A model generated the notes under the pieces. The model had not been told where the DNA came from and did not search any database. It saw nothing but the letters and a program-made list of their open reading frames with translations. Below, piece by piece: positions 1 to 64,000 of a stretch of 64,000 nucleotides of DNA. The stretch covers positions 14,627 to 78,626 of the forward strand of contig USNG01000001.1 of assembly GCA_900556025.1 (NCBI GenBank). Reading direction: 5' to 3'. Made by a program: the position numbers and the translations under genes. Every line of letters starts with the position of its first letter. Position 1 is the first letter of the stretch. This DNA is from an uncultured Mycoplasmatota bacterium. Its GTDB lineage: Bacteria; Bacillota_I; Bacilli_A; RF39; UBA660.

Positions 1-333
1 AATCATGATTGCTAATCCATTATTTTTAACTAGTAATCCTATTTTAACAATTACCCAAGCTAATGGCTTAACAAATAATGATGTCCATAATCCTTCATAT
101 CCTCCAGAATTTATTTTTAAATTCTTACATTGAGGTAAATTTTCATATTTAACAACTAATTTATTGGAATTTTCACTATATATCTTTTGTAATTCTTTTG
201 TTTCTGGTTTACAAAGTATATTTGATACATATGTTTTTTGACTATTGTCTTCTTTATTTTCTATTGTAAAACGTTTAGTACATCCACATAAAGAAAATAA
301 AAGTAACATTATTATAACTATTTTTTTCTTCAC
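1..333 (-). CDS. yidC: Membrane protein insertase YidC/SpoIIIJ, N-terminal part (partial)
   Basis: This is the first 111 codons of a YidC/Oxa1 insertase, which inserts proteins into the cytoplasmic membrane; the gene runs off the window start. It begins with GTG, whose G is the last base of the rnpA TAG stop (TAGTG overlap), with the SD GGAGGAG in the rnpA tail. The product starts with a lipoprotein signal (basic KKK, hydrophobic core, lipobox LCGC). Near residue 90 a GYEGLW segment leads into the first membrane helix, as in Bacillus YidC1/SpoIIIJ. Position directly after rnpA is the normal rpmH-rnpA-yidC order. The family call rests on the N-terminus and context because the conserved core lies outside the window. 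Confidence 0.82.
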   Translation of the reverse strand, partial: MKKKIVIIMLLLFSLCGCTKRFTIENKEDNSQKTYVSNILCKPETKELQKIYSENSNKLVVKYENLPQCKNLKINSGGYEGLWTSLFVKPLAWVIVKIGLLVKNNGLAIMI

Positions 334-653
334 TATTTTGCTCCTCCTAATAAGCTAATTAAACTTTCCTTCATTGAATCGTAAGAAATATCTAATATAG
401 CAGTCCTTAATATTATAACATAATCAGTAGAATTATTAAAATTATTTTTACTTATAATATCTTTAATTCTTCTTTTATATAAATTTCTTGTGTGAGCTTT
501 TCCTATTTTTTTACTTACGCTAATACAATATCTATTATTTTCTTTATCATTTTTAGCATAATATACGACAAAATACTTATTAATTACTTTTTTAGATTTC
601 TTAATAACTTCTTGAATTTCTTCGTTTTTCCTTAATATAAATTTTTTATTCAT
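333..653 (-). CDS. rnpA: Ribonuclease P protein component
   Basis: The protein subunit of RNase P binds the RNA subunit and helps mature tRNA 5' ends. The 106-residue length is typical and the product is strongly basic. The RNR-type signature appears as KIGKAHTRNLYKRRIKDII around residues 50-70, matching the family motif (GNAVxRNRxKRxxRE) with the RNR arginine replaced by L (RNLYKRR). It lies between rpmH and yidC on the minus strand and overlaps yidC by one base, so these genes form one operon running away from the origin. Confidence 0.93.
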   Translation of the reverse strand: MNKKFILRKNEEIQEVIKKSKKVINKYFVVYYAKNDKENNRYCISVSKKIGKAHTRNLYKRRIKDIISKNNFNNSTDYVIILRTAILDISYDSMKESLISLLGGAK

Positions 654-710
654 ATAAAACCTCGATAAAATTATTATATAAAAAAAATTACTTATTTTAA
701 AGTAATTTAG

Positions 711-833
711 TTATTTTGCTAATTCTTTTCTTCCTTTAGCTCTTCTTGATTTTAAAACGCTTGTACCTCTTCTAGATAAGAATCCAGATGTTTTTGCTTT
801 TTTTCTATTGTTAGGTTGAAATGTTCTTTTCAT
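711..833 (-). CDS. rpmH: 50S ribosomal protein L34 (short form)
   Basis: Ribosomal protein L34 of the large subunit, recognised by [12 protein letters not shown] at the start and RRAKGRKEL near the end. The start chosen is the ATG preceded by the SD AGAGAGG; an upstream in-frame ATG would add 20 non-homologous residues. The product is 40 residues, about four fewer than the usual 44. The gap falls in the normally conserved stretch after GFxSR (Bacillus reads MSSKNGR there; here only RGT links SR to SVL). First gene of the rpmH-rnpA-yidC operon. Confidence 0.95.
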
Positions 834-910
834 GATAACCTCTCTTTCCTTTCGACTGACATAGATTATATAATATGAAATTAAAAATGTCAATAAATTT
901 TGATTTTATA

Positions 911-2059
911 CTAGTTATTGTACAATTTATCTAATATATAGTATATATCTTTTAATGAATAACCCATTTTTACTTGTGCAAAAAATAAACTTGATAAAAC
1001 TATTAATGAATTATTTATAGCATCCTTTGTAGGTGATCCCATATTTTTAATTATTTCTATATTTTTATATCTATCCATAATCAATTTATTATATATAGAA
1101 TAGAAATAGCTATAGTATACTTCACTTCCATCTTTTTTAACAAATGCTTCATAGAACTTGGAATAAGCTATATTAAGATAGTTATCATCTCCATATTTTA
1201 TTTCTGTTCCATCTGACTTAGTTATGAATTCTAATAAATTACCATTTAATTTTATTTGATAATCATTTGAATTAAAAGAACTTATATTCATATCAGAATT
1301 GTAATTATACATTGAAAATATATCCTCATTATTCATTATTATATTAAGCATAGTTTTGATAAGCTTTAAATTTCTTTTAACATTTAAATCAATTTCTCTT
1401 TTATATAAGTGATGAATATATGATTTTAAGTTTTCTAGTGTTATATCTTCTTCTGATTGAACAGTTGATAAAAATGCATATATATTTTTTATATAAAAAT
1501 TCTTAAAATCTATTGGTTTGTATTCACAATAGAATCCAATTAGATTAATTTGTGGTAAAAAAGGAATAACCCTTGAATATATTTCTTTTTTTAAGTCTTC
1601 GTTTTCTGCAAATAAGTTAACTATTTTTTTAGCATCATTTATTTCTGATACATTTAATTCTAAAATTGAATTTTTATATATTTTGTTTATCTTTATAGTT
1701 GAATTAATTTTATTATCAATGATGAATTTAACTAAAATATTGCCTATTTTTTCAAGATTATCATCAAATACAGGTATGTCCATTGTTATATCTGGAGTTG
1801 GACTATTATATTTAGTAAATTCTAAATTAATTTTATAAAAATAATCAAACTCTTTATATGAAAATCTTGCTTTGCTTTCAGGTAAAATATTTAAAATATT
1901 ATCAAAAAACTTTTTAGTTAATGAAGAAATGTCTTTTTTATATTTTCTTATATCAATATTGTACTTATAACATTCATCAAAAAAATAGTTCATATTCTTT
2001 TCTTTATAAACTATAAATAATTTTTTTAAAAAATTTTCTAGTGTTTCTTTTTGTTGCAT
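911..2059 (-). CDS. Unrecognised 382-residue protein divergent from dnaA
   Basis: I do not recognise this family. The product is 382 residues, rich in Asn, Lys, Ile and acidic residues, with no signal peptide or obvious membrane helix, so it is probably cytoplasmic. The N-terminal third is predicted helical by eye; a segment around residues 230-330 (GNLLEFITKSDGTEIKYGDD) looks more beta-rich. The start ATG has a good SD (GGAGAAGAG). It is transcribed away from dnaA across the oriC intergenic region, so its promoter must lie among the DnaA boxes, and it occupies a place that is normally free of genes between rpmH and dnaA. Confidence 0.7.
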   Translation of the reverse strand: MQQKETLENFLKKLFIVYKEKNMNYFFDECYKYNIDIRKYKKDISSLTKKFFDNILNILPESKARFSYKEFDYFYKINLEFTKYNSPTPDITMDIPVFDDNLEKIGNILVKFIIDNKINSTIKINKIYKNSILELNVSEINDAKKIVNLFAENEDLKKEIYSRVIPFLPQINLIGFYCEYKPIDFKNFYIKNIYAFLSTVQSEEDITLENLKSYIHHLYKREIDLNVKRNLKLIKTMLNIIMNNEDIFSMYNYNSDMNISSFNSNDYQIKLNGNLLEFITKSDGTEIKYGDDNYLNIAYSKFYEAFVKKDGSEVYYSYFYSIYNKLIMDRYKNIEIIKNMGSPTKDAINNSLIVLSSLFFAQVKMGYSLKDIYYILDKLYNN

Positions 2060-2380
2060 ATTCTCTTCTCCAAAAGTATTATAACATAAAAATAAAATTA
2101 TGTTAACTTGTTTTTTATATTTTTATGTTAACTTATCAACATTATTTCAACAAAATTATGTTAACTTATCAACAAGTTGTTAACAAGTTAGGATTTTTAT
2201 GAAGTTGAAAATTGTTGGGATTGTTAATAACTAAAATTTTCTCTTATTTTTTACTAAAAAAGTTGTTTACAAATTGTTCTTAAATTGTTAATATAAATGT
2301 TAATAAATTTTTTTGATTTGACATTAATAAAAGTTGAATTATAATTTAATTAGAAACGTTATAGAAAGGACTGATTATTT
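2060..2380. other. oriC: Chromosomal origin oriC, upstream (dnaA-proximal) half
   Basis: AT-rich gap between divergent genes. DnaA-box-like 9-mers differing by one base from TTATCCACA: TTATCAACA at 2133-2141 and 2166-2174, and the reverse-strand form TGTTAATAA at 2222-2230 and 2298-2306. A 19-bp direct repeat, TTATGTTAACTTATCAACA, occupies 2123-2141 and 2156-2174 (33-bp period), with a third partial copy at 2098-2109. The AT-richest stretch abuts dnaA (about 2270-2345) and is a plausible unwinding element. A second cluster between dnaA and dnaN gives the two-part oriC typical of Bacillota. Gene context makes the call strong; unwinding position is inferred. Confidence 0.88.
2318..2345 (+). promoter_or_regulatory. 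dnaA promoter
   Basis: Sigma-A type promoter: -35 TTGACA at 2318-2323, 16-bp spacer, -10 TATAAT at 2340-2345, 35 bp before the dnaA start. It is embedded in the AT-rich part of oriC, just downstream of the TGTTAATAA box at 2298-2306, so DnaA autoregulation is plausible. Confidence 0.8.
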
Positions 2381-3775
2381 ATGAATTTAGATGAAATTTG
2401 GAATAATTTTTTAGTAAAAATCAAGTCTAAAGTATCTTTAATGTCCTTTAACTATATATTTAAGGATCTTAAATTATATTCGTATGAGAATAGTAAAGTT
2501 ATTATAGTTTTACCATCTAATGAATTATTACTTCAAAATATAACTAAAAACTATCATGATATTATAGAAGAAATAATGAATGATATAACTAATGATACTT
2601 GTGAAATTGAATATATATTTGATAAAGATGTTGATAAACTTCAGAAAAAGCAAGAAGCTAAGAAAATACCGACAATTGAAGAAAGTGATGCTGAATTAGA
2701 TAGTATTAAAAATTATAAATACATAAGTAATTTTAATTCTAAATATACTTTTGATACATTTGTTGTTGGTGAGTCAAATAAACTTGCTTATGGAACTGCA
2801 TTAGCTGTAGCACAAAATCCAGGTAAACTTTATAATCCTTATTTTATATATGCTAAAAGTGGTCTTGGAAAAACACATTTAATGCATGCTATTGGTAATT
2901 ATATAGTTGAACATTCAGATAAAAAGGTACTTTATATTACTGCTGAACAATTTACTAACGATTATAGAGCAATAATAAATGCTAAAAGTAAATATGATAA
3001 TAACGTGTCGTATTTAGAAGCTTTTAGAGATAAGTATAGAAATGTGGATGTATTAATGATTGATGATATTCAATTTTTAGAAAACGCAACTAAATCTCAA
3101 ATAGAATTTACTAATACATTTAATACATTATATGATAATGAAAAACAGATAATTATAGCATCTGATACATCAATAAACGATTATAAATACTTAGAAGATC
3201 GTTTAAAAACTAGATTTAGATGGGGATTAACTGAATCAATAAATCCACCAGAATTAGAATTAAAGAAAAATATAATTAAGAATAAAATAATGATTAATAA
3301 TTATGATTTAGATATTAATGAAGAAGTAATTGATTATATAGCTAGTAATTGTGGAAGTGATATTAGAAATCTTGAAGGAGCTGTTATTAGAATTGTGGCA
3401 TATAAAGCAGCATTTAATATTCCTGAAGTAACATTATCAATTGCACAAGATGCTTTACAAGAATTTACTGGAAAAGTTGTTTATAAAACAAATTCAGTAG
3501 GCAAAATCATTGATATAGTAAGTAAATACTACAATTTAGATTCAACTATATTAAAAGGAAAAATGAAGAAAAAGAATATAGCAGATGCTAGAAATGTGGC
3601 TATTTATCTTAGTACAATGATGACTGAAGAAAGTTTAGAACGTATAGGATTAGAGTTTGGAGGTAGAGATCATTCAACTATAATATATGCTAGAGATAAA
3701 ATTTCTCAAGAATTGAAAACAAATGCTAAGTTGAAAGAAGAAATAAAAATATTAAAAGAAAAAATTTGTGAATAA
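2381..3775 (+). CDS. dnaA: Chromosomal replication initiator DnaA
   Basis: DnaA binds oriC boxes, oligomerises with ATP and opens the duplex. Domain I occupies about residues 1-85, a short acidic linker follows, the AAA+ domain spans about 115-340 with Walker A GLGKTHL near 160-166 and Walker B VLMIDDIQF near 224-231, and the C-terminal DNA-binding domain carries the signature GGRDHSTIIYARDKI near 427-441. The length of 464 residues is normal for Bacillota. SD AAAGGA precedes the ATG. Followed by dnaN as usual. Confidence 0.98.
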   Translation: MNLDEIWNNFLVKIKSKVSLMSFNYIFKDLKLYSYENSKVIIVLPSNELLLQNITKNYHDIIEEIMNDITNDTCEIEYIFDKDVDKLQKKQEAKKIPTIEESDAELDSIKNYKYISNFNSKYTFDTFVVGESNKLAYGTALAVAQNPGKLYNPYFIYAKSGLGKTHLMHAIGNYIVEHSDKKVLYITAEQFTNDYRAIINAKSKYDNNVSYLEAFRDKYRNVDVLMIDDIQFLENATKSQIEFTNTFNTLYDNEKQIIIASDTSINDYKYLEDRLKTRFRWGLTESINPPELELKKNIIKNKIMINNYDLDINEEVIDYIASNCGSDIRNLEGAVIRIVAYKAAFNIPEVTLSIAQDALQEFTGKVVYKTNSVGKIIDIVSKYYNLDSTILKGKMKKKNIADARNVAIYLSTMMTEESLERIGLEFGGRDHSTIIYARDKISQELKTNAKLKEEIKILKEKICE

Positions 3776-3914
3776 GTTCTTAATTTATTAACAACTTAAC
3801 AACAATAAAATTTTAAAAAAGTAAGGTTTTATCTTATGATAAATGAGTTATCAACAAAATCAACAGTCTATAATAATATTAATTAACATAATAATAAGGA
3901 GGAAAGAAAAAATT
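3776..3914. promoter_or_regulatory. dnaA-dnaN intergenic region with DnaA boxes (oriC downstream half)
   Basis: Contains TTATTAACA at 3785-3793 and TTATCAACA at 3848-3856, the same 9-mer variants seen upstream of dnaA, followed by the strong dnaN SD AAGGAGG. This is the expected position of the second DnaA-box cluster in a bipartite origin. Confidence 0.7.
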
Positions 3915-5033
3915 ATGAAAATGATAATAGACAAAAATGTTTTATTAAATAGTTTAAATTCTGTTAGTAAAGCATTATCTACAAGAAATATTATTCCTGT
4001 ATTAAATGGAATAAAGTTTGAATTAACTAAGGAAGGATTATATTTAACTGCTACTGATAATGATATTACTATTCAATCTTTTATAGATAAAAAAGATATA
4101 GTAAGTATTGATGAAATAGGAACTACTATTATATATGGTAAATCACTATTAGAAATCATTAGAAGATTACCAAATGGTAATATAGTTATAGAAAATTTTG
4201 AAAATAATGAAGTATCATTTAAAACTGATAATTCTATATATAGCTTTAACTGTTTTATGGTTGAAGACTTCCCAAATATTAATTTAGATGAAGCAAAAAA
4301 TCCTATTGCTATATCAAGTATGAAATTTAAAGAAATTATTAACAAAACTTCATTTGCTTGTTCATTACAAGAAAGTAGACCATTATTAACTGGTGTTAAT
4401 ATTAAAATTCAAGGTGATATATTTGATTGTACAGCAACTGATTCATATAGATTATCTAAAGTTAGTTATAAATTAGATAATATTTGTGAAGAAAATGTTA
4501 ACATAGTAATACCTGCTAGAAATATAAATGAACTTGTTAAAACAATAGATGATGATTCTGATATGAAAATTCATGTATTTCCTAATAAAGTAATATTTAG
4601 ATTTGATAATTTAGTATTTCAATCATCTTTATTAAATGGTACTTATCCAAATACAGATAATTCAATTGCTAAAGAATTTAAATATATTATTAAAGCTAAT
4701 TTAAAAGATTTTTATTCAACATTAGATAGAGCATCTTTATTAACTCAATCTAAAGATAAAAATATAATAGATATGGAGATTAATGAAAATACATTAGTAA
4801 TTAAAGCATCTAGTTTAGAAATGGGAAAAGTTGAAGAAAAATTAAATGTTGAAAATGAAACAAATAATAGTATTAAGATTTCATTTAGTGCTAAATATAT
4901 GTTAGAAGCTTTAAAAATGTTTACTAAAGATGAAATATATATCTTATTAAATGGTGAAATTAATCCTATAATATTAAAAGAAATAGAAAACGAAGAATTA
5001 ATTGAATTAATATTACCTATGAAAACATATTAA
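3915..5033 (+). CDS. dnaN: DNA polymerase III beta subunit (sliding clamp)
   Basis: The clamp encircles DNA and tethers the polymerase and many other proteins. The start is the ATG preceded by AAGGAGG, giving the canonical N-terminus MKMIIDKNVLLNSLN; an upstream in-frame start would add 24 unrelated residues. The product has 372 residues, with three successive clamp folds and the conserved C-terminal LILPMKTY, close to the Bacillus LILPVRTY. A terminator immediately follows the stop, so dnaA-dnaN form a closed unit. Confidence 0.97.
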   Translation: MKMIIDKNVLLNSLNSVSKALSTRNIIPVLNGIKFELTKEGLYLTATDNDITIQSFIDKKDIVSIDEIGTTIIYGKSLLEIIRRLPNGNIVIENFENNEVSFKTDNSIYSFNCFMVEDFPNINLDEAKNPIAISSMKFKEIINKTSFACSLQESRPLLTGVNIKIQGDIFDCTATDSYRLSKVSYKLDNICEENVNIVIPARNINELVKTIDDDSDMKIHVFPNKVIFRFDNLVFQSSLLNGTYPNTDNSIAKEFKYIIKANLKDFYSTLDRASLLTQSKDKNIIDMEINENTLVIKASSLEMGKVEEKLNVENETNNSIKISFSAKYMLEALKMFTKDEIYILLNGEINPIILKEIENEELIELILPMKTY

Positions 5034-5037
5034 AATT

Positions 5038-5060
5038 AAGCGATTTTTATCGCTTTTTTA
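5038..5060 (+). terminator. Rho-independent terminator after dnaN
   Basis: Perfect 7-bp stem AAGCGAT (5038-5044) and ATCGCTT (5049-5055) with a TTTT loop, followed by a T-run. It insulates the comK-like gene from dnaA-dnaN transcription. Confidence 0.88.
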
Positions 5061-5074
5061 TTTTTTTTATTTTT

Positions 5075-5101
5075 TTCGACAATATTCGACAAATTTCGAC
5101 A
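5075..5101 (+). promoter_or_regulatory. Three tandem Spo0A boxes (TTCGACA) before the comK-like gene
   Basis: TTCGACA occurs at 5075-5081, 5085-5091 and 5095-5101, an exact 10-bp period. It is the reverse complement of the 0A box TGTCGAA bound by the sporulation regulator Spo0A, and a 10-bp head-to-tail spacing is how Spo0A pairs on Bacillus promoters such as abrB. A possible -10, TATGAT, lies at 5114-5119, which puts the third box over the -35 position, as in Spo0A-activated sigma-A promoters. Function is inferred; the repeat itself is certain. Confidence 0.75.
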
Positions 5102-5152
5102 AGAATGATGTGTTATGATAGCAATCAATATTTCAAAGGGGGAAAAGAAAAA

Positions 5153-5608
5153 ATGGAATATGAAATTAATTATAATACACAAATATTGTTACCAATAGGA
5201 AAGGAAAAAGCTAAAATAATTGAAGATGATTGTGAATATAGAGTAGATAATTCATGTCTTCAGGTTTTAGAACATAGTTGTGAGTATTTTGGTAGTTCAC
5301 TACAAGGAAGAAAAGATGGAACCAAAAAATTACTAGGTATTACTCATAAAGCTCCAATAATAGTTGAAGAAAGTAGAAAAATAATATTTTTTCCAACAAC
5401 ATCGCCAGAAAAAGAAGAATGTATTTGGATAAACTTAGATAAAATTGATAAATACTATAAGAAGACAAATAAAACGTCAGAAATCTTATTTAAGAATGGT
5501 GATAAAGTAGAATTTGATGTATCAATTGGATCTTTAACTAATCAAATTTTAAGAGCAACAAGATTAAAATTTATTTTAGAAGAAAGAATTAATAAAAAAG
5601 ATAATTAA
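5153..5608 (+). CDS. comK: ComK-family competence transcription factor (short form)
   Basis: ComK is the master activator of competence genes in Bacillus and binds AT-rich boxes. Family residues are visible: CEYFGSSLQGRKDGT near residues 42-56, ITHKAPIIV near 63-71, a PTTSP segment, a WI motif, and the C-terminal QILRATRLKFILEERI. The start is the ATG after AAAGGGGG. The product is 151 residues versus 192 in B. subtilis; the missing tail is where B. subtilis ComK carries FMLYPK, the MecA-binding motif used for ClpCP degradation. It sits between dnaN and recF where rlbA (yaaA) is normally found, behind three Spo0A boxes and with its own terminator. Confidence 0.88.
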   Translation: MEYEINYNTQILLPIGKEKAKIIEDDCEYRVDNSCLQVLEHSCEYFGSSLQGRKDGTKKLLGITHKAPIIVEESRKIIFFPTTSPEKEECIWINLDKIDKYYKKTNKTSEILFKNGDKVEFDVSIGSLTNQILRATRLKFILEERINKKDN

Positions 5609-5628
5609 AATAAAAATTATCTTTTTTT
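5597..5628 (+). terminator. Terminator overlapping the end of comK
   Basis: Stem AAAGATAATT (5597-5606) and AATTATCTTT (5615-5624), 10 bp, followed by a T-run. The comK stop codon lies at the top of the 5' arm. Confidence 0.8.
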
Positions 5629-5642
5629 AAATGGTTAAATAT

Positions 5643-5650
5643 GCTATAAT
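5643..5650 (+). promoter_or_regulatory. Extended -10 promoter for recF-gyrB-gyrA
   Basis: TATAAT at 5645-5650 preceded by TG one base away (TGCTATAAT), an extended -10. A good -35 is not visible because the corresponding position is the T-run of the comK terminator. Leader of about 60 nt to recF. Confidence 0.6.
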
Positions 5651-5705
5651 TATATTAGCGTGTAGGAGTACCTAAAAATATTAAAATTAAAAATAAGGGG
5701 GTTAA

Positions 5706-5714
5706 ATGATTTAG
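5706..5714 (+). promoter_or_regulatory. Two-codon upstream ORF (ATG ATT TAG) in the recF leader
   Basis: The only strong SD before recF, AAGGGGG at 5695-5701, is 4 bases from this ATG and 16 from the recF ATG at 5718. The mini-ORF is in the same frame as recF and ends three bases before it, so recF is probably translated by reinitiation or weak direct initiation. Confidence 0.5.
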
Positions 5715-5717
5715 AAA

Positions 5718-6800
5718 ATGAATATTACGAAAATTGAATTGATAAATTTTAGAAATTATAAAAAAATAGTTCTTGATAATTTTTCTAATCTAAATATTCT
5801 AATTGGAACAAATGGAATTGGTAAAACCTCTATATTAGAAGCAATATATTTAGGTAGCTTAGCAAAGACTTTTAAAACAAATAATGAACTTTCTTTAATA
5901 AGAAATAATGAAGAATTTTTAAAGATTAAAATATACTATTTTGACTATGGTCCGAAAAAAAATTTAGAATTATATTTAGATTCAAAGGGCAAAAAAACCA
6001 AGATTAACTCGAAAATACAGAGAAAATTAAGTGATTTTATTTCACAGTATAGAATTATATTATTATCACCTGATGAATTAAAACTTATTAAATCTTCTCC
6101 AAGTATTAGAAGAAATTATTTAAATATTCAGTTATCTCAATTGAATAAAGAATATATATACTATTTAAATAACTATAATAATTTAATTAAAAATAAAAAT
6201 GATTTTTTAAAAAAATTAATGTTTAATGGAAATTTAGATCAGAGATATTTAGATATTGTAGATGAAAAAATAGTTGAAGAAGGATTAAAAATATATCAAT
6301 ATAGAAAGAAGTATATTGATGAGATTAATTCTTATATAAATGAGATATTTAAAAAATATAAAGATAAAAATGAAATTAAGATTGAATATGAATCTGATTA
6401 TAAAATAAATGATAAAGAAAAATTAGTAAAAGAATTAAAGAAATTAAGAAATAAAGAAATTAATATTGGAATGACATCTTTTGGTGTTCATAGAGATGAT
6501 TATGTTTTTTATCAGAATGGTAATAATGCTAAGGAATATAGTAGTCAAGGTATTCAAAAGTTGATTGTTTTGGCTATGAAGTTATCTGAGGTTAAAATAT
6601 TCATAGAAAAGTATGATATTAAGCCGATTTTGCTTCTTGATGATCTATTTAGTGAATTGGATGAAAAAAACAAAAATAATATATTCAAATCGCTTAATAA
6701 TGATATTCAAGTGTTTATTACAACGACAGATTTAAAAAATATAAATAGAAATATTGTGTTGAAATCGAAAGTATATAATTTAGATGAAAGGGTGAAGTAG
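5718..6800 (+). CDS. recF: DNA replication and repair protein RecF
   Basis: RecF is an SMC-like ATPase that binds gapped DNA and, with RecO and RecR, loads RecA. Walker A GTNGIGKTS lies near residues 29-37, the signature-type SSQGIQK near 275-281, and Walker B ILLLDDLFSELD near 301-312. Length 360 is normal. The ATG at 5718 gives the standard N-terminus (MNITKIELINFRNY); an in-frame TAG lies two codons upstream, which excludes a longer start. recF is directly followed by gyrB with no gap. Confidence 0.96.
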   Translation: MNITKIELINFRNYKKIVLDNFSNLNILIGTNGIGKTSILEAIYLGSLAKTFKTNNELSLIRNNEEFLKIKIYYFDYGPKKNLELYLDSKGKKTKINSKIQRKLSDFISQYRIILLSPDELKLIKSSPSIRRNYLNIQLSQLNKEYIYYLNNYNNLIKNKNDFLKKLMFNGNLDQRYLDIVDEKIVEEGLKIYQYRKKYIDEINSYINEIFKKYKDKNEIKIEYESDYKINDKEKLVKELKKLRNKEINIGMTSFGVHRDDYVFYQNGNNAKEYSSQGIQKLIVLAMKLSEVKIFIEKYDIKPILLLDDLFSELDEKNKNNIFKSLNNDIQVFITTTDLKNINRNIVLKSKVYNLDERVK

Positions 6801-8720
6801 ATGAATGATGATTATGGAGTAAATGATATACAAGTATTAGAAGGATTAGAGGCAGTAAGAAAAAGACCAGGTATGTACATTGGTACTACTGATGTTAAGG
6901 GATTACACCATTTAGTTTGGGAAATCGTTGATAATTCAATTGATGAAGCTTTAGCTGGATATTGTAATAATATTGAGATAATAATTAATAAAGATAATTC
7001 AATTACTGTTAAAGATGATGGACGTGGAATTCCAGTTGGTATTCATCCTAAAACAGGAATATCTACTGTAGAAACTGTTTATACAGTATTACATGCTGGA
7101 GGAAAATTTGGAGGTGGCGGATATAAAGTATCTGGTGGTCTTCATGGTGTAGGTGCTTCAGTAGTTAATGCATTATCTAAATGGGTTACTGTTACAGTTT
7201 ATAAAGGTGGAAAAGTATATGAAGCTAAATTTGAAGATGGTGGAAAAACTGTTCAAAAGTTAACTGTTATTGGAGAATGTAGTGAAAATAGAACTGGAAC
7301 AACTGTTTCATTTAAACCAGATCCAGAAATATTTGATACAGATATATATGATTACGAAACTTTAAAGACAAGAACAAGAGAGTTAGCATTCTTAAATAAG
7401 GGGTTAAGACTTACTTTAAGAGATGATAGAGATGAAGAGGATACTCAAGGTGAGATATTCTTATATGAAGGTGGAATTAGTGAATATGTCAGATTTATTA
7501 ATCAAGGTAAAACTCCTTTACATGATAAAATAATTCACTTAAATGGTGAAAAGAATGGTGTTTGGTTTGAAGTAGCTCTTCAATATAATAATGGATATTC
7601 AGATAATATATATTCATTTGTTAATAATATTAATACTCATGATGGTGGTACTCATGAAGATGGAGTTAAAAGAGCTTTAGTTAGAACAATTAATGCTTAT
7701 GCTAGAAAAAATAATATATTAAAAGATAAAGATGAAAATTTAAAAGAGGATGATGTTAAAGAAGGATTAACAATGATTATTTCTTGTAAGCATCCTAATC
7801 CTCAATTTGAAGGTCAAACTAAAGGAAGACTTGGTAATTCAGAAGTTAGATCTTTAGCTGATGCAGTTTTTTCTGAAGGATTTAATCAATTTTTATTAGA
7901 AAATCCTGATGAAGCCAAAATAATAGTAAATAAAGCAATATTAGCTCGTAATGCTAGAATGGCTGCTAAAAAAGCTCGTGAAGCTACTAGAAAAACTGAT
8001 TTAACTACTACTAATTTCTTTGGTAAGTTATCTGATTGTAAGAGTAAAGATCCTAATGTTAGTGAAATATTTATAGTCGAGGGAGATTCAGCCGGAGGTT
8101 CTGCTAAAAAAGGTAGAGATTCAATGACACAAGCTATTCTTCCATTAAGAGGAAAAATATTAAATGTAGAAAAAGCTAGACTTGATAAAGCATTGGGAAA
8201 TGAAGAAATTAAAACTATAATAACTGCTTTTGGTACTGGAATTGGTGAATATTTTGATTTATCTAAATTAAGATACGATAAAATTATTATCATGACCGAT
8301 GCCGATGTGGATGGTGCTCATATTAGAGTATTGTTATTAACATTATTTTATAGATTCTTTAAACCAATTGTTCAAGCTGGTCATGTATATGCTGCTCAAC
8401 CACCATTATTTAGAGTAATGCATGGTAAGACAAGAAAGTATACTTTAGATGAGAAAGAAAAAGATGAATATTTAGCATCTTTACCTGAAAATGTAAGAAG
8501 TCGTGCAGAAATTGCTCGTATGAAAGGTTTAGGAGAGATGGATGCTGAAGAGTTAAATGAAACAACAATGGATATAAATAAAAGGGTTTTAAGAAAAATT
8601 ACTGTTGATGATTGTATTGCAGCAGATGCAATATTTGAAAAATTAATGGGTGATGAAGTAGAGCCTAGAAGAGAATTTATTGAACAAAATGCTCAATTTG
8701 TTCAAAATTTGGATATATAG
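6801..8720 (+). CDS. gyrB: DNA gyrase subunit B
   Basis: ATPase and TOPRIM subunit of gyrase, which introduces negative supercoils. The GHKL ATPase occupies about residues 1-215 ([44 protein letters not shown]), the transducer about 220-390, and the TOPRIM domain carries [14 protein letters not shown] near 428-441 and DADVDGAHI near 500-508. The C-terminus [15 protein letters not shown] is typical. Length 639 is normal. It starts on the base after the recF stop. Confidence 0.98.
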
Positions 8721-8730
8721 GAGGTAGAGA

Positions 8731-11280
8731 ATGGATACTAATGAAAATGTTGATAATTCACAAGTTGTTAACAATGAAAATGATTTTTCTGGTAAATTTC
8801 ATGAGAGAGATAGTCACAATGTAAATAATATAGTAGATGAAGTTAAGAGTTCTTTCTTAGATTATTCAATGAGTGTTATAACTTCTCGTGCTATTCCAGA
8901 TTTAAGAGATGGTTTGAAACCGGTTCATAGAAGAATTCTTTGGTCTATGTATGAGGAAGGAAATACTCCTGATAAGCCTCACAGAAAATCAGCAACAACT
9001 GTTGGAAATGTTATGGGACATTATCATCCACATGGTGATAGTTCTATTTATGAAGCAATGGTTCGTTTAGCTCAAGATTTTAGCCAAAGATATATGTTGA
9101 TTGATGGACATGGAAACTTTGGTAATATAGAAGGTGATGGAGCTGCTGCTTACCGTTATACTGAAGCAAGATTAGCTAAGATTTCTCTTGAATTATTAAG
9201 AGATATCAATAAAGATACTGTTGATATGGATGATAACTTCGATGTTACTAGAAAGGAACCTAAAGTTTTACCTTCTAGATTTCCAAATATTTTGGTTAAT
9301 GGTTCAATGGGTATAGCAGTTGGTATGGCTACAAATATTCCTCCACATAATTTAAGAGAAGTTATTGATGGATGTATTGCTTATATTGATAATCCTGATA
9401 TAGATGTTCTTGGATTAATGAATTATATTAAAGGTCCTGATTTTCCAACAGGTGGTATAATTCTTGGAAATTCCGGTATTAAGAAGGCATATGAAACAGG
9501 TAGAGGAAGTATTACAATAAGAAGTAAGGCAACTATTGAAGAACATAATAATCATAATTGTATTGTTATTTCTGAAGTTCCATATGGTGTTAATACTATG
9601 GAGTTAAAGAATAAAGTTGCTGAATTGGTTCATACAAAGGTAATTGATGGAATATCTGATTATCATACTGATTTAAAAGATGGTGTTAAGATTACAATTA
9701 CTTTAAAGAAAGATGCTAATCCACAAGTTGTATTAAATAATCTATATAAACATACATCTTTCCAAATAAATTATGGAATTATATTCCTGATGTTAGATGG
9801 ATTAACTCCTAAAACACTTGGTTTAAAGGATATTATTTCAAAATATATTGATCATCAAAAAGTTATTATTATCAGAAGAACTAAATTTGATTTAGCTAAA
9901 GATGAAAAAAGAGTACATATTTTAAATGGATATAAGATAGCACAAGATAATATTGATGAAGTAATTAAAATTATTAAACAAGCTAAAAATGATGATGAAG
10001 CTAAGGCTAATTTAATGGAAAGATTTGGATTAGATTTAATTCAATCTGAAGCTATTTTAGAGCTAAAATTAAGAAGATTAACTGGTTTAGAAAGAAGTAA
10101 GATAGAAGAAGAGTTAGCAAGCTTATTAAAGGAAATAGAGGAGTTAAAAGCTATATTAGCTTCTGAACAAAAAGTATTAGAAATTATTAAAAATGAAATG
10201 TTAGAAATAAGAAATAAATATGGTGATGATAGAAGAACTGAGATTGATATGACTGCTGTTGAATATATTGAAGATGAGTCATTAATACCTCAAGAAGAAA
10301 TTATTGTTACTTTAACAAATAAGAATTATATTAAGAGAATTCCTAAGGATACTTATAAGGTGCAACATAGAGGTGGAGTTGGTATTAAGGGTATGACTAC
10401 TACTGATAATGACTTTGTTGAACAGTTAATTTCCTTAAATACTCATGATGATATATTATTCTTCACAAATAAAGGTAAGGTTTATAGATTAAAAGGATAT
10501 AAGATTCCAGAGTATTCTAGAACTGCTAAAGGTCTTCCAATTGTTAATTTATTGCAATTAGAGAAGGATGAAAAGATAAAAACTGTTATTAAAATATCTA
10601 ATAAAGAAGATTTTACAAACAAATGTTTGTTATTTACAACTAAAAATGGATTAATTAAGAGAACTGCTATTGCAGAATTTGAAAATATTAGACAAACAGG
10701 TAAAATTGCTATTACTTTAAAAGATGATGATGAACTTATTTCAGTAAAAATGACATCAGGTAATGATCAAGTTCTTATATGTTCTTCTAAGGGAAGAATG
10801 GCTAGATTTAACGAGAATGAAATCAGAATAATGGGTAGAACAGCTTCTGGTGTTAGGGGAATAAATTTAACAGATGATATATGTGTTGGAGCTGAAATTT
10901 CTGAATTAGGAAAATCATTATTAGTTGTTACTGAAAACGGATATGGTAAAAAGACTGCTATTGAAGAATATAGAGAAACTAAGCGTGGTAGTAAGGGAGT
11001 TAAAACTCTTAATATTACAGAAAAGAACGGTAAGGTAGTAGGCTTCAAATCTACTGATGATAATAAAGATTTAATGATAATTACAAATGATGGTGTTATT
11101 ATAAGAATGGATGTTAAATCTATTTCAACAATGGGTAGAGTTACTAAAGGCGTTAGACTTATAAATTTAAAAGATAATAATAAGGTTGCTTCAATATCTA
11201 TTCTTGAAAAGGAATTAGAAGAGGAAAATGATTTTTCAACAATTGAAAGTGTAGAACCAGTCAATGAAGAGAATGAGTAA
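8731..11280 (+). CDS. gyrA: DNA gyrase subunit A
   Basis: DNA-cleaving subunit of gyrase. The catalytic Tyr is in AAAYRYTEARL near residue 146. The quinolone-resistance region reads GDSSIYEAMVRLAQ with Ser and Glu at the usual resistance positions, so it looks wild type. A coiled-coil arm follows and then C-terminal beta-pinwheel blades, including the GyrA-box-like QHRGGVG near 545. The N-terminus carries about 35 extra Asn/Asp-rich residues before VKSSFLDYSMSVI. SD GGAGG; last gene of the origin operon, ending in a terminator. Confidence 0.98.
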   Translation: MDTNENVDNSQVVNNENDFSGKFHERDSHNVNNIVDEVKSSFLDYSMSVITSRAIPDLRDGLKPVHRRILWSMYEEGNTPDKPHRKSATTVGNVMGHYHPHGDSSIYEAMVRLAQDFSQRYMLIDGHGNFGNIEGDGAAAYRYTEARLAKISLELLRDINKDTVDMDDNFDVTRKEPKVLPSRFPNILVNGSMGIAVGMATNIPPHNLREVIDGCIAYIDNPDIDVLGLMNYIKGPDFPTGGIILGNSGIKKAYETGRGSITIRSKATIEEHNNHNCIVISEVPYGVNTMELKNKVAELVHTKVIDGISDYHTDLKDGVKITITLKKDANPQVVLNNLYKHTSFQINYGIIFLMLDGLTPKTLGLKDIISKYIDHQKVIIIRRTKFDLAKDEKRVHILNGYKIAQDNIDEVIKIIKQAKNDDEAKANLMERFGLDLIQSEAILELKLRRLTGLERSKIEEELASLLKEIEELKAILASEQKVLEIIKNEMLEIRNKYGDDRRTEIDMTAVEYIEDESLIPQEEIIVTLTNKNYIKRIPKDTYKVQHRGGVGIKGMTTTDNDFVEQLISLNTHDDILFFTNKGKVYRLKGYKIPEYSRTAKGLPIVNLLQLEKDEKIKTVIKISNKEDFTNKCLLFTTKNGLIKRTAIAEFENIRQTGKIAITLKDDDELISVKMTSGNDQVLICSSKGRMARFNENEIRIMGRTASGVRGINLTDDICVGAEISELGKSLLVVTENGYGKKTAIEEYRETKRGSKGVKTLNITEKNGKVVGFKSTDDNKDLMIITNDGVIIRMDVKSISTMGRVTKGVRLINLKDNNKVASISILEKELEEENDFSTIESVEPVNEENE

Positions 11281-11293
11281 TCATTCTTTTTTA
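11270..11293 (+). terminator. Terminator at the end of gyrA
   Basis: Stem AGAATGA (11270-11276) and TCATTCT (11281-11287) with loop GTAA, then a T-run. The 5' arm is inside gyrA and the loop holds the stop codon. Confidence 0.88.
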
Positions 11294-11302
11294 TTTGTTT
11301 AA

Positions 11303-11318
11303 TGTTCCACGTGAAACA
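11303..11318 (+). promoter_or_regulatory. parS site 1
   Basis: TGTTCCACGTGAAACA. The only copy without an adjoining DnaA-box-like 9-mer; instead a Noc-type palindrome begins 2 bp downstream. Confidence 0.9.
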
Positions 11319-11320
11319 AT

Positions 11321-11336
11321 TATTTCCCGGGAAATA
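11321..11336. promoter_or_regulatory. Noc-binding-type palindrome 1
   Basis: TATTTCCCGGGAAATA, a perfect 16-bp palindrome identical to the B. subtilis Noc binding site (core ATTTCCCGGGAAAT). Noc is the ParB paralogue that blocks division over the nucleoid. Identity is by motif; noc itself is not in the window. Confidence 0.82.
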
Positions 11337-11352
11337 AAAAATGTTTAAAAAA

Positions 11353-11368
11353 TATTTCCCGGGAAATA
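11353..11368. promoter_or_regulatory. Noc-binding-type palindrome 2
   Basis: Second exact copy of TATTTCCCGGGAAATA, 16 bp after the first and 8 bp before parS site 2. Confidence 0.82.
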
Positions 11369-11376
11369 TTTTTGTA

Positions 11377-11404
11377 TGTTCCACGTGAAACATATTGTGG
11401 ATAA
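11377..11404 (+). promoter_or_regulatory. parS site 2 plus DnaA box
   Basis: TGTTCCACGTGAAACA (11377-11392), 3-bp spacer, TGTGGATAA (11396-11404), which is the exact reverse complement of the consensus DnaA box TTATCCACA. Confidence 0.9.
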
Positions 11405-11565
11405 ATATTATTAAAGATACCCAATATATAATAATATTAATTTGATTGTTATATTCTTTTATAATTTAATTTTTTGTTTTTACTTTCTAAGAAGTGATTT
11501 CTTCCTTTAATCACGGTAATTTGTATATTTTTTATATACTATTTTAAAATATGTATTTATTTGTA

Positions 11566-11593
11566 TGTTCCACGTGAAACATATTGTTAATAA
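11566..11593 (+). promoter_or_regulatory. parS site 3 plus DnaA-box-like 9-mer
   Basis: TGTTCCACGTGAAACA (11566-11581), 3-bp spacer, TGTTAATAA (11585-11593), the same 9-mer found twice in oriC. Confidence 0.88.
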
Positions 11594-11684
11594 CTCACAT
11601 TTAATCTATATTTATAATTATATAATTTTAATTTAATAGGTTAGTATATTTATTTTATAGATAGTTTCTAATATTTTTATTAAA

Positions 11685-11710
11685 TGTTTCACGTGGAACA
11701 TTGTTGAAAA
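11685..11710 (-). promoter_or_regulatory. parS site 4 (inverted) plus degenerate DnaA-box-like 9-mer
   Basis: TGTTTCACGTGGAACA (11685-11700), 1-bp spacer, TGTTGAAAA (11702-11710), one base off TGTTGATAA. The parS orientation is flipped but the 9-mer stays on the same side. Confidence 0.85.
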
Positions 11711-11797
11711 CTTATATTTTATAATATTATATTTTATTAATGTATACAAATATTTTCATTATTGTTGTTTTAATTAATAATAATCTTTTTTTACCGA

Positions 11798-11824
11798 TGT
11801 TCCACGTGAAACATGTGTGGATAA
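11798..11824 (+). promoter_or_regulatory. parS site 5 plus DnaA box
   Basis: TGTTCCACGTGAAACA (11798-11813), 2-bp spacer, TGTGGATAA (11816-11824), a perfect consensus DnaA box on the minus strand. Confidence 0.9.
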
Positions 11825-11915
11825 ATAGTTAAAACGAGTTAAATTTTAAGAAAATCATTAATATTTAATTTAAATTTATTATTTTTAGTTTGTATTCTTT
11901 ATTTAATATTCTATA

Positions 11916-11943
11916 TGTTTCACGTGGAACATACTGTTGATAA
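11916..11943 (-). promoter_or_regulatory. parS site 6 (inverted) plus DnaA-box-like 9-mer
   Basis: TGTTTCACGTGGAACA (11916-11931), 3-bp spacer, TGTTGATAA (11935-11943), reverse complement of the TTATCAACA boxes of oriC. Confidence 0.88.
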
Positions 11944-12063
11944 GTTTTAATATGAGTATAAATTCCCCTAATTATTTTAATTTTAGCTTTTAAATATTTG
12001 TTTATTCCAGTAATTTCGGCGTTTTTTATTATTTTTTTAAAGATTTTTTATAATTATATTTAA

Positions 12064-12091
12064 TGTTCCACGTGAAACATGATGTTAATAA
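12064..12091 (+). promoter_or_regulatory. parS site 7 plus DnaA-box-like 9-mer
   Basis: TGTTCCACGTGAAACA (12064-12079), 3-bp spacer, TGTTAATAA (12083-12091). Confidence 0.88.
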
Positions 12092-12159
12092 CTTTTAAAA
12101 AAAATATAGTTTATTTTATTAAAAAAATGTTAAATATTATATTCAACAACAGTTTTTTA

Positions 12160-12186
12160 TGTTTCACGTGGAACATTTGTAAATAA
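12160..12186 (-). promoter_or_regulatory. parS site 8 (inverted) plus DnaA-box-like 9-mer
   Basis: TGTTTCACGTGGAACA (12160-12175), 2-bp spacer, TGTAAATAA (12178-12186). Confidence 0.86.
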
Positions 12187-12306
12187 GTTGCGTTTATTAG
12201 TTATTTTTAATTCAAATCGAGATGATATATTATATGTTATTTCATTTCTCGATGTATTTTAGAAATCATTGATGTATTTTATAAAATAGAGAGTGTTAAT
12301 TGTTAA

Positions 12307-12332
12307 TGTTTCACGTGGAACATTGTTGATAA
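12307..12332 (-). promoter_or_regulatory. parS site 9 (inverted) plus DnaA-box-like 9-mer
   Basis: TGTTTCACGTGGAACA (12307-12322), 1-bp spacer, TGTTGATAA (12324-12332). Last copy before the SRP RNA promoter. Confidence 0.88.
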
Positions 12333-12377
12333 GTTTATAAATTTAAGAAAAATTGTGTAAAAAGTTAGATTTAATTG

Positions 12378-12406
12378 TTGATTTTGTGTTCATTTTGTTG
12401 TAAAAT
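12378..12406 (+). promoter_or_regulatory. Promoter of the SRP RNA
   Basis: -35 TTGATT at 12378-12383, 17-bp spacer, -10 TAAAAT at 12401-12406, seven bases before the predicted RNA 5' end. Confidence 0.75.
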
Positions 12407-12412
12407 TTACTT

Positions 12413-12488
12413 GTGCAACAATATGCGCATGAACCAGGTCAGAATTGGAAGATAGCAGCCTTAAGTGTAATTATTGTGTGCACTTTTT
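12413..12488 (+). ncRNA. ffs: Signal recognition particle RNA, small (4.5S-type)
   Basis: RNA scaffold of the signal recognition particle, bound by Ffh. The domain IV core GAACCAGGTCAGAATTGGAAG is followed by ATAGCAGCC. The GGAA tetraloop and the CAG/AGCAG internal loop are kept, while the three-base apical stem is AUU/GAU rather than the common UCC/GGA, a compensated change. The ends pair (GTGCA 12413-12417 with TGCAC 12479-12483) and run into a T-tract terminator. The promoter position implies about 76 nt, without the Alu domain found in the Bacillus 270-nt RNA. It lies near tadA and dnaX as scr does in Bacillus. Confidence 0.92.
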
Positions 12489-12502
12489 TAATGGTGTAAA
12501 AA

Positions 12503-12901
12503 ATGATAGAAGAAATGTTAAAAAAATTAAATTTAATGGCAATAAAGCATGGTGATGTACCAGTTTCTTGTATAATTGTGAAAAATGATAGAATTATTGC
12601 GTCTTCTTATAACAAAAAGAAGAAAAATAATGATCCTTTTGCTCATGCTGAGATTTTAGCTATAAGAAAGGCGTGTAAGAGACTTAAAACTAATAATTTG
12701 TCTGATTGTAAATTATATGTATCTTTAATGCCATGTAATATGTGCAAAGATGTTATAAATGAGGCTAGAATAAAGGAAGTATATTATATTTTGGATAGTG
12801 AAAAAGTTGTTAATAATACAACTAAATTTGTTAAATTTTCTACAAGTTATCAACAATATTTTGAAAATGAGCTTAAAAATTTTTTTAGTGATAAAAGGTA
12901 G
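12503..12901 (+). CDS. tadA: tRNA adenosine(34) deaminase TadA
   Basis: Converts A34 to inosine in tRNA-Arg(ACG). The zinc deaminase motifs are HAEILAI near residue 49 and PCNMC near 77. The product is 132 residues, shorter than the usual 150-160, with the trimming mainly at the C-terminus. The SD is weak (GGTG). Context next to SRP RNA and dnaX matches Bacillus yaaJ-scr-dnaX, which separates it from guanine or cytidine deaminases of the same fold. Confidence 0.88.
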   Translation: MIEEMLKKLNLMAIKHGDVPVSCIIVKNDRIIASSYNKKKKNNDPFAHAEILAIRKACKRLKTNNLSDCKLYVSLMPCNMCKDVINEARIKEVYYILDSEKVVNNTTKFVKFSTSYQQYFENELKNFFSDKR

Positions 12902-12943
12902 TAAAAATAGTATGTTTTTGTTATAATATTTTAAGGAGGGTTT

Positions 12944-14629
12944 ATGAGCAATTATATATCATTATATCGTAAATATAGACCTAAAACTTTTTCTGATGTT
13001 GTAGGTCAAAAAGTGACTATTGAGATACTAAAAAATAGCATTTCTAATGGTAAAATTAATCATGCTTATATTTTTAGTGGTCCTAGAGGTACTGGGAAGA
13101 CTAGTATTGCTAAAATTTTTGCAAAAGCAATCAATTGTTTGCATAATTCCGATGGAGATTTATGTGGAAAATGTGAAGTATGTATGTCAAATTTTGAAAA
13201 TAATATTGACATTATTGAAATAGATGCGGCTAGTAATAATGGTGTAGATGAAATAAGAGAAATCAGAAATAGTGCTAAATTATTACCAGCAAATTTAAAA
13301 TATAAAGTTTATATTATTGATGAAGTTCATATGTTATCTACTAGTGCTTTTAATGCATTATTGAAGACGCTTGAAGAACCTCCTGGACACGTTGTATTTA
13401 TTTTAGCTACAACTGAGTTCAACAAAATACCAGCAACTGTCATTTCTAGATGTCAAAGATTTGATTTTAAGAAAATTAAAAAGAGTGAAATTATTGATAG
13501 ATTAAAGTATATTTTGGAAAAAGAAAATAAAAAGATTAACGAAGATATTCTTCCTTTGATTGCTAAATTATCTGATGGTGGACTTAGAGATGCTATTAAT
13601 ATGCTTGACCAAGCTTTGTTACTTGATAAAGAAGATATAACTGAAGATGATTTATATAATTTGATTGGTGAATTTAAATCTGATTCTATTAATCAATTTC
13701 TTCATTCAATGGTTAATGGTGATATTAAAACTACTTTATGTAAACTTGATGAATTTTATGATGAAGGTAAAAATTTAATTAATCTTTGCAATAAATTACA
13801 ATTATTAGTAAAAGATTTATTGATAAACAGTAATACTAAGAACTATTTTTCTTCTGACTATTCTAAAAAATTAGCCGAATTTGATTTTTTAGATAGTGAA
13901 GAAGTATTGAAAATATCTGATTTGTTGTTTAATTTAAGTATTGATCTTAAAAAAGGAAATAATCAAAAAATGGTTTCTGAAATATATTACATAGAGATTT
14001 GTTTACTATTTGTTTCAGATAAAGATAAGATGACTAAAGTAACTTCTAAAAAGAAGAATATTGATGATAATTCAATTGAAACTGATGATATTGGTGATAT
14101 TGATACTGAAAATGTTAATGATGTAGTTATTTCAAATGATGAAGAAAAAGTTGATGAGTCTAATAATGTTGATGCTGAAAATAAGAAAATTATAATTAAT
14201 AATGCTTTTTATGGGGCAAATAAAGAAATTAAAACTAAATTTCTGAAAGATTACAGTAAAATAAAAGATTATATGTATAAAAAAGAATATACAAATATAA
14301 TTAATTTACTAGAAAAATCTGTTCCTCAAGTTGTTTCTGACAATTCTATAATATTTTCATTAAAAAATAATTTTGAAGTAATATTATTTGAAAAGAATGT
14401 TTCTGAAATACAAAAATTATTAAAATTAATATATGAAAAAGTATATGATATTGTCGCTTTGAGTGATAAAGATTGGGAAAATGAAAAAAATGAATATATA
14501 AAAAATATAAAAAATGGTGTAAAATATAGTTATATAAATAAAAAAGAGATTAAAACTGGTAAAAAAAGTACTGTTTTAAAAAATAATTTAGATAATATAT
14601 TTGGCGAAGATATTGTAAAAGAGGATTAG
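12944..14629 (+). CDS. dnaX: DNA polymerase III gamma/tau subunit
   Basis: Clamp-loader ATPase that also links polymerase cores. Walker A GPRGTGKTS near residues 46-54, zinc-binding Cys cluster (CGKCEVC) near 74-80, Walker B-type IDEVHML near 122-128, and sensor segment TTEFNKIPATVISRC near 155-169. The C-terminal half is a low-complexity Asp/Glu/Asn linker (about 365-425) followed by a small tau domain. Strong SD AAGGAGGG. First gene of a run with ebfC and recR. Confidence 0.96.
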   Translation: MSNYISLYRKYRPKTFSDVVGQKVTIEILKNSISNGKINHAYIFSGPRGTGKTSIAKIFAKAINCLHNSDGDLCGKCEVCMSNFENNIDIIEIDAASNNGVDEIREIRNSAKLLPANLKYKVYIIDEVHMLSTSAFNALLKTLEEPPGHVVFILATTEFNKIPATVISRCQRFDFKKIKKSEIIDRLKYILEKENKKINEDILPLIAKLSDGGLRDAINMLDQALLLDKEDITEDDLYNLIGEFKSDSINQFLHSMVNGDIKTTLCKLDEFYDEGKNLINLCNKLQLLVKDLLINSNTKNYFSSDYSKKLAEFDFLDSEEVLKISDLLFNLSIDLKKGNNQKMVSEIYYIEICLLFVSDKDKMTKVTSKKKNIDDNSIETDDIGDIDTENVNDVVISNDEEKVDESNNVDAENKKIIINNAFYGANKEIKTKFLKDYSKIKDYMYKKEYTNIINLLEKSVPQVVSDNSIIFSLKNNFEVILFEKNVSEIQKLLKLIYEKVYDIVALSDKDWENEKNEYIKNIKNGVKYSYINKKEIKTGKKSTVLKNNLDNIFGEDIVKED

Positions 14630-14638
14630 GAGGAAATT

Positions 14639-14932
14639 ATGAATATACAAGCAATGATGGCACAAGCTAGAAAAATACAAGGTGAAATAGAAAGAAGTAC
14701 TAAAGAAATAGAAAGTACTATTTATAAATATGAAAATGATAATATTTTAATTGAAACATCTGGTAAAAATGAGGTTAAAAGAATAGAAATTAAAAATGAT
14801 GATATTTTGGCTGATAAAGAGTTATTAGCTGATATATTAACTGTTGGAATTAATAACACACTAGAACAAGTTAAAAAGGATAAAAATAGTAAATTAGGTA
14901 AATATACTAATGGTCTTGGAGGATTATTCTAA
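14639..14932 (+). CDS. ebfC: Nucleoid-associated protein, YbaB/EbfC family
   Basis: Small dimeric DNA-binding protein of 97 residues. The N-terminus MNIQAMMAQARKIQ is the family hallmark. SD TAGGAGG. It sits between dnaX and recR, the conserved position of Bacillus yaaK. Its precise role (DNA bending, nucleoid organisation) is known only in outline for the family. Confidence 0.93.
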   Translation: MNIQAMMAQARKIQGEIERSTKEIESTIYKYENDNILIETSGKNEVKRIEIKNDDILADKELLADILTVGINNTLEQVKKDKNSKLGKYTNGLGGLF

Positions 14933-14935
14933 TAA

Positions 14936-15532
14936 ATGACACTTCCAAAAAGTTTTTCTGAGTTAGTTAATAATTTAACACTATTACCTGGAGTTGGTGA
15001 AAAAACTGCAGAGAGATATGTTTATGCTTTGTGTGATAAAGAGTTTGATGAAGTAGAAAACTTGGCTAATGCTTTAGTTAATTTTAAAAAAAATATTAGA
15101 AATTGTAAAATATGTGGATGCTTAAGTGATACTGATGAATGTGATATATGTTCAAATGAATCTAAAAGTAATGATACCATTTGTGTAGTAGAAGATTCTA
15201 AAAGTGTATTTTTTATTGAAAAGACTGGTAAATATAATGGGAAATATCATGTTATAAATGGGTTAATATCTCCAATTGAAGGAATTAATCCAGAGGATTT
15301 AAATATTGAATCATTGATTAATAGAATTGACTCCAGTGTTAAAGAGATAATTATTGCATTAAATCCTTCTATTGAAGGAGAAGTTACATCATTGTATATA
15401 CAAAAGATTTTAGAAAAGTATGATGTTAAAGTATCTAGACTTTCTTATGGTATACCAATGGGTGGAGATATTGAATATTTAGATCCTATTATGATTTCTA
15501 AAGCTTGGGATGATAGAAAGGTTATATCATAA
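14936..15532 (+). CDS. recR: Recombination protein RecR
   Basis: Ring-forming partner of RecO in gap repair. It has the helix-hairpin-helix LLPGVGEKTAERYV near residues 17-30, a C4 zinc finger CKICGCLSDTDECDIC near 57-72, and a Toprim domain from about 82 (VVEDSKSVFFIE) through GIPMGGDIEYLDP near 178-190. The product is 198 residues, the normal length. It begins three bases after ebfC, so the genes are probably co-translated. Confidence 0.96.
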   Translation: MTLPKSFSELVNNLTLLPGVGEKTAERYVYALCDKEFDEVENLANALVNFKKNIRNCKICGCLSDTDECDICSNESKSNDTICVVEDSKSVFFIEKTGKYNGKYHVINGLISPIEGINPEDLNIESLINRIDSSVKEIIIALNPSIEGEVTSLYIQKILEKYDVKVSRLSYGIPMGGDIEYLDPIMISKAWDDRKVIS

Positions 15533-15567
15533 TATTTTCTCTCATAAATTTATATGAGAGGTTTTTT

Positions 15568-15744
15568 ATGATAATAAGTGTAATTAAAAGAATAGTTTTT
15601 GCTATTTGTTTGCTTTATACAGTGAATATTTTTATTACTAAAATGGGGAAGATGGTTCCAATTAATATTTATACTATAATTATTACATATTTTTTTGACT
15701 TTTTTGGAATTATAGCTATAATATACTTGAAATATTATTGTTAG
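15568..15744 (+). CDS. bofA: BofA-like sporulation membrane protein
   Basis: Small membrane protein of 58 residues. Two hydrophobic segments surround VPINIYTIIITYFFDFFG, matching the conserved C-terminal BofA signature (VPIN-x-T, then a glycine-bearing helix ending in K). In Bacillus, BofA inhibits the SpoIVFB protease that activates pro-sigma-K during sporulation. Position directly after recR is the Bacillus recR-yaaL-bofA order. At 58 residues it is shorter than B. subtilis BofA (87). The SD is weak (GAGAGG, 6 bases before ATG). Confidence 0.72.
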   Translation: MIISVIKRIVFAICLLYTVNIFITKMGKMVPINIYTIIITYFFDFFGIIAIIYLKYYC

Positions 15745-15753
15745 GGGAAAAGT

Positions 15754-16554
15754 ATGTTAGATAAATTTAAGGATTATTTTGATTTGATGTTCGATGAAAA
15801 CAGGTTAGCACATTCCTTTTTGATTGGTAACGTTCTTTTTGATGATATAAAAAATGATTTAAATGAAATAATTAAAAAGATATTTAATAATGATAATTTA
15901 AATATTGAATCTAATCCTGATATTTATATACTTAAGAATGATGATAGTATTATTAGTAAAGATGATATAAAAAATTTACTAGAAGAAATATCAACAACAT
16001 CTCAATTTAATAATAATAAAGTTTACATAATAGATGGAGTTGAAAAGCTAAATGACTTTGCTGATAATGCATTATTAAAGACTTTGGAAGAGCCACAAGC
16101 TAATATTTATGCATTTTTAATTACAAATAATATTAATTCAGTTAAGCCTACGATTTCAAGTAGATGTCAAAAATTATATTTAAATTCTGATAGTGATAAA
16201 ACAGAAACTTTTACTGATGAAGAAAAAGAGTTAGCTATTGATATTATCGAATCTATAGAAACTGATGGTGTGAAAAGTATTGGTAGATATAGTAAAATTT
16301 ATACTAAAATTAATGACAGAATATTTTTTATAAATATTTTAAAATGTATATTGAATTATTATTATTCGTCACTTAAAATTAAATGTGGTAGTGATGATGG
16401 AGAAGAACTTGAGTATTTAAAGAATTCTGATATTGTCACTATATCTAAAAAAATTATTGTAATTAATAATACAATTGGAAGATTGAATAGTTATTTAAAT
16501 AAAAATTTATGTATTGATAGATTTATTATAGAGATGTGGAGATGCAATGTATGA
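15754..16554 (+). CDS. holB: DNA polymerase III delta-prime subunit
   Basis: Clamp-loader subunit. The AAA+ fold is recognisable by VYIIDGVEKLNDFADNALLKTLEEP near residues 90-114 and the SRC motif TISSRCQ near 133-139. There is no intact Walker A, as usual for delta-prime, which does not bind ATP productively. The 266-residue product is somewhat shorter than B. subtilis HolB. SD AGGGGAAA. Its TGA overlaps the next ATG. Confidence 0.9.
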   Translation: MLDKFKDYFDLMFDENRLAHSFLIGNVLFDDIKNDLNEIIKKIFNNDNLNIESNPDIYILKNDDSIISKDDIKNLLEEISTTSQFNNNKVYIIDGVEKLNDFADNALLKTLEEPQANIYAFLITNNINSVKPTISSRCQKLYLNSDSDKTETFTDEEKELAIDIIESIETDGVKSIGRYSKIYTKINDRIFFINILKCILNYYYSSLKIKCGSDDGEELEYLKNSDIVTISKKIIVINNTIGRLNSYLNKNLCIDRFIIEMWRCNV

Positions 16555-17375
16555 AATTAGTTGGTGTTGAATTTAAAAAGAATGGAAAACAATATACTTT
16601 TAATGATAATGATTTGCCTTTGAAAGAAGGAGATAGAGTTATTGTTAATACTGAACGAGGATTACAATTTGGTGTTGTTTCTACATTATATGGTGAATTA
16701 AATGATAATAAAGAGCATGCCAATGTAGTTAAAGTTGCCATTGATAAAGATGAAAAGCAAAATGAGAAGAATTTAAAGGATGCTAAAAAATCTATTGAAA
16801 AGGCTCAGTCTTTAGCTAATGAGTTAAATTTGGATATGAAGTTTTTAGATGCTTATTTTACTTTTGATAGAAAACAATTAGTTTTGCAATTTTTAGCTGA
16901 TAATAGAATAGATTTTAGAGATTTAGCTAAAGGATTAGCTGCTGTTTATAAAACAAGAATTGAATTAAGACAAGTTGGAGTTCGAGATAAAGCGAAAGAA
17001 ATATCTGGTATTGGTCCTTGTGGAAGAAAACTTTGTTGTTCTAGTTTTTTATCAGATTTAGATTCAGTTGGAATAGCTCAAGTTAAAAATCAAAATTTAG
17101 CCTTAAATCCTGCTAAAATAAATGGTTTATGTGGTAGACTTTTGTGTTGTTTAAAATATGAGGATGAATTATATCAAGAATATAGAAAAGATTTACCAGA
17201 AGTTGGTGATAAAGTAGAAATTGATGGTGAAAGTGCTACTGTAATATCTATTGATATTCCAAGAAGAAGATATGTCGCAATAACTGAAAAGAATAATAAA
17301 GTTGAAAAGTATGTTCCATTTAAAAATATAGATAAAAAGAGTGGTAGTAATAATGGAAGAAAAGGTAATAAATGA
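16551..17375 (+). CDS. ricT: PSP1-domain regulatory protein YaaT/RicT
   Basis: Part of the RicA-RicF-RicT (YmcA-YlbF-YaaT) complex that in Bacillus controls RNase Y-dependent mRNA processing and promotes Spo0A phosphorylation. The ATG overlapping the holB stop gives the family N-terminus MKLVGVEFKKNGKQYTF; an ATG 15 bases upstream is less likely. Two cysteine clusters typical of the family, GPCGRKLCC near residue 150 and LCGRLLCC near 192, fit iron-sulfur binding. Position after holB matches Bacillus. Confidence 0.92.
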   Translation: MKLVGVEFKKNGKQYTFNDNDLPLKEGDRVIVNTERGLQFGVVSTLYGELNDNKEHANVVKVAIDKDEKQNEKNLKDAKKSIEKAQSLANELNLDMKFLDAYFTFDRKQLVLQFLADNRIDFRDLAKGLAAVYKTRIELRQVGVRDKAKEISGIGPCGRKLCCSSFLSDLDSVGIAQVKNQNLALNPAKINGLCGRLLCCLKYEDELYQEYRKDLPEVGDKVEIDGESATVISIDIPRRRYVAITEKNNKVEKYVPFKNIDKKSGSNNGRKGNK

Positions 17376-18081
17376 TTTAGTTTACTATGATAATTTAAAA
17401 ATAGTTCAAAATAAGAATTATTTTAATTTTAGTTTGGATTCTGTTTTGCTTCCAAACTTTGTTTTTTTAGGACAAAATACTAAAATGATATTAGATTTAT
17501 GTACTGGTAATGCTCCTGTTCCTTTAATTTTATCTACTAAAACTAATGCCAAAATATATGGTGTTGAAATACAAAAAGATATATATGATATGGCTGTTGA
17601 AAGTGTAAAAATTAATAATTTAGAAAATAGAATTGAGTTAATTAATGATGATGCTAAAAATATTATAAATAGATTTGAAACTGATACTTTTGATGTTATA
17701 ACTTGTAATCCACCATATTTTAAATGTTCAGATACAAGTTTGAAGAATGATAATGATATTAAGTCCATAGCTAGACATGAAATAATGATAGAACTGGAAG
17801 ATGTAATAAAAATTGCTAAAAAGTTATTAAAAAATGGTGGTTCTTTATGTATGGTTCATAGAACTGATAGATTAATAGAAATTATTGAAACTATGAGAAA
17901 ACATAATATAGAACCTAAGAGATTACAATTTATTTATCCTAAAAATGATATTGAATCTAATTTGATTTTAATAGATGGTAAGAAAAATGGAAATGTTGGT
18001 CTTAAAGTATTAGCTCCATTATATGTACATAATGATGATGGAAGCTATACAGATGAAGTATTAAAAATATTTGGGAAGTGA
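17353..18081 (+). CDS. trmN6: tRNA1(Val) adenine-N6 methyltransferase family (YabB/TrmN6)
   Basis: SAM-dependent methyltransferase. The AdoMet motif I is DLCTGNAPVPLIL near residues 47-59 and the catalytic NPPY near 116-119 is typical of N6-adenine enzymes. The 242-residue length and position after yaaT match Bacillus yabB. The start is the ATG after GAGTGG; a GTG four codons upstream is possible. It overlaps yaaT by 23 bases. Confidence 0.87.
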   Translation: MEEKVINDLVYYDNLKIVQNKNYFNFSLDSVLLPNFVFLGQNTKMILDLCTGNAPVPLILSTKTNAKIYGVEIQKDIYDMAVESVKINNLENRIELINDDAKNIINRFETDTFDVITCNPPYFKCSDTSLKNDNDIKSIARHEIMIELEDVIKIAKKLLKNGGSLCMVHRTDRLIEIIETMRKHNIEPKRLQFIYPKNDIESNLILIDGKKNGNVGLKVLAPLYVHNDDGSYTDEVLKIFGK

Positions 18082-18085
18082 TTAT

Positions 18086-18922
18086 ATGAAACAAAAGAGT
18101 TATGAAGAAAATGAATATGGAAAATTATATTTAATTCCTACTCCTATTGGAAATTTAGATGATATTACAATAAGAGCCATTAATACTTTAAAGATGGTTG
18201 ATTTAGTGTTTGCTGAAGATACTCGTGAAACTTTAAATTTATTAAAATATTTAAATATTACTAAAAAGGTAGAATCATGTCATAAATATACTGAAATGCA
18301 ACATAAGGATAGAATAATTAAACTATTAAAAGAGGGGAAAAATATTGGATATGTGACTGATAGAGGTACTCCTTTGATTAGTGATCCTGGAAATGTTGTT
18401 GTTGATTATGCGATTAGTGAAAAAATAAGTGTTATTGCCTTGCCTGGACCAAATGCTTTATTACCTGCTATTAATATGTCGGGAATAAGTAATGAAAGAT
18501 TTCTTTTTTATGGTTTTTTAAATAGTAAAGAATCTATTGCTAAAAGTGAATTAATTGATTTAAAAGAAGAAAAGTTTACACTTATTTTTTATGAATCTCC
18601 TCATAGAATAGAAAATACTTTAAAATTGATGTATAGTGTATTTGGAGATAGAAAAATTGCTATAGTTCGTGAAATATCTAAATTACATGAAGAAATTATT
18701 AGGGATAATATATCTAATATTATTAAATTATCCAGCAGTTTAAGAGGTGAAATGGTAATTGTAGTGAGTGGGTATGTGCCTCTTGAAGATACTAATGATT
18801 ATATGAAATTAATTAGTGATTTAGTTGAAAAGGGATATTCTAAAAGAGATGCTATTAAAGAAATAGCTGAAGAATATAGTGTTAGTAAAAATAAATTATA
18901 TAATATGTTTAAGGAGGAGTAA
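18086..18922 (+). CDS. rsmI: 16S rRNA 2'-O-methyltransferase RsmI
   Basis: Methylates the ribose of C1402 in 16S rRNA. Family signatures: LYLIPTPIGNLDDITIRA near residues 13-30, AEDTRET near 42-48, SDPGNVVVDYA near 98-108, and ALPGPNALLPA near 117-127. The ATG at 18086 follows the SD GGGAAGTG; a TTG 15 bases upstream is disfavoured. Product of 278 residues. Confidence 0.94.
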   Translation: MKQKSYEENEYGKLYLIPTPIGNLDDITIRAINTLKMVDLVFAEDTRETLNLLKYLNITKKVESCHKYTEMQHKDRIIKLLKEGKNIGYVTDRGTPLISDPGNVVVDYAISEKISVIALPGPNALLPAINMSGISNERFLFYGFLNSKESIAKSELIDLKEEKFTLIFYESPHRIENTLKLMYSVFGDRKIAIVREISKLHEEIIRDNISNIIKLSSSLRGEMVIVVSGYVPLEDTNDYMKLISDLVEKGYSKRDAIKEIAEEYSVSKNKLYNMFKEE

Positions 18923-18923
18923 T

Positions 18924-19481
18924 ATGAAATTAGTTGTTGGTCTTGGTAATCCAGAAAAAAAGTATGAGTTTACTCGTCACAATTGTGGCTTTAGAGCAAT
19001 TGATTATTATGCATCCAAAAATAATTTATCTTTTAAGAGTAAATTTAATGGACATTATGCTGAAACAATTGTTAATAATACAAAACTAATTTTATTAAAA
19101 CCTCAAACATATATGAATTTATCTGGAGAGAGTGTAATTAAGTTTGTTAACTATTACAATATTAATATCGAAGACATATTGGTTATTTATGATGATATTG
19201 ATTTTGAAGTAGGAAAATTTAAATTAAGACGTGGTGGTAGTTCTGGTGGTCATAATGGAATTAATAATATTATTGATTTATTGAAAACTCAAAATATTTC
19301 AAGACTAAGAATGGGAATTTCTAAAAACAATATTCCACTAATGGATTACGTTTTAGGTAAATTTAGTAATGAAGAAAATGAAAAAATAGAATCTATATTA
19401 CCAGTAATATCTAATATTATTGATGACTTTTCTGTACATAATATAGATGAATTGATGGAAAAATATAATAGAAATGAATAA
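18924..19481 (+). CDS. pth: Peptidyl-tRNA hydrolase
   Basis: Recycles peptidyl-tRNA released from ribosomes. MKLVVGLGNPEKKYEFTRHNCGF starts the protein and contains the catalytic His and Asn; KPQTYMNLSGESV near residues 58-70 and RRGGSSGGHNG near 100-110 are further signatures. The ATG with SD AAGGAGGAG is chosen over an upstream in-frame start inside rsmI. The product has 185 residues. Confidence 0.96.
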   Translation: MKLVVGLGNPEKKYEFTRHNCGFRAIDYYASKNNLSFKSKFNGHYAETIVNNTKLILLKPQTYMNLSGESVIKFVNYYNINIEDILVIYDDIDFEVGKFKLRRGGSSGGHNGINNIIDLLKTQNISRLRMGISKNNIPLMDYVLGKFSNEENEKIESILPVISNIIDDFSVHNIDELMEKYNRNE

Positions 19482-22400
19482 TAAATTATGTTTAAAATTA
19501 TTTGATTTTGATGTAGATAAAGTTAATAAAATATCTATAAATAAAAACGAAATATATAATCAATTATTGTTATATATGTTTTTTAAGTGTAACAAAAGTA
19601 TTCTTTTGGTAATGCCAACTTTAAACGACGCAACTATAGTATATAACGATTTAAAAAATTATATTGATGATGTTTATTTATTTCCAGAAGATGACATAAT
19701 GACTAAAAAAGCTATTGCTAGTAGTCCAGAATTATTGTTTATGAGAGCTAATATTTTAAATAAAATAGGTGAAGCTTCTAATAAAATAATAATTGTTCAT
19801 TTAAATAGTTTTATAAAGAAATTACCAGAGCCAAATGTTTTTGCTAATAAGAAGATTAAATTATCAGTTGGTTCTAAATTTGATAGAGATAGTTTTATTA
19901 GAAAGTTAATAAGTATAGGATATAAAAAAGAAAGTATGGTTTATGATACTTCTGATTTTTCTGTACGTGGATTTGTAATTGATATTTATCCAATTAATGA
20001 AGAGAATCCTATTAGAATAGAATTATTTGATGATGAAATAGAAAAGATTAAGTATTTTGATCCTATAACTCAAAAGTCTATTAGTGAGATAAATGAAATA
20101 GTTATTAATTCTATTAAAGATGATTTTGGTGATAATAATTCTTCTATTAGAGATTATATGAATAATGGTGTAGTTGTTTTTTCTGATTATAATCAAATAC
20201 TTGAACAAGAAAAAATGATAATACCTCAAATTAAGTATTTAGGAATAGAAGATGATATTTTTAAATTAAAAGATTTAACGTTGAAAGGCGATAAATACAT
20301 AGATACTATTAATAATAAAAATTATGATATTAAAATAGAAGCAAAATCTATTGATAAATTTAATTCCAATAAAGAAAAATTTTATAATGAGATTAATTCT
20401 CATGATTCTTTTGTGTTTACTAAGAATGATCATTTGATTCAAGATTTAGTAAAGTATTGTAAGAATGCAAAAATTGAAAAAAATATATTAAATCATGGTT
20501 TCGTGTATAATAATATTTATTATTTTTCAGAATATGATTTATATGACACATATATTAGAAAAGAATTAGGTAGTGATAAGGTATATGGTAACAAAATTTC
20601 GTCAATTGACAGTATAAAAATTGGTGATTATGTTGTTCATAGAAAATCTGGTATAGGTATCTATAGGGGAATTACTACTATTGAAAAGAATGGATTAAAG
20701 AGAGATTATATTCTAATTCAATATAAAGGCGATGATAAGCTTTATATGCCTGTTGAAGATATTTCTAAGTTATATAAATATTCAGCTAAAGAAGGTGCTC
20801 ATCCTGCAATAAATAAATTAAATAGTGTAGAATGGACTAAGACTAAACTTAGAATTAAAGAAAGAATTAAAAATATAACTGGTGAATTATTAAAAATATA
20901 TAAAGAAAGAAATAAGGCTACTATTACTCCATTTGCACCTGATGATGAAAATCAATTGTTATTTGAGAATGAATTTGAGTATGAGGAAACAACTGATCAG
21001 TTAAAAGCAATTAATGATATTAAAAAAGATTTAGAAAAATCTAGACCTATGGAAAGACTTTTGTGTGGTGATGTAGGTTATGGTAAAACAGAAGTTATTT
21101 TTAGAGCTATGTTTAAAACTGTAATGAATAATATGCAAGTTGCTTATTTGTGTCCAACTACATTATTATCTCATCAACAATATGATTCTGCTTTAAAAAG
21201 ATTTAAAAATTATGGTGTTAATATTGATTTAATTAATAGACATTTTTCTAATAAACAAGTTCAAGAAAAGTTGAAAAAATTAAAAGAAGGTAAAACTGAT
21301 ATAATATTTGGTACTCATAGATTATTAAGTAATGATGTTGAATTTAAGAATTTAGGATTGTTAGTTATTGATGAAGAGCATCGTTTTGGGGTGGAACAAA
21401 AAGAAAAAATTAAGAAGCTTAAATCTAATGTTCATGTTTTATCTGTTTCTGCGACTCCAATACCAAGATCATTGCAAATGTCTTTAGTTGGATTAAGGGA
21501 TTTATCTTTAATAGAAAGTGCTCCTAAAAATAGATATCCTGTTCAAACATATGTTATTGAATATAATGAAATGTTGTTAAGAGAAGTAATATTAAAGGAA
21601 ATATCTAGAAAAGGTCAAGCATTTATTCTTTATAATAATGTTACTAATATGGAAACTATGGCTTCTAAAATAAGTAAATTGATTCCTGAAGCTAGAGTTT
21701 GTTATGCTCATGGTAAGATGGCTAAAGATCAAATGCAAGATATAATATATAGTTTTACTAATCGTGAATATGATGTTTTACTTAGTACAACTATTATTGA
21801 GAATGGAATAGATATTCCTAATGCTAATACGATTGTTGTTATTGATAGTGATAGATTTGGTTTAAGTCAGTTATATCAAATAAGAGGTAGAGTTGGTAGA
21901 GGAGATAGAATTGCTTTTGCATATCTTATGTATAAAAAAGAAAAAGTTTTAAATTCTACAGCCTTAAAGAGACTTGAAGCAATTAAAGAATTTACTGAAC
22001 TTGGAAGTGGATACAAGATATCTATGAGAGATTTAGCAATTCGTGGAGCAGGTGATATTCTTGGTAAAGAACAGGCTGGATTTATTGATTCAGTTGGTGT
22101 TGATATGTATTTAGATTTGATTAATGAAGAAGTTAATGGAATTACTAATGAAGATGATGAAGTTGATTCTAATCAAATTGATGTTGAAACTCATATTGGA
22201 GAAGAATATAGTTCTGAAAGCGAAATATTAATTGAATTACATAAGAAAATAAATGGAATTACTAATAGAAAAGAATTAAATGAAGTATTAAGTGAGATAA
22301 GAGATAGATTTGGTCATACAAATGAATCTTTAGAAATTTATGCTCATGAAAAGTATTTAGAAAAACTATTAGTTATTAATAATATTAAAGTAATAACTAA

Positions 22401-22623
22401 TGATAATTTAAAAGTTGTATTAAAAGTTAAGAAAGAAGTATATAGTTCTATAAGTGTTGAAAAGTTGTTTGTAGAAGCTATGAAAATTACTCCTAAATTT
22501 AACTTTGCATATAAAAGTGAAGCAATATGGATTACTTTATTAAAAGCTACTTTAGATAAGAATTATATATTTTACTTAGAAGAATTATTAGAACTAATAT
22601 ATAATTTAAAATTTAAAGTATAA
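19474..22623 (+). CDS. mfd: Transcription-repair coupling factor Mfd
   Basis: ATP-driven translocase that removes stalled RNA polymerase and recruits UvrA. A UvrB-like region covers about residues 1-330, the RNA-polymerase-interaction domain about 380-440 (GDYVVHRKSGIGIYRG), the motor begins with Walker A GDVGYGKTE near 531 and Walker B DEEHRFG near 632, and the C-terminal TRCF domain ends the protein. 1049 residues is about 100 below the norm, with the shortening in the N-terminal third. It overlaps pth by 8 bases; mfd-spoVT order matches Bacillus. Confidence 0.96.
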   Translation: MNNKLCLKLFDFDVDKVNKISINKNEIYNQLLLYMFFKCNKSILLVMPTLNDATIVYNDLKNYIDDVYLFPEDDIMTKKAIASSPELLFMRANILNKIGEASNKIIIVHLNSFIKKLPEPNVFANKKIKLSVGSKFDRDSFIRKLISIGYKKESMVYDTSDFSVRGFVIDIYPINEENPIRIELFDDEIEKIKYFDPITQKSISEINEIVINSIKDDFGDNNSSIRDYMNNGVVVFSDYNQILEQEKMIIPQIKYLGIEDDIFKLKDLTLKGDKYIDTINNKNYDIKIEAKSIDKFNSNKEKFYNEINSHDSFVFTKNDHLIQDLVKYCKNAKIEKNILNHGFVYNNIYYFSEYDLYDTYIRKELGSDKVYGNKISSIDSIKIGDYVVHRKSGIGIYRGITTIEKNGLKRDYILIQYKGDDKLYMPVEDISKLYKYSAKEGAHPAINKLNSVEWTKTKLRIKERIKNITGELLKIYKERNKATITPFAPDDENQLLFENEFEYEETTDQLKAINDIKKDLEKSRPMERLLCGDVGYGKTEVIFRAMFKTVMNNMQVAYLCPTTLLSHQQYDSALKRFKNYGVNIDLINRHFSNKQVQEKLKKLKEGKTDIIFGTHRLLSNDVEFKNLGLLVIDEEHRFGVEQKEKIKKLKSNVHVLSVSATPIPRSLQMSLVGLRDLSLIESAPKNRYPVQTYVIEYNEMLLREVILKEISRKGQAFILYNNVTNMETMASKISKLIPEARVCYAHGKMAKDQMQDIIYSFTNREYDVLLSTTIIENGIDIPNANTIVVIDSDRFGLSQLYQIRGRVGRGDRIAFAYLMYKKEKVLNSTALKRLEAIKEFTELGSGYKISMRDLAIRGAGDILGKEQAGFIDSVGVDMYLDLINEEVNGITNEDDEVDSNQIDVETHIGEEYSSESEILIELHKKINGITNRKELNEVLSEIRDRFGHTNESLEIYAHEKYLEKLLVINNIKVITNDNLKVVLKVKKEVYSSISVEKLFVEAMKITPKFNFAYKSEAIWITLLKATLDKNYIFYLEELLELIYNLKFKV

Positions 22624-22661
22624 ATAGTATTAAAATCATCAAACTATAACTAGGTGATTTA

Positions 22662-23165
22662 ATGCAAACAACTGGTATAGTTAGAAAAATAGATGAACTT
22701 GGTAGAATTGTATTACCAAAAGAATTAAGAAAATGTTTAAATATTAAAACTGGAGATGATTTTCAGATATCTCTTGATTCAGAAAGAATTATATTAGAGA
22801 GATATTCTCTTTTATGTGGAAAAGAAGAAGAAATTATTAAATTAATTGAGTGTTTTAAAAACACTTATTCTTTTGATATATTGTTAATAGTTAATAATAA
22901 AATAGTTAATTATAATAATTTAGGTGTTAGCGATGTTATTAGTAATTTGATTAGTGAAAGAAAAATATATGTTAATAATGTTAATGATAGAAATATAATG
23001 TCTGATGAATTAATATTAAGTGGAAAGATGGTTTTAAATCCTATAGTTATGAATAGTGACTTGTTAGGATCTATAATAATAGTGTCTGATTCAGATATAA
23101 ATAATATGATAGATGTTTCTAAAGTGATTGTTAATCTAATAAAGATGAAATATAAAAATAATTAA
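22662..23165 (+). CDS. spoVT: Stage V sporulation regulator SpoVT-like (AbrB plus GAF)
   Basis: Forespore transcription regulator family. The AbrB/MazE-type swapped-hairpin domain covers residues 1-50 (GIVRKIDELGRIVLPKELRK), followed by a GAF-like domain of about 110 residues. Length 167 versus 178 in B. subtilis, and the gene follows mfd as there. The C-terminal domain is quite diverged, so the ligand and target set cannot be inferred. SD AGGTGAT. Confidence 0.87.
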   Translation: MQTTGIVRKIDELGRIVLPKELRKCLNIKTGDDFQISLDSERIILERYSLLCGKEEEIIKLIECFKNTYSFDILLIVNNKIVNYNNLGVSDVISNLISERKIYVNNVNDRNIMSDELILSGKMVLNPIVMNSDLLGSIIIVSDSDINNMIDVSKVIVNLIKMKYKNN

Positions 23166-23194
23166 TATGTTATAATGACTATAAGAGGTGTTTT

Positions 23195-23944
23195 ATGATA
23201 GATAGTCATGCTCACATTATTAGTGAATTTTACAATAATATAGATGAAATTGTTAAAACAATAAAAGATAAAGGTATTGTTGATGTTATTAATTGTGGTG
23301 ATGGAATAAATACTTCAAAAGAAGTAATTGAAATTAATAAAAAGTATGATATTTTAAAACCAGCAGTTGGTATTCATCCAGAAAATATAAGTGATAGTAA
23401 TAAAATAGATCAATTAGAAGAATTAATAAAAAATAATAAAATATATGCAGTTGGAGAAATTGGTCTTGATTATTATTGGAATAAAGAAAACAAAGATGAT
23501 CAAAAAGATTTATTTATTAAACAATTAGATTTAGCTATAAAGTATGATTTACCTGTTATTATTCATACTAGAGATTCTATTCAAGATTGTTATGATATTT
23601 TAAAGGATAGAAATAATAGAGGTGTTATTCATTGCTTTACTGGAAGTATTGAGATGGCTAAACTATTTATAAAAAAAGGATATAAATTAGGTATAGGAGG
23701 AGTTTTAACTTTTAAAAATTCTAATTTATATAAAGTGATTGAAAGTATTGATTTAGATGATATATTACTTGAAACAGATAGTCCTTTTCTATCTCCAGAG
23801 CCATTTAGAGGTCAAACTAATATACCATCTAATGTTTATTATGTAGCTTCTAGAATAGCTGAAATTAAGAATATAAGTGTTGAAGAAGTAATAGATATAA
23901 CTAGAAAAAATGCAAGTAAACTTTTTGACATTAATTTAAACTAA
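23195..23944 (+). CDS. tatD: TatD-family metal-dependent hydrolase
   Basis: TIM-barrel hydrolase (3'-5' exonuclease activity is known in E. coli TatD). Metal ligands: MIDSHAHI at residues 1-8, AVGEIGLDYYW near 88-98, PVIIHTRDS near 122-130, IHCFTGS near 147-153, and LLETDSPFLSPEPFRG near 194-209. Length 249. Same place as Bacillus yabD upstream of yabE and rsmA. Confidence 0.94.
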   Translation: MIDSHAHIISEFYNNIDEIVKTIKDKGIVDVINCGDGINTSKEVIEINKKYDILKPAVGIHPENISDSNKIDQLEELIKNNKIYAVGEIGLDYYWNKENKDDQKDLFIKQLDLAIKYDLPVIIHTRDSIQDCYDILKDRNNRGVIHCFTGSIEMAKLFIKKGYKLGIGGVLTFKNSNLYKVIESIDLDDILLETDSPFLSPEPFRGQTNIPSNVYYVASRIAEIKNISVEEVIDITRKNASKLFDINLN

Positions 23945-23973
23945 TTATATAATATACTTAAGTGGAGTAGTAA

Positions 23974-24528
23974 ATGAGAGAGTATATTAGAAATAGAGTT
24001 ATTATATGTATACAAATAATTGCTTTGGTAATTATTTCTTTAAGTTTGCTAAAAAAAGAAACTTTTTCATTATCTACTTTAAGTGTAGCAATGAATAATA
24101 ATTTAGATAAGTATGTTGATAAAGAAACATTAAGAGAATATCAAAATCAATTGTATGAAAATGGGCTATATAATCCTGTTTATACTTTTACTGGTGAATT
24201 AACTGGATATGCTGGAGATTGTCCTTTATGTTCTGGATATTTAGCTTGTCCACCAAGAACTAATGTATTAGAAAAGGGAATATATTTTGATGATAAAACT
24301 TATGGTAATGTAAGAATTGTTGCTAGTAGTAAGAATTATCCATGTGGAACTATATTACAATTTAATGTTAATAAATTATCTAGTGAACCAATTATAGCTA
24401 TTGTGCTTGATAGAGGCGTAGGTGGAAATGTTATAGATTTATTGACTGAATCTGAAGAGTTTGCTACTAAAAAAGTTGGTAGAGTTAGAAATTTAGAATT
24501 TGAAGTATTAAGAGAGGGTTGGGGTTAA
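23974..24528 (+). CDS. Membrane-anchored 3D-domain protein (YabE-like)
   Basis: One N-terminal membrane helix (about residues 9-26) followed by an extracellular 3D domain (about 72-184). The three conserved Asp appear in the GYAGDC region and in VLDRGVGGNVIDLL. 3D domains occur in resuscitation-promoting and cortex-related muralytic proteins such as YabE and YuiC. There is no G5 or DUF348 repeat as in full-length YabE, so this is a short form. Four Cys occur in CPLCSGYLACPPR. Located between tatD and rsmA as yabE is; rnmV is absent. Confidence 0.78.
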   Translation: MREYIRNRVIICIQIIALVIISLSLLKKETFSLSTLSVAMNNNLDKYVDKETLREYQNQLYENGLYNPVYTFTGELTGYAGDCPLCSGYLACPPRTNVLEKGIYFDDKTYGNVRIVASSKNYPCGTILQFNVNKLSSEPIIAIVLDRGVGGNVIDLLTESEEFATKKVGRVRNLEFEVLREGWG

Positions 24529-25322
24529 TGTATAGCTTTGATTATAAGAAATCGTTAGGTCAAAATTTTTTGATGGATAAAAATATTATATATAAGATAT
24601 CTGATAGTATTAGTCCTAATGAAGATGATTTAATTATAGAAATAGGTCCAGGAGCTGGAGCTTTAACTAAAGAGTTAGTAAAAAAGAATTGTGATGTTTT
24701 ATGTTTTGAAATAGATAGAAGATTAGAAGAAACATTATCTAAAATAGAATCAGATAGATTAAATGTTGTTTTTAATGATTTTTTAAAAGTTAATTTATCT
24801 TCTTATATTGATAAAAAATATAAAAATATATACTTTGTAGGTAATTTACCATATTATATTACTACAGCAATAATAAATAAAATATTAGATGAATCTGATC
24901 CTAAAGAGATTGTTGTTATGATACAAAAAGAAGTAGGAGAAAGATTTATGGCTTCTCCAAGAAGCAAACAATATAATTCTTTAAGTGTATTTTTACAATA
25001 TAATTTTGATATATTAAAAATATGTGATGTTAATAAGAACTGTTTTGAACCTATTCCAAAAGTAGATAGTGTTGTTGTAAAATTAATCAAAAATAAAAAG
25101 ATAATTGCTGATTCAGAAGAAATATTCTATAAATTAATTAAAGATGCTTTTAAACAAAAGAGAAAAAATTTGAAAAATAATTTAGTTGGTTATGACTTGA
25201 ATTTAATTGAAAAAGAGTTAGAAAAAACTAATAAAAGTCTTAGAAATAGAGCTGAAGAGTTAACTATAGAAGACTTTGTTAATATATCAAATAAAATTCA
25301 TTCTAAAAAAAATCAATCTTAG
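24528..25322 (+). CDS. rsmA: 16S rRNA dimethyladenosine transferase RsmA/KsgA
   Basis: Dimethylates A1518 and A1519 of 16S rRNA. KSLGQNFLMDKNII near residues 8-21, EIGPGAGALTKEL near 38-50 (AdoMet motif), NLPYYITT near 105-112 (catalytic). The ATG overlaps the previous TAA (TAATG) and follows the SD GAGGG; a TTG nine bases earlier is unlikely. Length 264, normal. Confidence 0.96.
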   Translation: MYSFDYKKSLGQNFLMDKNIIYKISDSISPNEDDLIIEIGPGAGALTKELVKKNCDVLCFEIDRRLEETLSKIESDRLNVVFNDFLKVNLSSYIDKKYKNIYFVGNLPYYITTAIINKILDESDPKEIVVMIQKEVGERFMASPRSKQYNSLSVFLQYNFDILKICDVNKNCFEPIPKVDSVVVKLIKNKKIIADSEEIFYKLIKDAFKQKRKNLKNNLVGYDLNLIEKELEKTNKSLRNRAEELTIEDFVNISNKIHSKKNQS

Positions 25323-25344
25323 TATAAAACAAGATTGTTTTTTT
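25314..25344 (+). terminator. Terminator at the end of rsmA
   Basis: Stem CAATCTT (25314-25320) and AAGATTG (25331-25337) with a T-run; the stop codon lies at the base of the loop. Confidence 0.85.
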
Positions 25345-25363
25345 ATGATTTTTATTATATAAT
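25335..25363 (+). promoter_or_regulatory. Promoter of the histidine kinase pair
   Basis: -35 TTGTTT (25335-25340), 17-bp spacer, -10 TATAAT (25358-25363). The -35 coincides with the T-run of the rsmA terminator. Confidence 0.65.
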
Positions 25364-25403
25364 TATTAGAGTAGAAGAGTATACGATAAAGGAGTTGATT
25401 TTT

Positions 25404-27287
25404 GTGGTAAGTTCTTATTCAGCAAGTACAGGTTTGACAATTTGTGCGCTAATATTTATAGTGTTACTTACTGTTATGTTTTTAAGTAAAAAGAAAGATT
25501 GGACATTGAATCAAATGATATTTGCAGGTTTATTAGGTGTTTTGATACTGATGCTTGCGATTGAGATGATAGCTGCATTTGCAATGATAAATTCTGATAA
25601 ATATGATTTATTGAATACTATATCTTGCAAAGGGTATATATATTTATGTTTCTTGTTTGAAAATTTATTTATTATATATACTTATGTAGTTGCTAAACAA
25701 AAATTTAATAAAGCGGATATTAAAAATTTTGATGTTAAATTATTTATAGCTGTTGTGATATGTATGGTATTGCCATTATTGATAGTTTTATTATTACCAA
25801 TAACACATATAGGTGGTATAAATGGTAGACCAGCAGTTATAGTTGGATCTGCTGCTAGTGTATTACATGTTTATAGTTTAATTATTAGTACTGCAGTATT
25901 ATACTTATTTAATAAACATAAAAATGATGTTAAATCTATTAGTATGTTACCATTATATTTTGCATTTGTTTGTTATTTAACATCTTTATTAATGCAAAAA
26001 ATATTCAACTATGAAATTAATGATTCAACATTCTTCTTTTCATTGATTATAGCAATTTTGTATTTCACTATTGAAAATCAAGATTCTAAATTAATTCTTG
26101 AATATCAAAAATCAAAAGAAGAAGCTGAAGTAGCTAATAGAGCTAAAACTGAGTTCTTAATTAACATGTCACATGAAATTAGAACTCCAATGAACACAAT
26201 TTTAGGCTTTAGTGAATCTTTATTAGATGAAAAGCAATTAACTCCAGAAGTTGTTAAAAGAGATTTAAAAAGTATTTGTCAAGCTAGTGATGAATTATTA
26301 AACTTAATTAATAATATACTTGATATTTCTAAACTAGAAACTGGTCAAGAAAAAGTTGTTGAATCTGAATATAGTTTAGAAAACTTAATATTTGAAATTA
26401 ATAGTTTTATTCCTCCAAAGATTGATAAAGAGAACCTTAAATTTAATATAGAAATTAATGAAAATTTACCTAAACAATATTATGGTGATGCTTATAAGAT
26501 TTATAAGATTGTTACATTTATAATATTAAATGCTATAAATTATACAAATTATGGTGAAGTTAAGTTAAGTGTTAATGGTAGAACTATTGATTCAAATAAC
26601 TTTGAACTTGAATTTGTAGTATCAAATACTGGTCATGCTATGACAGTAGAAAATTTTGATAAGAAATTTGAAGATTTTATAAAATTAGAACATACTGCTG
26701 AAAACAATATTGATAATATTAAGTTAGGATTAATTATTGCTAAAAGACTTATTAATATGTTAGGTGGTAGAATTAACTTTGTTAATGAAAAAGGTCAAGG
26801 TACTAAGTATTATATTAAGATAAGACAAAGAGTAGCTGGAACTGAAAAGATAGGAAATATATTTGAAACTAAAAATAGTACAATGTCTAGTTCAAAAGGA
26901 TTAGTTGATTGTAGTGGTAAGAGTGTATTAGTTGTAGATGATAGTGAAGTTAACTTGAAACTTGCTTCTAGGTATTTAGAACAATATCAATTTGAAATTG
27001 ATACTGCATTAAGTGGACAAGAATGTTTAAGTAAAGTTGGTCAAAAGAATTATGATTTAATATTCTTAGATCATATGATGCCTGAGATGGATGGTATTCA
27101 AACTATTAAAGCATTAAAATCTACAAATGAAAAATTACCTCCAATTGTAGCATTAACTGCAAACTCATATGATGGATTAAAGAGTGATTATATAACTGAA
27201 GGTTTCTTCGATTATTTAAGTAAACCAATCATATTTAAAGAATTAAATAAACTAGTTAATAGGTTGTTTAAAAAAGAGGATGCTTAA
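25404..27287 (+). CDS. Seven-helix hybrid histidine kinase with intact His but degenerate ATP lid
   Basis: Hybrid sensor kinase of 627 residues: seven membrane helices (about 5-235), a short coiled coil, HisKA (about 247-315), HATPase_c (about 350-480), and a C-terminal receiver (about 508-627). The H-box [11 protein letters not shown] holds His257. The N-box NAINYT is present, but the G1 box is NTGHAM instead of DTGxGI (Asp to Asn408, Gly to Ala) and the G2 box lacks its first glycines (NIKLGLI). The receiver is intact (acidic pair DD, Asp556 in [14 protein letters not shown] lysine). GTG start chosen from SD AAAGGAG. No ligand-binding domain is recognisable outside the membrane helices. Confidence 0.88.
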
Positions 27288-27306
27288 TGGAAAGGAGTGA
27301 TAATTT

Positions 27307-29169
27307 ATGACATTTGGAATTGTATTTACAATAGGTAGTTTATTATTTTTGATAGCTTTAATGATTACTTATTTCTCTAAAGTTACATTTAAGCAAATAT
27401 CTAATCAATTATATAGATTAACATTAATTTTAGCTCTTGCATTTGGTGTTACTGAAATTGGTTGTATATTATTATTAAAGTACGTTAATATAGAAACAAT
27501 AACTCATATTACATTTAAATTACACTGGGCATTTGGTTTATTAATGTATTTAGTATTCTTTATTTATTTGTTTTCTCTAGTATATAAATATAATTATAAA
27601 AATTTATTTGAGTTAGTAAAAAAAGAAAAGGTTATAACTGTTATAACTGCAGTGTTTGTAGGAGTATTAGTTGTATATTGGTTCTTACCATTTAAAGGTT
27701 TGGATATTAATGATTTGAATTTCTTTCCAAGTAAATTAGGAATGATTATAATTCCAGTTGTATTCTTTATTATAAGTGTACTATTGGTAATAGTTTATAT
27801 TAAGAGAAAAAAAGATTTACCCGAAAATGTAGGATTGATTATATTCTTTAACCTAGGAACAGCAGCTATAACTTATGTATTACAAGTATTATTTAATTAT
27901 ATATCTTTCTTACCTTTAGGTGCTGTAGTTGACTTGTTATTTGCATATTACTTCTTAGAAAATCCAGATTTACAATTATTAAGTCAATTATTATCTGTTA
28001 GAGGTGAAATTGAAAAATCTAATAAAACTAAAACTGATTTCTTAAGTAATATGACTTATGAAATTAAAATACCAATGAATTCTATTTCAAGTATAAGTGA
28101 TGCGTTATTTAGTTCTCCAAAATTTGATGAAAAATCTGTAAGAGAAGATATTCAACAAATATATGATGCTGGTACTAACTTAGTAGAGATTGTTAATAAT
28201 ATTCTTGATATATCTAAGATTGAAACTGGTAAAGATTCTCTTCAAGAAAGAGATTATGCTATTAATGATATGGTTGTTGAAGTAACTAATATGATTAAAT
28301 CTAAATTAGGAGCTAAACCTGTACAATTAGTTGTTAATATTGATCAAAATATTTCTTCTAAATTAAATGGTGATTCTGCTAAACTTTATCAATCAATTTT
28401 GAATATTATGACTAACTCAGTTAAATATACTGATGTTGGTAAAATAACATTAACATTAACAAGTTCTAAAACAAATAATGTTGAAAATTTATTATTTAAA
28501 GTATCTGATACTGGTTCTGGTATTAAGCAAGAAGATTATAATAAATTATTTACTAAATTTAGTAGACTTGATAATGCTGTTGAAAAAGAAATTGATGGTA
28601 GTGGGTTAGGACTTGCTATTACTAAAAACTATGTAACTCTTATGGGTGGTAGAATTTGGTTTGAAAGTCAATATAGAGTTGGTACTACTTTCTATATTGA
28701 AGTTCCACAAAAGATTGTTGATCCTAAACCAATTAGCGAAGCTATTAAAGAAGTTAAGAAACCTAAAGTTGATGAGAAGTTAGATTGTTCTGCATATACA
28801 GCATTTATTGTTGATGATAATAATCTTAACATCAAAGTTGCTAAAAGACTTCTTGAACAATACAAATTTAAAGTTGAAAGTGTTACTAACGGAAAAGATT
28901 GTATTTATAAAGTTAAAGAAGGTATGCAATATGACATTATATTTATGGACCATATGATGCCTGAAATGGATGGTATTGAAACATTACATGTATTAAAGAA
29001 GTTAGATGGATATAAGTTACCTCCAATTGTAGCATTAACTGCTAATGCTATTACTGGTATGAAAGAAATGTACTTGAATGAAGGTTTTGATGAATATCTT
29101 TCTAAGCCAATTAATACTAATGAATTAGATAGAATCTTAAATAAATATTTTAATAAAGATGCTCAATAG
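27307..29169 (+). CDS. Seven-helix hybrid histidine kinase with intact ATP site but Tyr in place of His
   Basis: Paralogue of the preceding gene with the same architecture in 620 residues: seven membrane helices (about 1-225), HisKA-like, HATPase_c, receiver. The H-box reads NMTYEIKIPMN, with Tyr251 where the phospho-accepting His should be. The ATP site is canonical: N-box NSVKYT, G1 DTGSGI (Asp401), F-box FTKFSRLD, G2 GSGLGLAI. The receiver is intact (Asp548 in [13 protein letters not shown]). It cannot autophosphorylate on His by itself; similar Tyr substitution is known in Caulobacter DivL. Separated from its neighbour by 19 bases with SD AAAGGAG, so one transcript. Confidence 0.9.
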   Translation: MTFGIVFTIGSLLFLIALMITYFSKVTFKQISNQLYRLTLILALAFGVTEIGCILLLKYVNIETITHITFKLHWAFGLLMYLVFFIYLFSLVYKYNYKNLFELVKKEKVITVITAVFVGVLVVYWFLPFKGLDINDLNFFPSKLGMIIIPVVFFIISVLLVIVYIKRKKDLPENVGLIIFFNLGTAAITYVLQVLFNYISFLPLGAVVDLLFAYYFLENPDLQLLSQLLSVRGEIEKSNKTKTDFLSNMTYEIKIPMNSISSISDALFSSPKFDEKSVREDIQQIYDAGTNLVEIVNNILDISKIETGKDSLQERDYAINDMVVEVTNMIKSKLGAKPVQLVVNIDQNISSKLNGDSAKLYQSILNIMTNSVKYTDVGKITLTLTSSKTNNVENLLFKVSDTGSGIKQEDYNKLFTKFSRLDNAVEKEIDGSGLGLAITKNYVTLMGGRIWFESQYRVGTTFYIEVPQKIVDPKPISEAIKEVKKPKVDEKLDCSAYTAFIVDDNNLNIKVAKRLLEQYKFKVESVTNGKDCIYKVKEGMQYDIIFMDHMMPEMDGIETLHVLKKLDGYKLPPIVALTANAITGMKEMYLNEGFDEYLSKPINTNELDRILNKYFNKDAQ

Positions 29170-29182
29170 TGAGCATTTTTTT
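29159..29182 (+). terminator. Terminator at the end of the kinase operon
   Basis: Stem ATGCTCA (29159-29165) and TGAGCAT (29170-29176), loop ATAG, T-run. The stop codon is in the loop. Confidence 0.87.
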
Positions 29183-29227
29183 ATGCATAAATTTATTTTA
29201 TTTTAATAATATATAACAGGGGTTTTT

Positions 29228-29974
29228 ATGATTAAAAAAGGGGATTATGTAACTAGAAATAAATATAATAATGATATTTTATTTAAAGTTAATAAAATAG
29301 TAAATAATAAGGCTATTTTGAGTGGCGTTGATTTAAGACTATATGCTGATGCTGATATTAGTGATTTAAGAAAAAGTGGAGTTAAAATAGAAGATGTTAA
29401 ATATGAAGATAATAATTTAGATAGAAGCAATTATTACTATATACCGGGTATTATTTTACATTTAGATACTGATTCTGATTATTTGGAAAAGTGTATGAAT
29501 TATTATAAATCTAAAAATATTAAATGTTATGGTTATGTATTTGAAGCAAGTGAATTTAGTAAAAAGATAAATGAATTAATTATTAAACATAATCCTAATA
29601 TTGTTGTTATTACTGGTCATGATGCTTATTATAAAAAGACTAATAAGTATAAAAACAGTAATTATTTTATTGATACTATTAAATCTATTAGAAAGAATAT
29701 TAGATTACATGAGCAAATAGCCATAGTAGCTGGTGCTTGTCAAAGTGATTATGTTGGTTTGATGAGGGCTGGTTCTTCTTTTGCATCTAGTCCTAATCAT
29801 ATAAATATACATGCTTTAGATCCAGCTATTGTGGCTTCAGAAATAGCTTTAAATGATATTAATTCTCCTTTAGATGTTATGAACATATTATCTAAAACTA
29901 ATTGTAAAGAGGAAGGTTTTGGTGGCTTAAAAATAAGAGGTATGATGATTTGTGGCTATCCAAGAAAGGAATAA
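29228..29974 (+). CDS. yabG: Sporulation-specific protease YabG
   Basis: In Bacillus and Clostridioides YabG is a forespore or coat-associated protease that trims spore proteins. Recognised by its N-terminal SH3-like start (KKGDYVTRNKYNNDILFKV), the VVITGHDAYYKK segment near residues 124-136, and VAGACQSDYVGLMRAGSSFASSP near 174-196, probably containing the active-site Cys. The product has 248 residues versus about 290 in B. subtilis. Located after the rsmA region and followed by veg, as in Bacillus. Confidence 0.9.
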   Translation: MIKKGDYVTRNKYNNDILFKVNKIVNNKAILSGVDLRLYADADISDLRKSGVKIEDVKYEDNNLDRSNYYYIPGIILHLDTDSDYLEKCMNYYKSKNIKCYGYVFEASEFSKKINELIIKHNPNIVVITGHDAYYKKTNKYKNSNYFIDTIKSIRKNIRLHEQIAIVAGACQSDYVGLMRAGSSFASSPNHINIHALDPAIVASEIALNDINSPLDVMNILSKTNCKEEGFGGLKIRGMMICGYPRKE

Positions 29975-29976
29975 AA

Positions 29977-30192
29977 TTGAATATAGATAAAATTAAAAAT
30001 TATGTTAAGAAATTAGTAGGATCAAAATTAAAAATTAAGGTTTATTTGGGTAGAAATAAATATTTGTATTATGATGGATATATTGAAAAAATACATAATA
30101 ATATTTTTACTATAAATACGAGTAAAGGTATTAAGTCTTTTACTTATTCAGATATAGCTACAAAAGCCGTAATTATAAGCAAATTTGATTAA
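29977..30192 (+). CDS. veg: Veg-family protein
   Basis: Small beta-barrel protein of 71 residues. Similar to Bacillus Veg, in which GKRLTLKANGGRRK and SYSYADILTETVEL correspond to GSKLKIKVYLGRNK and TYSDIATKAVII here. Veg stimulates biofilm gene expression in B. subtilis by an uncertain mechanism. The start is a TTG after AAAGGA, beginning two bases after the yabG stop; an upstream ATG in yabG is unlikely. Confidence 0.82.
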   Translation: MNIDKIKNYVKKLVGSKLKIKVYLGRNKYLYYDGYIEKIHNNIFTINTSKGIKSFTYSDIATKAVIISKFD

Positions 30193-30197
30193 AAATG

Positions 30198-30226
30198 TTG
30201 CTATTCAAAAAATTATGTATTATAAT
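30198..30226 (+). promoter_or_regulatory. spoVG promoter
   Basis: -35 TTGCTA (30198-30203), 17-bp spacer, -10 TATAAT (30221-30226), about 30 bp before spoVG. It looks like sigma-A rather than the sigma-H promoter of B. subtilis. Confidence 0.7.
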
Positions 30227-30255
30227 TAAGATAGCTAATTATTAAGGAGGTACTC

Positions 30256-30537
30256 ATGGAGATTACATCAGTTAAAGTTTTTAAAGACGATAGAGGAGTA
30301 AATCGTATGAAAGGAAAAGCATCAGTTGTTATCGATGATGCTATTGCTATTCATGATATTAGAATTATTGAAGGTGATAAAGGATTATTCATCGCAATGC
30401 CTAGTAGAAAAACTCCAGTAGGTGAATATAAAGATATTGCTCACCCAATCAATAAAGAAGTAAGAGCAATGTTTGAAAAAGCTATTCTTGATAAATATAA
30501 TGAACTTGATACTAATACAGAAGCTGAAAACGAATAA
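30256..30537 (+). CDS. spoVG: Regulator SpoVG
   Basis: Conserved nucleic-acid-binding protein that affects septation, sporulation and envelope gene expression. MEITSVKVFKDDRGVNRMKGKASVVIDD and MPSRKTPVGEYKDIAHPI are the family signatures, though the RMKG-KASVVIDDAIAIHDIR segment is the core. 93 residues. SD AAGGAGG. It follows yabG-veg as in Bacillus and is monocistronic here (own promoter and terminator). Confidence 0.96.
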   Translation: MEITSVKVFKDDRGVNRMKGKASVVIDDAIAIHDIRIIEGDKGLFIAMPSRKTPVGEYKDIAHPINKEVRAMFEKAILDKYNELDTNTEAENE

Positions 30538-30551
30538 AACTTTTATAAATT

Positions 30552-30578
30552 AAATTCCATTTATTTGGAATTTTTTTT
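30552..30578 (+). terminator. Terminator after spoVG
   Basis: Stem AAATTCCA (30552-30559) and TGGAATTT (30566-30573), loop of six, T-run. Confidence 0.85.
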
Positions 30579-30610
30579 ATGGTATAATATATATGATATT
30601 GGAGGTAAAT

Positions 30611-31234
30611 ATGGAAGAAAGAGAACTTAAAAAAAGTAATAAATCTTTATTGATAATGTTTATTATATTTTTAATTATATTAGGATGTGTTGTTGTTTAC
30701 TTTAAATTATTTGGTAATAATGATGATGGTGGAGAATGTCCTAGTGATAATAAATCTAATAATGATAGTGTTAAAGCTGAAGATGGTATATCTTGGTATG
30801 ATTTAAATGCTATATTTTATATTGAAGAATTAGATAATATACTTGGCAAAGAAAATAAAACTGGATTTTTAAAATATAAAGATAGTTATGTAGTAAATCC
30901 AGATGGTGATAAAGTTAATCCATTAATGATGTTAATAGGTGAAAAAGATGGTGAATCTTATGGAGAAATGTATATATTTGATAATGATAGAAATGTATAT
31001 ACTATTAATTTGGATGATATTGTTAATGGAAAAGAAAAAATAGAGACTTCAAAATATAATAGTAAAGATATTATTGATTTATCTATTACAACTAAATATT
31101 CAGTACCTACTGTTAAAGATTTAAAAGACTATTATTTTGATAATTATCAAGTTAAAGTTATTTATTCAAATAATAAAGAAGAAATGTTTGAAGGTAAAAA
31201 TATATTATCTGGAACAGTATTGGATTTTGATTAG
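30611..31234 (+). CDS. Single-pass membrane protein, unrecognised
   Basis: Family not recognised. The product has 207 residues: a short charged cytoplasmic N-terminus, one membrane helix (about residues 13-36) and an extracytoplasmic domain of about 160 residues preceded by an Asn/Asp/Ser linker. Repeated short beta-like segments (YVVNPDGDKVNPLMMLIG, YGEMYIFDNDRNVYTINLDD) suggest a beta fold. Start is the ATG after GGAGGT. It stands alone between spoVG and yabP with a terminator on each side. Confidence 0.72.
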   Translation: MEERELKKSNKSLLIMFIIFLIILGCVVVYFKLFGNNDDGGECPSDNKSNNDSVKAEDGISWYDLNAIFYIEELDNILGKENKTGFLKYKDSYVVNPDGDKVNPLMMLIGEKDGESYGEMYIFDNDRNVYTINLDDIVNGKEKIETSKYNSKDIIDLSITTKYSVPTVKDLKDYYFDNYQVKVIYSNNKEEMFEGKNILSGTVLDFD

Positions 31235-31254
31235 ACACATTTGTGTCTTTTTTT
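31233..31254 (+). terminator. Terminator overlapping the stop of the 30611 gene
   Basis: Stem AGACAC (31233-31238) and GTGTCT (31243-31248), loop ATTT, T-run. Confidence 0.85.
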
Positions 31255-31289
31255 ATTCTTGTAATCATATATTTTGATAGGAGGATAAA

Positions 31290-31580
31290 ATGGATAAATC
31301 TAAAGACTTATGTGATAGTTCTAATCATATTATTACTATTAATGAAAGAAAAAATATTATATTGACTGGTATTAAGAAACTTAATAGTTTTGATGATAAA
31401 GAATTTTTTGTAGATAGTATAATGGGACCAATATTAATTAAAGGAGAAATGTTAGAATTAATTAAAATGGATACATTTCAAGGAAACTTATCTATTAAAG
31501 GCAAAATATATTCAGTAAACTATTTAGAAGAAAGTGGAAAGAACAAAACTGATCATATTATGGCTAGGTTGTTTAAATGA
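31290..31580 (+). CDS. yabP: Spore protein YabP
   Basis: YabP is a mother-cell sporulation protein needed for normal spore formation in Bacillus, beta-rich and related to YqfC. Similarity is clear in NIILTGIKKLNSFDDKEFFVDSIMG (residues about 19-43) and the ILIKGEML / LSIKGKIYSVNYLEE segments. 96 residues, SD AGGAGG. It overlaps yabQ by 4 bases, and the yabP-yabQ-divIC order is that of Bacillus. Confidence 0.87.
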   Translation: MDKSKDLCDSSNHIITINERKNIILTGIKKLNSFDDKEFFVDSIMGPILIKGEMLELIKMDTFQGNLSIKGKIYSVNYLEESGKNKTDHIMARLFK

Positions 31581-31876
31581 TTACATTAAGAATACAAATA
31601 TTATCATTTGTTTTTTCTTTTTTATATGGAATAATTGTAAACTTACTTTTTAAATGTTTTAAAAAATATCTATATTATAATAATTTTGTGTATAAAATTT
31701 TAAATTCTTTATTATTTATGATTGATATAACTTTAATATATTTTAAATGTTTTTTAGTAATAAGTGATGGTTATATAAGTATTTACTTTGTAATTATAAG
31801 TATTGTTACTTTTTTCTTATTTGATAAATTATTTACAGAAAAATATGTCAATAAAAGTAGAAGCAATTGTAATTAA
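31577..31876 (+). CDS. yabQ: Spore cortex protein YabQ
   Basis: Small integral membrane protein required in Bacillus for cortex peptidoglycan synthesis. 99 residues with about three membrane helices (residues 8-28, 40-62, 68-86). Primary sequence conservation is modest, and the call rests on topology plus position between yabP (4-base overlap) and divIC. Confidence 0.78.
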   Translation: MITLRIQILSFVFSFLYGIIVNLLFKCFKKYLYYNNFVYKILNSLLFMIDITLIYFKCFLVISDGYISIYFVIISIVTFFLFDKLFTEKYVNKSRSNCN

Positions 31877-31918
31877 ATTATTAAGAGTATATAATTATTT
31901 ATAGAAAATGGGGTTGTT

Positions 31919-32209
31919 ATGAAAAAAATTAGCAATAAGGCAAAATTTAGAGTGATTTTTTTAACATTAGGCTGTATAATAACTAGTGTAGTTTTTGTAT
32001 CTACTCTTGTTTCCCTTGATTTGCAAATAAAAAAGACTAAAAATGAAATAAAGGAACTTACAGTTTCTTATAGCGATAAATTAGAAGAAGAGGAAAATTT
32101 AAAAGAGGAGATTACTAGATTACAAGATCCAGAGTATATGGCTAAATATGCTCGTGAAAAATATTTATATTCTAAAGATAATGAAATCATATTAAAAATC
32201 GAAGAATGA
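31919..32209 (+). CDS. divIC: Septum protein DivIC/FtsB family
   Basis: Bitopic division protein that forms a complex with FtsL and DivIB at the septum. 96 residues: one membrane helix (about 10-32), a coiled coil (about 35-70, DLQIKKTKNEIKEL), and the C-terminal DPEYMAKYAREKYLYSKDNEI motif typical of DivIC. Position after yabQ as in Bacillus. SD AATGGGG. Confidence 0.92.
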   Translation: MKKISNKAKFRVIFLTLGCIITSVVFVSTLVSLDLQIKKTKNEIKELTVSYSDKLEEEENLKEEITRLQDPEYMAKYAREKYLYSKDNEIILKIEE

Positions 32210-32221
32210 GAAAGGCTTGAT

Positions 32222-33547
32222 ATGGAGGAAGTATATAATTTTATTAAGAATAAAATAGGTTTGGAGCCAAATGATACGATTGTAGTTGGTGTTTCTGGTG
32301 GTCCTGATTCTATGGCATTATTATATATTCTAAATGAGTTTAAAAAGAAGTTAGATTTAAAAATAGTTTGTGCCCATGTTAATCATAATAAAAGAGTAGA
32401 AAGTGAACAAGAAAAAATAGATTTAGAGAATTATTGTAAAGCCAATAATATTATTTTTGAGTACATTAAAATAACTAAGTGGGGGGATGATAATTTTCAT
32501 AATGAAGCTAGAAGTGTAAGATATAACTTTTTTGAAGAATTAGTTATGAATTATGGTGCAAAATATTTAATGACTGCTCATCAAGGAGACGATTTAATAG
32601 AAACAATATTAATGAGAATTGTTAGAGGTTCTACATTGAAAGGTTATAGTGGTTTTAGTAGAATAGTCGATAAAGGAACATATAAAATAGTTAGACCACT
32701 TATCACAGTTACTAAAGATGAAATAATGGAATTTGATAAAGCTAATGGTATAAAATATGCGATTGATCAATCAAATAATGAAGATCATTATACTAGAAAT
32801 AGATATAGACATACTGTACTACCTTTTTTAAAACATGAAGATCCTAAAGTACATAAAAAGTTCTTAAAGTATAGTGAAATATTACTTGAATATAGTGATT
32901 ATGTAGATAAAGAAGCAAATAAAGTATTTAATAAAGTATTTATTAATGGAAATCTTGATATAGATAAATTTAATGAATTAGATAATATTATACAAACTAA
33001 GATTATTTATACGATACTTGAAAAAATATATGGTGATGACTTATTAATAATAGGTGCTGTTCATGTAGAGTTAATATTTGATTTAATAAAGAGTAATAAG
33101 TCAAATAGTATTGTTCATTTACCTAATAATGTTATAGTTATAAAGTCTTATAATGAATTAAGTTTTAGTTTTGATGATGATGAATCTAGTGAATATGAAA
33201 TAGAAATTGATGGTAGAGTTAATTTACCTAATGGTAAAATAATAGAAATAGTCGATGAATGTATTGATACTTCAAATTATACTATTAGATTAAATAGTAA
33301 TGAAGTTAAGTTACCTTTGTATGTTAGAAATAGAAAAGATGGAGATAGAATAGAGGTTAAAGGTCTTAATGGAACTAAAAAAGTAAAAGATATATTTATT
33401 GATGAAAAAATAAAAATAAGTGATAGAGATTCTTGGCCAGTTGTATTAGATGCTACTGATAAGATAGTTTGGATACCTGGATTAAAGAAGTCAAAACTTG
33501 ACAAGAAAATTACTGAAGAGTATGATATAGTAATGAAATATTATTAG
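32222..33547 (+). CDS. tilS: tRNA(Ile)-lysidine synthase TilS
   Basis: Converts C34 to lysidine in tRNA-Ile(CAU), using ATP. PP-loop VGVSGGPDSMALL near residues 23-35, AHQGDDLIETILMR near 119-132, and a C-terminal substrate-binding domain (LYVRNRKDGDRIEVKGLNGTKKVKDIF split by short loops). 441 residues, normal. Unlike Bacillus there is no hprT between it and ftsH, and spoIIE and yabR are missing upstream. Confidence 0.95.
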   Translation: MEEVYNFIKNKIGLEPNDTIVVGVSGGPDSMALLYILNEFKKKLDLKIVCAHVNHNKRVESEQEKIDLENYCKANNIIFEYIKITKWGDDNFHNEARSVRYNFFEELVMNYGAKYLMTAHQGDDLIETILMRIVRGSTLKGYSGFSRIVDKGTYKIVRPLITVTKDEIMEFDKANGIKYAIDQSNNEDHYTRNRYRHTVLPFLKHEDPKVHKKFLKYSEILLEYSDYVDKEANKVFNKVFINGNLDIDKFNELDNIIQTKIIYTILEKIYGDDLLIIGAVHVELIFDLIKSNKSNSIVHLPNNVIVIKSYNELSFSFDDDESSEYEIEIDGRVNLPNGKIIEIVDECIDTSNYTIRLNSNEVKLPLYVRNRKDGDRIEVKGLNGTKKVKDIFIDEKIKISDRDSWPVVLDATDKIVWIPGLKKSKLDKKITEEYDIVMKYY

Positions 33548-33561
33548 AAAGGAAATGAGAA

Positions 33562-35478
33562 ATGAATATAAAAAGAAACAAAAGAAATATTAGTTTTATG
33601 CCTTATATTTTACTAGCTGTTGTAATTGTATGTTCTTATTTATTTTTAAATACTTTAGGAACAAAAGTTAACACTTTAAATTATACAGAATTAGTTAGTC
33701 AAATAAATGATGGCAATGTTACAGAGATAGCAGTAACTCCTAGAAGTGCATCTGGAGTATATGTAATTACTGGTAAATTAAGTAATTATTCTAAAGGAGA
33801 AACATTTAGTGTTACAGTACCTTATACTGATACAGTTATTTCTTCATTATATGAAACTGCTGAAAGTAAAAATTTAAAAGTTGAAACAAATACTAATCCT
33901 GATAATGCAACTTGGTTAAACATATTAATTAATGTTGTGCCTATTGTGATATTTGGTGTATTAATATATGTAATGTTTATCAAACTTGGAAATAATGGTA
34001 AAGGAACATTTGATTTTGGTAAGAGTAAAGCTAAACTTGCTGAAGAAGGAAATACTCATAAAACATTTAAAGATGTTGCTGGATTAAAAGAAGAAAAGGA
34101 AGAAGTTCAAGAATTAATTGATTTCTTAAAAAATCCAAAGAAATTTACTAAAATGGGTGCTAGAATTCCTAAAGGAGTATTATTAGTTGGTCCTCCAGGA
34201 ACAGGTAAAACATTATTAGCTAAAGCTATTGCTGGTGAAGCAAAAGTTCCATTCTTCTTTATAAGTGGTTCAGATTTTGTTGAACTATTTGTAGGTGTTG
34301 GAGCTTCACGTGTTAGAGACATGTTTAAACAAGCTAAACAAACTGCGCCTTGTTTAATATTTATAGATGAAATTGATGCTGTTGGACGTCAAAGAGGTAC
34401 TGGTTTAGGTGGTGGACATGATGAAAGAGAACAAACATTAAACCAATTACTTGCTGAAATGGATGGATTTGGTGAAAATGAAGGTATTATCATTTTAGCT
34501 GCTACTAATAGACCTGATGTATTAGATCCAGCATTACTTCGTCCAGGAAGATTTGATAGACAAGTTACTGTTAATAATCCTGATGTAAGTGAAAGAGAAG
34601 AAATATTAAAAGTTCATGCTAAAAATAAAATATTAGATGAAACTGTTAACTTAAAGAATTTAGCTGAAAGAACTCCGGGATATTCTGGTGCTGATTTAGA
34701 AAACTTATTAAATGAAGCTGCTTTATTGGCAGTTAGAAGAAATAAAAATGCTATATCAATGGAAGAAATTGATGAAGCAAGTGATAGAGTTTTAATGGGA
34801 CCTGCTAAAACTAGTAAGAAAGTAACTGATTATGAAAAAAGAATTGTTGCTTATCATGAAGCAGGACATGCTGTGTCTGGAATAGTTCTTCCAAATGGTG
34901 AAGAGGTTCATAAAATTACAATTATTCCACGTGGTATGGCTGGTGGGTATACTCAAATGTTACCTAAAGAAGAAAGAACTCTTGTATATACTAAAAAAGA
35001 ATTAGAAGAACAAATTATTACATTATTATCTGGTAGAGCCAGTGAAGAAACTTATATGAATGAGATTTCTACTGGTGCTAGTGATGACTTAAAGAGAGCT
35101 ACTAAAATTGCTAGAAGTATGGTTACTGAATATGGTATGAGTTCTCTTGGACCTATGCAATATGAACATAGAAGTGAAAGTGTATTCTTAGGAAGAGATT
35201 ACAATAAAACAAAAGATTTCTCTGATCAAGTAGCATTACAAATAGATCAAGAAGTTAAGAAAATTATTGATAGTTGTTATGATAAAGCTAAAGATATTGT
35301 TTCTAAAGAAAAGAAATTAATAGATGTATTAGCTCAAACATTAATTACTAAAGAGACACTTACTAAAGAAGAAATAGAAAAAATTGTTTCTGAAAATAGT
35401 AAATATAAATTTGATAATGATGAAGTAATTGAATCTAAGAAAAGTAAAAAAAATCATGAAGAAAAGATTACTGAATAA
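33562..35478 (+). CDS. ftsH: ATP-dependent zinc metalloprotease FtsH
   Basis: Membrane-bound AAA+ protease. Membrane helices near residues 11-31 and 113-135 flank an extracytoplasmic domain; Walker A GPPGTGKT near 210-217, Walker [12 protein letters not shown] near 265-275, SRH region RPGRFDRQ near 333-340, zinc site HEAGH near 432-436. 638 residues, normal. SD AAAGGAAA. A strong terminator overlaps its stop codon. Confidence 0.98.
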
Positions 35479-35491
35479 GTAATCTTTTTTA
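35463..35491 (+). terminator. Terminator overlapping the end of ftsH
   Basis: Stem AAAGATTAC (35463-35471) and GTAATCTTT (35479-35487); the loop TGAATAA contains the stop codon; T-run follows. Confidence 0.88.
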
Positions 35492-35506
35492 ATAAAAAGG
35501 AGATAT

Positions 35507-36403
35507 ATGAAAGAAAAAACATTATTAATATTAGCTGCTGGTCTTGGAAGTAGATATGGTGGATGTAAACAAGTTGATGGGTTTGGTCCTAATAAAGAAT
35601 TTATTATGGATTATTCTATTTATGATGCTATAGAAAGTGGATTTACTAAAGTAGTATTTTTAATTAAAAGAGATATGTTAGAAACTATAGAAAATACTAT
35701 TGCTAAAAGAATTAAAAATAAAATGAAAGTAGAATATGCATTTCAAGAAATGAATAATATTCCAAGTGGAGTAGTTATTCCTGAAGATAGAGTTAAACCA
35801 TGGGGGACAGCACATGCAATTTATTGTTGCAAAGATGCAATACATGAACCTTTTGTTATGATTAATGCTGATGATTTTTATGGAAGAGAATCCTATAAAG
35901 AAATTAGTAAGTATTTAGATAATATTAAACCTAATAATATTGGAATAGTCGGTTATAAAGCTAAAAATACTATGAGTGAACTTGGTTCTGTTAAAAGAGG
36001 AGTTTGTACAGTAAAAAATAATAAAGTTAAAGATATAGTTGAAAGTGAATTAAGGTATACTGATGGAAAAATAGAAGCAAGACCTTTAAATGGAACTGAA
36101 TTTCATTTAATTGATGATGATACATTAGTATCAATGAATATGATAGCTTTTGATTATAGTTTCTTAAAATATATTGATGATAATATTAAAGAATTTTTTG
36201 AAAAATCTGATTTATCTAAAGATGAATTTTTAATTCCTACATTGATAAGAAAGAGTATTAATGATAAAGCTTATACTTGTAACATTATTAATACTGATGC
36301 TAAATGGTGTGGAGTAACATATAAAGAAGATAAAGAACAATTAATAGAATTTTTAAATAAATTATATGATGAAGGAGTTTATCCAAAAGATATGTGGAAA
36401 TAG
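35507..36403 (+). CDS. Sugar-nucleotide-type nucleotidyltransferase
   Basis: NTP_transferase fold enzyme of 298 residues. Signature LAAGLGSRYGGCKQVDGFGPNKEFI near residues 8-32 (G-x-G-x-R and the downstream Lys). GTAHAIYCC near 98-106 and MINADDFYG near 115-123 carry the metal-binding Asp. This subgroup is annotated only generically as nucleotidyltransferase; the sugar substrate cannot be told. No sugar-pathway neighbours. SD AAGGAGA. Confidence 0.85.
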   Translation: MKEKTLLILAAGLGSRYGGCKQVDGFGPNKEFIMDYSIYDAIESGFTKVVFLIKRDMLETIENTIAKRIKNKMKVEYAFQEMNNIPSGVVIPEDRVKPWGTAHAIYCCKDAIHEPFVMINADDFYGRESYKEISKYLDNIKPNNIGIVGYKAKNTMSELGSVKRGVCTVKNNKVKDIVESELRYTDGKIEARPLNGTEFHLIDDDTLVSMNMIAFDYSFLKYIDDNIKEFFEKSDLSKDEFLIPTLIRKSINDKAYTCNIINTDAKWCGVTYKEDKEQLIEFLNKLYDEGVYPKDMWK

Positions 36404-36426
36404 GAATATATTAATCCTATTTTTAA
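36399..36426 (+). terminator. Terminator after the nucleotidyltransferase gene
   Basis: Stem AATAGGA (36399-36405) and TCCTATT (36415-36421), followed by T-rich sequence; the stop codon is in the 5' arm. Confidence 0.75.
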
Positions 36427-36478
36427 TTTACTTTATAATTAAATAATGATATAATATGCACGAAAGAAAGGGATAATT

Positions 36479-37027
36479 ATGATATTATTTATAGATACTC
36501 ATGATGAATTAATAACTGTTGGATTAAAAAATGGTGAAGAGTTATATTTAAAAACACAAGAAAGTGAATATAGTCATTCTATTTATACTATGCCTATGAT
36601 TGAAAGCTTATTTAAAGATAATAACTTAAATGTAAAGGATTTAAAGAAAATTATAGTTGTAAATGGACCTGGAAGTTTTACTGGTATTAGAATAGGATTA
36701 TCTATTGCTAAAACTATGGCTTATGCTTTGAATATAGATATAAATACTATTTCTAGTTTGACTGCTTATTTAATTAGTAATAATAATGGTGAAAAAAGAA
36801 GAGCTGTTATTGAAGATAATAAAGGTTATTATATTAGTGTATTTGATGAAAATGATAATAATATAGTACCTGAATTCTATAGTGAAAATGATGAATATAG
36901 TGAATATAAAACTGTAGAAAGTAAGTTAGATGTTAATAAAATAATAGATTATTGTAAAGATATAAAATCTGAAAATCCTCATTTTGTTAAAGCAAATTAT
37001 GTTAAGAAAATTGAGGTGGAAAAATGA
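36479..37027 (+). CDS. tsaB: tRNA t6A biosynthesis protein TsaB
   Basis: Inactive ASKHA partner of TsaD in threonylcarbamoyl-adenosine (t6A37) synthesis. IDTHDELITVGLKNG near residues 5-19 and VNGPGSFTGIRIGLSIAKTMA near 59-79 are diagnostic. 182 residues, shorter than the usual 220-230, with reduction in the C-terminal lobe. Overlaps rimI by 4 bases; the tsaB-rimI-tsaD cluster is typical of Bacillota. Confidence 0.93.
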   Translation: MILFIDTHDELITVGLKNGEELYLKTQESEYSHSIYTMPMIESLFKDNNLNVKDLKKIIVVNGPGSFTGIRIGLSIAKTMAYALNIDINTISSLTAYLISNNNGEKRRAVIEDNKGYYISVFDENDNNIVPEFYSENDEYSEYKTVESKLDVNKIIDYCKDIKSENPHFVKANYVKKIEVEK

Positions 37028-37356
37028 TAGAGAAAGAAATACTTAGTGATACTGATTCTATATATAACTATATGGATGGTGATAAAGTATTAGGATATTT
37101 AGAAATTAGATTGGTTGATGGTGTTCTTGATATAATGAATTTATTTGTTAATGAAGAAGATAGAAGAAAAGGTATAGCAACTGAATTAATGAATAAGATG
37201 ATTCAAGAAGAGAATTATAGTAGAATAATGTTAGAAGTTAATGAGAATAATGATTCAGCTATTAGATTATATAATAAACTAGGATTTAAAGAGATTAGTT
37301 TAAGAGATAGATATTATGGTGAGGATACTGCTATAATTATGGAGAAGGTGAAATAA
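37024..37356 (+). CDS. rimI: RimI-type GNAT N-acetyltransferase
   Basis: GNAT acetyltransferase; in this cluster usually annotated as the ribosomal protein S18 N-terminal acetyltransferase. The acetyl-CoA motif is EEDRRKGIATELMNKM near residues 46-61 and LEVNENNDSAIRLYNKLGF near 76-94. Only 110 residues; the first beta strands of the GNAT fold are reduced compared with the usual 145-150. Its last base is the A of the tsaD ATG. Confidence 0.88.
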   Translation: MIEKEILSDTDSIYNYMDGDKVLGYLEIRLVDGVLDIMNLFVNEEDRRKGIATELMNKMIQEENYSRIMLEVNENNDSAIRLYNKLGFKEISLRDRYYGEDTAIIMEKVK

Positions 37357-38357
37357 TGAAGGATGTTTATATTTTAGCTGTTGAATCTTCTTGTGATGAG
37401 ACAAGTGTTAGTGTAATTAAGAATGGACATGAGGATATAGCTACTATTATTAATTCTCAAATAGATGTTCATACTAAATATGGAGGAGTTGTTCCTGAAG
37501 TAGCTAGTAGACTTCATTTAGAGAATATTACTATGGTTATAAATGAATGTTTAGAAAAGGCTAATATGAAGCTTGAAGATATGGATGCTTTTGCTTGTAC
37601 TTATGCTCCTGGGTTACTTGGAAGTTTATTGGTTGGTGTTGAAGCAACTAAAGCTCTTTCATTCATATATAATAAACCTTTTATAGCAACAAATCATATG
37701 ATGGGACATATTTATGCGAATATGATAGGAAATAAGCTAGAATACCCTCTTTTATCGCTTATAGTGTCTGGTGGACATACTGATTTAATTTTAATGAAGA
37801 GTGAGAATGAATTTGAATATTTAGGTCAAACATTAGATGACGCTATTGGTGAAGCTTATGATAAAGTGGCTCGTATATTAGATTTACCTTATCCAGGTGG
37901 ACCTAATGTTGAAAAGTATGCTTTACAAGGAAATCCAAGTTATAAAATGCCTAATATATTAATGGATGATTCTTATAATTTTAGTTTTAGTGGTATTAAA
38001 AGTCATGTTAATAATTTAGTACATAATGCTAAGCAAAGAGGAGAAGAAGTAAATAAATATGATGTTGCTAGATCTTTTCAAGATTGTGTAACTAATCATT
38101 TGGTTGATAAAACTAAGAAAGCTTTATTAAATTATAATTTAAAGACTTTCTTAATTAGTGGTGGCGTAGCTGCTAATTCACATATTAGAGAAGCATTAAA
38201 ATCTATGTGTGATAGTATTGGTGTTGAAATGCATATGCCAGAAAAAAGATATTGTACAGATAATGCCGCTATGATAGGTGCTGCTGCTTATGTACTTTAT
38301 AAACATAAACAATTTGCTCCACTAAGTACAAATGCTCAAAGTCATGTTAGACTATAA
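37356..38357 (+). CDS. tsaD: tRNA t6A transferase TsaD
   Basis: Catalytic subunit transferring threonylcarbamoyl to A37 of ANN-decoding tRNAs. LAVESSCDETSVSVI near residues 5-19, metal-binding NHMMGHIYA near 111-119, ISGGVAANSHIRE near 267-279, and DNAAMIGAA near 305-313. 333 residues, normal. Last gene of the tsaB-rimI-tsaD run. Confidence 0.97.
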   Translation: MKDVYILAVESSCDETSVSVIKNGHEDIATIINSQIDVHTKYGGVVPEVASRLHLENITMVINECLEKANMKLEDMDAFACTYAPGLLGSLLVGVEATKALSFIYNKPFIATNHMMGHIYANMIGNKLEYPLLSLIVSGGHTDLILMKSENEFEYLGQTLDDAIGEAYDKVARILDLPYPGGPNVEKYALQGNPSYKMPNILMDDSYNFSFSGIKSHVNNLVHNAKQRGEEVNKYDVARSFQDCVTNHLVDKTKKALLNYNLKTFLISGGVAANSHIREALKSMCDSIGVEMHMPEKRYCTDNAAMIGAAAYVLYKHKQFAPLSTNAQSHVRL

Positions 38358-38358
38358 T

Positions 38359-38390
38359 AAAAACTCAAGGTTTTTCCCTGAGTTTTTTGT
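38359..38390. terminator. Terminator between tsaD and the convergent glycosyltransferase gene
   Basis: AAAACTCA and TGAGTTTT arms around an inner AGG/CCC and T-loop, with T-runs on both strands, so it can act for both genes. Confidence 0.8.
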
Positions 38391-38395
38391 TTGTA

Positions 38396-39283
38396 CTATA
38401 AATAATCTTCGTCTATTCCCATTTTGTTTTTAATAATAAATAAATTAGATGTTGATCTACTATTCATTATAATAAACTCTATAATATTAAAGATAAATAA
38501 CATTAATATTGAAAATAACAGAAGTGTTATAGTAATTATTAATAATGTGTTTGATTTATTTACTATTGAAAGTATAAGTGTCACTAAGAAACTGATAAAA
38601 GCTAAAATACTTATTAATATACTTGATATGGCAGATTTTCTTAATGATTTGTTTTTATTTAAATATCTATTTTCTATTATTCTATTTAATAAATATAGTT
38701 TATCTTTTTGTTTTGATGATACTTTACATTTCGCATAAAAAGTATTAAAACCAACATTATTATAAACATACTTATTATATCCATATTTACTACTATAATC
38801 TAAAATAGCTTTTCTCATTTTAGATGTTATTATTCTATTGTATGTAGCATTGTTTATTAATTCTATATCATTTGTTTTATTGATAAGTTTGTCTATGAAA
38901 GTTTCTTTTTCTTTCTTTTCACATATACATACACTGTCTATGTTTTTATCTTCTTCCATATATTTTAACATCTTATTAACAAGCGAAATACTATTTTTAA
39001 TATTTGTGTCTAATATACATGTTAAATCACTTCTTGAGTGAAGTAGTCCTGCATATATTGCGTTTTCTTTTCCAAATTGTTTTGAAAATTCTATTACTTT
39101 TACATTTGTGTTATTTTCTGATAGTTTTGTTAATTTATCTAATGTTTTATCGTTTGATCCATCATCTATAAATATAACATTATATTTTTCAACTTTTATT
39201 TCATCGTTTATTTTATTATATAAATCTGTGATAGTATCTTCTTCATTATGAACTGGTATAATTATGTCTAAATTCATCGTCAT
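38396..39283 (-). CDS. GT2-family glycosyltransferase with degenerate metal site
   Basis: Resembles the DPM1/CsbB-type polyprenyl-phosphate glycosyltransferases: N-terminal GT-A fold with IIPVHNEEDTI near residues 8-18, FIDDGSNDKTL near 37-47, and VIEFSKQFGKENAIYAGL near 63-80, plus two C-terminal membrane helices (about 220-242 and 248-270). The expected DxD/QDPPE segment reads LDTNIKNSISL, so the second Asp and the QDPP part are gone, and the middle of the catalytic domain is poorly conserved. The ATG chosen has an alternative two codons downstream with better SD spacing. Catalytic activity is doubtful. Confidence 0.78.
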   Translation of the reverse strand: MTMNLDIIIPVHNEEDTITDLYNKINDEIKVEKYNVIFIDDGSNDKTLDKLTKLSENNTNVKVIEFSKQFGKENAIYAGLLHSRSDLTCILDTNIKNSISLVNKMLKYMEEDKNIDSVCICEKKEKETFIDKLINKTNDIELINNATYNRIITSKMRKAILDYSSKYGYNKYVYNNVGFNTFYAKCKVSSKQKDKLYLLNRIIENRYLNKNKSLRKSAISSILISILAFISFLVTLILSIVNKSNTLLIITITLLLFSILMLFIFNIIEFIIMNSRSTSNLFIIKNKMGIDEDYL

Positions 39284-39289
39284 GTGCTC

Positions 39290-39778
39290 CTAATAACCTC
39301 TAATTCCTTCAATACTTTCATCATTATCAATTAAATCTTGAACAAGTATTTCTCTAAATTTTGTTTTTGTATCTCTTATAACTATTTTTGATATACCGCT
39401 ATTTATAATAACTCTTTTGCACATAGAACATGACATAGCATTTTCTACATATTCTCCTGTATCAACATGTTTTCCAACCATATATAATGTTGCATCTATC
39501 ATACTTTTTCTAGGTGCACTTATAATTGCATTTTGTTCTGCATGAACACTTCTACATAGTTCATATCTTTCTCCTCTTGGAATATTTAATTTTTCTCTTA
39601 TACAATATCCAAGTTCATCACAGTTTTTTCTTCCTCTTGGAGCTCCATTATATCCAGTTGATATAATTTCATCATCTTTAACTATTACAGCTCCCCATTT
39701 TCTTCTTAAACACGTACTTCTTTCTAAAGCAGTTTCTGCCATATTTAAATAATAATTTTCTTTACTAATTCTTTTCAT
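39290..39778 (-). CDS. comEB: Deoxycytidylate deaminase family protein
   Basis: Zinc deaminase making dUMP from dCMP, a dTMP precursor; called ComEB in Bacillus. STCLRRKWGAVIV near residues 21-33, SVHAEQNAI near 77-85 (zinc His and proton-shuttle Glu), and SCSMCKRVI near 115-123 (zinc Cys pair; Ser replaces the usual Pro). 162 residues. It overlaps the upstream metallopeptidase-like gene by 4 bases and is 6 bases from the glycosyltransferase gene, so the three share a transcript. Confidence 0.9.
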   Translation of the reverse strand: MKRISKENYYLNMAETALERSTCLRRKWGAVIVKDDEIISTGYNGAPRGRKNCDELGYCIREKLNIPRGERYELCRSVHAEQNAIISAPRKSMIDATLYMVGKHVDTGEYVENAMSCSMCKRVIINSGISKIVIRDTKTKFREILVQDLIDNDESIEGIRGY

Positions 39779-41850
39779 TTTACTACTCCTTTATTTATAT
39801 TCAAATCTTTTATGTTAGATAATAATCCTAAGTATTCGATTGATTCTATAGTATAAACTCTTATATCATCAATTGTTTCAATTTTATCATTAATATAATA
39901 TATTTCTAAATCACCATTATTGTCATTTGATGTGAATTTGGTTAATATTCTTGTATCACTATTTAAGTTATACTTTTCTCTTATTATATTATCAAATTCA
40001 GTTTTATTAAATATAGACAAAACATATAAATCATTATACATATCTTCATTGTATTTTGATCTATAATATTCTTCATATAGAGTTACAAATTGTTCTATAT
40101 TATTTTCTTTTATACTTTTTAATAAAGATTCAGCTTTATTTTTATCATTTATGATATTTGTTAACTCTTCTATAATTGTATCATTGTTTTGATTTAAAAT
40201 CCAATCTAATGTTTTAGAAACTGGTAGTATTTTAGCTAAAGCATTTCTATAAATATTTTTCATGTCTAATTCATCTGTTGTAAAAGTTTTAATTTTATAA
40301 TCGTTTTTGTGTTGTTGATAAAGTTTATTGTTAAATTCTAAATCATCTAAAATACATATATATTCATATCCTGATGGTATTAAAGTATAAACTATATTTC
40401 CATCTTTGTCATATCCTGATATTTGATATGATATATCTCTTGCATATACTTTTGGTTTAATGTCACTAAAGGTATTAGAAGTAGATAATGCTATTTCTTT
40501 TCCTGAATATAAATTGTTTATACTTTTGATAGGTGCAAAATTAAGAGCGAAACGTATTTTTGATTCTAAATCATCTGGTTCTAAATAGTAAGATATAATT
40601 AGATCATCTGACATGCTTTTATTATATTTAGCGGTATAATATTCATTTAAATAGTTCTTTATTTTTTCTAATGTATCTCTTTCTAATTCTTCTGTTGAAT
40701 GATTAAATAAATGATTCTTGTATTTTATTCTGTAGTAATCTTCTAATGTTTCAAGGAAGCTAATTGCTTTATTTCTATCGTTAATTATTTCTGTTAATTC
40801 ATTAATTATTATTTCGTCATCTGAAACACAAAAGTATTTTTTTAATGGTTCTTTTCCAATAATTCTTTCTAGTGCTTTCATATATGGTTTTATTGAATTG
40901 TAACCTGAATCTTCTTTAAAATAGTATGAATTGCATTCTGAATTAATTGATTCTTGTAAAAATGATGTTCCATTTTTATCTTTAGTTATAGCATGACAAA
41001 ACTCGTGTGTGAATATACTTTCATTAATATCATCGATACTTTTTGCATTACCAATAATAATTTTTTGAACTATTGGTATCCAGATAGCTGCGGTGTTAGG
41101 TTCTTTTTCAATAACATTCTCACTAATATATTCTACTTTCATATTAACTAAATTTTGATATACATTTTCAAAGTCAATATAGTCTTTATTATCATAAAAA
41201 ATATCTAAGTGTTCTAAAATAATATTTTTTTCTTTTTGACCAATATTAGGATTTTGAGATAAAGCATCTCTTATTAAGCTTTCAATTTCTGAATTTGAAG
41301 GATTATTACTTATTTTTTTTGAAATGTTATATGTTATATGACTTTCAATTCTATTTTCTAATGTTTGAAGATAATTTTCATTAAATTTAAATTCACTGAT
41401 AGCGCATAAAACTGTTGTTATATTTATACTTGTGAGTAACATTATAGTTACAATAGTTCTACCTATAGACGTGGCTATAGTTGAAAATTCTTTTTCTTTT
41501 CCAATCCTATAATTATAAGCATAATAAAACTCTAATGGTGATAAATTATTGTATAAACTATTTAAAATAATTAAATCTTTTTGATTTGGTTCTGGTTTAA
41601 ATGATTTTAATCTTGTTTTAGGATCAATATATATAGAATATTTTGTATTATTTAAAGTGATTTTGCTATAAAAAATGTTATTATTTGAGGGTTTAATTTT
41701 ATGTATGACTAAATCTATTATGTCTTTATCTAATGTTGATAAATCTGTTTTAATTTCATTATTTAAGATATATCCGTATTTAAAAACATTGTCTTCTTTA
41801 AAGACACAATATTCTTTATTATTAAAAATAAACTTCAATATAATATCCAT
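39775..41850 (-). CDS. Putative membrane zinc metallopeptidase with internal repeats
   Basis: Unrecognised family, 691 residues. One membrane helix near residues 128-152 divides a 125-residue N-terminal part from a large C-terminal part. HEFCHAI at 282-288 is an HExxH zinc-protease motif; an Glu-rich helix ESINSE about 14-19 residues later could supply the third ligand as in gluzincins. Two similar segments occur later, near 348-430 and 548-625, sharing ELTxIINDxNKA then YYxxKYN and DDL, an internal duplication. First gene of a three-gene minus-strand operon. Protease activity is inferred from the motif only. Confidence 0.6.
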   Translation of the reverse strand: MDIILKFIFNNKEYCVFKEDNVFKYGYILNNEIKTDLSTLDKDIIDLVIHKIKPSNNNIFYSKITLNNTKYSIYIDPKTRLKSFKPEPNQKDLIILNSLYNNLSPLEFYYAYNYRIGKEKEFSTIATSIGRTIVTIMLLTSINITTVLCAISEFKFNENYLQTLENRIESHITYNISKKISNNPSNSEIESLIRDALSQNPNIGQKEKNIILEHLDIFYDNKDYIDFENVYQNLVNMKVEYISENVIEKEPNTAAIWIPIVQKIIIGNAKSIDDINESIFTHEFCHAITKDKNGTSFLQESINSECNSYYFKEDSGYNSIKPYMKALERIIGKEPLKKYFCVSDDEIIINELTEIINDRNKAISFLETLEDYYRIKYKNHLFNHSTEELERDTLEKIKNYLNEYYTAKYNKSMSDDLIISYYLEPDDLESKIRFALNFAPIKSINNLYSGKEIALSTSNTFSDIKPKVYARDISYQISGYDKDGNIVYTLIPSGYEYICILDDLEFNNKLYQQHKNDYKIKTFTTDELDMKNIYRNALAKILPVSKTLDWILNQNNDTIIEELTNIINDKNKAESLLKSIKENNIEQFVTLYEEYYRSKYNEDMYNDLYVLSIFNKTEFDNIIREKYNLNSDTRILTKFTSNDNNGDLEIYYINDKIETIDDIRVYTIESIEYLGLLSNIKDLNINKGVVK

Positions 41851-41925
41851 TATTTCACCTATATTAATTCTATCATAAATTGTTCTATAAATAAATTTAA
41901 AACATATTTTTAATTAGAGGAAAAT

Positions 41926-44460
41926 ATGAATACTAATAATAAAAAAGGATTAAGTCTTGAAGAAGTAATTAAATCTAGAAATAAATATGGTTCAAATAAG
42001 TTAATTGTTAAGAAAAAACATACTATATTTAGTATGATAATAGAATCTTTAAATGATCCGATTATTAAAATATTATTGATTGCTTTATGTGTGAAAATAT
42101 TATTTTTATTTAAAGATTCAAATATATATGAAACTCTTGGAATAGCTATTGCTGTTTTTTTAGCGTCTTTTATATCTGTTTTATCTGAATATGGAAGTGA
42201 AAAAGCTTTTGAGAGATTAAGTGAGGAAAATTCTTCTTATAAAGTTAAGGTTATAAGAGATAGTAAAAAATGTGTTATACCAGTAGATGAAGTTGTTGTT
42301 GGTGATGTTGTTTATCTTGAAAGTGGAGATAAGGTTCCAAGTGATGGGGTAATAATTGAAGGAAGCATTTATACTGATGAAAGTGCTTTAACTGGAGAAA
42401 CTTTTGAAAAACTTAAAAAGATTAATGATGAAGTATATATGGGTAGTATAGTTACTAATCAGAGCGGTGTAATGAAAGCAACTAAAGTTGGTAATAGTAC
42501 TTATTATGGAAAAATAGCTAGTGATATTCAAGAAAAAACAATTGAAAGTCCACTTAAATCTAAATTAAGAGATTTAGCTAAATATATTAGTTATATAGGA
42601 TATTTTGGAGCTATATTAGTTTTTGTTTCATACATGATAAACGTTATATTAAGTGGTGAAACTAATTTAGTACCACATATTATATATGCTTTGACATTAA
42701 GTGTTGCTGTTATTGTTATGGCTGTTCCAGAAGGCTTACCTATGATGATTACTTTAGTTCTTTCATCTAATATGAAAAGATTACTTAAAAAGAATGTTTT
42801 AGTTAGAAAGCTAGTTGGTATTGAAACATCTGGTTCATTAAATATATTATTTACTGATAAGACAGGTACACTAACTGAAGGAAAATTAAAAGTAGAAAAC
42901 TTTATTGATGCTGAGCTTAATAGTCATAAAAAGATTAATAATTTAAAAGATGAAGTATATGAGATTGTATATCAATCACTTGTATATAATAATGAATCTT
43001 TTTATAGTGATGGTGTTGTTCAAGGCGGAAATACTACTGATAGAGCAATATTAGAATATTGTGGAAGTGATAATAAAAATAAATATAAATATAAAATTAT
43101 TAGTAAAGAGTTATTTAATAGTAGACTTAAATATTCTAAAGTAATAACTAATTATAATGGTAAGACTGAGTTTATTAAAGGTGCTTATGAGGTTATATTA
43201 GATAAGTGTACTTATTATATGAAGTCTAATGGTGAAAAAAGAGTTTTAATTGATAAAAATAAGATATTAAATTATATAAATAATATAACTAATAATGGGA
43301 ATAGAGTGCTTGGTTTAGCTATTAATGATGGAATTAGATATATTTTGATTGGTTTTGTCACTCTTAAGGATACGATTAGAAAAGAAGCTTTTTCTGCGAT
43401 TGAATCAATTAAATCTGCTGGTGTTCTAGTTGTTATGGTGACTGGAGATGCAAAAGAAACTGCTTGTTCTATAGCAAAAGAATTGAAAATAATAGATAAT
43501 GAAAAAGATATTGTTTTGACAAGTGAAGAATTTAATAATATGGCTATTAGTGATATTGAGAAAATATTGCCAAGGTTAAAAGTTTTATGTAGAAGTTTAC
43601 CTGAAGATAAAAATAAGTTAGTTAAAATTGCTCAAGAGAATAATTTGATAGTTGGTATGACTGGTGATGGAGTGAATGATTCACCTGCTTTAAAGAGAGC
43701 TGATGTTGGATTTTCTATGGGAAGTGGAACAGAGGTTGCTAAAGAGACAAGTGATGTTGTTATTTTAGATAACAATATACTATCAATTAGTTATGCTATA
43801 TTGTATGGTAGAACTATATTTAAAAATATAAGAAAATTTGTTGTTTTTCAGTTAAGTGTTAATATATGTGCTGTTCTTGTTAGCATTATATGTCCATTTA
43901 TAGGCGTATTAGCTCCAATTACAGTTATTCAAGTATTATGGGTAAATATGGTTATGGATACTTTTGCTGGACTTGCATTTTCTTTTGAACCAGCCTTAAA
44001 AGAATATATGTTAGAAGAGCCTAAAAAAAGAAATGAAAAGATAATCAATTCATATATGAAAAATCAAATATTTTTTAATGGAATATATTCAACAATTATA
44101 TGTATATGGTTTTTGACTTCACCACTTATTAAACAAATATATATAGATGATAAATATTTAATGACTGCTTTTTTTGGACTTTTTATATTTATTGATATAT
44201 TTAATGCATTTACTGCTAGAACTAGTCGTATTAATACTTTTTCTAATCTATTTAAAAATAAAATATTTCTACTTATATTCTTGTTTATAACTATTGTTCA
44301 AATAATGCTTATATATTTTGGAGGAGAATTATTTAGAACAACTGGATTAACTTTTTATGAGTTTGAAATAATGATATTAATAGCTTTTTCTATTATAGTA
44401 TTTGATATTTTTAGAAAAGTTTTAATTAAAAAGAAAACTAAAATTGATATGAAATTTTAG
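41926..44460 (+). CDS. P-type (P2) calcium-transporting ATPase
   Basis: Cation pump of 844 residues. A-domain ALTGETFEK near residue 153, membrane motif VPEGLPMMI near 271-279 (typical of Ca2+ P2A/P2B pumps), phosphorylation site DKTGTLTEG near 312-320, MVTGDAKETA near 505-514, and GDGVNDSPALKRADVGFSMG near 583-602, split in hinge and helix. About ten membrane helices. Specificity for Ca2+ is inferred from PEGLP. Divergent from the metallopeptidase-like gene and overlapping the 3' end of the convergent RNB gene by 4 bases. Confidence 0.92.
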   Translation: MNTNNKKGLSLEEVIKSRNKYGSNKLIVKKKHTIFSMIIESLNDPIIKILLIALCVKILFLFKDSNIYETLGIAIAVFLASFISVLSEYGSEKAFERLSEENSSYKVKVIRDSKKCVIPVDEVVVGDVVYLESGDKVPSDGVIIEGSIYTDESALTGETFEKLKKINDEVYMGSIVTNQSGVMKATKVGNSTYYGKIASDIQEKTIESPLKSKLRDLAKYISYIGYFGAILVFVSYMINVILSGETNLVPHIIYALTLSVAVIVMAVPEGLPMMITLVLSSNMKRLLKKNVLVRKLVGIETSGSLNILFTDKTGTLTEGKLKVENFIDAELNSHKKINNLKDEVYEIVYQSLVYNNESFYSDGVVQGGNTTDRAILEYCGSDNKNKYKYKIISKELFNSRLKYSKVITNYNGKTEFIKGAYEVILDKCTYYMKSNGEKRVLIDKNKILNYINNITNNGNRVLGLAINDGIRYILIGFVTLKDTIRKEAFSAIESIKSAGVLVVMVTGDAKETACSIAKELKIIDNEKDIVLTSEEFNNMAISDIEKILPRLKVLCRSLPEDKNKLVKIAQENNLIVGMTGDGVNDSPALKRADVGFSMGSGTEVAKETSDVVILDNNILSISYAILYGRTIFKNIRKFVVFQLSVNICAVLVSIICPFIGVLAPITVIQVLWVNMVMDTFAGLAFSFEPALKEYMLEEPKKRNEKIINSYMKNQIFFNGIYSTIICIWFLTSPLIKQIYIDDKYLMTAFFGLFIFIDIFNAFTARTSRINTFSNLFKNKIFLLIFLFITIVQIMLIYFGGELFRTTGLTFYEFEIMILIAFSIIVFDIFRKVLIKKKTKIDMKF

Positions 44461-46157
44461 TTTTTCTTTGATAAAGTAAATTCTTTTTGCATTATTTCTA
44501 GATCTCTTGATCTTCTATTAAAATAGTTTATTAGTTTTCCAAATTCTCTTGGATTATATTCTAAATCAGTATCATAAAAGTAAAATCCATGCATTAGAAG
44601 TTGATTATAAAAGTCAACATATTCTCTTAAAGGATTGCTTGCATTAGCGTATACATCTAAATCTAAGCTTGCAAATCTATCTGGAAGAGGAGAGTTGATA
44701 CTTTCTAAATAAGAAAAATTTATGATACTTTTTGTTTCATCATCTAGTAATACTCCACAATCTTCAGCTAGTTCTGACATATCTTGTGAGTTTTGTATTT
44801 TGTAAACAAATGGCATTTTACTTTCATATGCTTTTCTAGCAATTAATGAATTATATAGTATTGTGAATTCTCTCATTATTTTATGACTTTTATAATTACT
44901 GTTAGAATTGTTTTTTCTGGCATATGTTGTTATATGACCACTTGTTTCTTCAAGAATATTTGATAGAGTAAATAAATCTCTAAGCTGCTTTTCTAATTTA
45001 GTATGTGTTGTTGAGTTTATCATATTTTCTGCTTCTAAATAACTTAAATTTTTTGAAACAACTATATTATCTTTACTAATAAAATAATCCAATATATTTC
45101 CACTTGAGCTCATAACAACATGTATTGATAAAGACCTTCTTGGTTCATTTTCTTTTAGTGATAATTTATTTGTTACTTGAGAAGAAAATATTCTATTTAA
45201 TTTTGAACTTCCATGATATATGCATTGAAAGTTTTGTCTTGCTTGTTGATCACATAAACTATTTTGTTTAATTGAACCACCTACATCGGCGATATATATT
45301 CCAATAATGTAATTATTTCCATCCTTTCTAATACTAATACCATCATCCATTAAATTGGTGTGTGATTTATCAATAGTAAATATTTGCTCATTAGTAGTTA
45401 GTTTATTTGGCAATATTATATTTGGAATTTCAAAGAAAGATACAATGTCATATTTATCTAATATTTGATCTTTACTAAGAGGATTTTTATAACCATTTAT
45501 TATATATAAAAGTTCTGTATATAGTAAATTATTCTTTTTTGAACAAGTGTTTAATTTTTTAATATATTTGTTTTTGTCAATATTTTTAGTATAAAAAAGT
45601 TTTAATAATGCGATGTAATAAAATATATCAGTTGACTCTACTTCTAGCATAAATAATGCTCTATCAAAAGTATAATCAAATAAATCTTCTAGTTTAATTC
45701 CTTCTTTAACTTTATTTAAAAGCATAAATCTTTTAATAACACTAATACTTTCTTGTCTTTTTATAAGTTTTTTAATAAATAATAACATTTCATTTGAATC
45801 TTTATACTTTTTCATATTTATACTTTTTAATAAATTTATGGATTTAATTAAATTTTTAGATTTTTTTTGTTCTAAAGATTCTAATGATTTATTGATACGT
45901 TGTTCATTTATATCTATTTCTTCTGGTGTAAAACACTCATTATTTAATAGATTATATATTGCTTGTGCAATATTAAATATTCTATTTGAATCATATTCAT
46001 TATCTTTAAACTTTAAAATACTATGTGTAAGTGTTTTGAATAATATTCTTATTAATTGAGCGTTAGTTAATTTACTTGAATAGATAAAATATGTTAAATC
46101 ATTATGATTGTTTTCTCCTTTTTCTATCTTTTTGATGATTTCTTCAATTTCAATCAT
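44457..46157 (-). CDS. RNB-domain (RNase II/R-like) protein with altered catalytic site
   Basis: 566 residues: about 240 residues of unrecognised helical N-terminus, then an RNB domain (about 245-560), with no cold-shock or S1 domain visible. The catalytic loop reads TIDKSHTNLMDDGIS. Compared with E. coli RNase II Asp201, Asp207, Asp209 and Asp210, the residues are Asp263, Leu269, Asp271 and Asp272, so one metal-binding Asp is lost. PFVYKIQ and the late YANASNPLREY (SPIRRY in active enzymes, second Arg to Glu) also match the RNB fold. It could be a weak exonuclease or an RNA-binding pseudoenzyme. Confidence 0.8.
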   Translation of the reverse strand: MIEIEEIIKKIEKGENNHNDLTYFIYSSKLTNAQLIRILFKTLTHSILKFKDNEYDSNRIFNIAQAIYNLLNNECFTPEEIDINEQRINKSLESLEQKKSKNLIKSINLLKSINMKKYKDSNEMLLFIKKLIKRQESISVIKRFMLLNKVKEGIKLEDLFDYTFDRALFMLEVESTDIFYYIALLKLFYTKNIDKNKYIKKLNTCSKKNNLLYTELLYIINGYKNPLSKDQILDKYDIVSFFEIPNIILPNKLTTNEQIFTIDKSHTNLMDDGISIRKDGNNYIIGIYIADVGGSIKQNSLCDQQARQNFQCIYHGSSKLNRIFSSQVTNKLSLKENEPRRSLSIHVVMSSSGNILDYFISKDNIVVSKNLSYLEAENMINSTTHTKLEKQLRDLFTLSNILEETSGHITTYARKNNSNSNYKSHKIMREFTILYNSLIARKAYESKMPFVYKIQNSQDMSELAEDCGVLLDDETKSIINFSYLESINSPLPDRFASLDLDVYANASNPLREYVDFYNQLLMHGFYFYDTDLEYNPREFGKLINYFNRRSRDLEIMQKEFTLSKKN

Positions 46158-46246
46158 AGTTCCCCCTAATAATTAAGTATATATTAACACAATCAAATTT
46201 ATAATTTCAATAATATATGTTATAATTTTATTAGGTGATAAAGAGT

Positions 46247-46672
46247 ATGTATAAATATAAAAAAATGACTATTAAATTAATTGCATTATTATATATAGTA
46301 ATTACTATTATTGAAACTGTTAAATATTTATTTAGTGATTCTAATATATTTGGTTTAATTTATTTATTAATATCATCTTTTATAATATTTTTATTAGTGC
46401 CTACTTCTCATAATTATAATAGATATTATTCTAGTGCTAGAATTAGTAAGCTTATAATAATATTTATATTGGGAATATTTTCTAGTTATTTTTTAAATAA
46501 AATTGTATTAAATATGTCATATATTGATTCTTCTAACGTTTATATAGATAGTGTGTTTGTGTATAAGAATATACTAAAAGGGATTATTTATTTCTTTATA
46601 TTTGTGTTTACTTTGTTTGAATTTAAGCTTGATAAATTGTTACTTAATAATAGTAAAAAGAAAAAATCTTGA
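46247..46672 (+). CDS. Small multi-pass membrane protein, unrecognised
   Basis: 141 residues with four to five hydrophobic helices and short loops; no motif recognised. ATG chosen from SD AGGTGA (8-base spacing); a GTG 12 bases upstream is in frame. A TATAAT lies just upstream (about 46220). The gene is divergent from the RNB-domain gene and its stop overlaps the first promoter of the envelope block. Confidence 0.65.
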   Translation: MYKYKKMTIKLIALLYIVITIIETVKYLFSDSNIFGLIYLLISSFIIFLLVPTSHNYNRYYSSARISKLIIIFILGIFSSYFLNKIVLNMSYIDSSNVYIDSVFVYKNILKGIIYFFIFVFTLFEFKLDKLLLNNSKKKKS

Positions 46673-46697
46673 TTTTTGGGACATTTTGTGGTATAAT
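46669..46697 (+). promoter_or_regulatory. Upstream promoter P1 of the envelope block
   Basis: TTGATT (46669-46674), 17-bp spacer, TATAAT (46692-46697). The following leader contains an inverted repeat GTTAATC...GATTAAC (about 46718-46746) with a 15-nt loop before promoter P2. Confidence 0.6.
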
Positions 46698-46775
46698 ATG
46701 TTCACAATTAAGGGGATAGTTAATCGAATGAAATCTTCTTGATTAACAAAAATATGTGAGTGAAATCGATAAAAT

Positions 46776-46804
46776 TTGACATTTTAAAGGCTTTGTGTTA
46801 TAAT
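46776..46804 (+). promoter_or_regulatory. Consensus promoter P2 of the envelope block
   Basis: Perfect sigma-A hexamers: TTGACA (46776-46781), 17-bp spacer, TATAAT (46799-46804) with TG extended -10. One of the strongest promoters in the window, 31 bp before the 46835 gene. Confidence 0.85.
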
Positions 46805-46834
46805 ATAGCCACATTACAAAGGGGGGAATTGGTA

Positions 46835-48184
46835 ATGAATAATGAATTATTAAAAGAAATGAACAAAAGACTTGCTGATGAATATTACAGAATAGCTGAT
46901 CTTGATGATAAATTACGTAAGGAATATAAGATTGCTCAAATTAAAGAAAAATCTGTTAAAGAATTAAATGAAATAGCTGAAAATATTAAACAACTTGAAT
47001 CTAAATATCGTGAAATTAAAGCTGATATTGATTTATATAAAAAGGTTAGTGCTAGTGAAGATAAAGTTGCTATTTCTGCTGTTGAAGATAGACTTATGAT
47101 GAAATATGGTGTACGTAGTGTTGAATTAGAAGCTGCACCAGAAAGAATTAGAGAAACTGAATCTAAAACTGAAAGTGATAATTCTAGTAAAAAAGTTGCT
47201 ACGATAGCTGCTATAGTTGCTGCTGTTTCAGCATTAACTACTACTGGACTTACATTATCAAGTTGTAATAAAGAAAAAGTTCAAGAAACTGAAAAAGATA
47301 AAGATTCAGTAAAAGATAACACTGCTACTAATGATAAAAAAGAAGAAACTAAAAAAACTTTTATAGATGCTTCAAATGATAAACAAGTAGAAAAACAAGC
47401 TCAATTAATATATGATAGTTATGTTAATTTAAGCGATGTTCCAGAAGCTTTTAAATCTACAATGACTATTGAGAAAATTGTTGATGTACTTAGAATGTCT
47501 AATGGACAATTTAAAATGGTTGATGGCAATGTTTCATATAATGCAGAAGATATTGATTTAATTGCTAACTATATTAATGAATATGCTAACTCAACATCTT
47601 ATAAACAATATGGTACAAGTCTAAAATTCAAACCTATGGCTGTATTCTTTGAACAAGATACTGATGCTTATGAAATTGTAAGTAAGGGTGATGAATTAAT
47701 GTCTAAAGTTTATGAAGATATTAGAACTGGAAATGTTGAAAAATTCAAAGAAGATTCAGTTAACTGGGGTATATTTGTTAAAGATACTTTGGAAAAAACA
47801 TCATTAGATGGAAATGTTAAGAGCATTTGGACACTTCCTGCTTCTCAACAATTCTATGTTGCTCAAGCTTTAACTAGTCAATATGGATGTTCAATTATGG
47901 AATATGGTATTGCATTAGATTTAGCTGATGCTCAAGGTAACACTCATTCAATTTGTATTCCTTATTGCTATAATGAATCTGGTTCAATTGTTTATAAACC
48001 ATTAAGTGAATTAATTTATGATATTAATAATACACCAATGAATGATTTAGCTGCTAGAGCTGGACATTTAAAAGAATGGCAAGATAAGAATGAATCAATC
48101 ATGTGGGAATTAGGAAATAACGCTGAAGAATATTACAATAGTAAATATGAACTTGAAGTTGGATACTCAAAGAAATTAAAATAA
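46835..48184 (+). CDS. Coiled-coil, membrane-anchored exported protein, unrecognised
   Basis: 449 residues, family not recognised. Residues 1-75 form a charged coiled coil; an Ala/Thr-rich hydrophobic segment lies near 122-145 (VATIAAIVAAVSALTTTGL) and ends in LSSC, which resembles a lipobox but is internal; a Lys/Asp/Thr linker (about 145-180) leads to a 270-residue domain likely outside the cell. The start is the ATG after AAAGGGGGG; an in-frame ATG 75 bases upstream lies on the promoter and is rejected. Strong promoter suggests high expression. Probably co-transcribed with the next gene (22-base gap). Confidence 0.75.
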   Translation: MNNELLKEMNKRLADEYYRIADLDDKLRKEYKIAQIKEKSVKELNEIAENIKQLESKYREIKADIDLYKKVSASEDKVAISAVEDRLMMKYGVRSVELEAAPERIRETESKTESDNSSKKVATIAAIVAAVSALTTTGLTLSSCNKEKVQETEKDKDSVKDNTATNDKKEETKKTFIDASNDKQVEKQAQLIYDSYVNLSDVPEAFKSTMTIEKIVDVLRMSNGQFKMVDGNVSYNAEDIDLIANYINEYANSTSYKQYGTSLKFKPMAVFFEQDTDAYEIVSKGDELMSKVYEDIRTGNVEKFKEDSVNWGIFVKDTLEKTSLDGNVKSIWTLPASQQFYVAQALTSQYGCSIMEYGIALDLADAQGNTHSICIPYCYNESGSIVYKPLSELIYDINNTPMNDLAARAGHLKEWQDKNESIMWELGNNAEEYYNSKYELEVGYSKKLK

Positions 48185-48206
48185 GTATTAAAAGGGGGAA
48201 ACAATT

Positions 48207-49589
48207 ATGTATAGTAATGATAAAAGAAATGGATTTAGTATTCTAGATCTAATGGTTAAAATTATCTTTGCTTGTTTGTTTATATTTATATTAGTTTGGT
48301 TATTCCAAAAGAAAGTTCCAAATATGATTCCTTTTTACAGTAATGTGTTTAGAGAAAATATAAAATATATGCAAGAAGCTGGAGAAAGTTATTTTACTGA
48401 TGAAAAGATGCCTACTGAAATAGGTAATGAAGTTAAAATAACTTTAAATGATATGATTAGTAGAAAATTAATCATTCCATTTGTTGATGAAGATGGTAAT
48501 TCTTGTAATTTATATGAATCATATGTTAGTGTTACTAAAACTGATACAGGATATGATTTAAAAACTAACTTAGTATGTAATAAAGAATCTGATTATACTA
48601 TTAAAGTATTAGGATGTCATACATATTGTAAAGATAAAGAATGTACAAAAACATGTTCAATAGAAAAAATAACCAAATATCAATTTAAAAAACTAGTTAC
48701 TGGAACTAAAACTAAATATAGTTGTGATTCTGGTTATACATTAAAAGGTAAATATTGTTATAAAACTGTATTAGATAGTACAAGATCTGCTGAGGTTAAG
48801 AAAACTAATACTAGAACAATAACTAAAGATGCTAAAAAAGTAATAGAGAGTGGTAAAAAAGAATTATTAACTACTCGTACTGAAACTAAGTATGATGAAG
48901 TTAAACCAATTCCTGCTTCTACTAAAACTGTTAAAGAAACTTATACTTATGATTGTAGTACAACAAAAACTGAAAGAAAATGTAGTACTTCTTATACGAC
49001 AGAAAGTTATAGCTGTAATTGTTCAACACATACAATTAATCATAAACAAGTAGTTGTTTGTGATACATGTACTAGATCAATTCCAGTAGAAACTTGTGAA
49101 GATGTAGAAACTAAAGTACCTAAAACTTGTACAGGAACTAGAGATAAAGTTGTAACAGTTCCAGCTAGTTGTCCTAGTGGAACAGATAAACAAACTGGTT
49201 CTGGAGATACATTAAAATGTTATAAGAGTAGAACAATTTACTTATGCCCAAGCAATTCTAATTATAGTGAAGGTAGCGGAAAAGATTTAAAATGTTATAA
49301 AGTAACAAATGGTTCTTTCCATTATGAATGTGAAGATAAAACTTATACATTAAATGGTGATAAATGTACTAAAACTATTAATGAAGAAACAATTGAATAC
49401 TCTTGTGATTCTGGATATAAATTAGAAGGTACTGTTTGTAAAAAATATAAAACTGATAAAGTTAGAGCTAAAAGTAAAAAAATAACTACTAAGTATTATA
49501 AATATACATGGAGTGAAAAAGAAACTTTATCTGGCTGGACAAGAACAGGTAAAACTAAAACGGTAAATGGAAAAGAGAAATGTGAATAA
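48207..49589 (+). CDS. Cysteine-rich secreted protein with pilin-like N-terminus
   Basis: 460 residues. The N-terminus NGFSILDLMVKIIFACLFIFI resembles a type IV pilin leader (short basic leader, Gly-Phe, long helix), although position +5 is Asp, not Glu. The exported part carries more than 30 cysteines, many in repeats of the form YSCDSGYxLxGxxCxK (for example near residues 172-186 and 397-411), plus Thr/Lys-rich stretches. Strong SD AAAGGGGGAA. The family is unknown; surface filament subunit or wall-associated adhesin are possible. The adjacent thioredoxin-like protein could form its disulfides. Confidence 0.7.
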   Translation: MYSNDKRNGFSILDLMVKIIFACLFIFILVWLFQKKVPNMIPFYSNVFRENIKYMQEAGESYFTDEKMPTEIGNEVKITLNDMISRKLIIPFVDEDGNSCNLYESYVSVTKTDTGYDLKTNLVCNKESDYTIKVLGCHTYCKDKECTKTCSIEKITKYQFKKLVTGTKTKYSCDSGYTLKGKYCYKTVLDSTRSAEVKKTNTRTITKDAKKVIESGKKELLTTRTETKYDEVKPIPASTKTVKETYTYDCSTTKTERKCSTSYTTESYSCNCSTHTINHKQVVVCDTCTRSIPVETCEDVETKVPKTCTGTRDKVVTVPASCPSGTDKQTGSGDTLKCYKSRTIYLCPSNSNYSEGSGKDLKCYKVTNGSFHYECEDKTYTLNGDKCTKTINEETIEYSCDSGYKLEGTVCKKYKTDKVRAKSKKITTKYYKYTWSEKETLSGWTRTGKTKTVNGKEKCE

Positions 49590-49660
49590 TTTGAGAAATA
49601 TTTCTCTTTTTTCTTGTAATATTTTTCTTGATGTTTTAAACTATTTATAGAGGTGGGAAT

Positions 49661-50335
49661 ATGGCAAAAGGAGAAACTGCTAAAAAACAAGTTAAAAAGA
49701 AAGTAAATTCTGCTAAGAAAAGTATAAATACAGCTAAGAAAAATGCAAATAATACTTTAAAAAATGCAGAAAAAGTTACTAAGAAGGTTAAAAAAGAAGT
49801 AACTGAGGTAACTGATAATATTGAAGATGAAATTGAAGAAGTAAAAGAAAAAGTTGTTCCTAAAAAAGAAAATAAAAATAAGAAATTAATTACTATTCTT
49901 GGAATAGTATTAGCTATAGGATTATTTATTGGATTATCATTCTTAATTGATGCTAGTGGAAAAGAAAATAAAAATGATGATAATAGTTCCACTGGTACAA
50001 CTGCTGATATTGAGAGTTGGTACAATAAAGCTACTAATGGAGATGAAATTGTAACAGTAATTGCTAGTTCAACATGTCCACATTGTCAAGAATATAAACC
50101 TGTTATAGAAAAATTAGCTAGTGATAAAGGATTTACATTATATTTTTTTGAAGCTGATTATTTAAATGAGACAGATTATGCAATGTTAACTAAAACATTT
50201 GAGATTAAAAATTATACTGGAGCTGTTCCATATACATTTATTGTTAAAGATGGAAAATTTGTAGCTGATACAGTTGGATATCTTGATGAAGAAACAACTA
50301 TTAACTTTTTAAATGAAAATAATGTTATCAAATAA
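49661..50335 (+). CDS. Membrane-anchored thioredoxin-like protein with CPHC site and Lys-rich tail
   Basis: 224 residues. Residues 1-70 are extremely Lys/Ala-rich with a coiled-coil pattern, like histone-H1-type tails. One membrane helix (about 74-96) follows, then an extracytoplasmic thioredoxin fold (about 115-224) with active site SSTCPHCQEY and cis-Pro loop GAVPYTF. CPHC is the DsbA-type dipeptide, which suggests an oxidase or isomerase role. Next to the Cys-rich secreted protein. SD AGGTGGG. Confidence 0.82.
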   Translation: MAKGETAKKQVKKKVNSAKKSINTAKKNANNTLKNAEKVTKKVKKEVTEVTDNIEDEIEEVKEKVVPKKENKNKKLITILGIVLAIGLFIGLSFLIDASGKENKNDDNSSTGTTADIESWYNKATNGDEIVTVIASSTCPHCQEYKPVIEKLASDKGFTLYFFEADYLNETDYAMLTKTFEIKNYTGAVPYTFIVKDGKFVADTVGYLDEETTINFLNENNVIK

Positions 50336-50358
50336 AAACTAGGAAACTAGTTTTTTTA
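50335..50358 (+). terminator. Terminator after the thioredoxin-like gene
   Basis: Stem AAAACTAG (50335-50342) and CTAGTTTT (50347-50354) with a GAAA tetraloop and T-run. Confidence 0.88.
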
Positions 50359-50395
50359 TTTATAATATAGTATAATTCTACTAGGAGTAAAATGT

Positions 50396-51490
50396 ATGAA
50401 TAAGAAGTTGATAATATTTTTATTGTGTTATATTTTTATTATTATATTTAAATATTTTATTTCTGATTATACTGTTAATTATAAATTAAATAATTATGAA
50501 GTTAGTATTAAATATAGTGATAAAAGATATTATGTTGAGATAAATAAAGATTATAAATATAATTTTGATATTTATAAAAAGAGAAATTTGAATAGAAAAA
50601 TTATTAGTGATATTAAAGTCATAAATGATGATGATTTTGAGTGTATTGTGCCAATTATTGATGGACTTAATACAAATCCGTTATGTTATAAAGAAAATGA
50701 GTATATAGACTTTAATTTGATTGAATCTGAAAAACTTGATGAATATAAAAATAAAATTGTAAATGATACTAATGATAATGAATTTAAATATTATAATAGT
50801 TTAGACAATACTGAATATATGGCTTTATGGAATTATAAAGGATATGTAGTAATGAATGGTAACTCTTATGATATAGTTAAATTATTTAATAAAGATAGAT
50901 ATGATAATAATTTAGCCTATCAAATAGACGAAACCATTTATATGCCTAATTATAATCAAGAGCATGAATATAGTGAATTAATTAAATTTAATATTAAAAC
51001 ATTAAAATATGAAAAGATAAGTATTGATAATAATATTGATTATGATTCTTATGTTGTTGGTCATATAAAAAAGAAATTATATATTTTTGATAATAAACAT
51101 TCTATATTATATGAAATAAATCTTAAAGATGGAGAAAGTAAGATTATTGGTAGCAATGAAATAGGGTTTGTTAAATATAAAAATAAAGAGTTTGTTAGTT
51201 GTAGTAAGTCTGAATATAAAAATGATAAGATAAAATATAATAAATTTGTTTCTATTTATAAGTATAAAAATAATAATGGATTATATAAAACTATTAAAGA
51301 TAATGAGGGAATTATTCAAAAGATAAGTAATGATGAAGTTATTATTTTAGGCGAATATGATAATGTTTTATACTATTTGTTAAAAAATAAAGTATATAAA
51401 TATGTCCCTATGAAAAATATAAAACAAGTGTTATTTGAGAATGAACTTGAATTTAATAATACTAATATGATATTTGTATATAATGAATAG
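50396..51490 (+). CDS. Exported protein with N-terminal membrane anchor, unrecognised
   Basis: 364 residues: an N-terminal hydrophobic helix (about 4-22) then an extracytoplasmic domain. From about residue 135 short repeats with Tyr, Asp and hydrophobic strands (for example KKLYIFDNKHSILYEINLKDG, just over one blade) suggest a beta-propeller. No family recognised. SD TAGGAG. Alone between terminators within the envelope block. Confidence 0.68.
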   Translation: MNKKLIIFLLCYIFIIIFKYFISDYTVNYKLNNYEVSIKYSDKRYYVEINKDYKYNFDIYKKRNLNRKIISDIKVINDDDFECIVPIIDGLNTNPLCYKENEYIDFNLIESEKLDEYKNKIVNDTNDNEFKYYNSLDNTEYMALWNYKGYVVMNGNSYDIVKLFNKDRYDNNLAYQIDETIYMPNYNQEHEYSELIKFNIKTLKYEKISIDNNIDYDSYVVGHIKKKLYIFDNKHSILYEINLKDGESKIIGSNEIGFVKYKNKEFVSCSKSEYKNDKIKYNKFVSIYKYKNNNGLYKTIKDNEGIIQKISNDEVIILGEYDNVLYYLLKNKVYKYVPMKNIKQVLFENELEFNNTNMIFVYNE

Positions 51491-51527
51491 CAAACATTAA
51501 CATTAAACATATAATACTTTAGGTGAT

Positions 51528-51848
51528 ATGATGAAAAGTAAATTAGAGAGTCCTTTTTATGATATATATGAAATCAAAAAAGGTGATACATTATATAAGA
51601 TATCTAAAGAATTTAATGTTAATACTAAATTATTAGCTGAATTAAATGGATTAAAACTAGATGATTATATTTATACTGGTGATACAGTATTAATTCCTAA
51701 AAAAGATGTTAGCTATTATATAACTAAAGATGGGGATACACTTTATACAGTCAGTAAAATATTTAATGTTAGTGAGAAAGATTTAGTAGATCAAAATAAG
51801 ACAATTTATTTACTTCCTGAACAAATGATATACTATAAAAGAGATTAG
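51528..51848 (+). CDS. Double LysM-domain protein
   Basis: 106 residues containing two LysM modules (about 12-58 and 61-106), with YEIKKGDTLYKISKEFNV and YYITKDGDTLYTVSKIFNV as their starts. LysM binds N-acetylglucosamine polymers such as peptidoglycan. No signal peptide or membrane helix, so it may act inside the cell, for instance in spore coat or cortex assembly as with SafA or SpoVID LysM modules. Two adjacent ATGs are possible; SD AGGTGA. Confidence 0.85.
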   Translation: MMKSKLESPFYDIYEIKKGDTLYKISKEFNVNTKLLAELNGLKLDDYIYTGDTVLIPKKDVSYYITKDGDTLYTVSKIFNVSEKDLVDQNKTIYLLPEQMIYYKRD

Positions 51849-51907
51849 AATACTAGTCTTTTTTTTTAATACGTGATATAATTTCATTATAATAGGAGTT
51901 GGTTAGT

Positions 51908-53512
51908 TTGATAATAAAAAAACCATATGCTTTTTTGATAAAAAACTTTAGAATCATTCATGGTTTTCTTTTTGCTATGGTTTTATATCTATCAATTAAA
52001 TCTTTTAATATATATACATTTTTTAGTGAGTATGTAACTAATCACTTTTTTGTTTCATCTGATTCTTTAGCGTCATCATATATAAATTACTTTATGTTTG
52101 GTTCTTCATTATTGATTATACTTGTTGGAGCTTTAATATATTATTTGTTATCGTTAAAGAATAAATCTAGAAAAGAATATATGTATATTTGTATATATTA
52201 TTCTATAATATTTGTATATTTTATATTTATGTTTTCTGTATTTCAGAAACTTCAATATTCTACGATAGATATAGAAACAGTAAGAGCATATAGAGATATA
52301 TCTGTTATGGCTTTGTTGCCACAGTTAGTTTTCTTGTTTATAACACTTGGCAGAACTTTAGGATTTAATATTAAACAATTTGATTTTAAGAAGGATTTAG
52401 AGGGTTTAGACATAGATGCTAGTGATTCAGAAGAAGTTGAGTTAACTCTTAGTTCTAATAGTTATAAATATGCCAGAAGTGCTAGAAAAGCATTTAGATT
52501 ATTAAAATATTTTATTCTTGAAAATAAGTTTTTTGTAATAGTATTTTCTTCAATTATAGCATTAGTTGTTTCTCTTACAATATTTATGAAGATTAATGTA
52601 TATCAAGCAACTTATGCTCAACAACAATCAATTTTAGCTAATTCTATTTGGTATCAAGTAAATGATGTTTATATTACTAATACTAATATGTCTAATAAAG
52701 TTATATTTGATGATAAATATTTTGTGTTAGTAAAAGTTAATGCTAAAAATAAATTAAACAGAGAAATTACTTTAACTAGAGATACTTTTAGATTAAAACT
52801 TGGTGATGAATTGGTAATTCCTAACTTTAATTATTCTGTGGAATTTTTAGATATTGGAGAAACTTTTGTTCCAATAACATTAAAACCTGGTGAAGAAAAG
52901 GATTTAGTTGTTGTTTTTCAAGTTGAAAAGTCTAAATTAGCTATAGATTATATATTTAGAATTAAAAATTTTGAAAGCGGAATGATTGGTCAAATTGATT
53001 CTCCTTATAAAGATGTTGTTATAAAACCAGTTACTTTAAATAGTACTGAAGATGTTGGAACTTATAAAATACCTAATGATATAGTTTTAGATAAAACATT
53101 ACTTAAGAATACCAAATTAAGTATTAAATCATATGAAATTTCTAATATATTTAGAGAATATTATAAATATGATTTTGGTGGAGTGACTCAAACTGGAACA
53201 TATATTGTTAAACCTCAATCTACTAGTAGTGGAAGTAAAAGTGTTCTTAAGATAACTGGTACGATGGAAGTTGATAGTTCTGCTGGATTAGATCGTTATA
53301 TTAAAATACCTTCAGATTTATATAAATATTATGGCATTATTAAATATAGTAGTTATGGAAATGTTAAATCAACTTATTTAACGCCAATTAAGGTTGATTA
53401 TTATGATGATGAATATTCTTATTTTGAAGTTCCTTCTGATATGGAAAATGCTAATAAGATACAGTTATTTCTATTAATAAGAGGTTATAGATATACAATA
53501 AACTTAAAATAG
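51908..53512 (+). CDS. Multi-pass membrane protein with extracytoplasmic domain, unrecognised
   Basis: 534 residues, family not recognised. About five membrane helices (near residues 16-38, 58-80, 88-110, 130-150, 208-228), then a roughly 300-residue C-terminal extracytoplasmic region rich in beta-type segments, with a DUF4352-like feel (FVLVKVNAKNKLNREITLTRDTF). TTG start chosen 9 bases after AGGAG; another TTG directly abuts the SD. Ends in a terminator. Confidence 0.68.
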   Translation: MIIKKPYAFLIKNFRIIHGFLFAMVLYLSIKSFNIYTFFSEYVTNHFFVSSDSLASSYINYFMFGSSLLIILVGALIYYLLSLKNKSRKEYMYICIYYSIIFVYFIFMFSVFQKLQYSTIDIETVRAYRDISVMALLPQLVFLFITLGRTLGFNIKQFDFKKDLEGLDIDASDSEEVELTLSSNSYKYARSARKAFRLLKYFILENKFFVIVFSSIIALVVSLTIFMKINVYQATYAQQQSILANSIWYQVNDVYITNTNMSNKVIFDDKYFVLVKVNAKNKLNREITLTRDTFRLKLGDELVIPNFNYSVEFLDIGETFVPITLKPGEEKDLVVVFQVEKSKLAIDYIFRIKNFESGMIGQIDSPYKDVVIKPVTLNSTEDVGTYKIPNDIVLDKTLLKNTKLSIKSYEISNIFREYYKYDFGGVTQTGTYIVKPQSTSSGSKSVLKITGTMEVDSSAGLDRYIKIPSDLYKYYGIIKYSSYGNVKSTYLTPIKVDYYDDEYSYFEVPSDMENANKIQLFLLIRGYRYTINLK

Positions 53513-53534
53513 TTCGTTTTGAACTATTTTTGTT
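53506..53534 (+). terminator. Terminator overlapping the end of the 51908 gene
   Basis: 10-bp stem AAAATAGTTC (53506-53515) and GAACTATTTT (53521-53530). The stop codon lies in the 5' arm. Confidence 0.87.
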
Positions 53535-53584
53535 TTAAATTAATGGTTATTTCATATAATAATACTATAAAAGAATAAATTTTA

Positions 53585-53613
53585 TTGAAATAAATTTTTA
53601 TTTATGTTATCAT
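53585..53613 (+). promoter_or_regulatory. tRNA-Cys promoter
   Basis: TTGAAA (53585-53590), 17-bp spacer, TATCAT (53608-53613), 10 bases before the mature tRNA. Confidence 0.65.
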
Positions 53614-53623
53614 TAATACACAT

Positions 53624-53697
53624 GGAGCCATAGCCAAGTGGTAAGGCACAGGTCTGCAACACCTCCATCGTCGGTTCAAATCCGACTGGCTCCTCCA
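53624..53697 (+). tRNA. tRNA-Cys (GCA)
   Basis: Cloverleaf of 74 nt: acceptor GGAGCCA / TGGCTCC, D-arm GCC/GGC, anticodon loop CTGCAAC with GCA at 34-36, T-arm GTCGG / CCGAC around TTCAAAT, discriminator T and encoded CCA. The outermost anticodon-stem pair is C-C, a minor mismatch. Confidence 0.95.
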
Positions 53698-53709
53698 AAA
53701 TGAAAAAAT

Positions 53710-53732
53710 CGAACCATAAGGTTCGTTTTTTT
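53710..53732 (+). terminator. Terminator after tRNA-Cys
   Basis: Stem CGAACC (53710-53715) and GGTTCG (53720-53725), loop ATAA, seven Ts. Confidence 0.9.
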
Positions 53733-53805
53733 GTGTAAACTTTGTTTTAATTATAAAAAAATTTAAATACATTGTGTTATACTTTGAGTGGAGGAAATGC
53801 TTTTT

Positions 53806-54333
53806 ATGAAAAAAATGTTAGTATTACCTATAATAATTGGTAGTATTATTTTATTGAGTGGTTGTGGTGAAAAAAAGAAATTACCTAGTGATGACAAAAA
53901 AGATGAACAAGTAAAAACAATTCAATATGAATGTGCTAGGAATGAAACATTAACTGTTTTAAACAATAGACTTAAAACTGGTGAGAATCCAAAAGAGAAT
54001 GCTGGAGATCAAGATGTTGCTGTGAATATGTCACTTGCAAGACGTTATGAATTTAATGAATCAGGAGATAAATTATTAGCTTACTATGATATATCTACAT
54101 ATGAATATGTTTTTGATTATGATATGGATACTCAAAAAAAATATTTTTTAAGTTCATGTGATAAAATGGATAAAGCAACATATAAAAGTTGTGATGTAAC
54201 TGTAGAAGGTAATAAAATTATAGTAGTTGATGAAGTAGATCTTACTTCTGAAATGGCCAATTTATATTTAGTGTCTTTAACTTTAGAAAGTATAAAAAAC
54301 AATTATGCTGAATCAACTTATGTTTGTAAATAA
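53806..54333 (+). CDS. Lipoprotein, unrecognised
   Basis: 175 residues with a lipoprotein signal: KKM, hydrophobic core, lipobox LSGC (Cys near residue 21), then a Lys/Asp-rich linker. Three further Cys in the mature part (YECAR, SSCDK, SCDVT) and the C-terminal YVCK suggest disulfides. The mature domain resembles other small Bacillota lipoproteins of unknown role. Start ATG selected from SD GGAGGA. Confidence 0.8.
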   Translation: MKKMLVLPIIIGSIILLSGCGEKKKLPSDDKKDEQVKTIQYECARNETLTVLNNRLKTGENPKENAGDQDVAVNMSLARRYEFNESGDKLLAYYDISTYEYVFDYDMDTQKKYFLSSCDKMDKATYKSCDVTVEGNKIIVVDEVDLTSEMANLYLVSLTLESIKNNYAESTYVCK

Positions 54334-54348
54334 TTTTTTTAAAAAATA

Positions 54349-54377
54349 TTGACATTTTATATTTATACTGATACAAT
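54349..54377 (+). promoter_or_regulatory. Strong promoter of the candidate non-coding transcript
   Basis: TTGACA (54349-54354), 17-bp spacer, TACAAT (54372-54377). No ORF begins within 400 bases downstream. Confidence 0.72.
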
Positions 54378-54383
54378 AATATT

Positions 54384-54828
54384 GTCCAATAGAATAGTTT
54401 GATGAAATTAATTTTTTATCTTATTATTATTAGTGAAAAAATTCTATATAATTTATTATTGTATAGATATAGTTGATTTTATAGTTATATATATTTATTA
54501 GTATTAGTTTATTAATTTTTATATATTTATTATTTAATTATATTATATTAATTGGATATATTTTAATAATTAATATCATTAGTTATTGTTAGTATATTTT
54601 TACAATATTTAAATTCTCTTATTAATTTAAGAAATAGAATACTTATCTACTAAGGACAAGTGATATGTCATTGAGAAAGTAAAACTCAAAAACGATAGGT
54701 AATTATGCTAAATACTGATAATATTTAGAACATGTTTATACTGATGAATTAATCTTTATAAATGATTTATAATTATTTTTTCTTTAAACTCGAAGCAATC
54801 ATGTTTTATCAGAACTGATTGCTTTTTG
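54384..54828 (+). ncRNA. Candidate non-coding RNA or long leader
   Basis: A 512-base stretch without a gene between the lipoprotein and the 54846 gene. It starts with a near-consensus promoter and ends with a terminator hairpin. No reading frame worth calling lies inside. Its 3' half (about 54630-54760) is less AT-biased and holds possible hairpins: GACA...TGTC near 54655-54669, GAG...CTC near 54674-54688 and CTAAATA...TATTTAG near 54709-54729. It does not match RNase P RNA, tmRNA, 6S or any riboswitch core I can recognise. Confidence 0.4.
54793..54828 (+). terminator. Terminator ending the candidate ncRNA
   Basis: 9-bp stem AAGCAATCA (54793-54801) and TGATTGCTT (54816-54824) with a short T-run. 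It lies just before the SD of the next gene, so read-through or attenuation is possible. Confidence 0.75.
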
Positions 54829-54845
54829 ATTACATGGAGGTATTA

Positions 54846-55208
54846 GTGAGATATTATATTATATTTGGTATTACTTTTATATTGCTATTAATTATACTTT
54901 TTTATAATCCTAATTCTAAATATTTAGGTGTTTATAAAGATAAAATAACTATAGAATATAATTATAATGATCAAGGATATAGTTGGTCTTATGAAGATGA
55001 TAATGATAATGTAAAAGTTGTGACTATAAATAACAATACATATATTTTATATCCTAAAAAAGATGGAAAATATAATATTACATTTAAATATAATAATGAA
55101 GAAAATAATAAATATGAAATTAAATACGAGTTTGAAATTGAAGATAATAAAATATATTGGTTAAGTGGGGAGGGAACTGGTTTATTAGATTATCCTAATC
55201 CATATTAA
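54846..55208 (+). CDS. Small exported protein, unrecognised
   Basis: About 120 residues: one N-terminal membrane helix (about 3-22) and an extracytoplasmic domain of about 95 residues that reads as a single beta sandwich (ITIEYNYNDQGYSWSYEDD, then KDGKYNITFKYNNEEN). GTG start chosen from GGAGG with 5-base spacing; an ATG 12 bases earlier overlaps that SD. The gene follows the attenuator-like terminator. Confidence 0.6.
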   Translation: MRYYIIFGITFILLLIILFYNPNSKYLGVYKDKITIEYNYNDQGYSWSYEDDNDNVKVVTINNNTYILYPKKDGKYNITFKYNNEENNKYEIKYEFEIEDNKIYWLSGEGTGLLDYPNPY

Positions 55209-55229
55209 AAGAGGTTTAAACCTCTTTTT
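55208..55229. terminator. Bidirectional terminator
   Basis: Palindrome AAAGAGGTTTAAACCTCTTT (55208-55227) flanked by A- and T-runs, between convergent genes. Confidence 0.88.
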
Positions 55230-56082
55230 AATTGTAGAAACATTTTTTAGAATTGCAATTTTCATTTTGATATTCTATTTCTATTGTTACATGATTAATT
55301 TTATATTTTTTTAAACTTTCTTTTAATGAACTCTTTAAATTTATTATTTCATTTTCTTGTAGTTGTTTATTCAATACTACATGACATGTCATACAGTAAC
55401 TATCTTTATAAAGAGTCCATATGTGAATATGATGTATTTCTTTTATATTATCATTTTTTAATTCTTTAGTTATTTCATTTATATTTATACCTTTTGGTGT
55501 TTTAGCCATTATCATTTCAAATACTTCTTTTAGATATCTATATACTTGGAATAAAATATATAATGCGATTAGTATAGCTATAATAGGATCAATTATGTGA
55601 TTATTTAATACTTTAATAAGAATACTTCCGATTAAGATAATTACCCAACCAATTAGATCTTCTAGCAAGTGAATATCTTTTTTATCTTTTTGTGAGTATG
55701 TTGTATAACCATAAATTAATATTCCAAATACTGAAAATAATATCATAGCATCATAATTTACTTCTTTAACATCTATTAGTCTTGGAATAGATAGAGATAA
55801 CATCAATATAGAACCTAATAGAAGCAATATAGATGTAATAAAGTATCCAATATATGTAAATCTTAAATATCCATAAGAATACTTGTTATTAACTTCTTTT
55901 TTACTTATTTTTTCAAATATATAAGATATACAAATTGAAATAGAGTCACTTAAGTCATGAATAGCTCCAGATATAAGAGAAATACTATTAGTTAAAAATC
56001 CTCCTAAAACTTCTAAAACTGAGAAAACTAAATTAATTAAAAATGTACTTTTATTGTTTAATAAATTAAATTCTTTTTTCAT
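55228..56082 (-). CDS. Cation diffusion facilitator (zinc/iron/manganese efflux)
   Basis: CDF transporter of 284 residues with about five to six membrane helices and a cytoplasmic C-terminal ferredoxin-like domain (about 200-275, HHIHIWTLYKDSYCMTCHVVL). The metal site in helix 2 reads GAIHDLSDSISI, and helix 5 carries HLLEDLIGW (HxxxD), consistent with zinc or a similar divalent ion. The extreme C-terminus CNSKKCF adds two Cys. Start chosen at the ATG after GAGGTG. Confidence 0.9.
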   Translation of the reverse strand: MKKEFNLLNNKSTFLINLVFSVLEVLGGFLTNSISLISGAIHDLSDSISICISYIFEKISKKEVNNKYSYGYLRFTYIGYFITSILLLLGSILMLSLSIPRLIDVKEVNYDAMILFSVFGILIYGYTTYSQKDKKDIHLLEDLIGWVIILIGSILIKVLNNHIIDPIIAILIALYILFQVYRYLKEVFEMIMAKTPKGININEITKELKNDNIKEIHHIHIWTLYKDSYCMTCHVVLNKQLQENEIINLKSSLKESLKKYKINHVTIEIEYQNENCNSKKCFYN

Positions 56083-56181
56083 ATTACACCTCATTATCAT
56101 TATAGCATAATGACTAGTTTAAGTCATATTATTTATTGAATATATTACTATTATTTTGTATAATTAGTTTAGGTGATTGTG

Positions 56182-56313
56182 ATGGGAAGCTTATTTAATT
56201 TGTTAGTTTATTCTTATCAAAAAGAAATTAAAATTTTGTTTATAACAGCTGGTATTTTAATAGTAGCTATTTTAGTTTTAACAATTATTAAATTTTTAAA
56301 GAATAGGAAGTAA
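56182..56313 (+). CDS. Small single-pass membrane protein
   Basis: 43 residues with one membrane helix (about 17-37) and a basic C-terminus (KFLKNRK). SD AGGTGA six bases before the ATG. It ends one base before the LtaS-like gene, which has no SD of its own beyond this ORF, so the two are likely translationally coupled. Not recognised as any named family. Confidence 0.6.
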   Translation: MGSLFNLLVYSYQKEIKILFITAGILIVAILVLTIIKFLKNRK

Positions 56314-56314
56314 T

Positions 56315-58255
56315 ATGAAAAAGAAAATTCATGGTTCAATATTTTGTGCTTTTTGGATAGTATATTTAGAATTAATATATAGAATATTTGTAGTTGGAGA
56401 TTTTTTCTCTTTAAATACATTGTCTGTTATATTATTTAGTTTGACTTGGATGGCTATTACTTCGTTAATAGTTGGTTTATTTAATGAGAAAGTTAATAGA
56501 ATTATAAGCTATTTTATATTATTTTTTTATACACTTATAACTTTAGCACAGATTGTTTATTATAATTTTTATGACTCAATATTTTCATTTTTCTCATTAA
56601 CTACAGGTACTGGTCAAGTTATGCAGTTTTGGCAGATGATATTAGAAGTCATAGCTAGAATTTGGTATGTTTTTGCTTTGACATTAGTACCATTAATCCT
56701 ATATTATATTTTTAATAAAAAGATTTTTAAATTTAATAAATTAAGATTAAAAGATATATTATTAAATTTAGTTCTTTTAGTATTTTCATTAACTATGATA
56801 TTAGTTGAGGTTACATATGACAATAAAGGCGTTTATAGTTTAAATAGACTTATATATAAAACACATGCACCTATGTTAACGATAAATAAAACTGGGTTAT
56901 GGAGTATGCAAATAATAGATTTGTATAGATATATATTTGGTTTTGAAGAAGAAGTAGAAGTTTCCACTGTTGAAGAAGCTCCTGAAGAAGTAGAGTTGGA
57001 GAAAGAAAAAGAATATAATAAAATTGATATTGATTTTGAATCTTTAATAGAAAAAGAAAGTAATTCTACAGTTAAAAATATGCATAAATACTTTAGTAGT
57101 GTTGTTCCTAGTGAAAAAAATAAATATACTGGTTTATTTAAAGATAAAAACTTAATATTTATTACTGCTGAAGCTTTTGATACTATAGCTATTGATAAAG
57201 ATATTACACCAACATTATATAAAATGGCTAATAATAGTTATATATTTACAAATTATTATCAACCATTGTATCCAGTATCTACATCTGATGGAGAATATAT
57301 GAATTTAATTAGTTTAATTCCTAAAGAAGGTGTGTGGAGTTTTTATAAATCAAGTAAAATAAGTATGCCTATGGGATTTGGAACTATGTTTAAGAATGAA
57401 GGTTATACATCTTATGGATTCCATAATCATACATATAAATATTATGATAGACATTTATCTCATCCAAATATTGGACTTTCATATATTGGATGTGGAAATG
57501 GTCTTGAAAAGAAGATGAATTGCAAACGTTGGCCAAATAGTGATTATGAAATGATTGAAGCTACTACTGATTATTACTTAAATGATGAAAAACCATTTGC
57601 TACATATTATATGACTGTCAGCGGACACTTAAATTATAATTTTTATGGTAATAGTATGTCTGCTAGAAATAAAAAGAAAGTTAAAAATTTAAAATATTCT
57701 GATGCTATAAAAGCGTATTATGCTGCTCAAATTGAATTAGATAAAGCTATGGAATTATTATTAAAGAAACTAGAAGAAAAAGGCGTATTAGATGATACAT
57801 TAATAATTATGGGTCCTGATCATTATCCATATGGTTTAACTAAAAAACAAATGAATGAAGTTAGTAATATTGACAGAAGTGATAAGTTTGAAAATTATCA
57901 TACTACATTAATTATGTATAATCCTTCTATAGAAAAGACAGTAATAGATAAAACAATTAGTGGACTTGATTTATTGCCAACAATATATAATTTATATGGA
58001 ATAGAATTTGATTCTAGATTATTAATGGGAAGAGATATATTTAGTGATAGTGAACATATAGTAATACTTTCAGATAGAAGTTGGATAACAGAAGCTGGAA
58101 GATATAATAGTGTAACAAGAAAATTTACTAAAACAACTGAAGAAGAAATAGATGATAATTATATTGATAGAATTAATAGTATTGTAAATAATAGATTTAG
58201 TATGTCTGCTTTAATATTAGATAATAATTATTATAAAAAAGTAGGTCTAAAATGA
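56315..58255 (+). CDS. LtaS-family phosphoglycerol transferase (sulfatase fold)
   Basis: 646 residues: five N-terminal membrane helices (about 1-185), then an extracellular alkaline-phosphatase/sulfatase domain. Motifs: FITAEAFDTIAID near 277-289, catalytic-nucleophile region PVSTSDGEYMN near 322-332, YMTVSGHLNYN near 432-442, and IIMGPDHYPYG near 503-513. LtaS enzymes polymerise glycerol phosphate for lipoteichoic acid; this branch may instead modify another glycan. The linker after the last helix is Glu-rich. Overlaps the glycosylase gene by 4 bases. Confidence 0.87.
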   Translation: MKKKIHGSIFCAFWIVYLELIYRIFVVGDFFSLNTLSVILFSLTWMAITSLIVGLFNEKVNRIISYFILFFYTLITLAQIVYYNFYDSIFSFFSLTTGTGQVMQFWQMILEVIARIWYVFALTLVPLILYYIFNKKIFKFNKLRLKDILLNLVLLVFSLTMILVEVTYDNKGVYSLNRLIYKTHAPMLTINKTGLWSMQIIDLYRYIFGFEEEVEVSTVEEAPEEVELEKEKEYNKIDIDFESLIEKESNSTVKNMHKYFSSVVPSEKNKYTGLFKDKNLIFITAEAFDTIAIDKDITPTLYKMANNSYIFTNYYQPLYPVSTSDGEYMNLISLIPKEGVWSFYKSSKISMPMGFGTMFKNEGYTSYGFHNHTYKYYDRHLSHPNIGLSYIGCGNGLEKKMNCKRWPNSDYEMIEATTDYYLNDEKPFATYYMTVSGHLNYNFYGNSMSARNKKKVKNLKYSDAIKAYYAAQIELDKAMELLLKKLEEKGVLDDTLIIMGPDHYPYGLTKKQMNEVSNIDRSDKFENYHTTLIMYNPSIEKTVIDKTISGLDLLPTIYNLYGIEFDSRLLMGRDIFSDSEHIVILSDRSWITEAGRYNSVTRKFTKTTEEEIDDNYIDRINSIVNNRFSMSALILDNNYYKKVGLK

Positions 58256-59064
58256 AAATTGAAGTAGAAGATATAAATATTAAAGAAGTATTATTAAGTG
58301 GGGCTTGTTTTAGAGTAATAGAAGAGTCTGATGGAAGCTTTACTAATATAATAAAAGATAGAATAGTTAATATTAAACAAGAAGGTAATAATTTAATAGT
58401 TAAAGCTAATAATTATGATAATCTAAAAGAAATAATATTAGAATATTTTGATTTAAATAGAGACTACAGGAAAATTAATTTAGAGTTATCTAAAGATGAT
58501 ATAATGAAAGAAATAGTTAAAACATGTAATAATTATAGAATATTAAATCAAGATTCATTTGAGATGTGTATAAGCTATATTATAAGTCAAAATAATAATG
58601 TTAAAAGAATTAGTAAATCTATTGAAAAATTGTGTTTAAAATATGGTAAAAAAGTGTTATTTGAGAATAAAGAATATTGCTTATTTCCAAGTTATGATGT
58701 ATTAAAAAATGTTAGTACTTTAGAATTTAAAGAATTAGGTGTGGGATTTAGAGATAAATATATTAGAGACTTTTTAGATAAATATGAATCTTTAAGAGAT
58801 ATTAATACACTTGATACTAATGATGCCTTAAAAGAACTAATGAATGTTAAAGGTATTGGTATGAAAGTAGCATCATGCATATTATTATTTGGATATAAAA
58901 GATTAGATGTTTTTCCTATAGATACTTGGGTAAAACAATTTATTAGTGAACATTATGGTATTAAAAATGATCAAAAAACTATAGAAAAATTTGCTAGAGA
59001 GAAATTTAAAGAATATAGTGGTCTTGCTATACAGTATATGTATCATTATGAGAGAAATAGTTGA
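58252..59064 (+). CDS. ogg: 8-oxoguanine DNA glycosylase (OGG1 type)
   Basis: Base-excision enzyme of the HhH-GPD superfamily. N-terminal OGG-type domain (about 1-95), EMCISYIISQNNNVKRI near 104-118, hairpin and catalytic Lys in MNVKGIGMKVASCILLFG near 198-215, catalytic Asp in FPIDTWV near 222-228. 270 residues, similar to the clostridial OGG1. Removal of 8-oxoG is inferred from family. Confidence 0.88.
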   Translation: MKIEVEDINIKEVLLSGACFRVIEESDGSFTNIIKDRIVNIKQEGNNLIVKANNYDNLKEIILEYFDLNRDYRKINLELSKDDIMKEIVKTCNNYRILNQDSFEMCISYIISQNNNVKRISKSIEKLCLKYGKKVLFENKEYCLFPSYDVLKNVSTLEFKELGVGFRDKYIRDFLDKYESLRDINTLDTNDALKELMNVKGIGMKVASCILLFGYKRLDVFPIDTWVKQFISEHYGIKNDQKTIEKFAREKFKEYSGLAIQYMYHYERNS

Positions 59065-59173
59065 ATTGATATGTGAAATATGTTATTCTCTTTTTAGAGG
59101 TAAGATATGAGAGAATTAAATATAATTGATATTTTATTATTTGATAAATGTTATTTTAATTCTTTGATATTGG

Positions 59174-59206
59174 TCTCATCAATATAATTATTGGTGAGAT
59201 TTTTTT
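59174..59206 (+). terminator. Terminator between ogg and upp
   Basis: 10-bp stem (TCTCATCAAT 59174-59183 and ATTGGTGAGA 59190-59199, one G-T pair) and a seven-T run. The 157-base gap has no gene I would support. Confidence 0.87.
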
Positions 59207-59221
59207 ATAGAAAGGAAATAT

Positions 59222-59848
59222 ATGAAAGAAATTGTTTTGGATCATCCTTTGGTAACTCATAAGTTATCAATTTTAAGGGATAAAAATATGGGTACTAAGG
59301 AGTTTAGAGAACTAATAAGTGAAATATCTATATTATTATGTTATGAGGCTTTAAAAGATGCTAAAATGCATACTAAAACTATAGAAACACCACTTGAAAA
59401 GTTAAAAACGTTTTATATTAATGAAGATGATTATGCATTTGTACCTATTTTAAGAGCGGGTATGAGTATGGTTGAAGGAATTATAAATATAATTCCTAAT
59501 GCTAAAATTGGACATATAGGTCTATATAGAAATGAAGAAACATTAGAGCCAGTTGAGTATTATTATAAGATGCCTGAAAATATTAATAAAAGAGAAGTAT
59601 TAATATTGGATCCTATGTTAGCTACTGGAGGTAGTGCAATAGCTACAATAAATAAACTTAAGAATGATGGTGTAAAGAAAATAAAATTTCTTTGTATTAT
59701 AGCTTCTCCAGAGGGAATAAAAAATATTAAAAAAGCACATAAAGATGTACAGATATATGCAGCATGTGTTGATAGAAAATTAAATGAAAATGGCTATATT
59801 TTACCTGGTCTTGGTGATGCAGGCGACAGGGTTTACGGTACTAAGTAA
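59222..59848 (+). CDS. upp: Uracil phosphoribosyltransferase
   Basis: Salvages uracil to UMP with PRPP. LVTHKLSILRDKNMGTKEFREL near the N-terminus, in two parts, VPILRAGMSMVEG near residues 76-88, PRPP loop LDPMLATGGSA near 128-138, and ACVDRKLNENGYILPGLGDAGDR near the end. 208 residues, normal. SD AAAGGAA. Confidence 0.97.
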   Translation: MKEIVLDHPLVTHKLSILRDKNMGTKEFRELISEISILLCYEALKDAKMHTKTIETPLEKLKTFYINEDDYAFVPILRAGMSMVEGIINIIPNAKIGHIGLYRNEETLEPVEYYYKMPENINKREVLILDPMLATGGSAIATINKLKNDGVKKIKFLCIIASPEGIKNIKKAHKDVQIYAACVDRKLNENGYILPGLGDAGDRVYGTK

Positions 59849-59866
59849 CAGAAATGTTACTTTTTA
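59843..59866 (+). terminator. Terminator overlapping the upp stop
   Basis: Stem AAGTAAC (59843-59849) and GTTACTT (59856-59862), T-rich tail. Confidence 0.85.
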
Positions 59867-59890
59867 TTTACGTTGTGTTATAATTATGAT

Positions 59891-60520
59891 ATGAGAAAAG
59901 TATTAAAGGAAAATAGACGGTATATAACAAGTATTGTTTTATTGTTAGTGATTTACATTATTTTGTTTAAATCTAGTTTTTATGATGTTATACTTTCTTT
60001 TGATAATGAAGTTCGCAAATTTGTTACTAGCATAATTGACGATAATTTAACATTATTTTTTAAAACTATGACTAATTATGGAGATTTTTATTTACCAATT
60101 GCAATTATTGTGTGTATATTTTTAATAAATAAAAATAAATGGTACTCATATTTACTTGCTGGTGGATATGGTTTATCTGGAATGATTGCTTTAATTTTTA
60201 AGACTGCTATTAGTAGACCGAGACCTCTTGAAGCGCTGATAAAAATTCCATCAAGTTTCAGTTTTCCTAGTGGTCATACTTTTACGTCTATAGTTTTTTA
60301 TTCTTTCTTATGTTATTTATTGACTGTTCAGTCTGGAAAAATAAAGAAAACTGTTTTTTATATATTTTTTATAATTATAGCGTTAATCATTTCAATTTCT
60401 AGAATATATTTAGGTGTACATTATTTTTCTGATGTAGTTGGAGGTATGTTACTTGCTATACCATGTGTACTAATGTTAATTAATATTGTTGAAAAGAATT
60501 TTAAGGAGAAGTTATTATGA
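59891..60520 (+). CDS. PAP2-family membrane phosphatase
   Basis: Six-helix lipid phosphatase of 209 residues, possibly acting on undecaprenyl diphosphate or phosphatidic acid. Phosphatase motifs: KTAISRPRP near 103-111, PSGHTF near 127-132, SRIYLGVHYFSDVVGG near 173-188. TATAAT lies about 8 bases before the ATG and no SD is visible, so the mRNA may be leaderless. Overlaps the patatin gene by 4 bases. Confidence 0.88.
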   Translation: MRKVLKENRRYITSIVLLLVIYIILFKSSFYDVILSFDNEVRKFVTSIIDDNLTLFFKTMTNYGDFYLPIAIIVCIFLINKNKWYSYLLAGGYGLSGMIALIFKTAISRPRPLEALIKIPSSFSFPSGHTFTSIVFYSFLCYLLTVQSGKIKKTVFYIFFIIIALIISISRIYLGVHYFSDVVGGMLLAIPCVLMLINIVEKNFKEKLL

Positions 60521-61587
60521 AAAGAGCGATTGTTTTTGAAGGTGGAGGAGCTAAAGGAGCTTATGAAGCTGGAGCTGTAAAAGCATTAAATAAGAAAAAA
60601 ATCTTTTTTGATGGTGCTGGAGGAACATCTATTGGTGCGATAAATGCTGCTTTTTATGTAGTTAAAAACTTTGATAATTTGTTTAAATTATGGGAAAAGA
60701 TGGATAGTTCTGATATTTTTGGTGTTGATAGTGAGTTTTTACAAAGCATAAGTTCATTTGATTTTAAAAATAAAGAACTAACTAAAAAAGGTATTGAATC
60801 TATTAAAAAGATATTTAAAAATAATGGTGTTGATATAGACAATATTCATAAGTTACTTTCTAAATACATTAAAGAGGATAGGTTTAGAAGAAGTAAAATT
60901 GATTTCGCTGTTGCTACTTTTAATATATCTGATAGAAAGCCAACTATAATTACTAAAGAGGATATTCCTGAAGGTAAGTTAATTGAATGTATAATTGCTA
61001 GTGCTTATTTACCAATATTTAAATTTGAAAAAATAGTTGATGGTAAGTTTTATTTAGATGGTGGTGTATTTAATAATTGTCCTGTTGATACATTTATTGA
61101 AAGAGGTTTTGATGAAATATATGCAATTCAAGATTGGCATAATTCTAAGGTAAAATATACTAAGAAAAAAGGTGTTAAAGTTCATATTATTAAACCAAGA
61201 GAAGATTTGGGTTCTATTTTATTATTTAATGCTGATATGGCTAATTATAGAATGAATTTAGGTTATTATGATACATTAAAATATTTAGACAATCTTGATG
61301 GAAAGAAGTATTATTTCAAAAATTATAGTGAAGAATATTATAGAGGATTATTTGATAAAGTAACTTATAAAAGAATGATAAAGAAGTATAATAAAGGATT
61401 TGAACCAAAAAGTTATAAAGATTTTGTAATTTCTATTGTTGAAAAGTTGTGTAAACAATTAAATTATGAAAGGTTTAAAATATATAATATGCCTTATTTA
61501 CTTACTAGAATTAAATATAAAATGGTATCTGATAAGAATAATGTTTATTATGATTTTATTAAAAATATTAAAGTGGATTTTGAATAA
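60517..61587 (+). CDS. Patatin-like phospholipase
   Basis: Serine lipase of the RssA/patatin type, 356 residues. Oxyanion loop GGGAKGAYEAGAV near residues 9-21, nucleophile elbow GTSIGAINA near 36-44, catalytic Asp in LDGGVFNNCP near 181-190. No signal peptide, so cytoplasmic or membrane-peripheral. SD AAGGAGAAG lies in the end of the PAP2 gene. Confidence 0.92.
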   Translation: MKRAIVFEGGGAKGAYEAGAVKALNKKKIFFDGAGGTSIGAINAAFYVVKNFDNLFKLWEKMDSSDIFGVDSEFLQSISSFDFKNKELTKKGIESIKKIFKNNGVDIDNIHKLLSKYIKEDRFRRSKIDFAVATFNISDRKPTIITKEDIPEGKLIECIIASAYLPIFKFEKIVDGKFYLDGGVFNNCPVDTFIERGFDEIYAIQDWHNSKVKYTKKKGVKVHIIKPREDLGSILLFNADMANYRMNLGYYDTLKYLDNLDGKKYYFKNYSEEYYRGLFDKVTYKRMIKKYNKGFEPKSYKDFVISIVEKLCKQLNYERFKIYNMPYLLTRIKYKMVSDKNNVYYDFIKNIKVDFE

Positions 61588-61599
61588 TTCACTTTTCTA

Positions 61600-61627
61600 T
61601 TGCAAAAATGAAAAAATGTGTTAAAAT
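61600..61627 (+). promoter_or_regulatory. tRNA-Gly promoter
   Basis: TTGCAA (61600-61605), 16-bp spacer, TAAAAT (61622-61627). Confidence 0.6.
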
Positions 61628-61639
61628 ATTTATACAAGC

Positions 61640-61714
61640 GCAGGTATAGTTCAACGGTTAGAATGTGGCCTTGCCAAGGCTAAGATGCCGGTTCGATTCC
61701 GGTTACTTGCTCCA
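61640..61714 (+). tRNA. tRNA-Gly (GCC)
   Basis: 75-nt cloverleaf: acceptor GCAGGTA / TACTTGC (one G-T), anticodon arm GGCC TTGCCAA GGC with GCC at 34-36, T-arm CCGG TTCGATT CCGG, discriminator T and encoded CCA. It is the last core-genome feature before the accessory end of the window. Confidence 0.95.
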
Positions 61715-61723
61715 TTTGAAATC

Positions 61724-61757
61724 AACTTACGGTCTAATTGAAGTTCGTAAGTTTTAT
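61724..61757 (+). terminator. Terminator after tRNA-Gly
   Basis: Stem AACTTACG (61724-61731) and CGTAAGTT (61746-61753), followed by T-rich sequence. Confidence 0.8.
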
Positions 61758-61778
61758 TTTATATAAATAATAAAAAAG

Positions 61779-61818
61779 AAGAGGAAAAAATTATAAAAAT
61801 AATTTAATCCTCTTTTTA
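61779..61818. terminator. Second hairpin downstream of tRNA-Gly
   Basis: AAGAGGA (61779-61785) and TCCTCTT (61808-61814) with an AT-rich inner stem and flanking T-run; probably a terminator, marking the border between the tRNA unit and the mobC region. Confidence 0.65.
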
Positions 61819-61862
61819 TGTTTTTCTTAATTTGGGAGTAATATTCTTGTCTAGCCAGCACT

Positions 61863-61907
61863 GAATTTGTCCACACGCACAAATTCGTATGTGGGGGATA
61901 CCCCCCC
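61863..61907. other. oriT-like inverted repeats upstream of mobC
   Basis: Perfect inverted repeat GAATTTGT (61863-61870) / ACAAATTC (61879-61886) around CCACACGC, then GGGGG ATA CCCCCCC (61893-61907). Such paired hairpins and G/C-rich palindrome directly before a MobC-like gene resemble conjugative transfer origins, and GC content jumps here relative to surroundings. The nick site is not identified. Confidence 0.42.
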
Positions 61908-61939
61908 AATCCTCTAAAAAGAAAGGAAGAAAATTTGAT

Positions 61940-62257
61940 ATGAGAAAAAGAATGAAACAAATGACAATTTATTTATCTGAAAAAGAGAAACAAGAATTAA
62001 AAAAATTAGCAAAAAAATATGATGGTAATGAGTCAGAAGCAATAAGAAGACTAATCGTAAATACCAAAGTAAATAAGCCTGATATGAATATTTTAGAGAG
62101 ACATCGTGAAGATTTTAAAATGATTGGTAATGGTCTTAATGCAGTAGCAAGAGATACTCATAGATATGGATTTATTAATGAACGAGATTTAACACATTAT
62201 CTCAATTGGTTAGATGATGTTACTGACGATATTAAATTCAATTTAGATTTAAAATAA
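61940..62257 (+). CDS. mobC: MobC-like relaxosome protein (ribbon-helix-helix)
   Basis: 105 residues. The N-terminal ribbon-helix-helix (residues 6-42, QMTIYLSEKEKQELKKLA) is followed by a helical tail with MIGNGLNAVARDTHRYGFI, similar to the GNNLNQIAR motif of MobC relaxosome accessory proteins, which help the relaxase at oriT. ATG chosen from SD AAAGGAAG. No relaxase follows; the next gene is convergent, so this is a remnant or a minimal mobilisation unit. Confidence 0.7.
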   Translation: MRKRMKQMTIYLSEKEKQELKKLAKKYDGNESEAIRRLIVNTKVNKPDMNILERHREDFKMIGNGLNAVARDTHRYGFINERDLTHYLNWLDDVTDDIKFNLDLK

Positions 62258-62263
62258 ATTGTT

Positions 62264-62308
62264 AAAAATGAAAAGATGATTAGAGTAAATTCTAACCATC
62301 TTTTTTTG
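62264..62308. terminator. Bidirectional terminator between mobC and the zinc-ribbon gene
   Basis: AAAGATG-A-TTAGA and TCTAA-C-CATCTTT arms (about 62271-62307) with one mismatch and flanking A/T runs; it contains the stop codon of the minus-strand gene. Confidence 0.82.
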
Positions 62309-64000
62309 AATGTTTTAATCTATAACAATTAGGGCAGCCAGAGCCTGATGTTCTATGATTAATTTTTGTCTGCCATTCATATCCACATTTTGAACAAATC
62401 CACCATACTTTTTTTGAACTGCCCTTAGTAACATTGTTTGGATCTAGTTCATTTTTTTCATAATTCCATTCTTTTGCTATATTTGGATGACTTTCAAATA
62501 GAGATTGTTTGTTTTTTGTAATATTATTTCTATATGTTTCTTTTTGTTTTTCAACACTACATTTGGGGCACATTTTTTTATCAATAGTTCTATTACTAAT
62601 TTTTGTTTGCCATTCATATCCACACTTATGACACTTCCACCAAATCTTTTTGGAGCAACTATAAATAGTATCTTCCGGATTAATTTTATTTTTTTTATAA
62701 TTCCAATCTAAAATAAGATTTGGTTGTGTTGATTTAAAATCATTATATCCTACTAATAATTTTTTATTAGAACAATAAGGACATTTGCTACCATTTATCA
62801 CATTTGTTATAGGATATTCATAAGAATGATTTTCTTTACATTTCCACCATACTTTTTTTTGACTATTTGATGAATAATGTGATGGTAATATATCATTTTT
62901 TTCATAATCCCAAAATTTTAATAACTCTGGATATTTTTCTTCAAATGATCCTTGTTTATTGATATACTTTTGCGTACTAGAGTAAGACAGTTTTTGTTTT
63001 CCACATTTTGGACAACCATTACCATTCACTCTTGAATTAATTGCTGCTTGCCATTCATATTTACATTTAGAACAAATCCACCATACTTTTTTTGCTGTAC
63101 CAATTCCGACTTCATTTGGATTAATTTTATTTTTACTATAATTCCACTCTTTTGCCAAAAAAGGATTTAAAGTTTTTAAATCATTATATCCTGCTTTTAT
63201 TATATGATTAGAACAGTATGGACAGCCATTATTTCCTGCACTTCTACTTGCAATCGTAGCTTCCCATTCATGTCCTTTTGAACATAACCACCATACTTTT
63301 CTACCAGAAGTAGCCATAACATATTCTGGTTTCAACTTTCCATTTTTTTTATAATTCCATTCATTACTTAAATCTGGAAACATCTTCAACAACGATTTTT
63401 CTTTTTCAATAAAATTTATTAAATCATTAATATTATTTCTATCTTTATCAACATCAACATCAATTTTGATGTTGTATATATTGTAAATTAATTCTTTTAT
63501 TACAGTGTTAAGAGAACCATTTTTATCATTATTACGGCATAGGCATATACTTGATGAATTTAAAATCTTACAATTTTTTTCCCTAATTCTGTATAAAACA
63601 ATATTATTATCATTACAGATTTTATCTTTTTCTAAATCTCGTTTAATATCCCTATGATAATAGCCACCATCATATTCAATTCCTATATTTTTTTTAGGAA
63701 TGTAAATATCTAATTCCTTTCCTAGAAGAATTTTAGAACGATAATTTTCGATAATAGTGTCATCTATTTTTTTTAAATAATAATAAACCGCTTTTTCTGA
63801 AAATGATATACCCAATTCAGAACTACAATTTGGACAAATTGTATCAATTCTTGTTGCTCGAGGTGGAACTCCATACCATTCATGATCGCATTTCGGGCAT
63901 TTCCACCATATTTTTTTATTATAACCTACTGATATAGTTTTAGGATTTATTTTATTTTTTTGATAATTCCAGTAAGGCATTAAATGTTTATTTAGAGTTT
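62292..64000 (-). CDS. Zinc-ribbon repeat protein with embedded PD-(D/E)XK-type nuclease (partial)
   Basis: At least 568 residues; open to the window edge, and the codons before the first ATG (63980) continue the repeat (TLNKHLMPYWNYQKN), so the start is outside. Six repeats of about 65 residues share L-x(3)-P-x-L-x(2)-[EF]WNY-x-KN, KK[VI]WWxC, a CxxC or CxxxH pair, EW, and CPxC, like the DUF4379 zinc-ribbon family. Between repeats 1 and 2 lies a Vsr/DUF559-like nuclease: FSEKAVYYYL, GKELDIYIPKKNIGIEYDGGYYH, then YRIREKNC. Such proteins are common on mobile islands; role unknown. Minus strand, convergent with mobC. Confidence 0.8.
   Translation of the reverse strand, partial: TLNKHLMPYWNYQKNKINPKTISVGYNKKIWWKCPKCDHEWYGVPPRATRIDTICPNCSSELGISFSEKAVYYYLKKIDDTIIENYRSKILLGKELDIYIPKKNIGIEYDGGYYHRDIKRDLEKDKICNDNNIVLYRIREKNCKILNSSSICLCRNNDKNGSLNTVIKELIYNIYNIKIDVDVDKDRNNINDLINFIEKEKSLLKMFPDLSNEWNYKKNGKLKPEYVMATSGRKVWWLCSKGHEWEATIASRSAGNNGCPYCSNHIIKAGYNDLKTLNPFLAKEWNYSKNKINPNEVGIGTAKKVWWICSKCKYEWQAAINSRVNGNGCPKCGKQKLSYSSTQKYINKQGSFEEKYPELLKFWDYEKNDILPSHYSSNSQKKVWWKCKENHSYEYPITNVINGSKCPYCSNKKLLVGYNDFKSTQPNLILDWNYKKNKINPEDTIYSCSKKIWWKCHKCGYEWQTKISNRTIDKKMCPKCSVEKQKETYRNNITKNKQSLFESHPNIAKEWNYEKNELDPNNVTKGSSKKVWWICSKCGYEWQTKINHRTSGSGCPNCYRLKHSKKDG

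Follow-up and report, generated by a model that had tools for sequence, protein, structure and literature searches.

Predicted DnaA boxes adjoin parS sites between gyrA and tadA in an uncultured Bacilli bacterium and in a minority of its relatives

INTRODUCTION

How bacteria link the start of replication to chromosome segregation is an open question. For Bacillus subtilis, the model given in the reviews consulted places the link in a contact between two proteins, Soj and DnaA, and not in DNA. Initiator sites at centromeres are already known. In Caulobacter, a DnaA site within parS is reported to be needed for partitioning at low DnaA (PMC4468827, PMC6399470), and at rctA/parS2 of Vibrio cholerae chromosome II, the same articles describe ParB2 as counteracting the sequestration of RctB.

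Here we describe a group of parS sites from an uncultured Mycoplasmatota bacterium in which predicted DnaA boxes lie within a few base pairs of parS. What is new in this arrangement is one box per inner parS, the short spacing, the occurrence of boxes on either side of parS and the host group, Bacilli. We found no report of parS-DnaA box pairing in Bacilli in the portions of the open-licence literature that were available. A set of sequenced species of uncultured gut bacteria appears here to encode the link between replication and segregation in cis, related species without boxes alongside them amount to a natural comparative experiment, and the array supplies short, defined DNA sites for work on DnaA and ParB.

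RESULTS

Nine parS sites and eight box-like 9-mers in one interval

The window, by which we mean the whole stretch of 64,000 nucleotides that was analyzed, begins within the oriC region of a chromosome that is AT-rich and of Bacilli type. Its genes, named from sequence and gene order with no family search, run dnaA (2381..3775, plus strand; domain IV GGRDHST), dnaN, recF, gyrB, gyrA (8731..11280, plus strand), 1.1 kb without a plausible gene, a bacterial small signal recognition particle (SRP) RNA gene (12402..12499, plus strand; a match to RF00169) and tadA (12503..12901, plus strand), and tblastn finds the same order kept in relatives. We take the frames at 8731..11280 and 12503..12901 to be gyrA and tadA, respectively. 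The former is the left border of the parS array in the window and in relatives, the SRP RNA gene, absent from the first-pass annotation of this DNA, is the right border, and tadA is the right flanking protein gene. oriC was assigned by its place beside dnaA and the presence of boxes. Its first part, upstream of dnaA (2133..2306), has two copies each of TTATCAACA and TTATTAACA, and its second, between dnaA and dnaN (3767..3856), has TTATTCACA, TTATTAACA and TTATCAACA. These oriC-side boxes (2133-3856) lie about 9 kb from the parS array. Elsewhere in the window, a PGK RNA match (RF03040; 54635-54728) scores above the gathering score.

Nine parS sites, spanning 11303-12322, lie in the interval between gyrA and the SRP RNA gene and tadA, where chance would give 0.25 per window. 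The first-pass annotation had the count right, but its range of one gene-free kilobase left out the first site, at 11303. All of them differ from TGTTTCACGTGAAACA by exactly one mismatch, with TGTTCCACGTGAAACA present five times and TGTTTCACGTGGAACA four times, the same five-to-four split of orientations as first described. The outermost site on the gyrA side, parS 1 (11303..11318), has no DnaA box. Next to it are two exact copies of the palindrome ATTTCCCGGGAAAT (11322..11335 and 11354..11367), presumably binding sites for Noc, which had been overlooked; 0.12 such sites are expected even with up to two mismatches.

Each of the eight other parS sites, located by the same search, has a DnaA-box-like 9-mer on its right, on the minus strand, at spacers of 3, 3, 1, 2, 3, 3, 2 and 1 bp in order. 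Read left to right, the 9-mers are TGTGGATAA, TGTTAATAA, TGTTGAAAA, TGTGGATAA, TGTTGATAA, TGTTAATAA, TGTAAATAA and TGTTGATAA. Named in box orientation, parS 2 (11377..11392) is followed by TTATCCACA (11396..11404), parS 3 (11566..11581) by TTATTAACA (11585..11593), parS 4 (11685..11700) by the degenerate TTTTCAACA (11702..11710), parS 5 (11798..11813) by TTATCCACA (11816..11824), parS 6 (11916..11931) by TTATCAACA (11935..11943), parS 7 (12064..12079) by TTATTAACA (12083..12091), parS 8 (12160..12175) by the predicted box variant TTATTTACA (12178..12186) and parS 9 (12307..12322) by TTATCAACA (12324..12332). TTATTAACA and TTATCAACA belong to the box repertoire of oriC. On the tadA side the outermost site is parS 9, which carries a box, whereas in most boxed relatives the parS at this end has none.

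Seven of the eight 9-mers fit the strict motif TGTDRATAA; the one at 11702 is one base off this motif and two mismatches from TTATNCACA. The 9-mers at 11396 and 11816 are exact minus-strand copies of the consensus TTATCCACA, and with two of eight boxes exact, the array as a whole does not conform to the strict TTATNCACA consensus. The eight TGTNRATAA-like 9-mers at 1 to 3 bp, the two exact ones among them, and their constant side and strand were all claims of the first-pass annotation that hold within the window. So does the lack of relationship among the intervening sequences, with a mean pair identity of 0.42 upstream and 0.41 downstream of the parS units. The locus carries several consensus parS near oriC, as in a chromosomal ParABS centromere, and, at the level of sequence, predicted DnaA sites beside parS, as in a Caulobacter-type centromere. 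It also has several predicted DnaA boxes clustered outside oriC (eight in 1 kb here; one to three in many relatives).

When parS was held fixed and the DNA between the sites was dinucleotide-shuffled 20,000 times (spacers 0-3), the shuffles reached at most 2 strict 9-mers on either side and at most 5 with one mismatch on the right. The observed numbers were 7 and 8, respectively, on the right, with 0 strict on the left. Window-wide, box-like 9-mers (one mismatch allowed) were not enriched (128 found versus 139 expected), so the unusual part is their placement next to parS.

Occurrence in related genomes

An exact-pattern scan of GTDB genome contigs gave 114 stretches. In 73 of these, the match adjoins gyrA, tadA or both; they represent about 71 genomes, since L045 and L054 come from one genome, as do L068 and L114. 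These 73 are catalogued mostly under uncultured Bacilli, Tenericutes, Mycoplasma or Erysipelotrichaceae. In 71 of them the gyrA-tadA interval contains one box or more, and in L028 and L080 the match is just past tadA. The other 41 loci had no gyrA or tadA match, and since a rough estimate puts chance matches in the tens, we do not claim general occurrence across bacteria. Eleven Bacteroidota records from Rufibacter, Adhaeribacter and Sabulibacter (L003, L007, L013, L035, L044, L056, L060, L061, L066, L079 and L104) have one exact parS-box composite each, without a gyrA or tadA match, and are possibly an independent conserved site.

In the order that includes the nearest relative (L062, G001), 39 of 385 sampled genomes carry one or more strict composites, and a reversed control pattern matched in 0 of the 385. 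All 15 genomes in this sample with two or more composites have them on one strand. At the level of the class, 8 of 395 genomes have a composite, all eight already in the order sample, and none was found in any of the 341 class-sample genomes from outside it. When 14 boxed genomes were searched whole for TGTTNCACGTGNAACA, 13 had all of their sites (3 to 8) in one cluster; for the 14th (G012), 3 of 6 sites are among the matches listed.

The base rate comes from 98 genomes sampled at the level of the family, 91 of them with a TadA match, from which 30 short loci and 40 regions were taken by TadA similarity and size of contig. Removal of duplicates and incomplete loci left 36 unique loci that contain the interval from end to end. 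At least one parS lies in the interval in 34 of these 36, and a box at spacer 1-5 in 5. In the family, a parS cluster between gyrA and tadA is the norm, whereas only a minority of loci have boxes; as most relatives' arrays are unboxed, boxes are not needed for centromere function in general. Loss of the 9-mers in close relatives, which the first-pass annotation had set against its own proposal, is partly seen in the nearest rows of the GyrA tree. In L145, the nearest row to the window (77% identical), two of three parS are boxed, but on the opposite side; the parS of L146 lack boxes; and the locus in L148 is devoid of parS.

A different kind of array is seen in L151 (same genome as L124), where ten parS lie head to tail, 37 to 38 bp apart, as a near-perfect tandem satellite. 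The gyrA-tadA interval there holds one loose box-like word only.

Spacing between parS and the 9-mer

Spacing and order were counted in loci with both gyrA and tadA ends (128, 92 unique), which places some large arrays, such as L005, L010 and L014, outside these counts. Expected numbers were derived from those parts of the same interval that lie over 30 nt away from parS. Among 59 unique scan loci with 300 parS, each chosen for at least one composite so that one box per locus is present by selection, spacers 1-5 hold 114 boxes versus 2.7 expected, and spacers 6-39 hold 12 versus 18.3 expected. Spacer 5 holds 8 boxes though it lies outside the scan pattern. In the 36 loci sampled without regard to boxes (141 parS), there are 8 boxes at spacers 1-5 versus 0.77 expected, or 3 versus 0.66 when three loci shared with the scan are left out. 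Together with the 20,000 shuffles, these counts rule out chance in AT-rich DNA. As a separate observation, the interval in L182 has eight parS, two of them with TGTGAATAA at spacer 9 and several with degenerate versions; these words are perhaps boxes further out, or eroding ones.

The spacing bears on whether the cluster serves to titrate DnaA, soaking it up near oriC and delaying initiation, with parS adjacent because both profit from early duplication. Up to eight boxes per 1 kb, 9 kb from oriC, would suit this role, as would the higher density of box-like words away from parS in the interval than in the rest of the loci (0.00090 versus 0.00032 per strand-position), a difference that composition alone may explain, the rest being mostly genes. 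There is precedent in B. subtilis, where six clusters lie outside oriC and their joint removal is reported to advance initiation (PMC5295017). However, titration needs no boxes at 1 to 5 bp, one per parS and on one side; past 5 bp, boxes drop to the interval background, and many arrays hold only one to three. Given the tight spacing, titration alone is insufficient, and we regard it as an unlikely account of the array.

The 9-mers are very probably DnaA boxes

It is very likely that the 9-mers beside parS are DnaA boxes, because they are mostly variants enriched in the oriC regions of the same genomes, including TTACTAACA. We compared box repertoires in the 40 boxed loci that contain dnaA and dnaN, of 62 loci with both genes, as counts in oriC, beside parS and in the background, respectively. 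These were 105, 40 and 120 for TTATCAACA; 60, 19 and 107 for TTATTAACA; 79, 12 and 23 for TTATCCACA; and 31, 10 and 54 for TTACTAACA. Per base, these four variants are 7- to 44-fold enriched in oriC. The exception is TTACCAACA (4, 6 and 45), which at 1.1-fold is not enriched. The motif used at parS excluded TTATAAACA and TTATACACA, whose zero count in arrays is by construction. Over these loci and the oriC of the window, the proposal that the remaining 9-mers share their variants with an oriC about 9 kb away is mostly correct. In the oriC regions of these genomes, 122 of the 459 box-family words listed, chance words included, are strict.

The bases 5' of the box lean alike in oriC and array, with C at -4 at a frequency of 0.29 in arrays and 0.27 in oriC versus 0.07 in a background that is mostly coding DNA. 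Genome by genome, TTAC-type boxes show at best a weak correlation between their use in oriC and their use in the array (r, 0.27 over 37 genomes, with a shuffle P of 0.06 and a Spearman P of 0.31). A reading of the 9-mer as an extended -10 promoter was set aside on inspection by eye.

Could the resemblance to a DnaA box be superficial, with the 9-mer bound by some other protein or serving as an accessory contact for ParB? The array motif does extend further than that of oriC, with A at -2 at 0.88 and G at -1 at 0.51 versus 0.62 and 0.29, and TTACCAACA occurs in arrays without enrichment in oriC. Against this stand the array variants themselves, which are mostly the oriC-enriched ones down to TTACTAACA, with TTATCCACA the exact consensus; and since most relatives have parS without the 9-mer, it is not a general ParB contact. 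We consider this alternative very unlikely.

Some genomes differ in their boxes or in DnaA. All nine parS of the L163 array read TGTTACACGTGTAACA; two adjoin TTACTAACA and a third TTATACACA, and the oriC of L163 has six copies of TTACTAACA. Domain IV of DnaA reads GGRDHST in 42 of 44 readable loci, GGRDHTT in L184 and GGRDHAT in L162. The change in domain IV may go with relaxed TTATYAACA boxes.

Conservation, side and order within arrays

Site by site, we compared 23 array pairs of equal parS number, chosen from the GyrA tree and read both ways. The pairs are not independent, since clades repeat, and among them 96 of 113 site comparisons keep the box as a motif. Identity of the box 9-mer is 0.88 versus 0.68 for the mirror 9-mer, which flanks the same parS opposite the box, and in seven-parS arrays such as L005/L010 the values are 0.92 versus 0.58. 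Against this trend, L099/L107 show no difference and L057/L040 the reverse, and L103/L037 are too close to tell. Global alignments of whole arrays in 30 chosen pairs, with one genome entered twice (L043 and L174), gave pooled identities of 0.88 for parS, 0.81 for boxes and 0.69 for the rest; in 6 of the 30, boxes were less conserved than the rest. Because unrelated AT-rich DNA aligns at about 0.6 to 0.7, we rely instead on the mirror-side comparison. The pairing of parS and box looks selected rather than accidental, since the spacing is tight and the boxes persist while the mirror 9-mers do not.

Boxes within an array share a side. Among arrays with at least two strict boxes, 32 of 32 are one-sided, and with a looser motif 34 of 37 are. 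When one mismatch and spacers to 8 are allowed, 32 of 74 arrays have boxes on the right only and 32 on the left only, while 8 are mixed and 2 have none. With either side equally common, a fixed direction relative to oriC was rejected, as was a one-way ParB roadblock that would need it. The GyrA tree (92 rows from a quick search; of 89 inner branches, 25 are weak) requires a minimum of 8 changes between right- and left-boxed states, or 19 when unboxed is counted as a state. The window, boxed on the right, already differs from its nearest row, L145, boxed on the left.

The order of plain and boxed parS was counted in arrays holding four or more parS and two or more boxes; these arrays share ancestry, so that the counts are not independent. 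Boxes are present at 1 of 32 parS at the gyrA end and 6 of 32 at the tadA end (7 of 64 outer sites pooled), versus 91 of 125 inner sites. Right-type arrays (gyrA end, 0/12; tadA end, 1/12; inner, 44/68) and left-type arrays (1/20, 5/20 and 47/57, respectively) agree in this, and a stricter parS definition gives 3/30, 7/30 and 82/104. The window follows the pattern at the gyrA end only and is the sole right-type array with a boxed tadA end.

The first-pass annotation had argued from the flipped parS half-sites that the pairing is not a by-product of block duplication. This argument is weak: parS is a near-palindrome, many relatives carry TGTTTCACGTGAAACA, and a single mutation in either half of it gives one or the other "orientation." Internal duplication would be expected to produce boxes on one side and outer parS that mostly lack them, and the order has a simple explanation if inner units were duplicated between outer parS that stayed fixed. 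Recent block copies are visible in L034 and L106. Unit flanks in 14 arrays have a mean identity of 0.42 to 0.44, which makes most duplications old; only flanks were used from that comparison, since the within-array box identity of 0.91 is inflated by the motif that defines the box.

These observations also suit a neutral history, in which a parS that chanced to adjoin a DnaA-like word was amplified and the pairing is unselected. The one-sidedness, the plain outer parS, the block copies and the tandem 37- to 38-bp parS units of L151 are all in its favor. However, boxes persist between orthologous arrays while mirror 9-mers fall to noise in most pairs, the flanks of the units have a mean identity of only 0.42 to 0.44, and the changes of side on the GyrA tree suggest repeated gain. 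A purely neutral origin is therefore highly improbable in our estimate, and the way in which plain and boxed parS are ordered points to amplification within the array combined with selection.

ParA, ParB and Noc-type proteins

All 14 boxed genomes examined encode a ParB of about 300 amino acids with a KSR helix and an adjoining ParA-like ATPase, that is, a parA-parB operon with a parS-type ParB helix. ParA, ParB and Noc were not found in the 64-kb window by tblastn with relatives' proteins, with gyrA as the positive control. The second specificity position of the 14 helices, mapped by eye, is G or S. Serine replaces this glycine (SMSHAR instead of SMGHAR, mapped by eye) in the ParB of 7 of the 14 (L186 to L189, L191, L194 and L197); the glycine is reported to be conserved in all ParB (PMC7383237).

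Each of the same 14 genomes encodes a second ParB-family protein in an open frame of 372 to 474 amino acids. The six that were read have SQ and SERHAR and are Noc-type, with the Q and R specificity residues described for Noc (PMC7383237). The Noc-site core occurs 56 times in 94 kb of gyrA-tadA interval versus 47 times in 585 kb elsewhere in the loci, and it is present in the interval in 31 of 92 unique loci. A single hub thus appears to serve both the Noc and the ParB system, and the interval brings together sites of ParB, Noc and probably DnaA. Noc of Staphylococcus aureus is reported to restrain replication initiation as well (PMC5540599).

With these partners, control could run from the centromere to the initiator: ParB would displace or remodel adjacent DnaA, or Soj would act on DnaA there, and initiation would sense the centromere. 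At spacers of 1 to 5 bp overlapping footprints are to be expected, ParA adjoins ParB in the 14 boxed genomes, and the behavior of ParB2 at rctA/parS2 is of this kind (PMC6399470, PMC4468827). In B. subtilis, however, control of DnaA by the ParA protein Soj is reported to be independent of parS location (PMC7614844), which makes a purely replication-side role less likely. We judge this alternative to be quite unlikely.

DISCUSSION

Our results suggest that this arrangement may tie chromosome copying to chromosome moving. The explanation we prefer, although we would not quite call it probable, is a centromere with built-in DnaA sites at which DnaA modulates the loading or release of ParB at inner parS. 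The sequences themselves establish how the arrays are built, that they recur, how closely and on which side the boxes are set, that the boxes resemble those of oriC and that they are conserved; we infer the occupancy by DnaA and ParB, the interaction of the two and the direction of control. The gyrA-tadA interval would be the ParB-loading centromere of the chromosome. Fusion of inner parS to a box would seat DnaA 1 to 5 bp from a ParB nucleation site, presumably against or within the nucleation footprint, where bound DnaA would contact or crowd the ParB dimer that loads at parS and starts to slide. Loading or release of ParB could then come to depend on the state of DnaA, and with it segregation driven by ParA/Soj and the loading of SMC. 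Outer, unboxed parS would load ParB freely outwards. Arrays would grow by duplication of inner units, selection keeping parS and box while the rest drifts.

In vitro, a DNA-bound protein (TetR) beside parS is reported to attenuate the accumulation of Caulobacter ParB to one side (PMC7053999). The report that B. subtilis ParB can bypass roadblocks in vitro (PMC9242446) counts against the preferred explanation, as do the minority occurrence of composites (39/385), the unconserved side and the two exact boxes of eight. We are more doubtful of a DnaA-gated centromere, in which each inner parS would be a joint loading site for ParB and DnaA, with initiator occupancy deciding whether a ParB clamp can load or slide off, while outer, unboxed parS stay open to the chromosome. 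If true, replication and segregation would be joined by a switch encoded in cis, one with at least eight origins or changes of side within a single group of Bacilli and with convergent counterparts in Caulobacter and on V. cholerae chromosome II.

Among the closest described systems is that of Caulobacter crescentus, where DnaA is reported to bind at parS near oriC and to drive partitioning through a site within parS (Mera et al. 2014, as cited in PMC6399470 and PMC4468827). Unlike in Caulobacter, the arrays described here, as known from their sequence, have several parS and one box per inner parS at 1 to 5 bp, the side of the box flips between lineages, and the host is a member of the Bacilli with ParA, ParB and Noc-type proteins. 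Initiator and ParB sites are also described side by side at rctA/parS2 of V. cholerae chromosome II (PMC6399470, PMC4468827), but RctB is unrelated to DnaA and that replicon is secondary, whereas the present array lies on a chromosome with dnaA and its own oriC. The cisII and cisMP repeat arrays of Deinococcus radiodurans, which are reported to bind both DnaA and ParB (PMC7671480), are described as origins of secondary replicons with iterons of their own; here, canonical parS lie 9 kb from an ordinary oriC.

The oriC-proximal DnaA-box clusters of B. subtilis (PMC5295017) are likewise outside oriC. Here, in contrast, each box is placed relative to a parS, an element that goes without mention in the available part of that report. 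Finally, the locus resembles other ParABS chromosomes as described (PMC7022226, PMC6399470) in its consensus parS near oriC and its ParA-ParB operon. It differs from them in that, among the boxed genomes listed, exact parS are gathered in one gyrA-tadA intergenic region together with predicted DnaA boxes, often with Noc sites mixed in among the parS.
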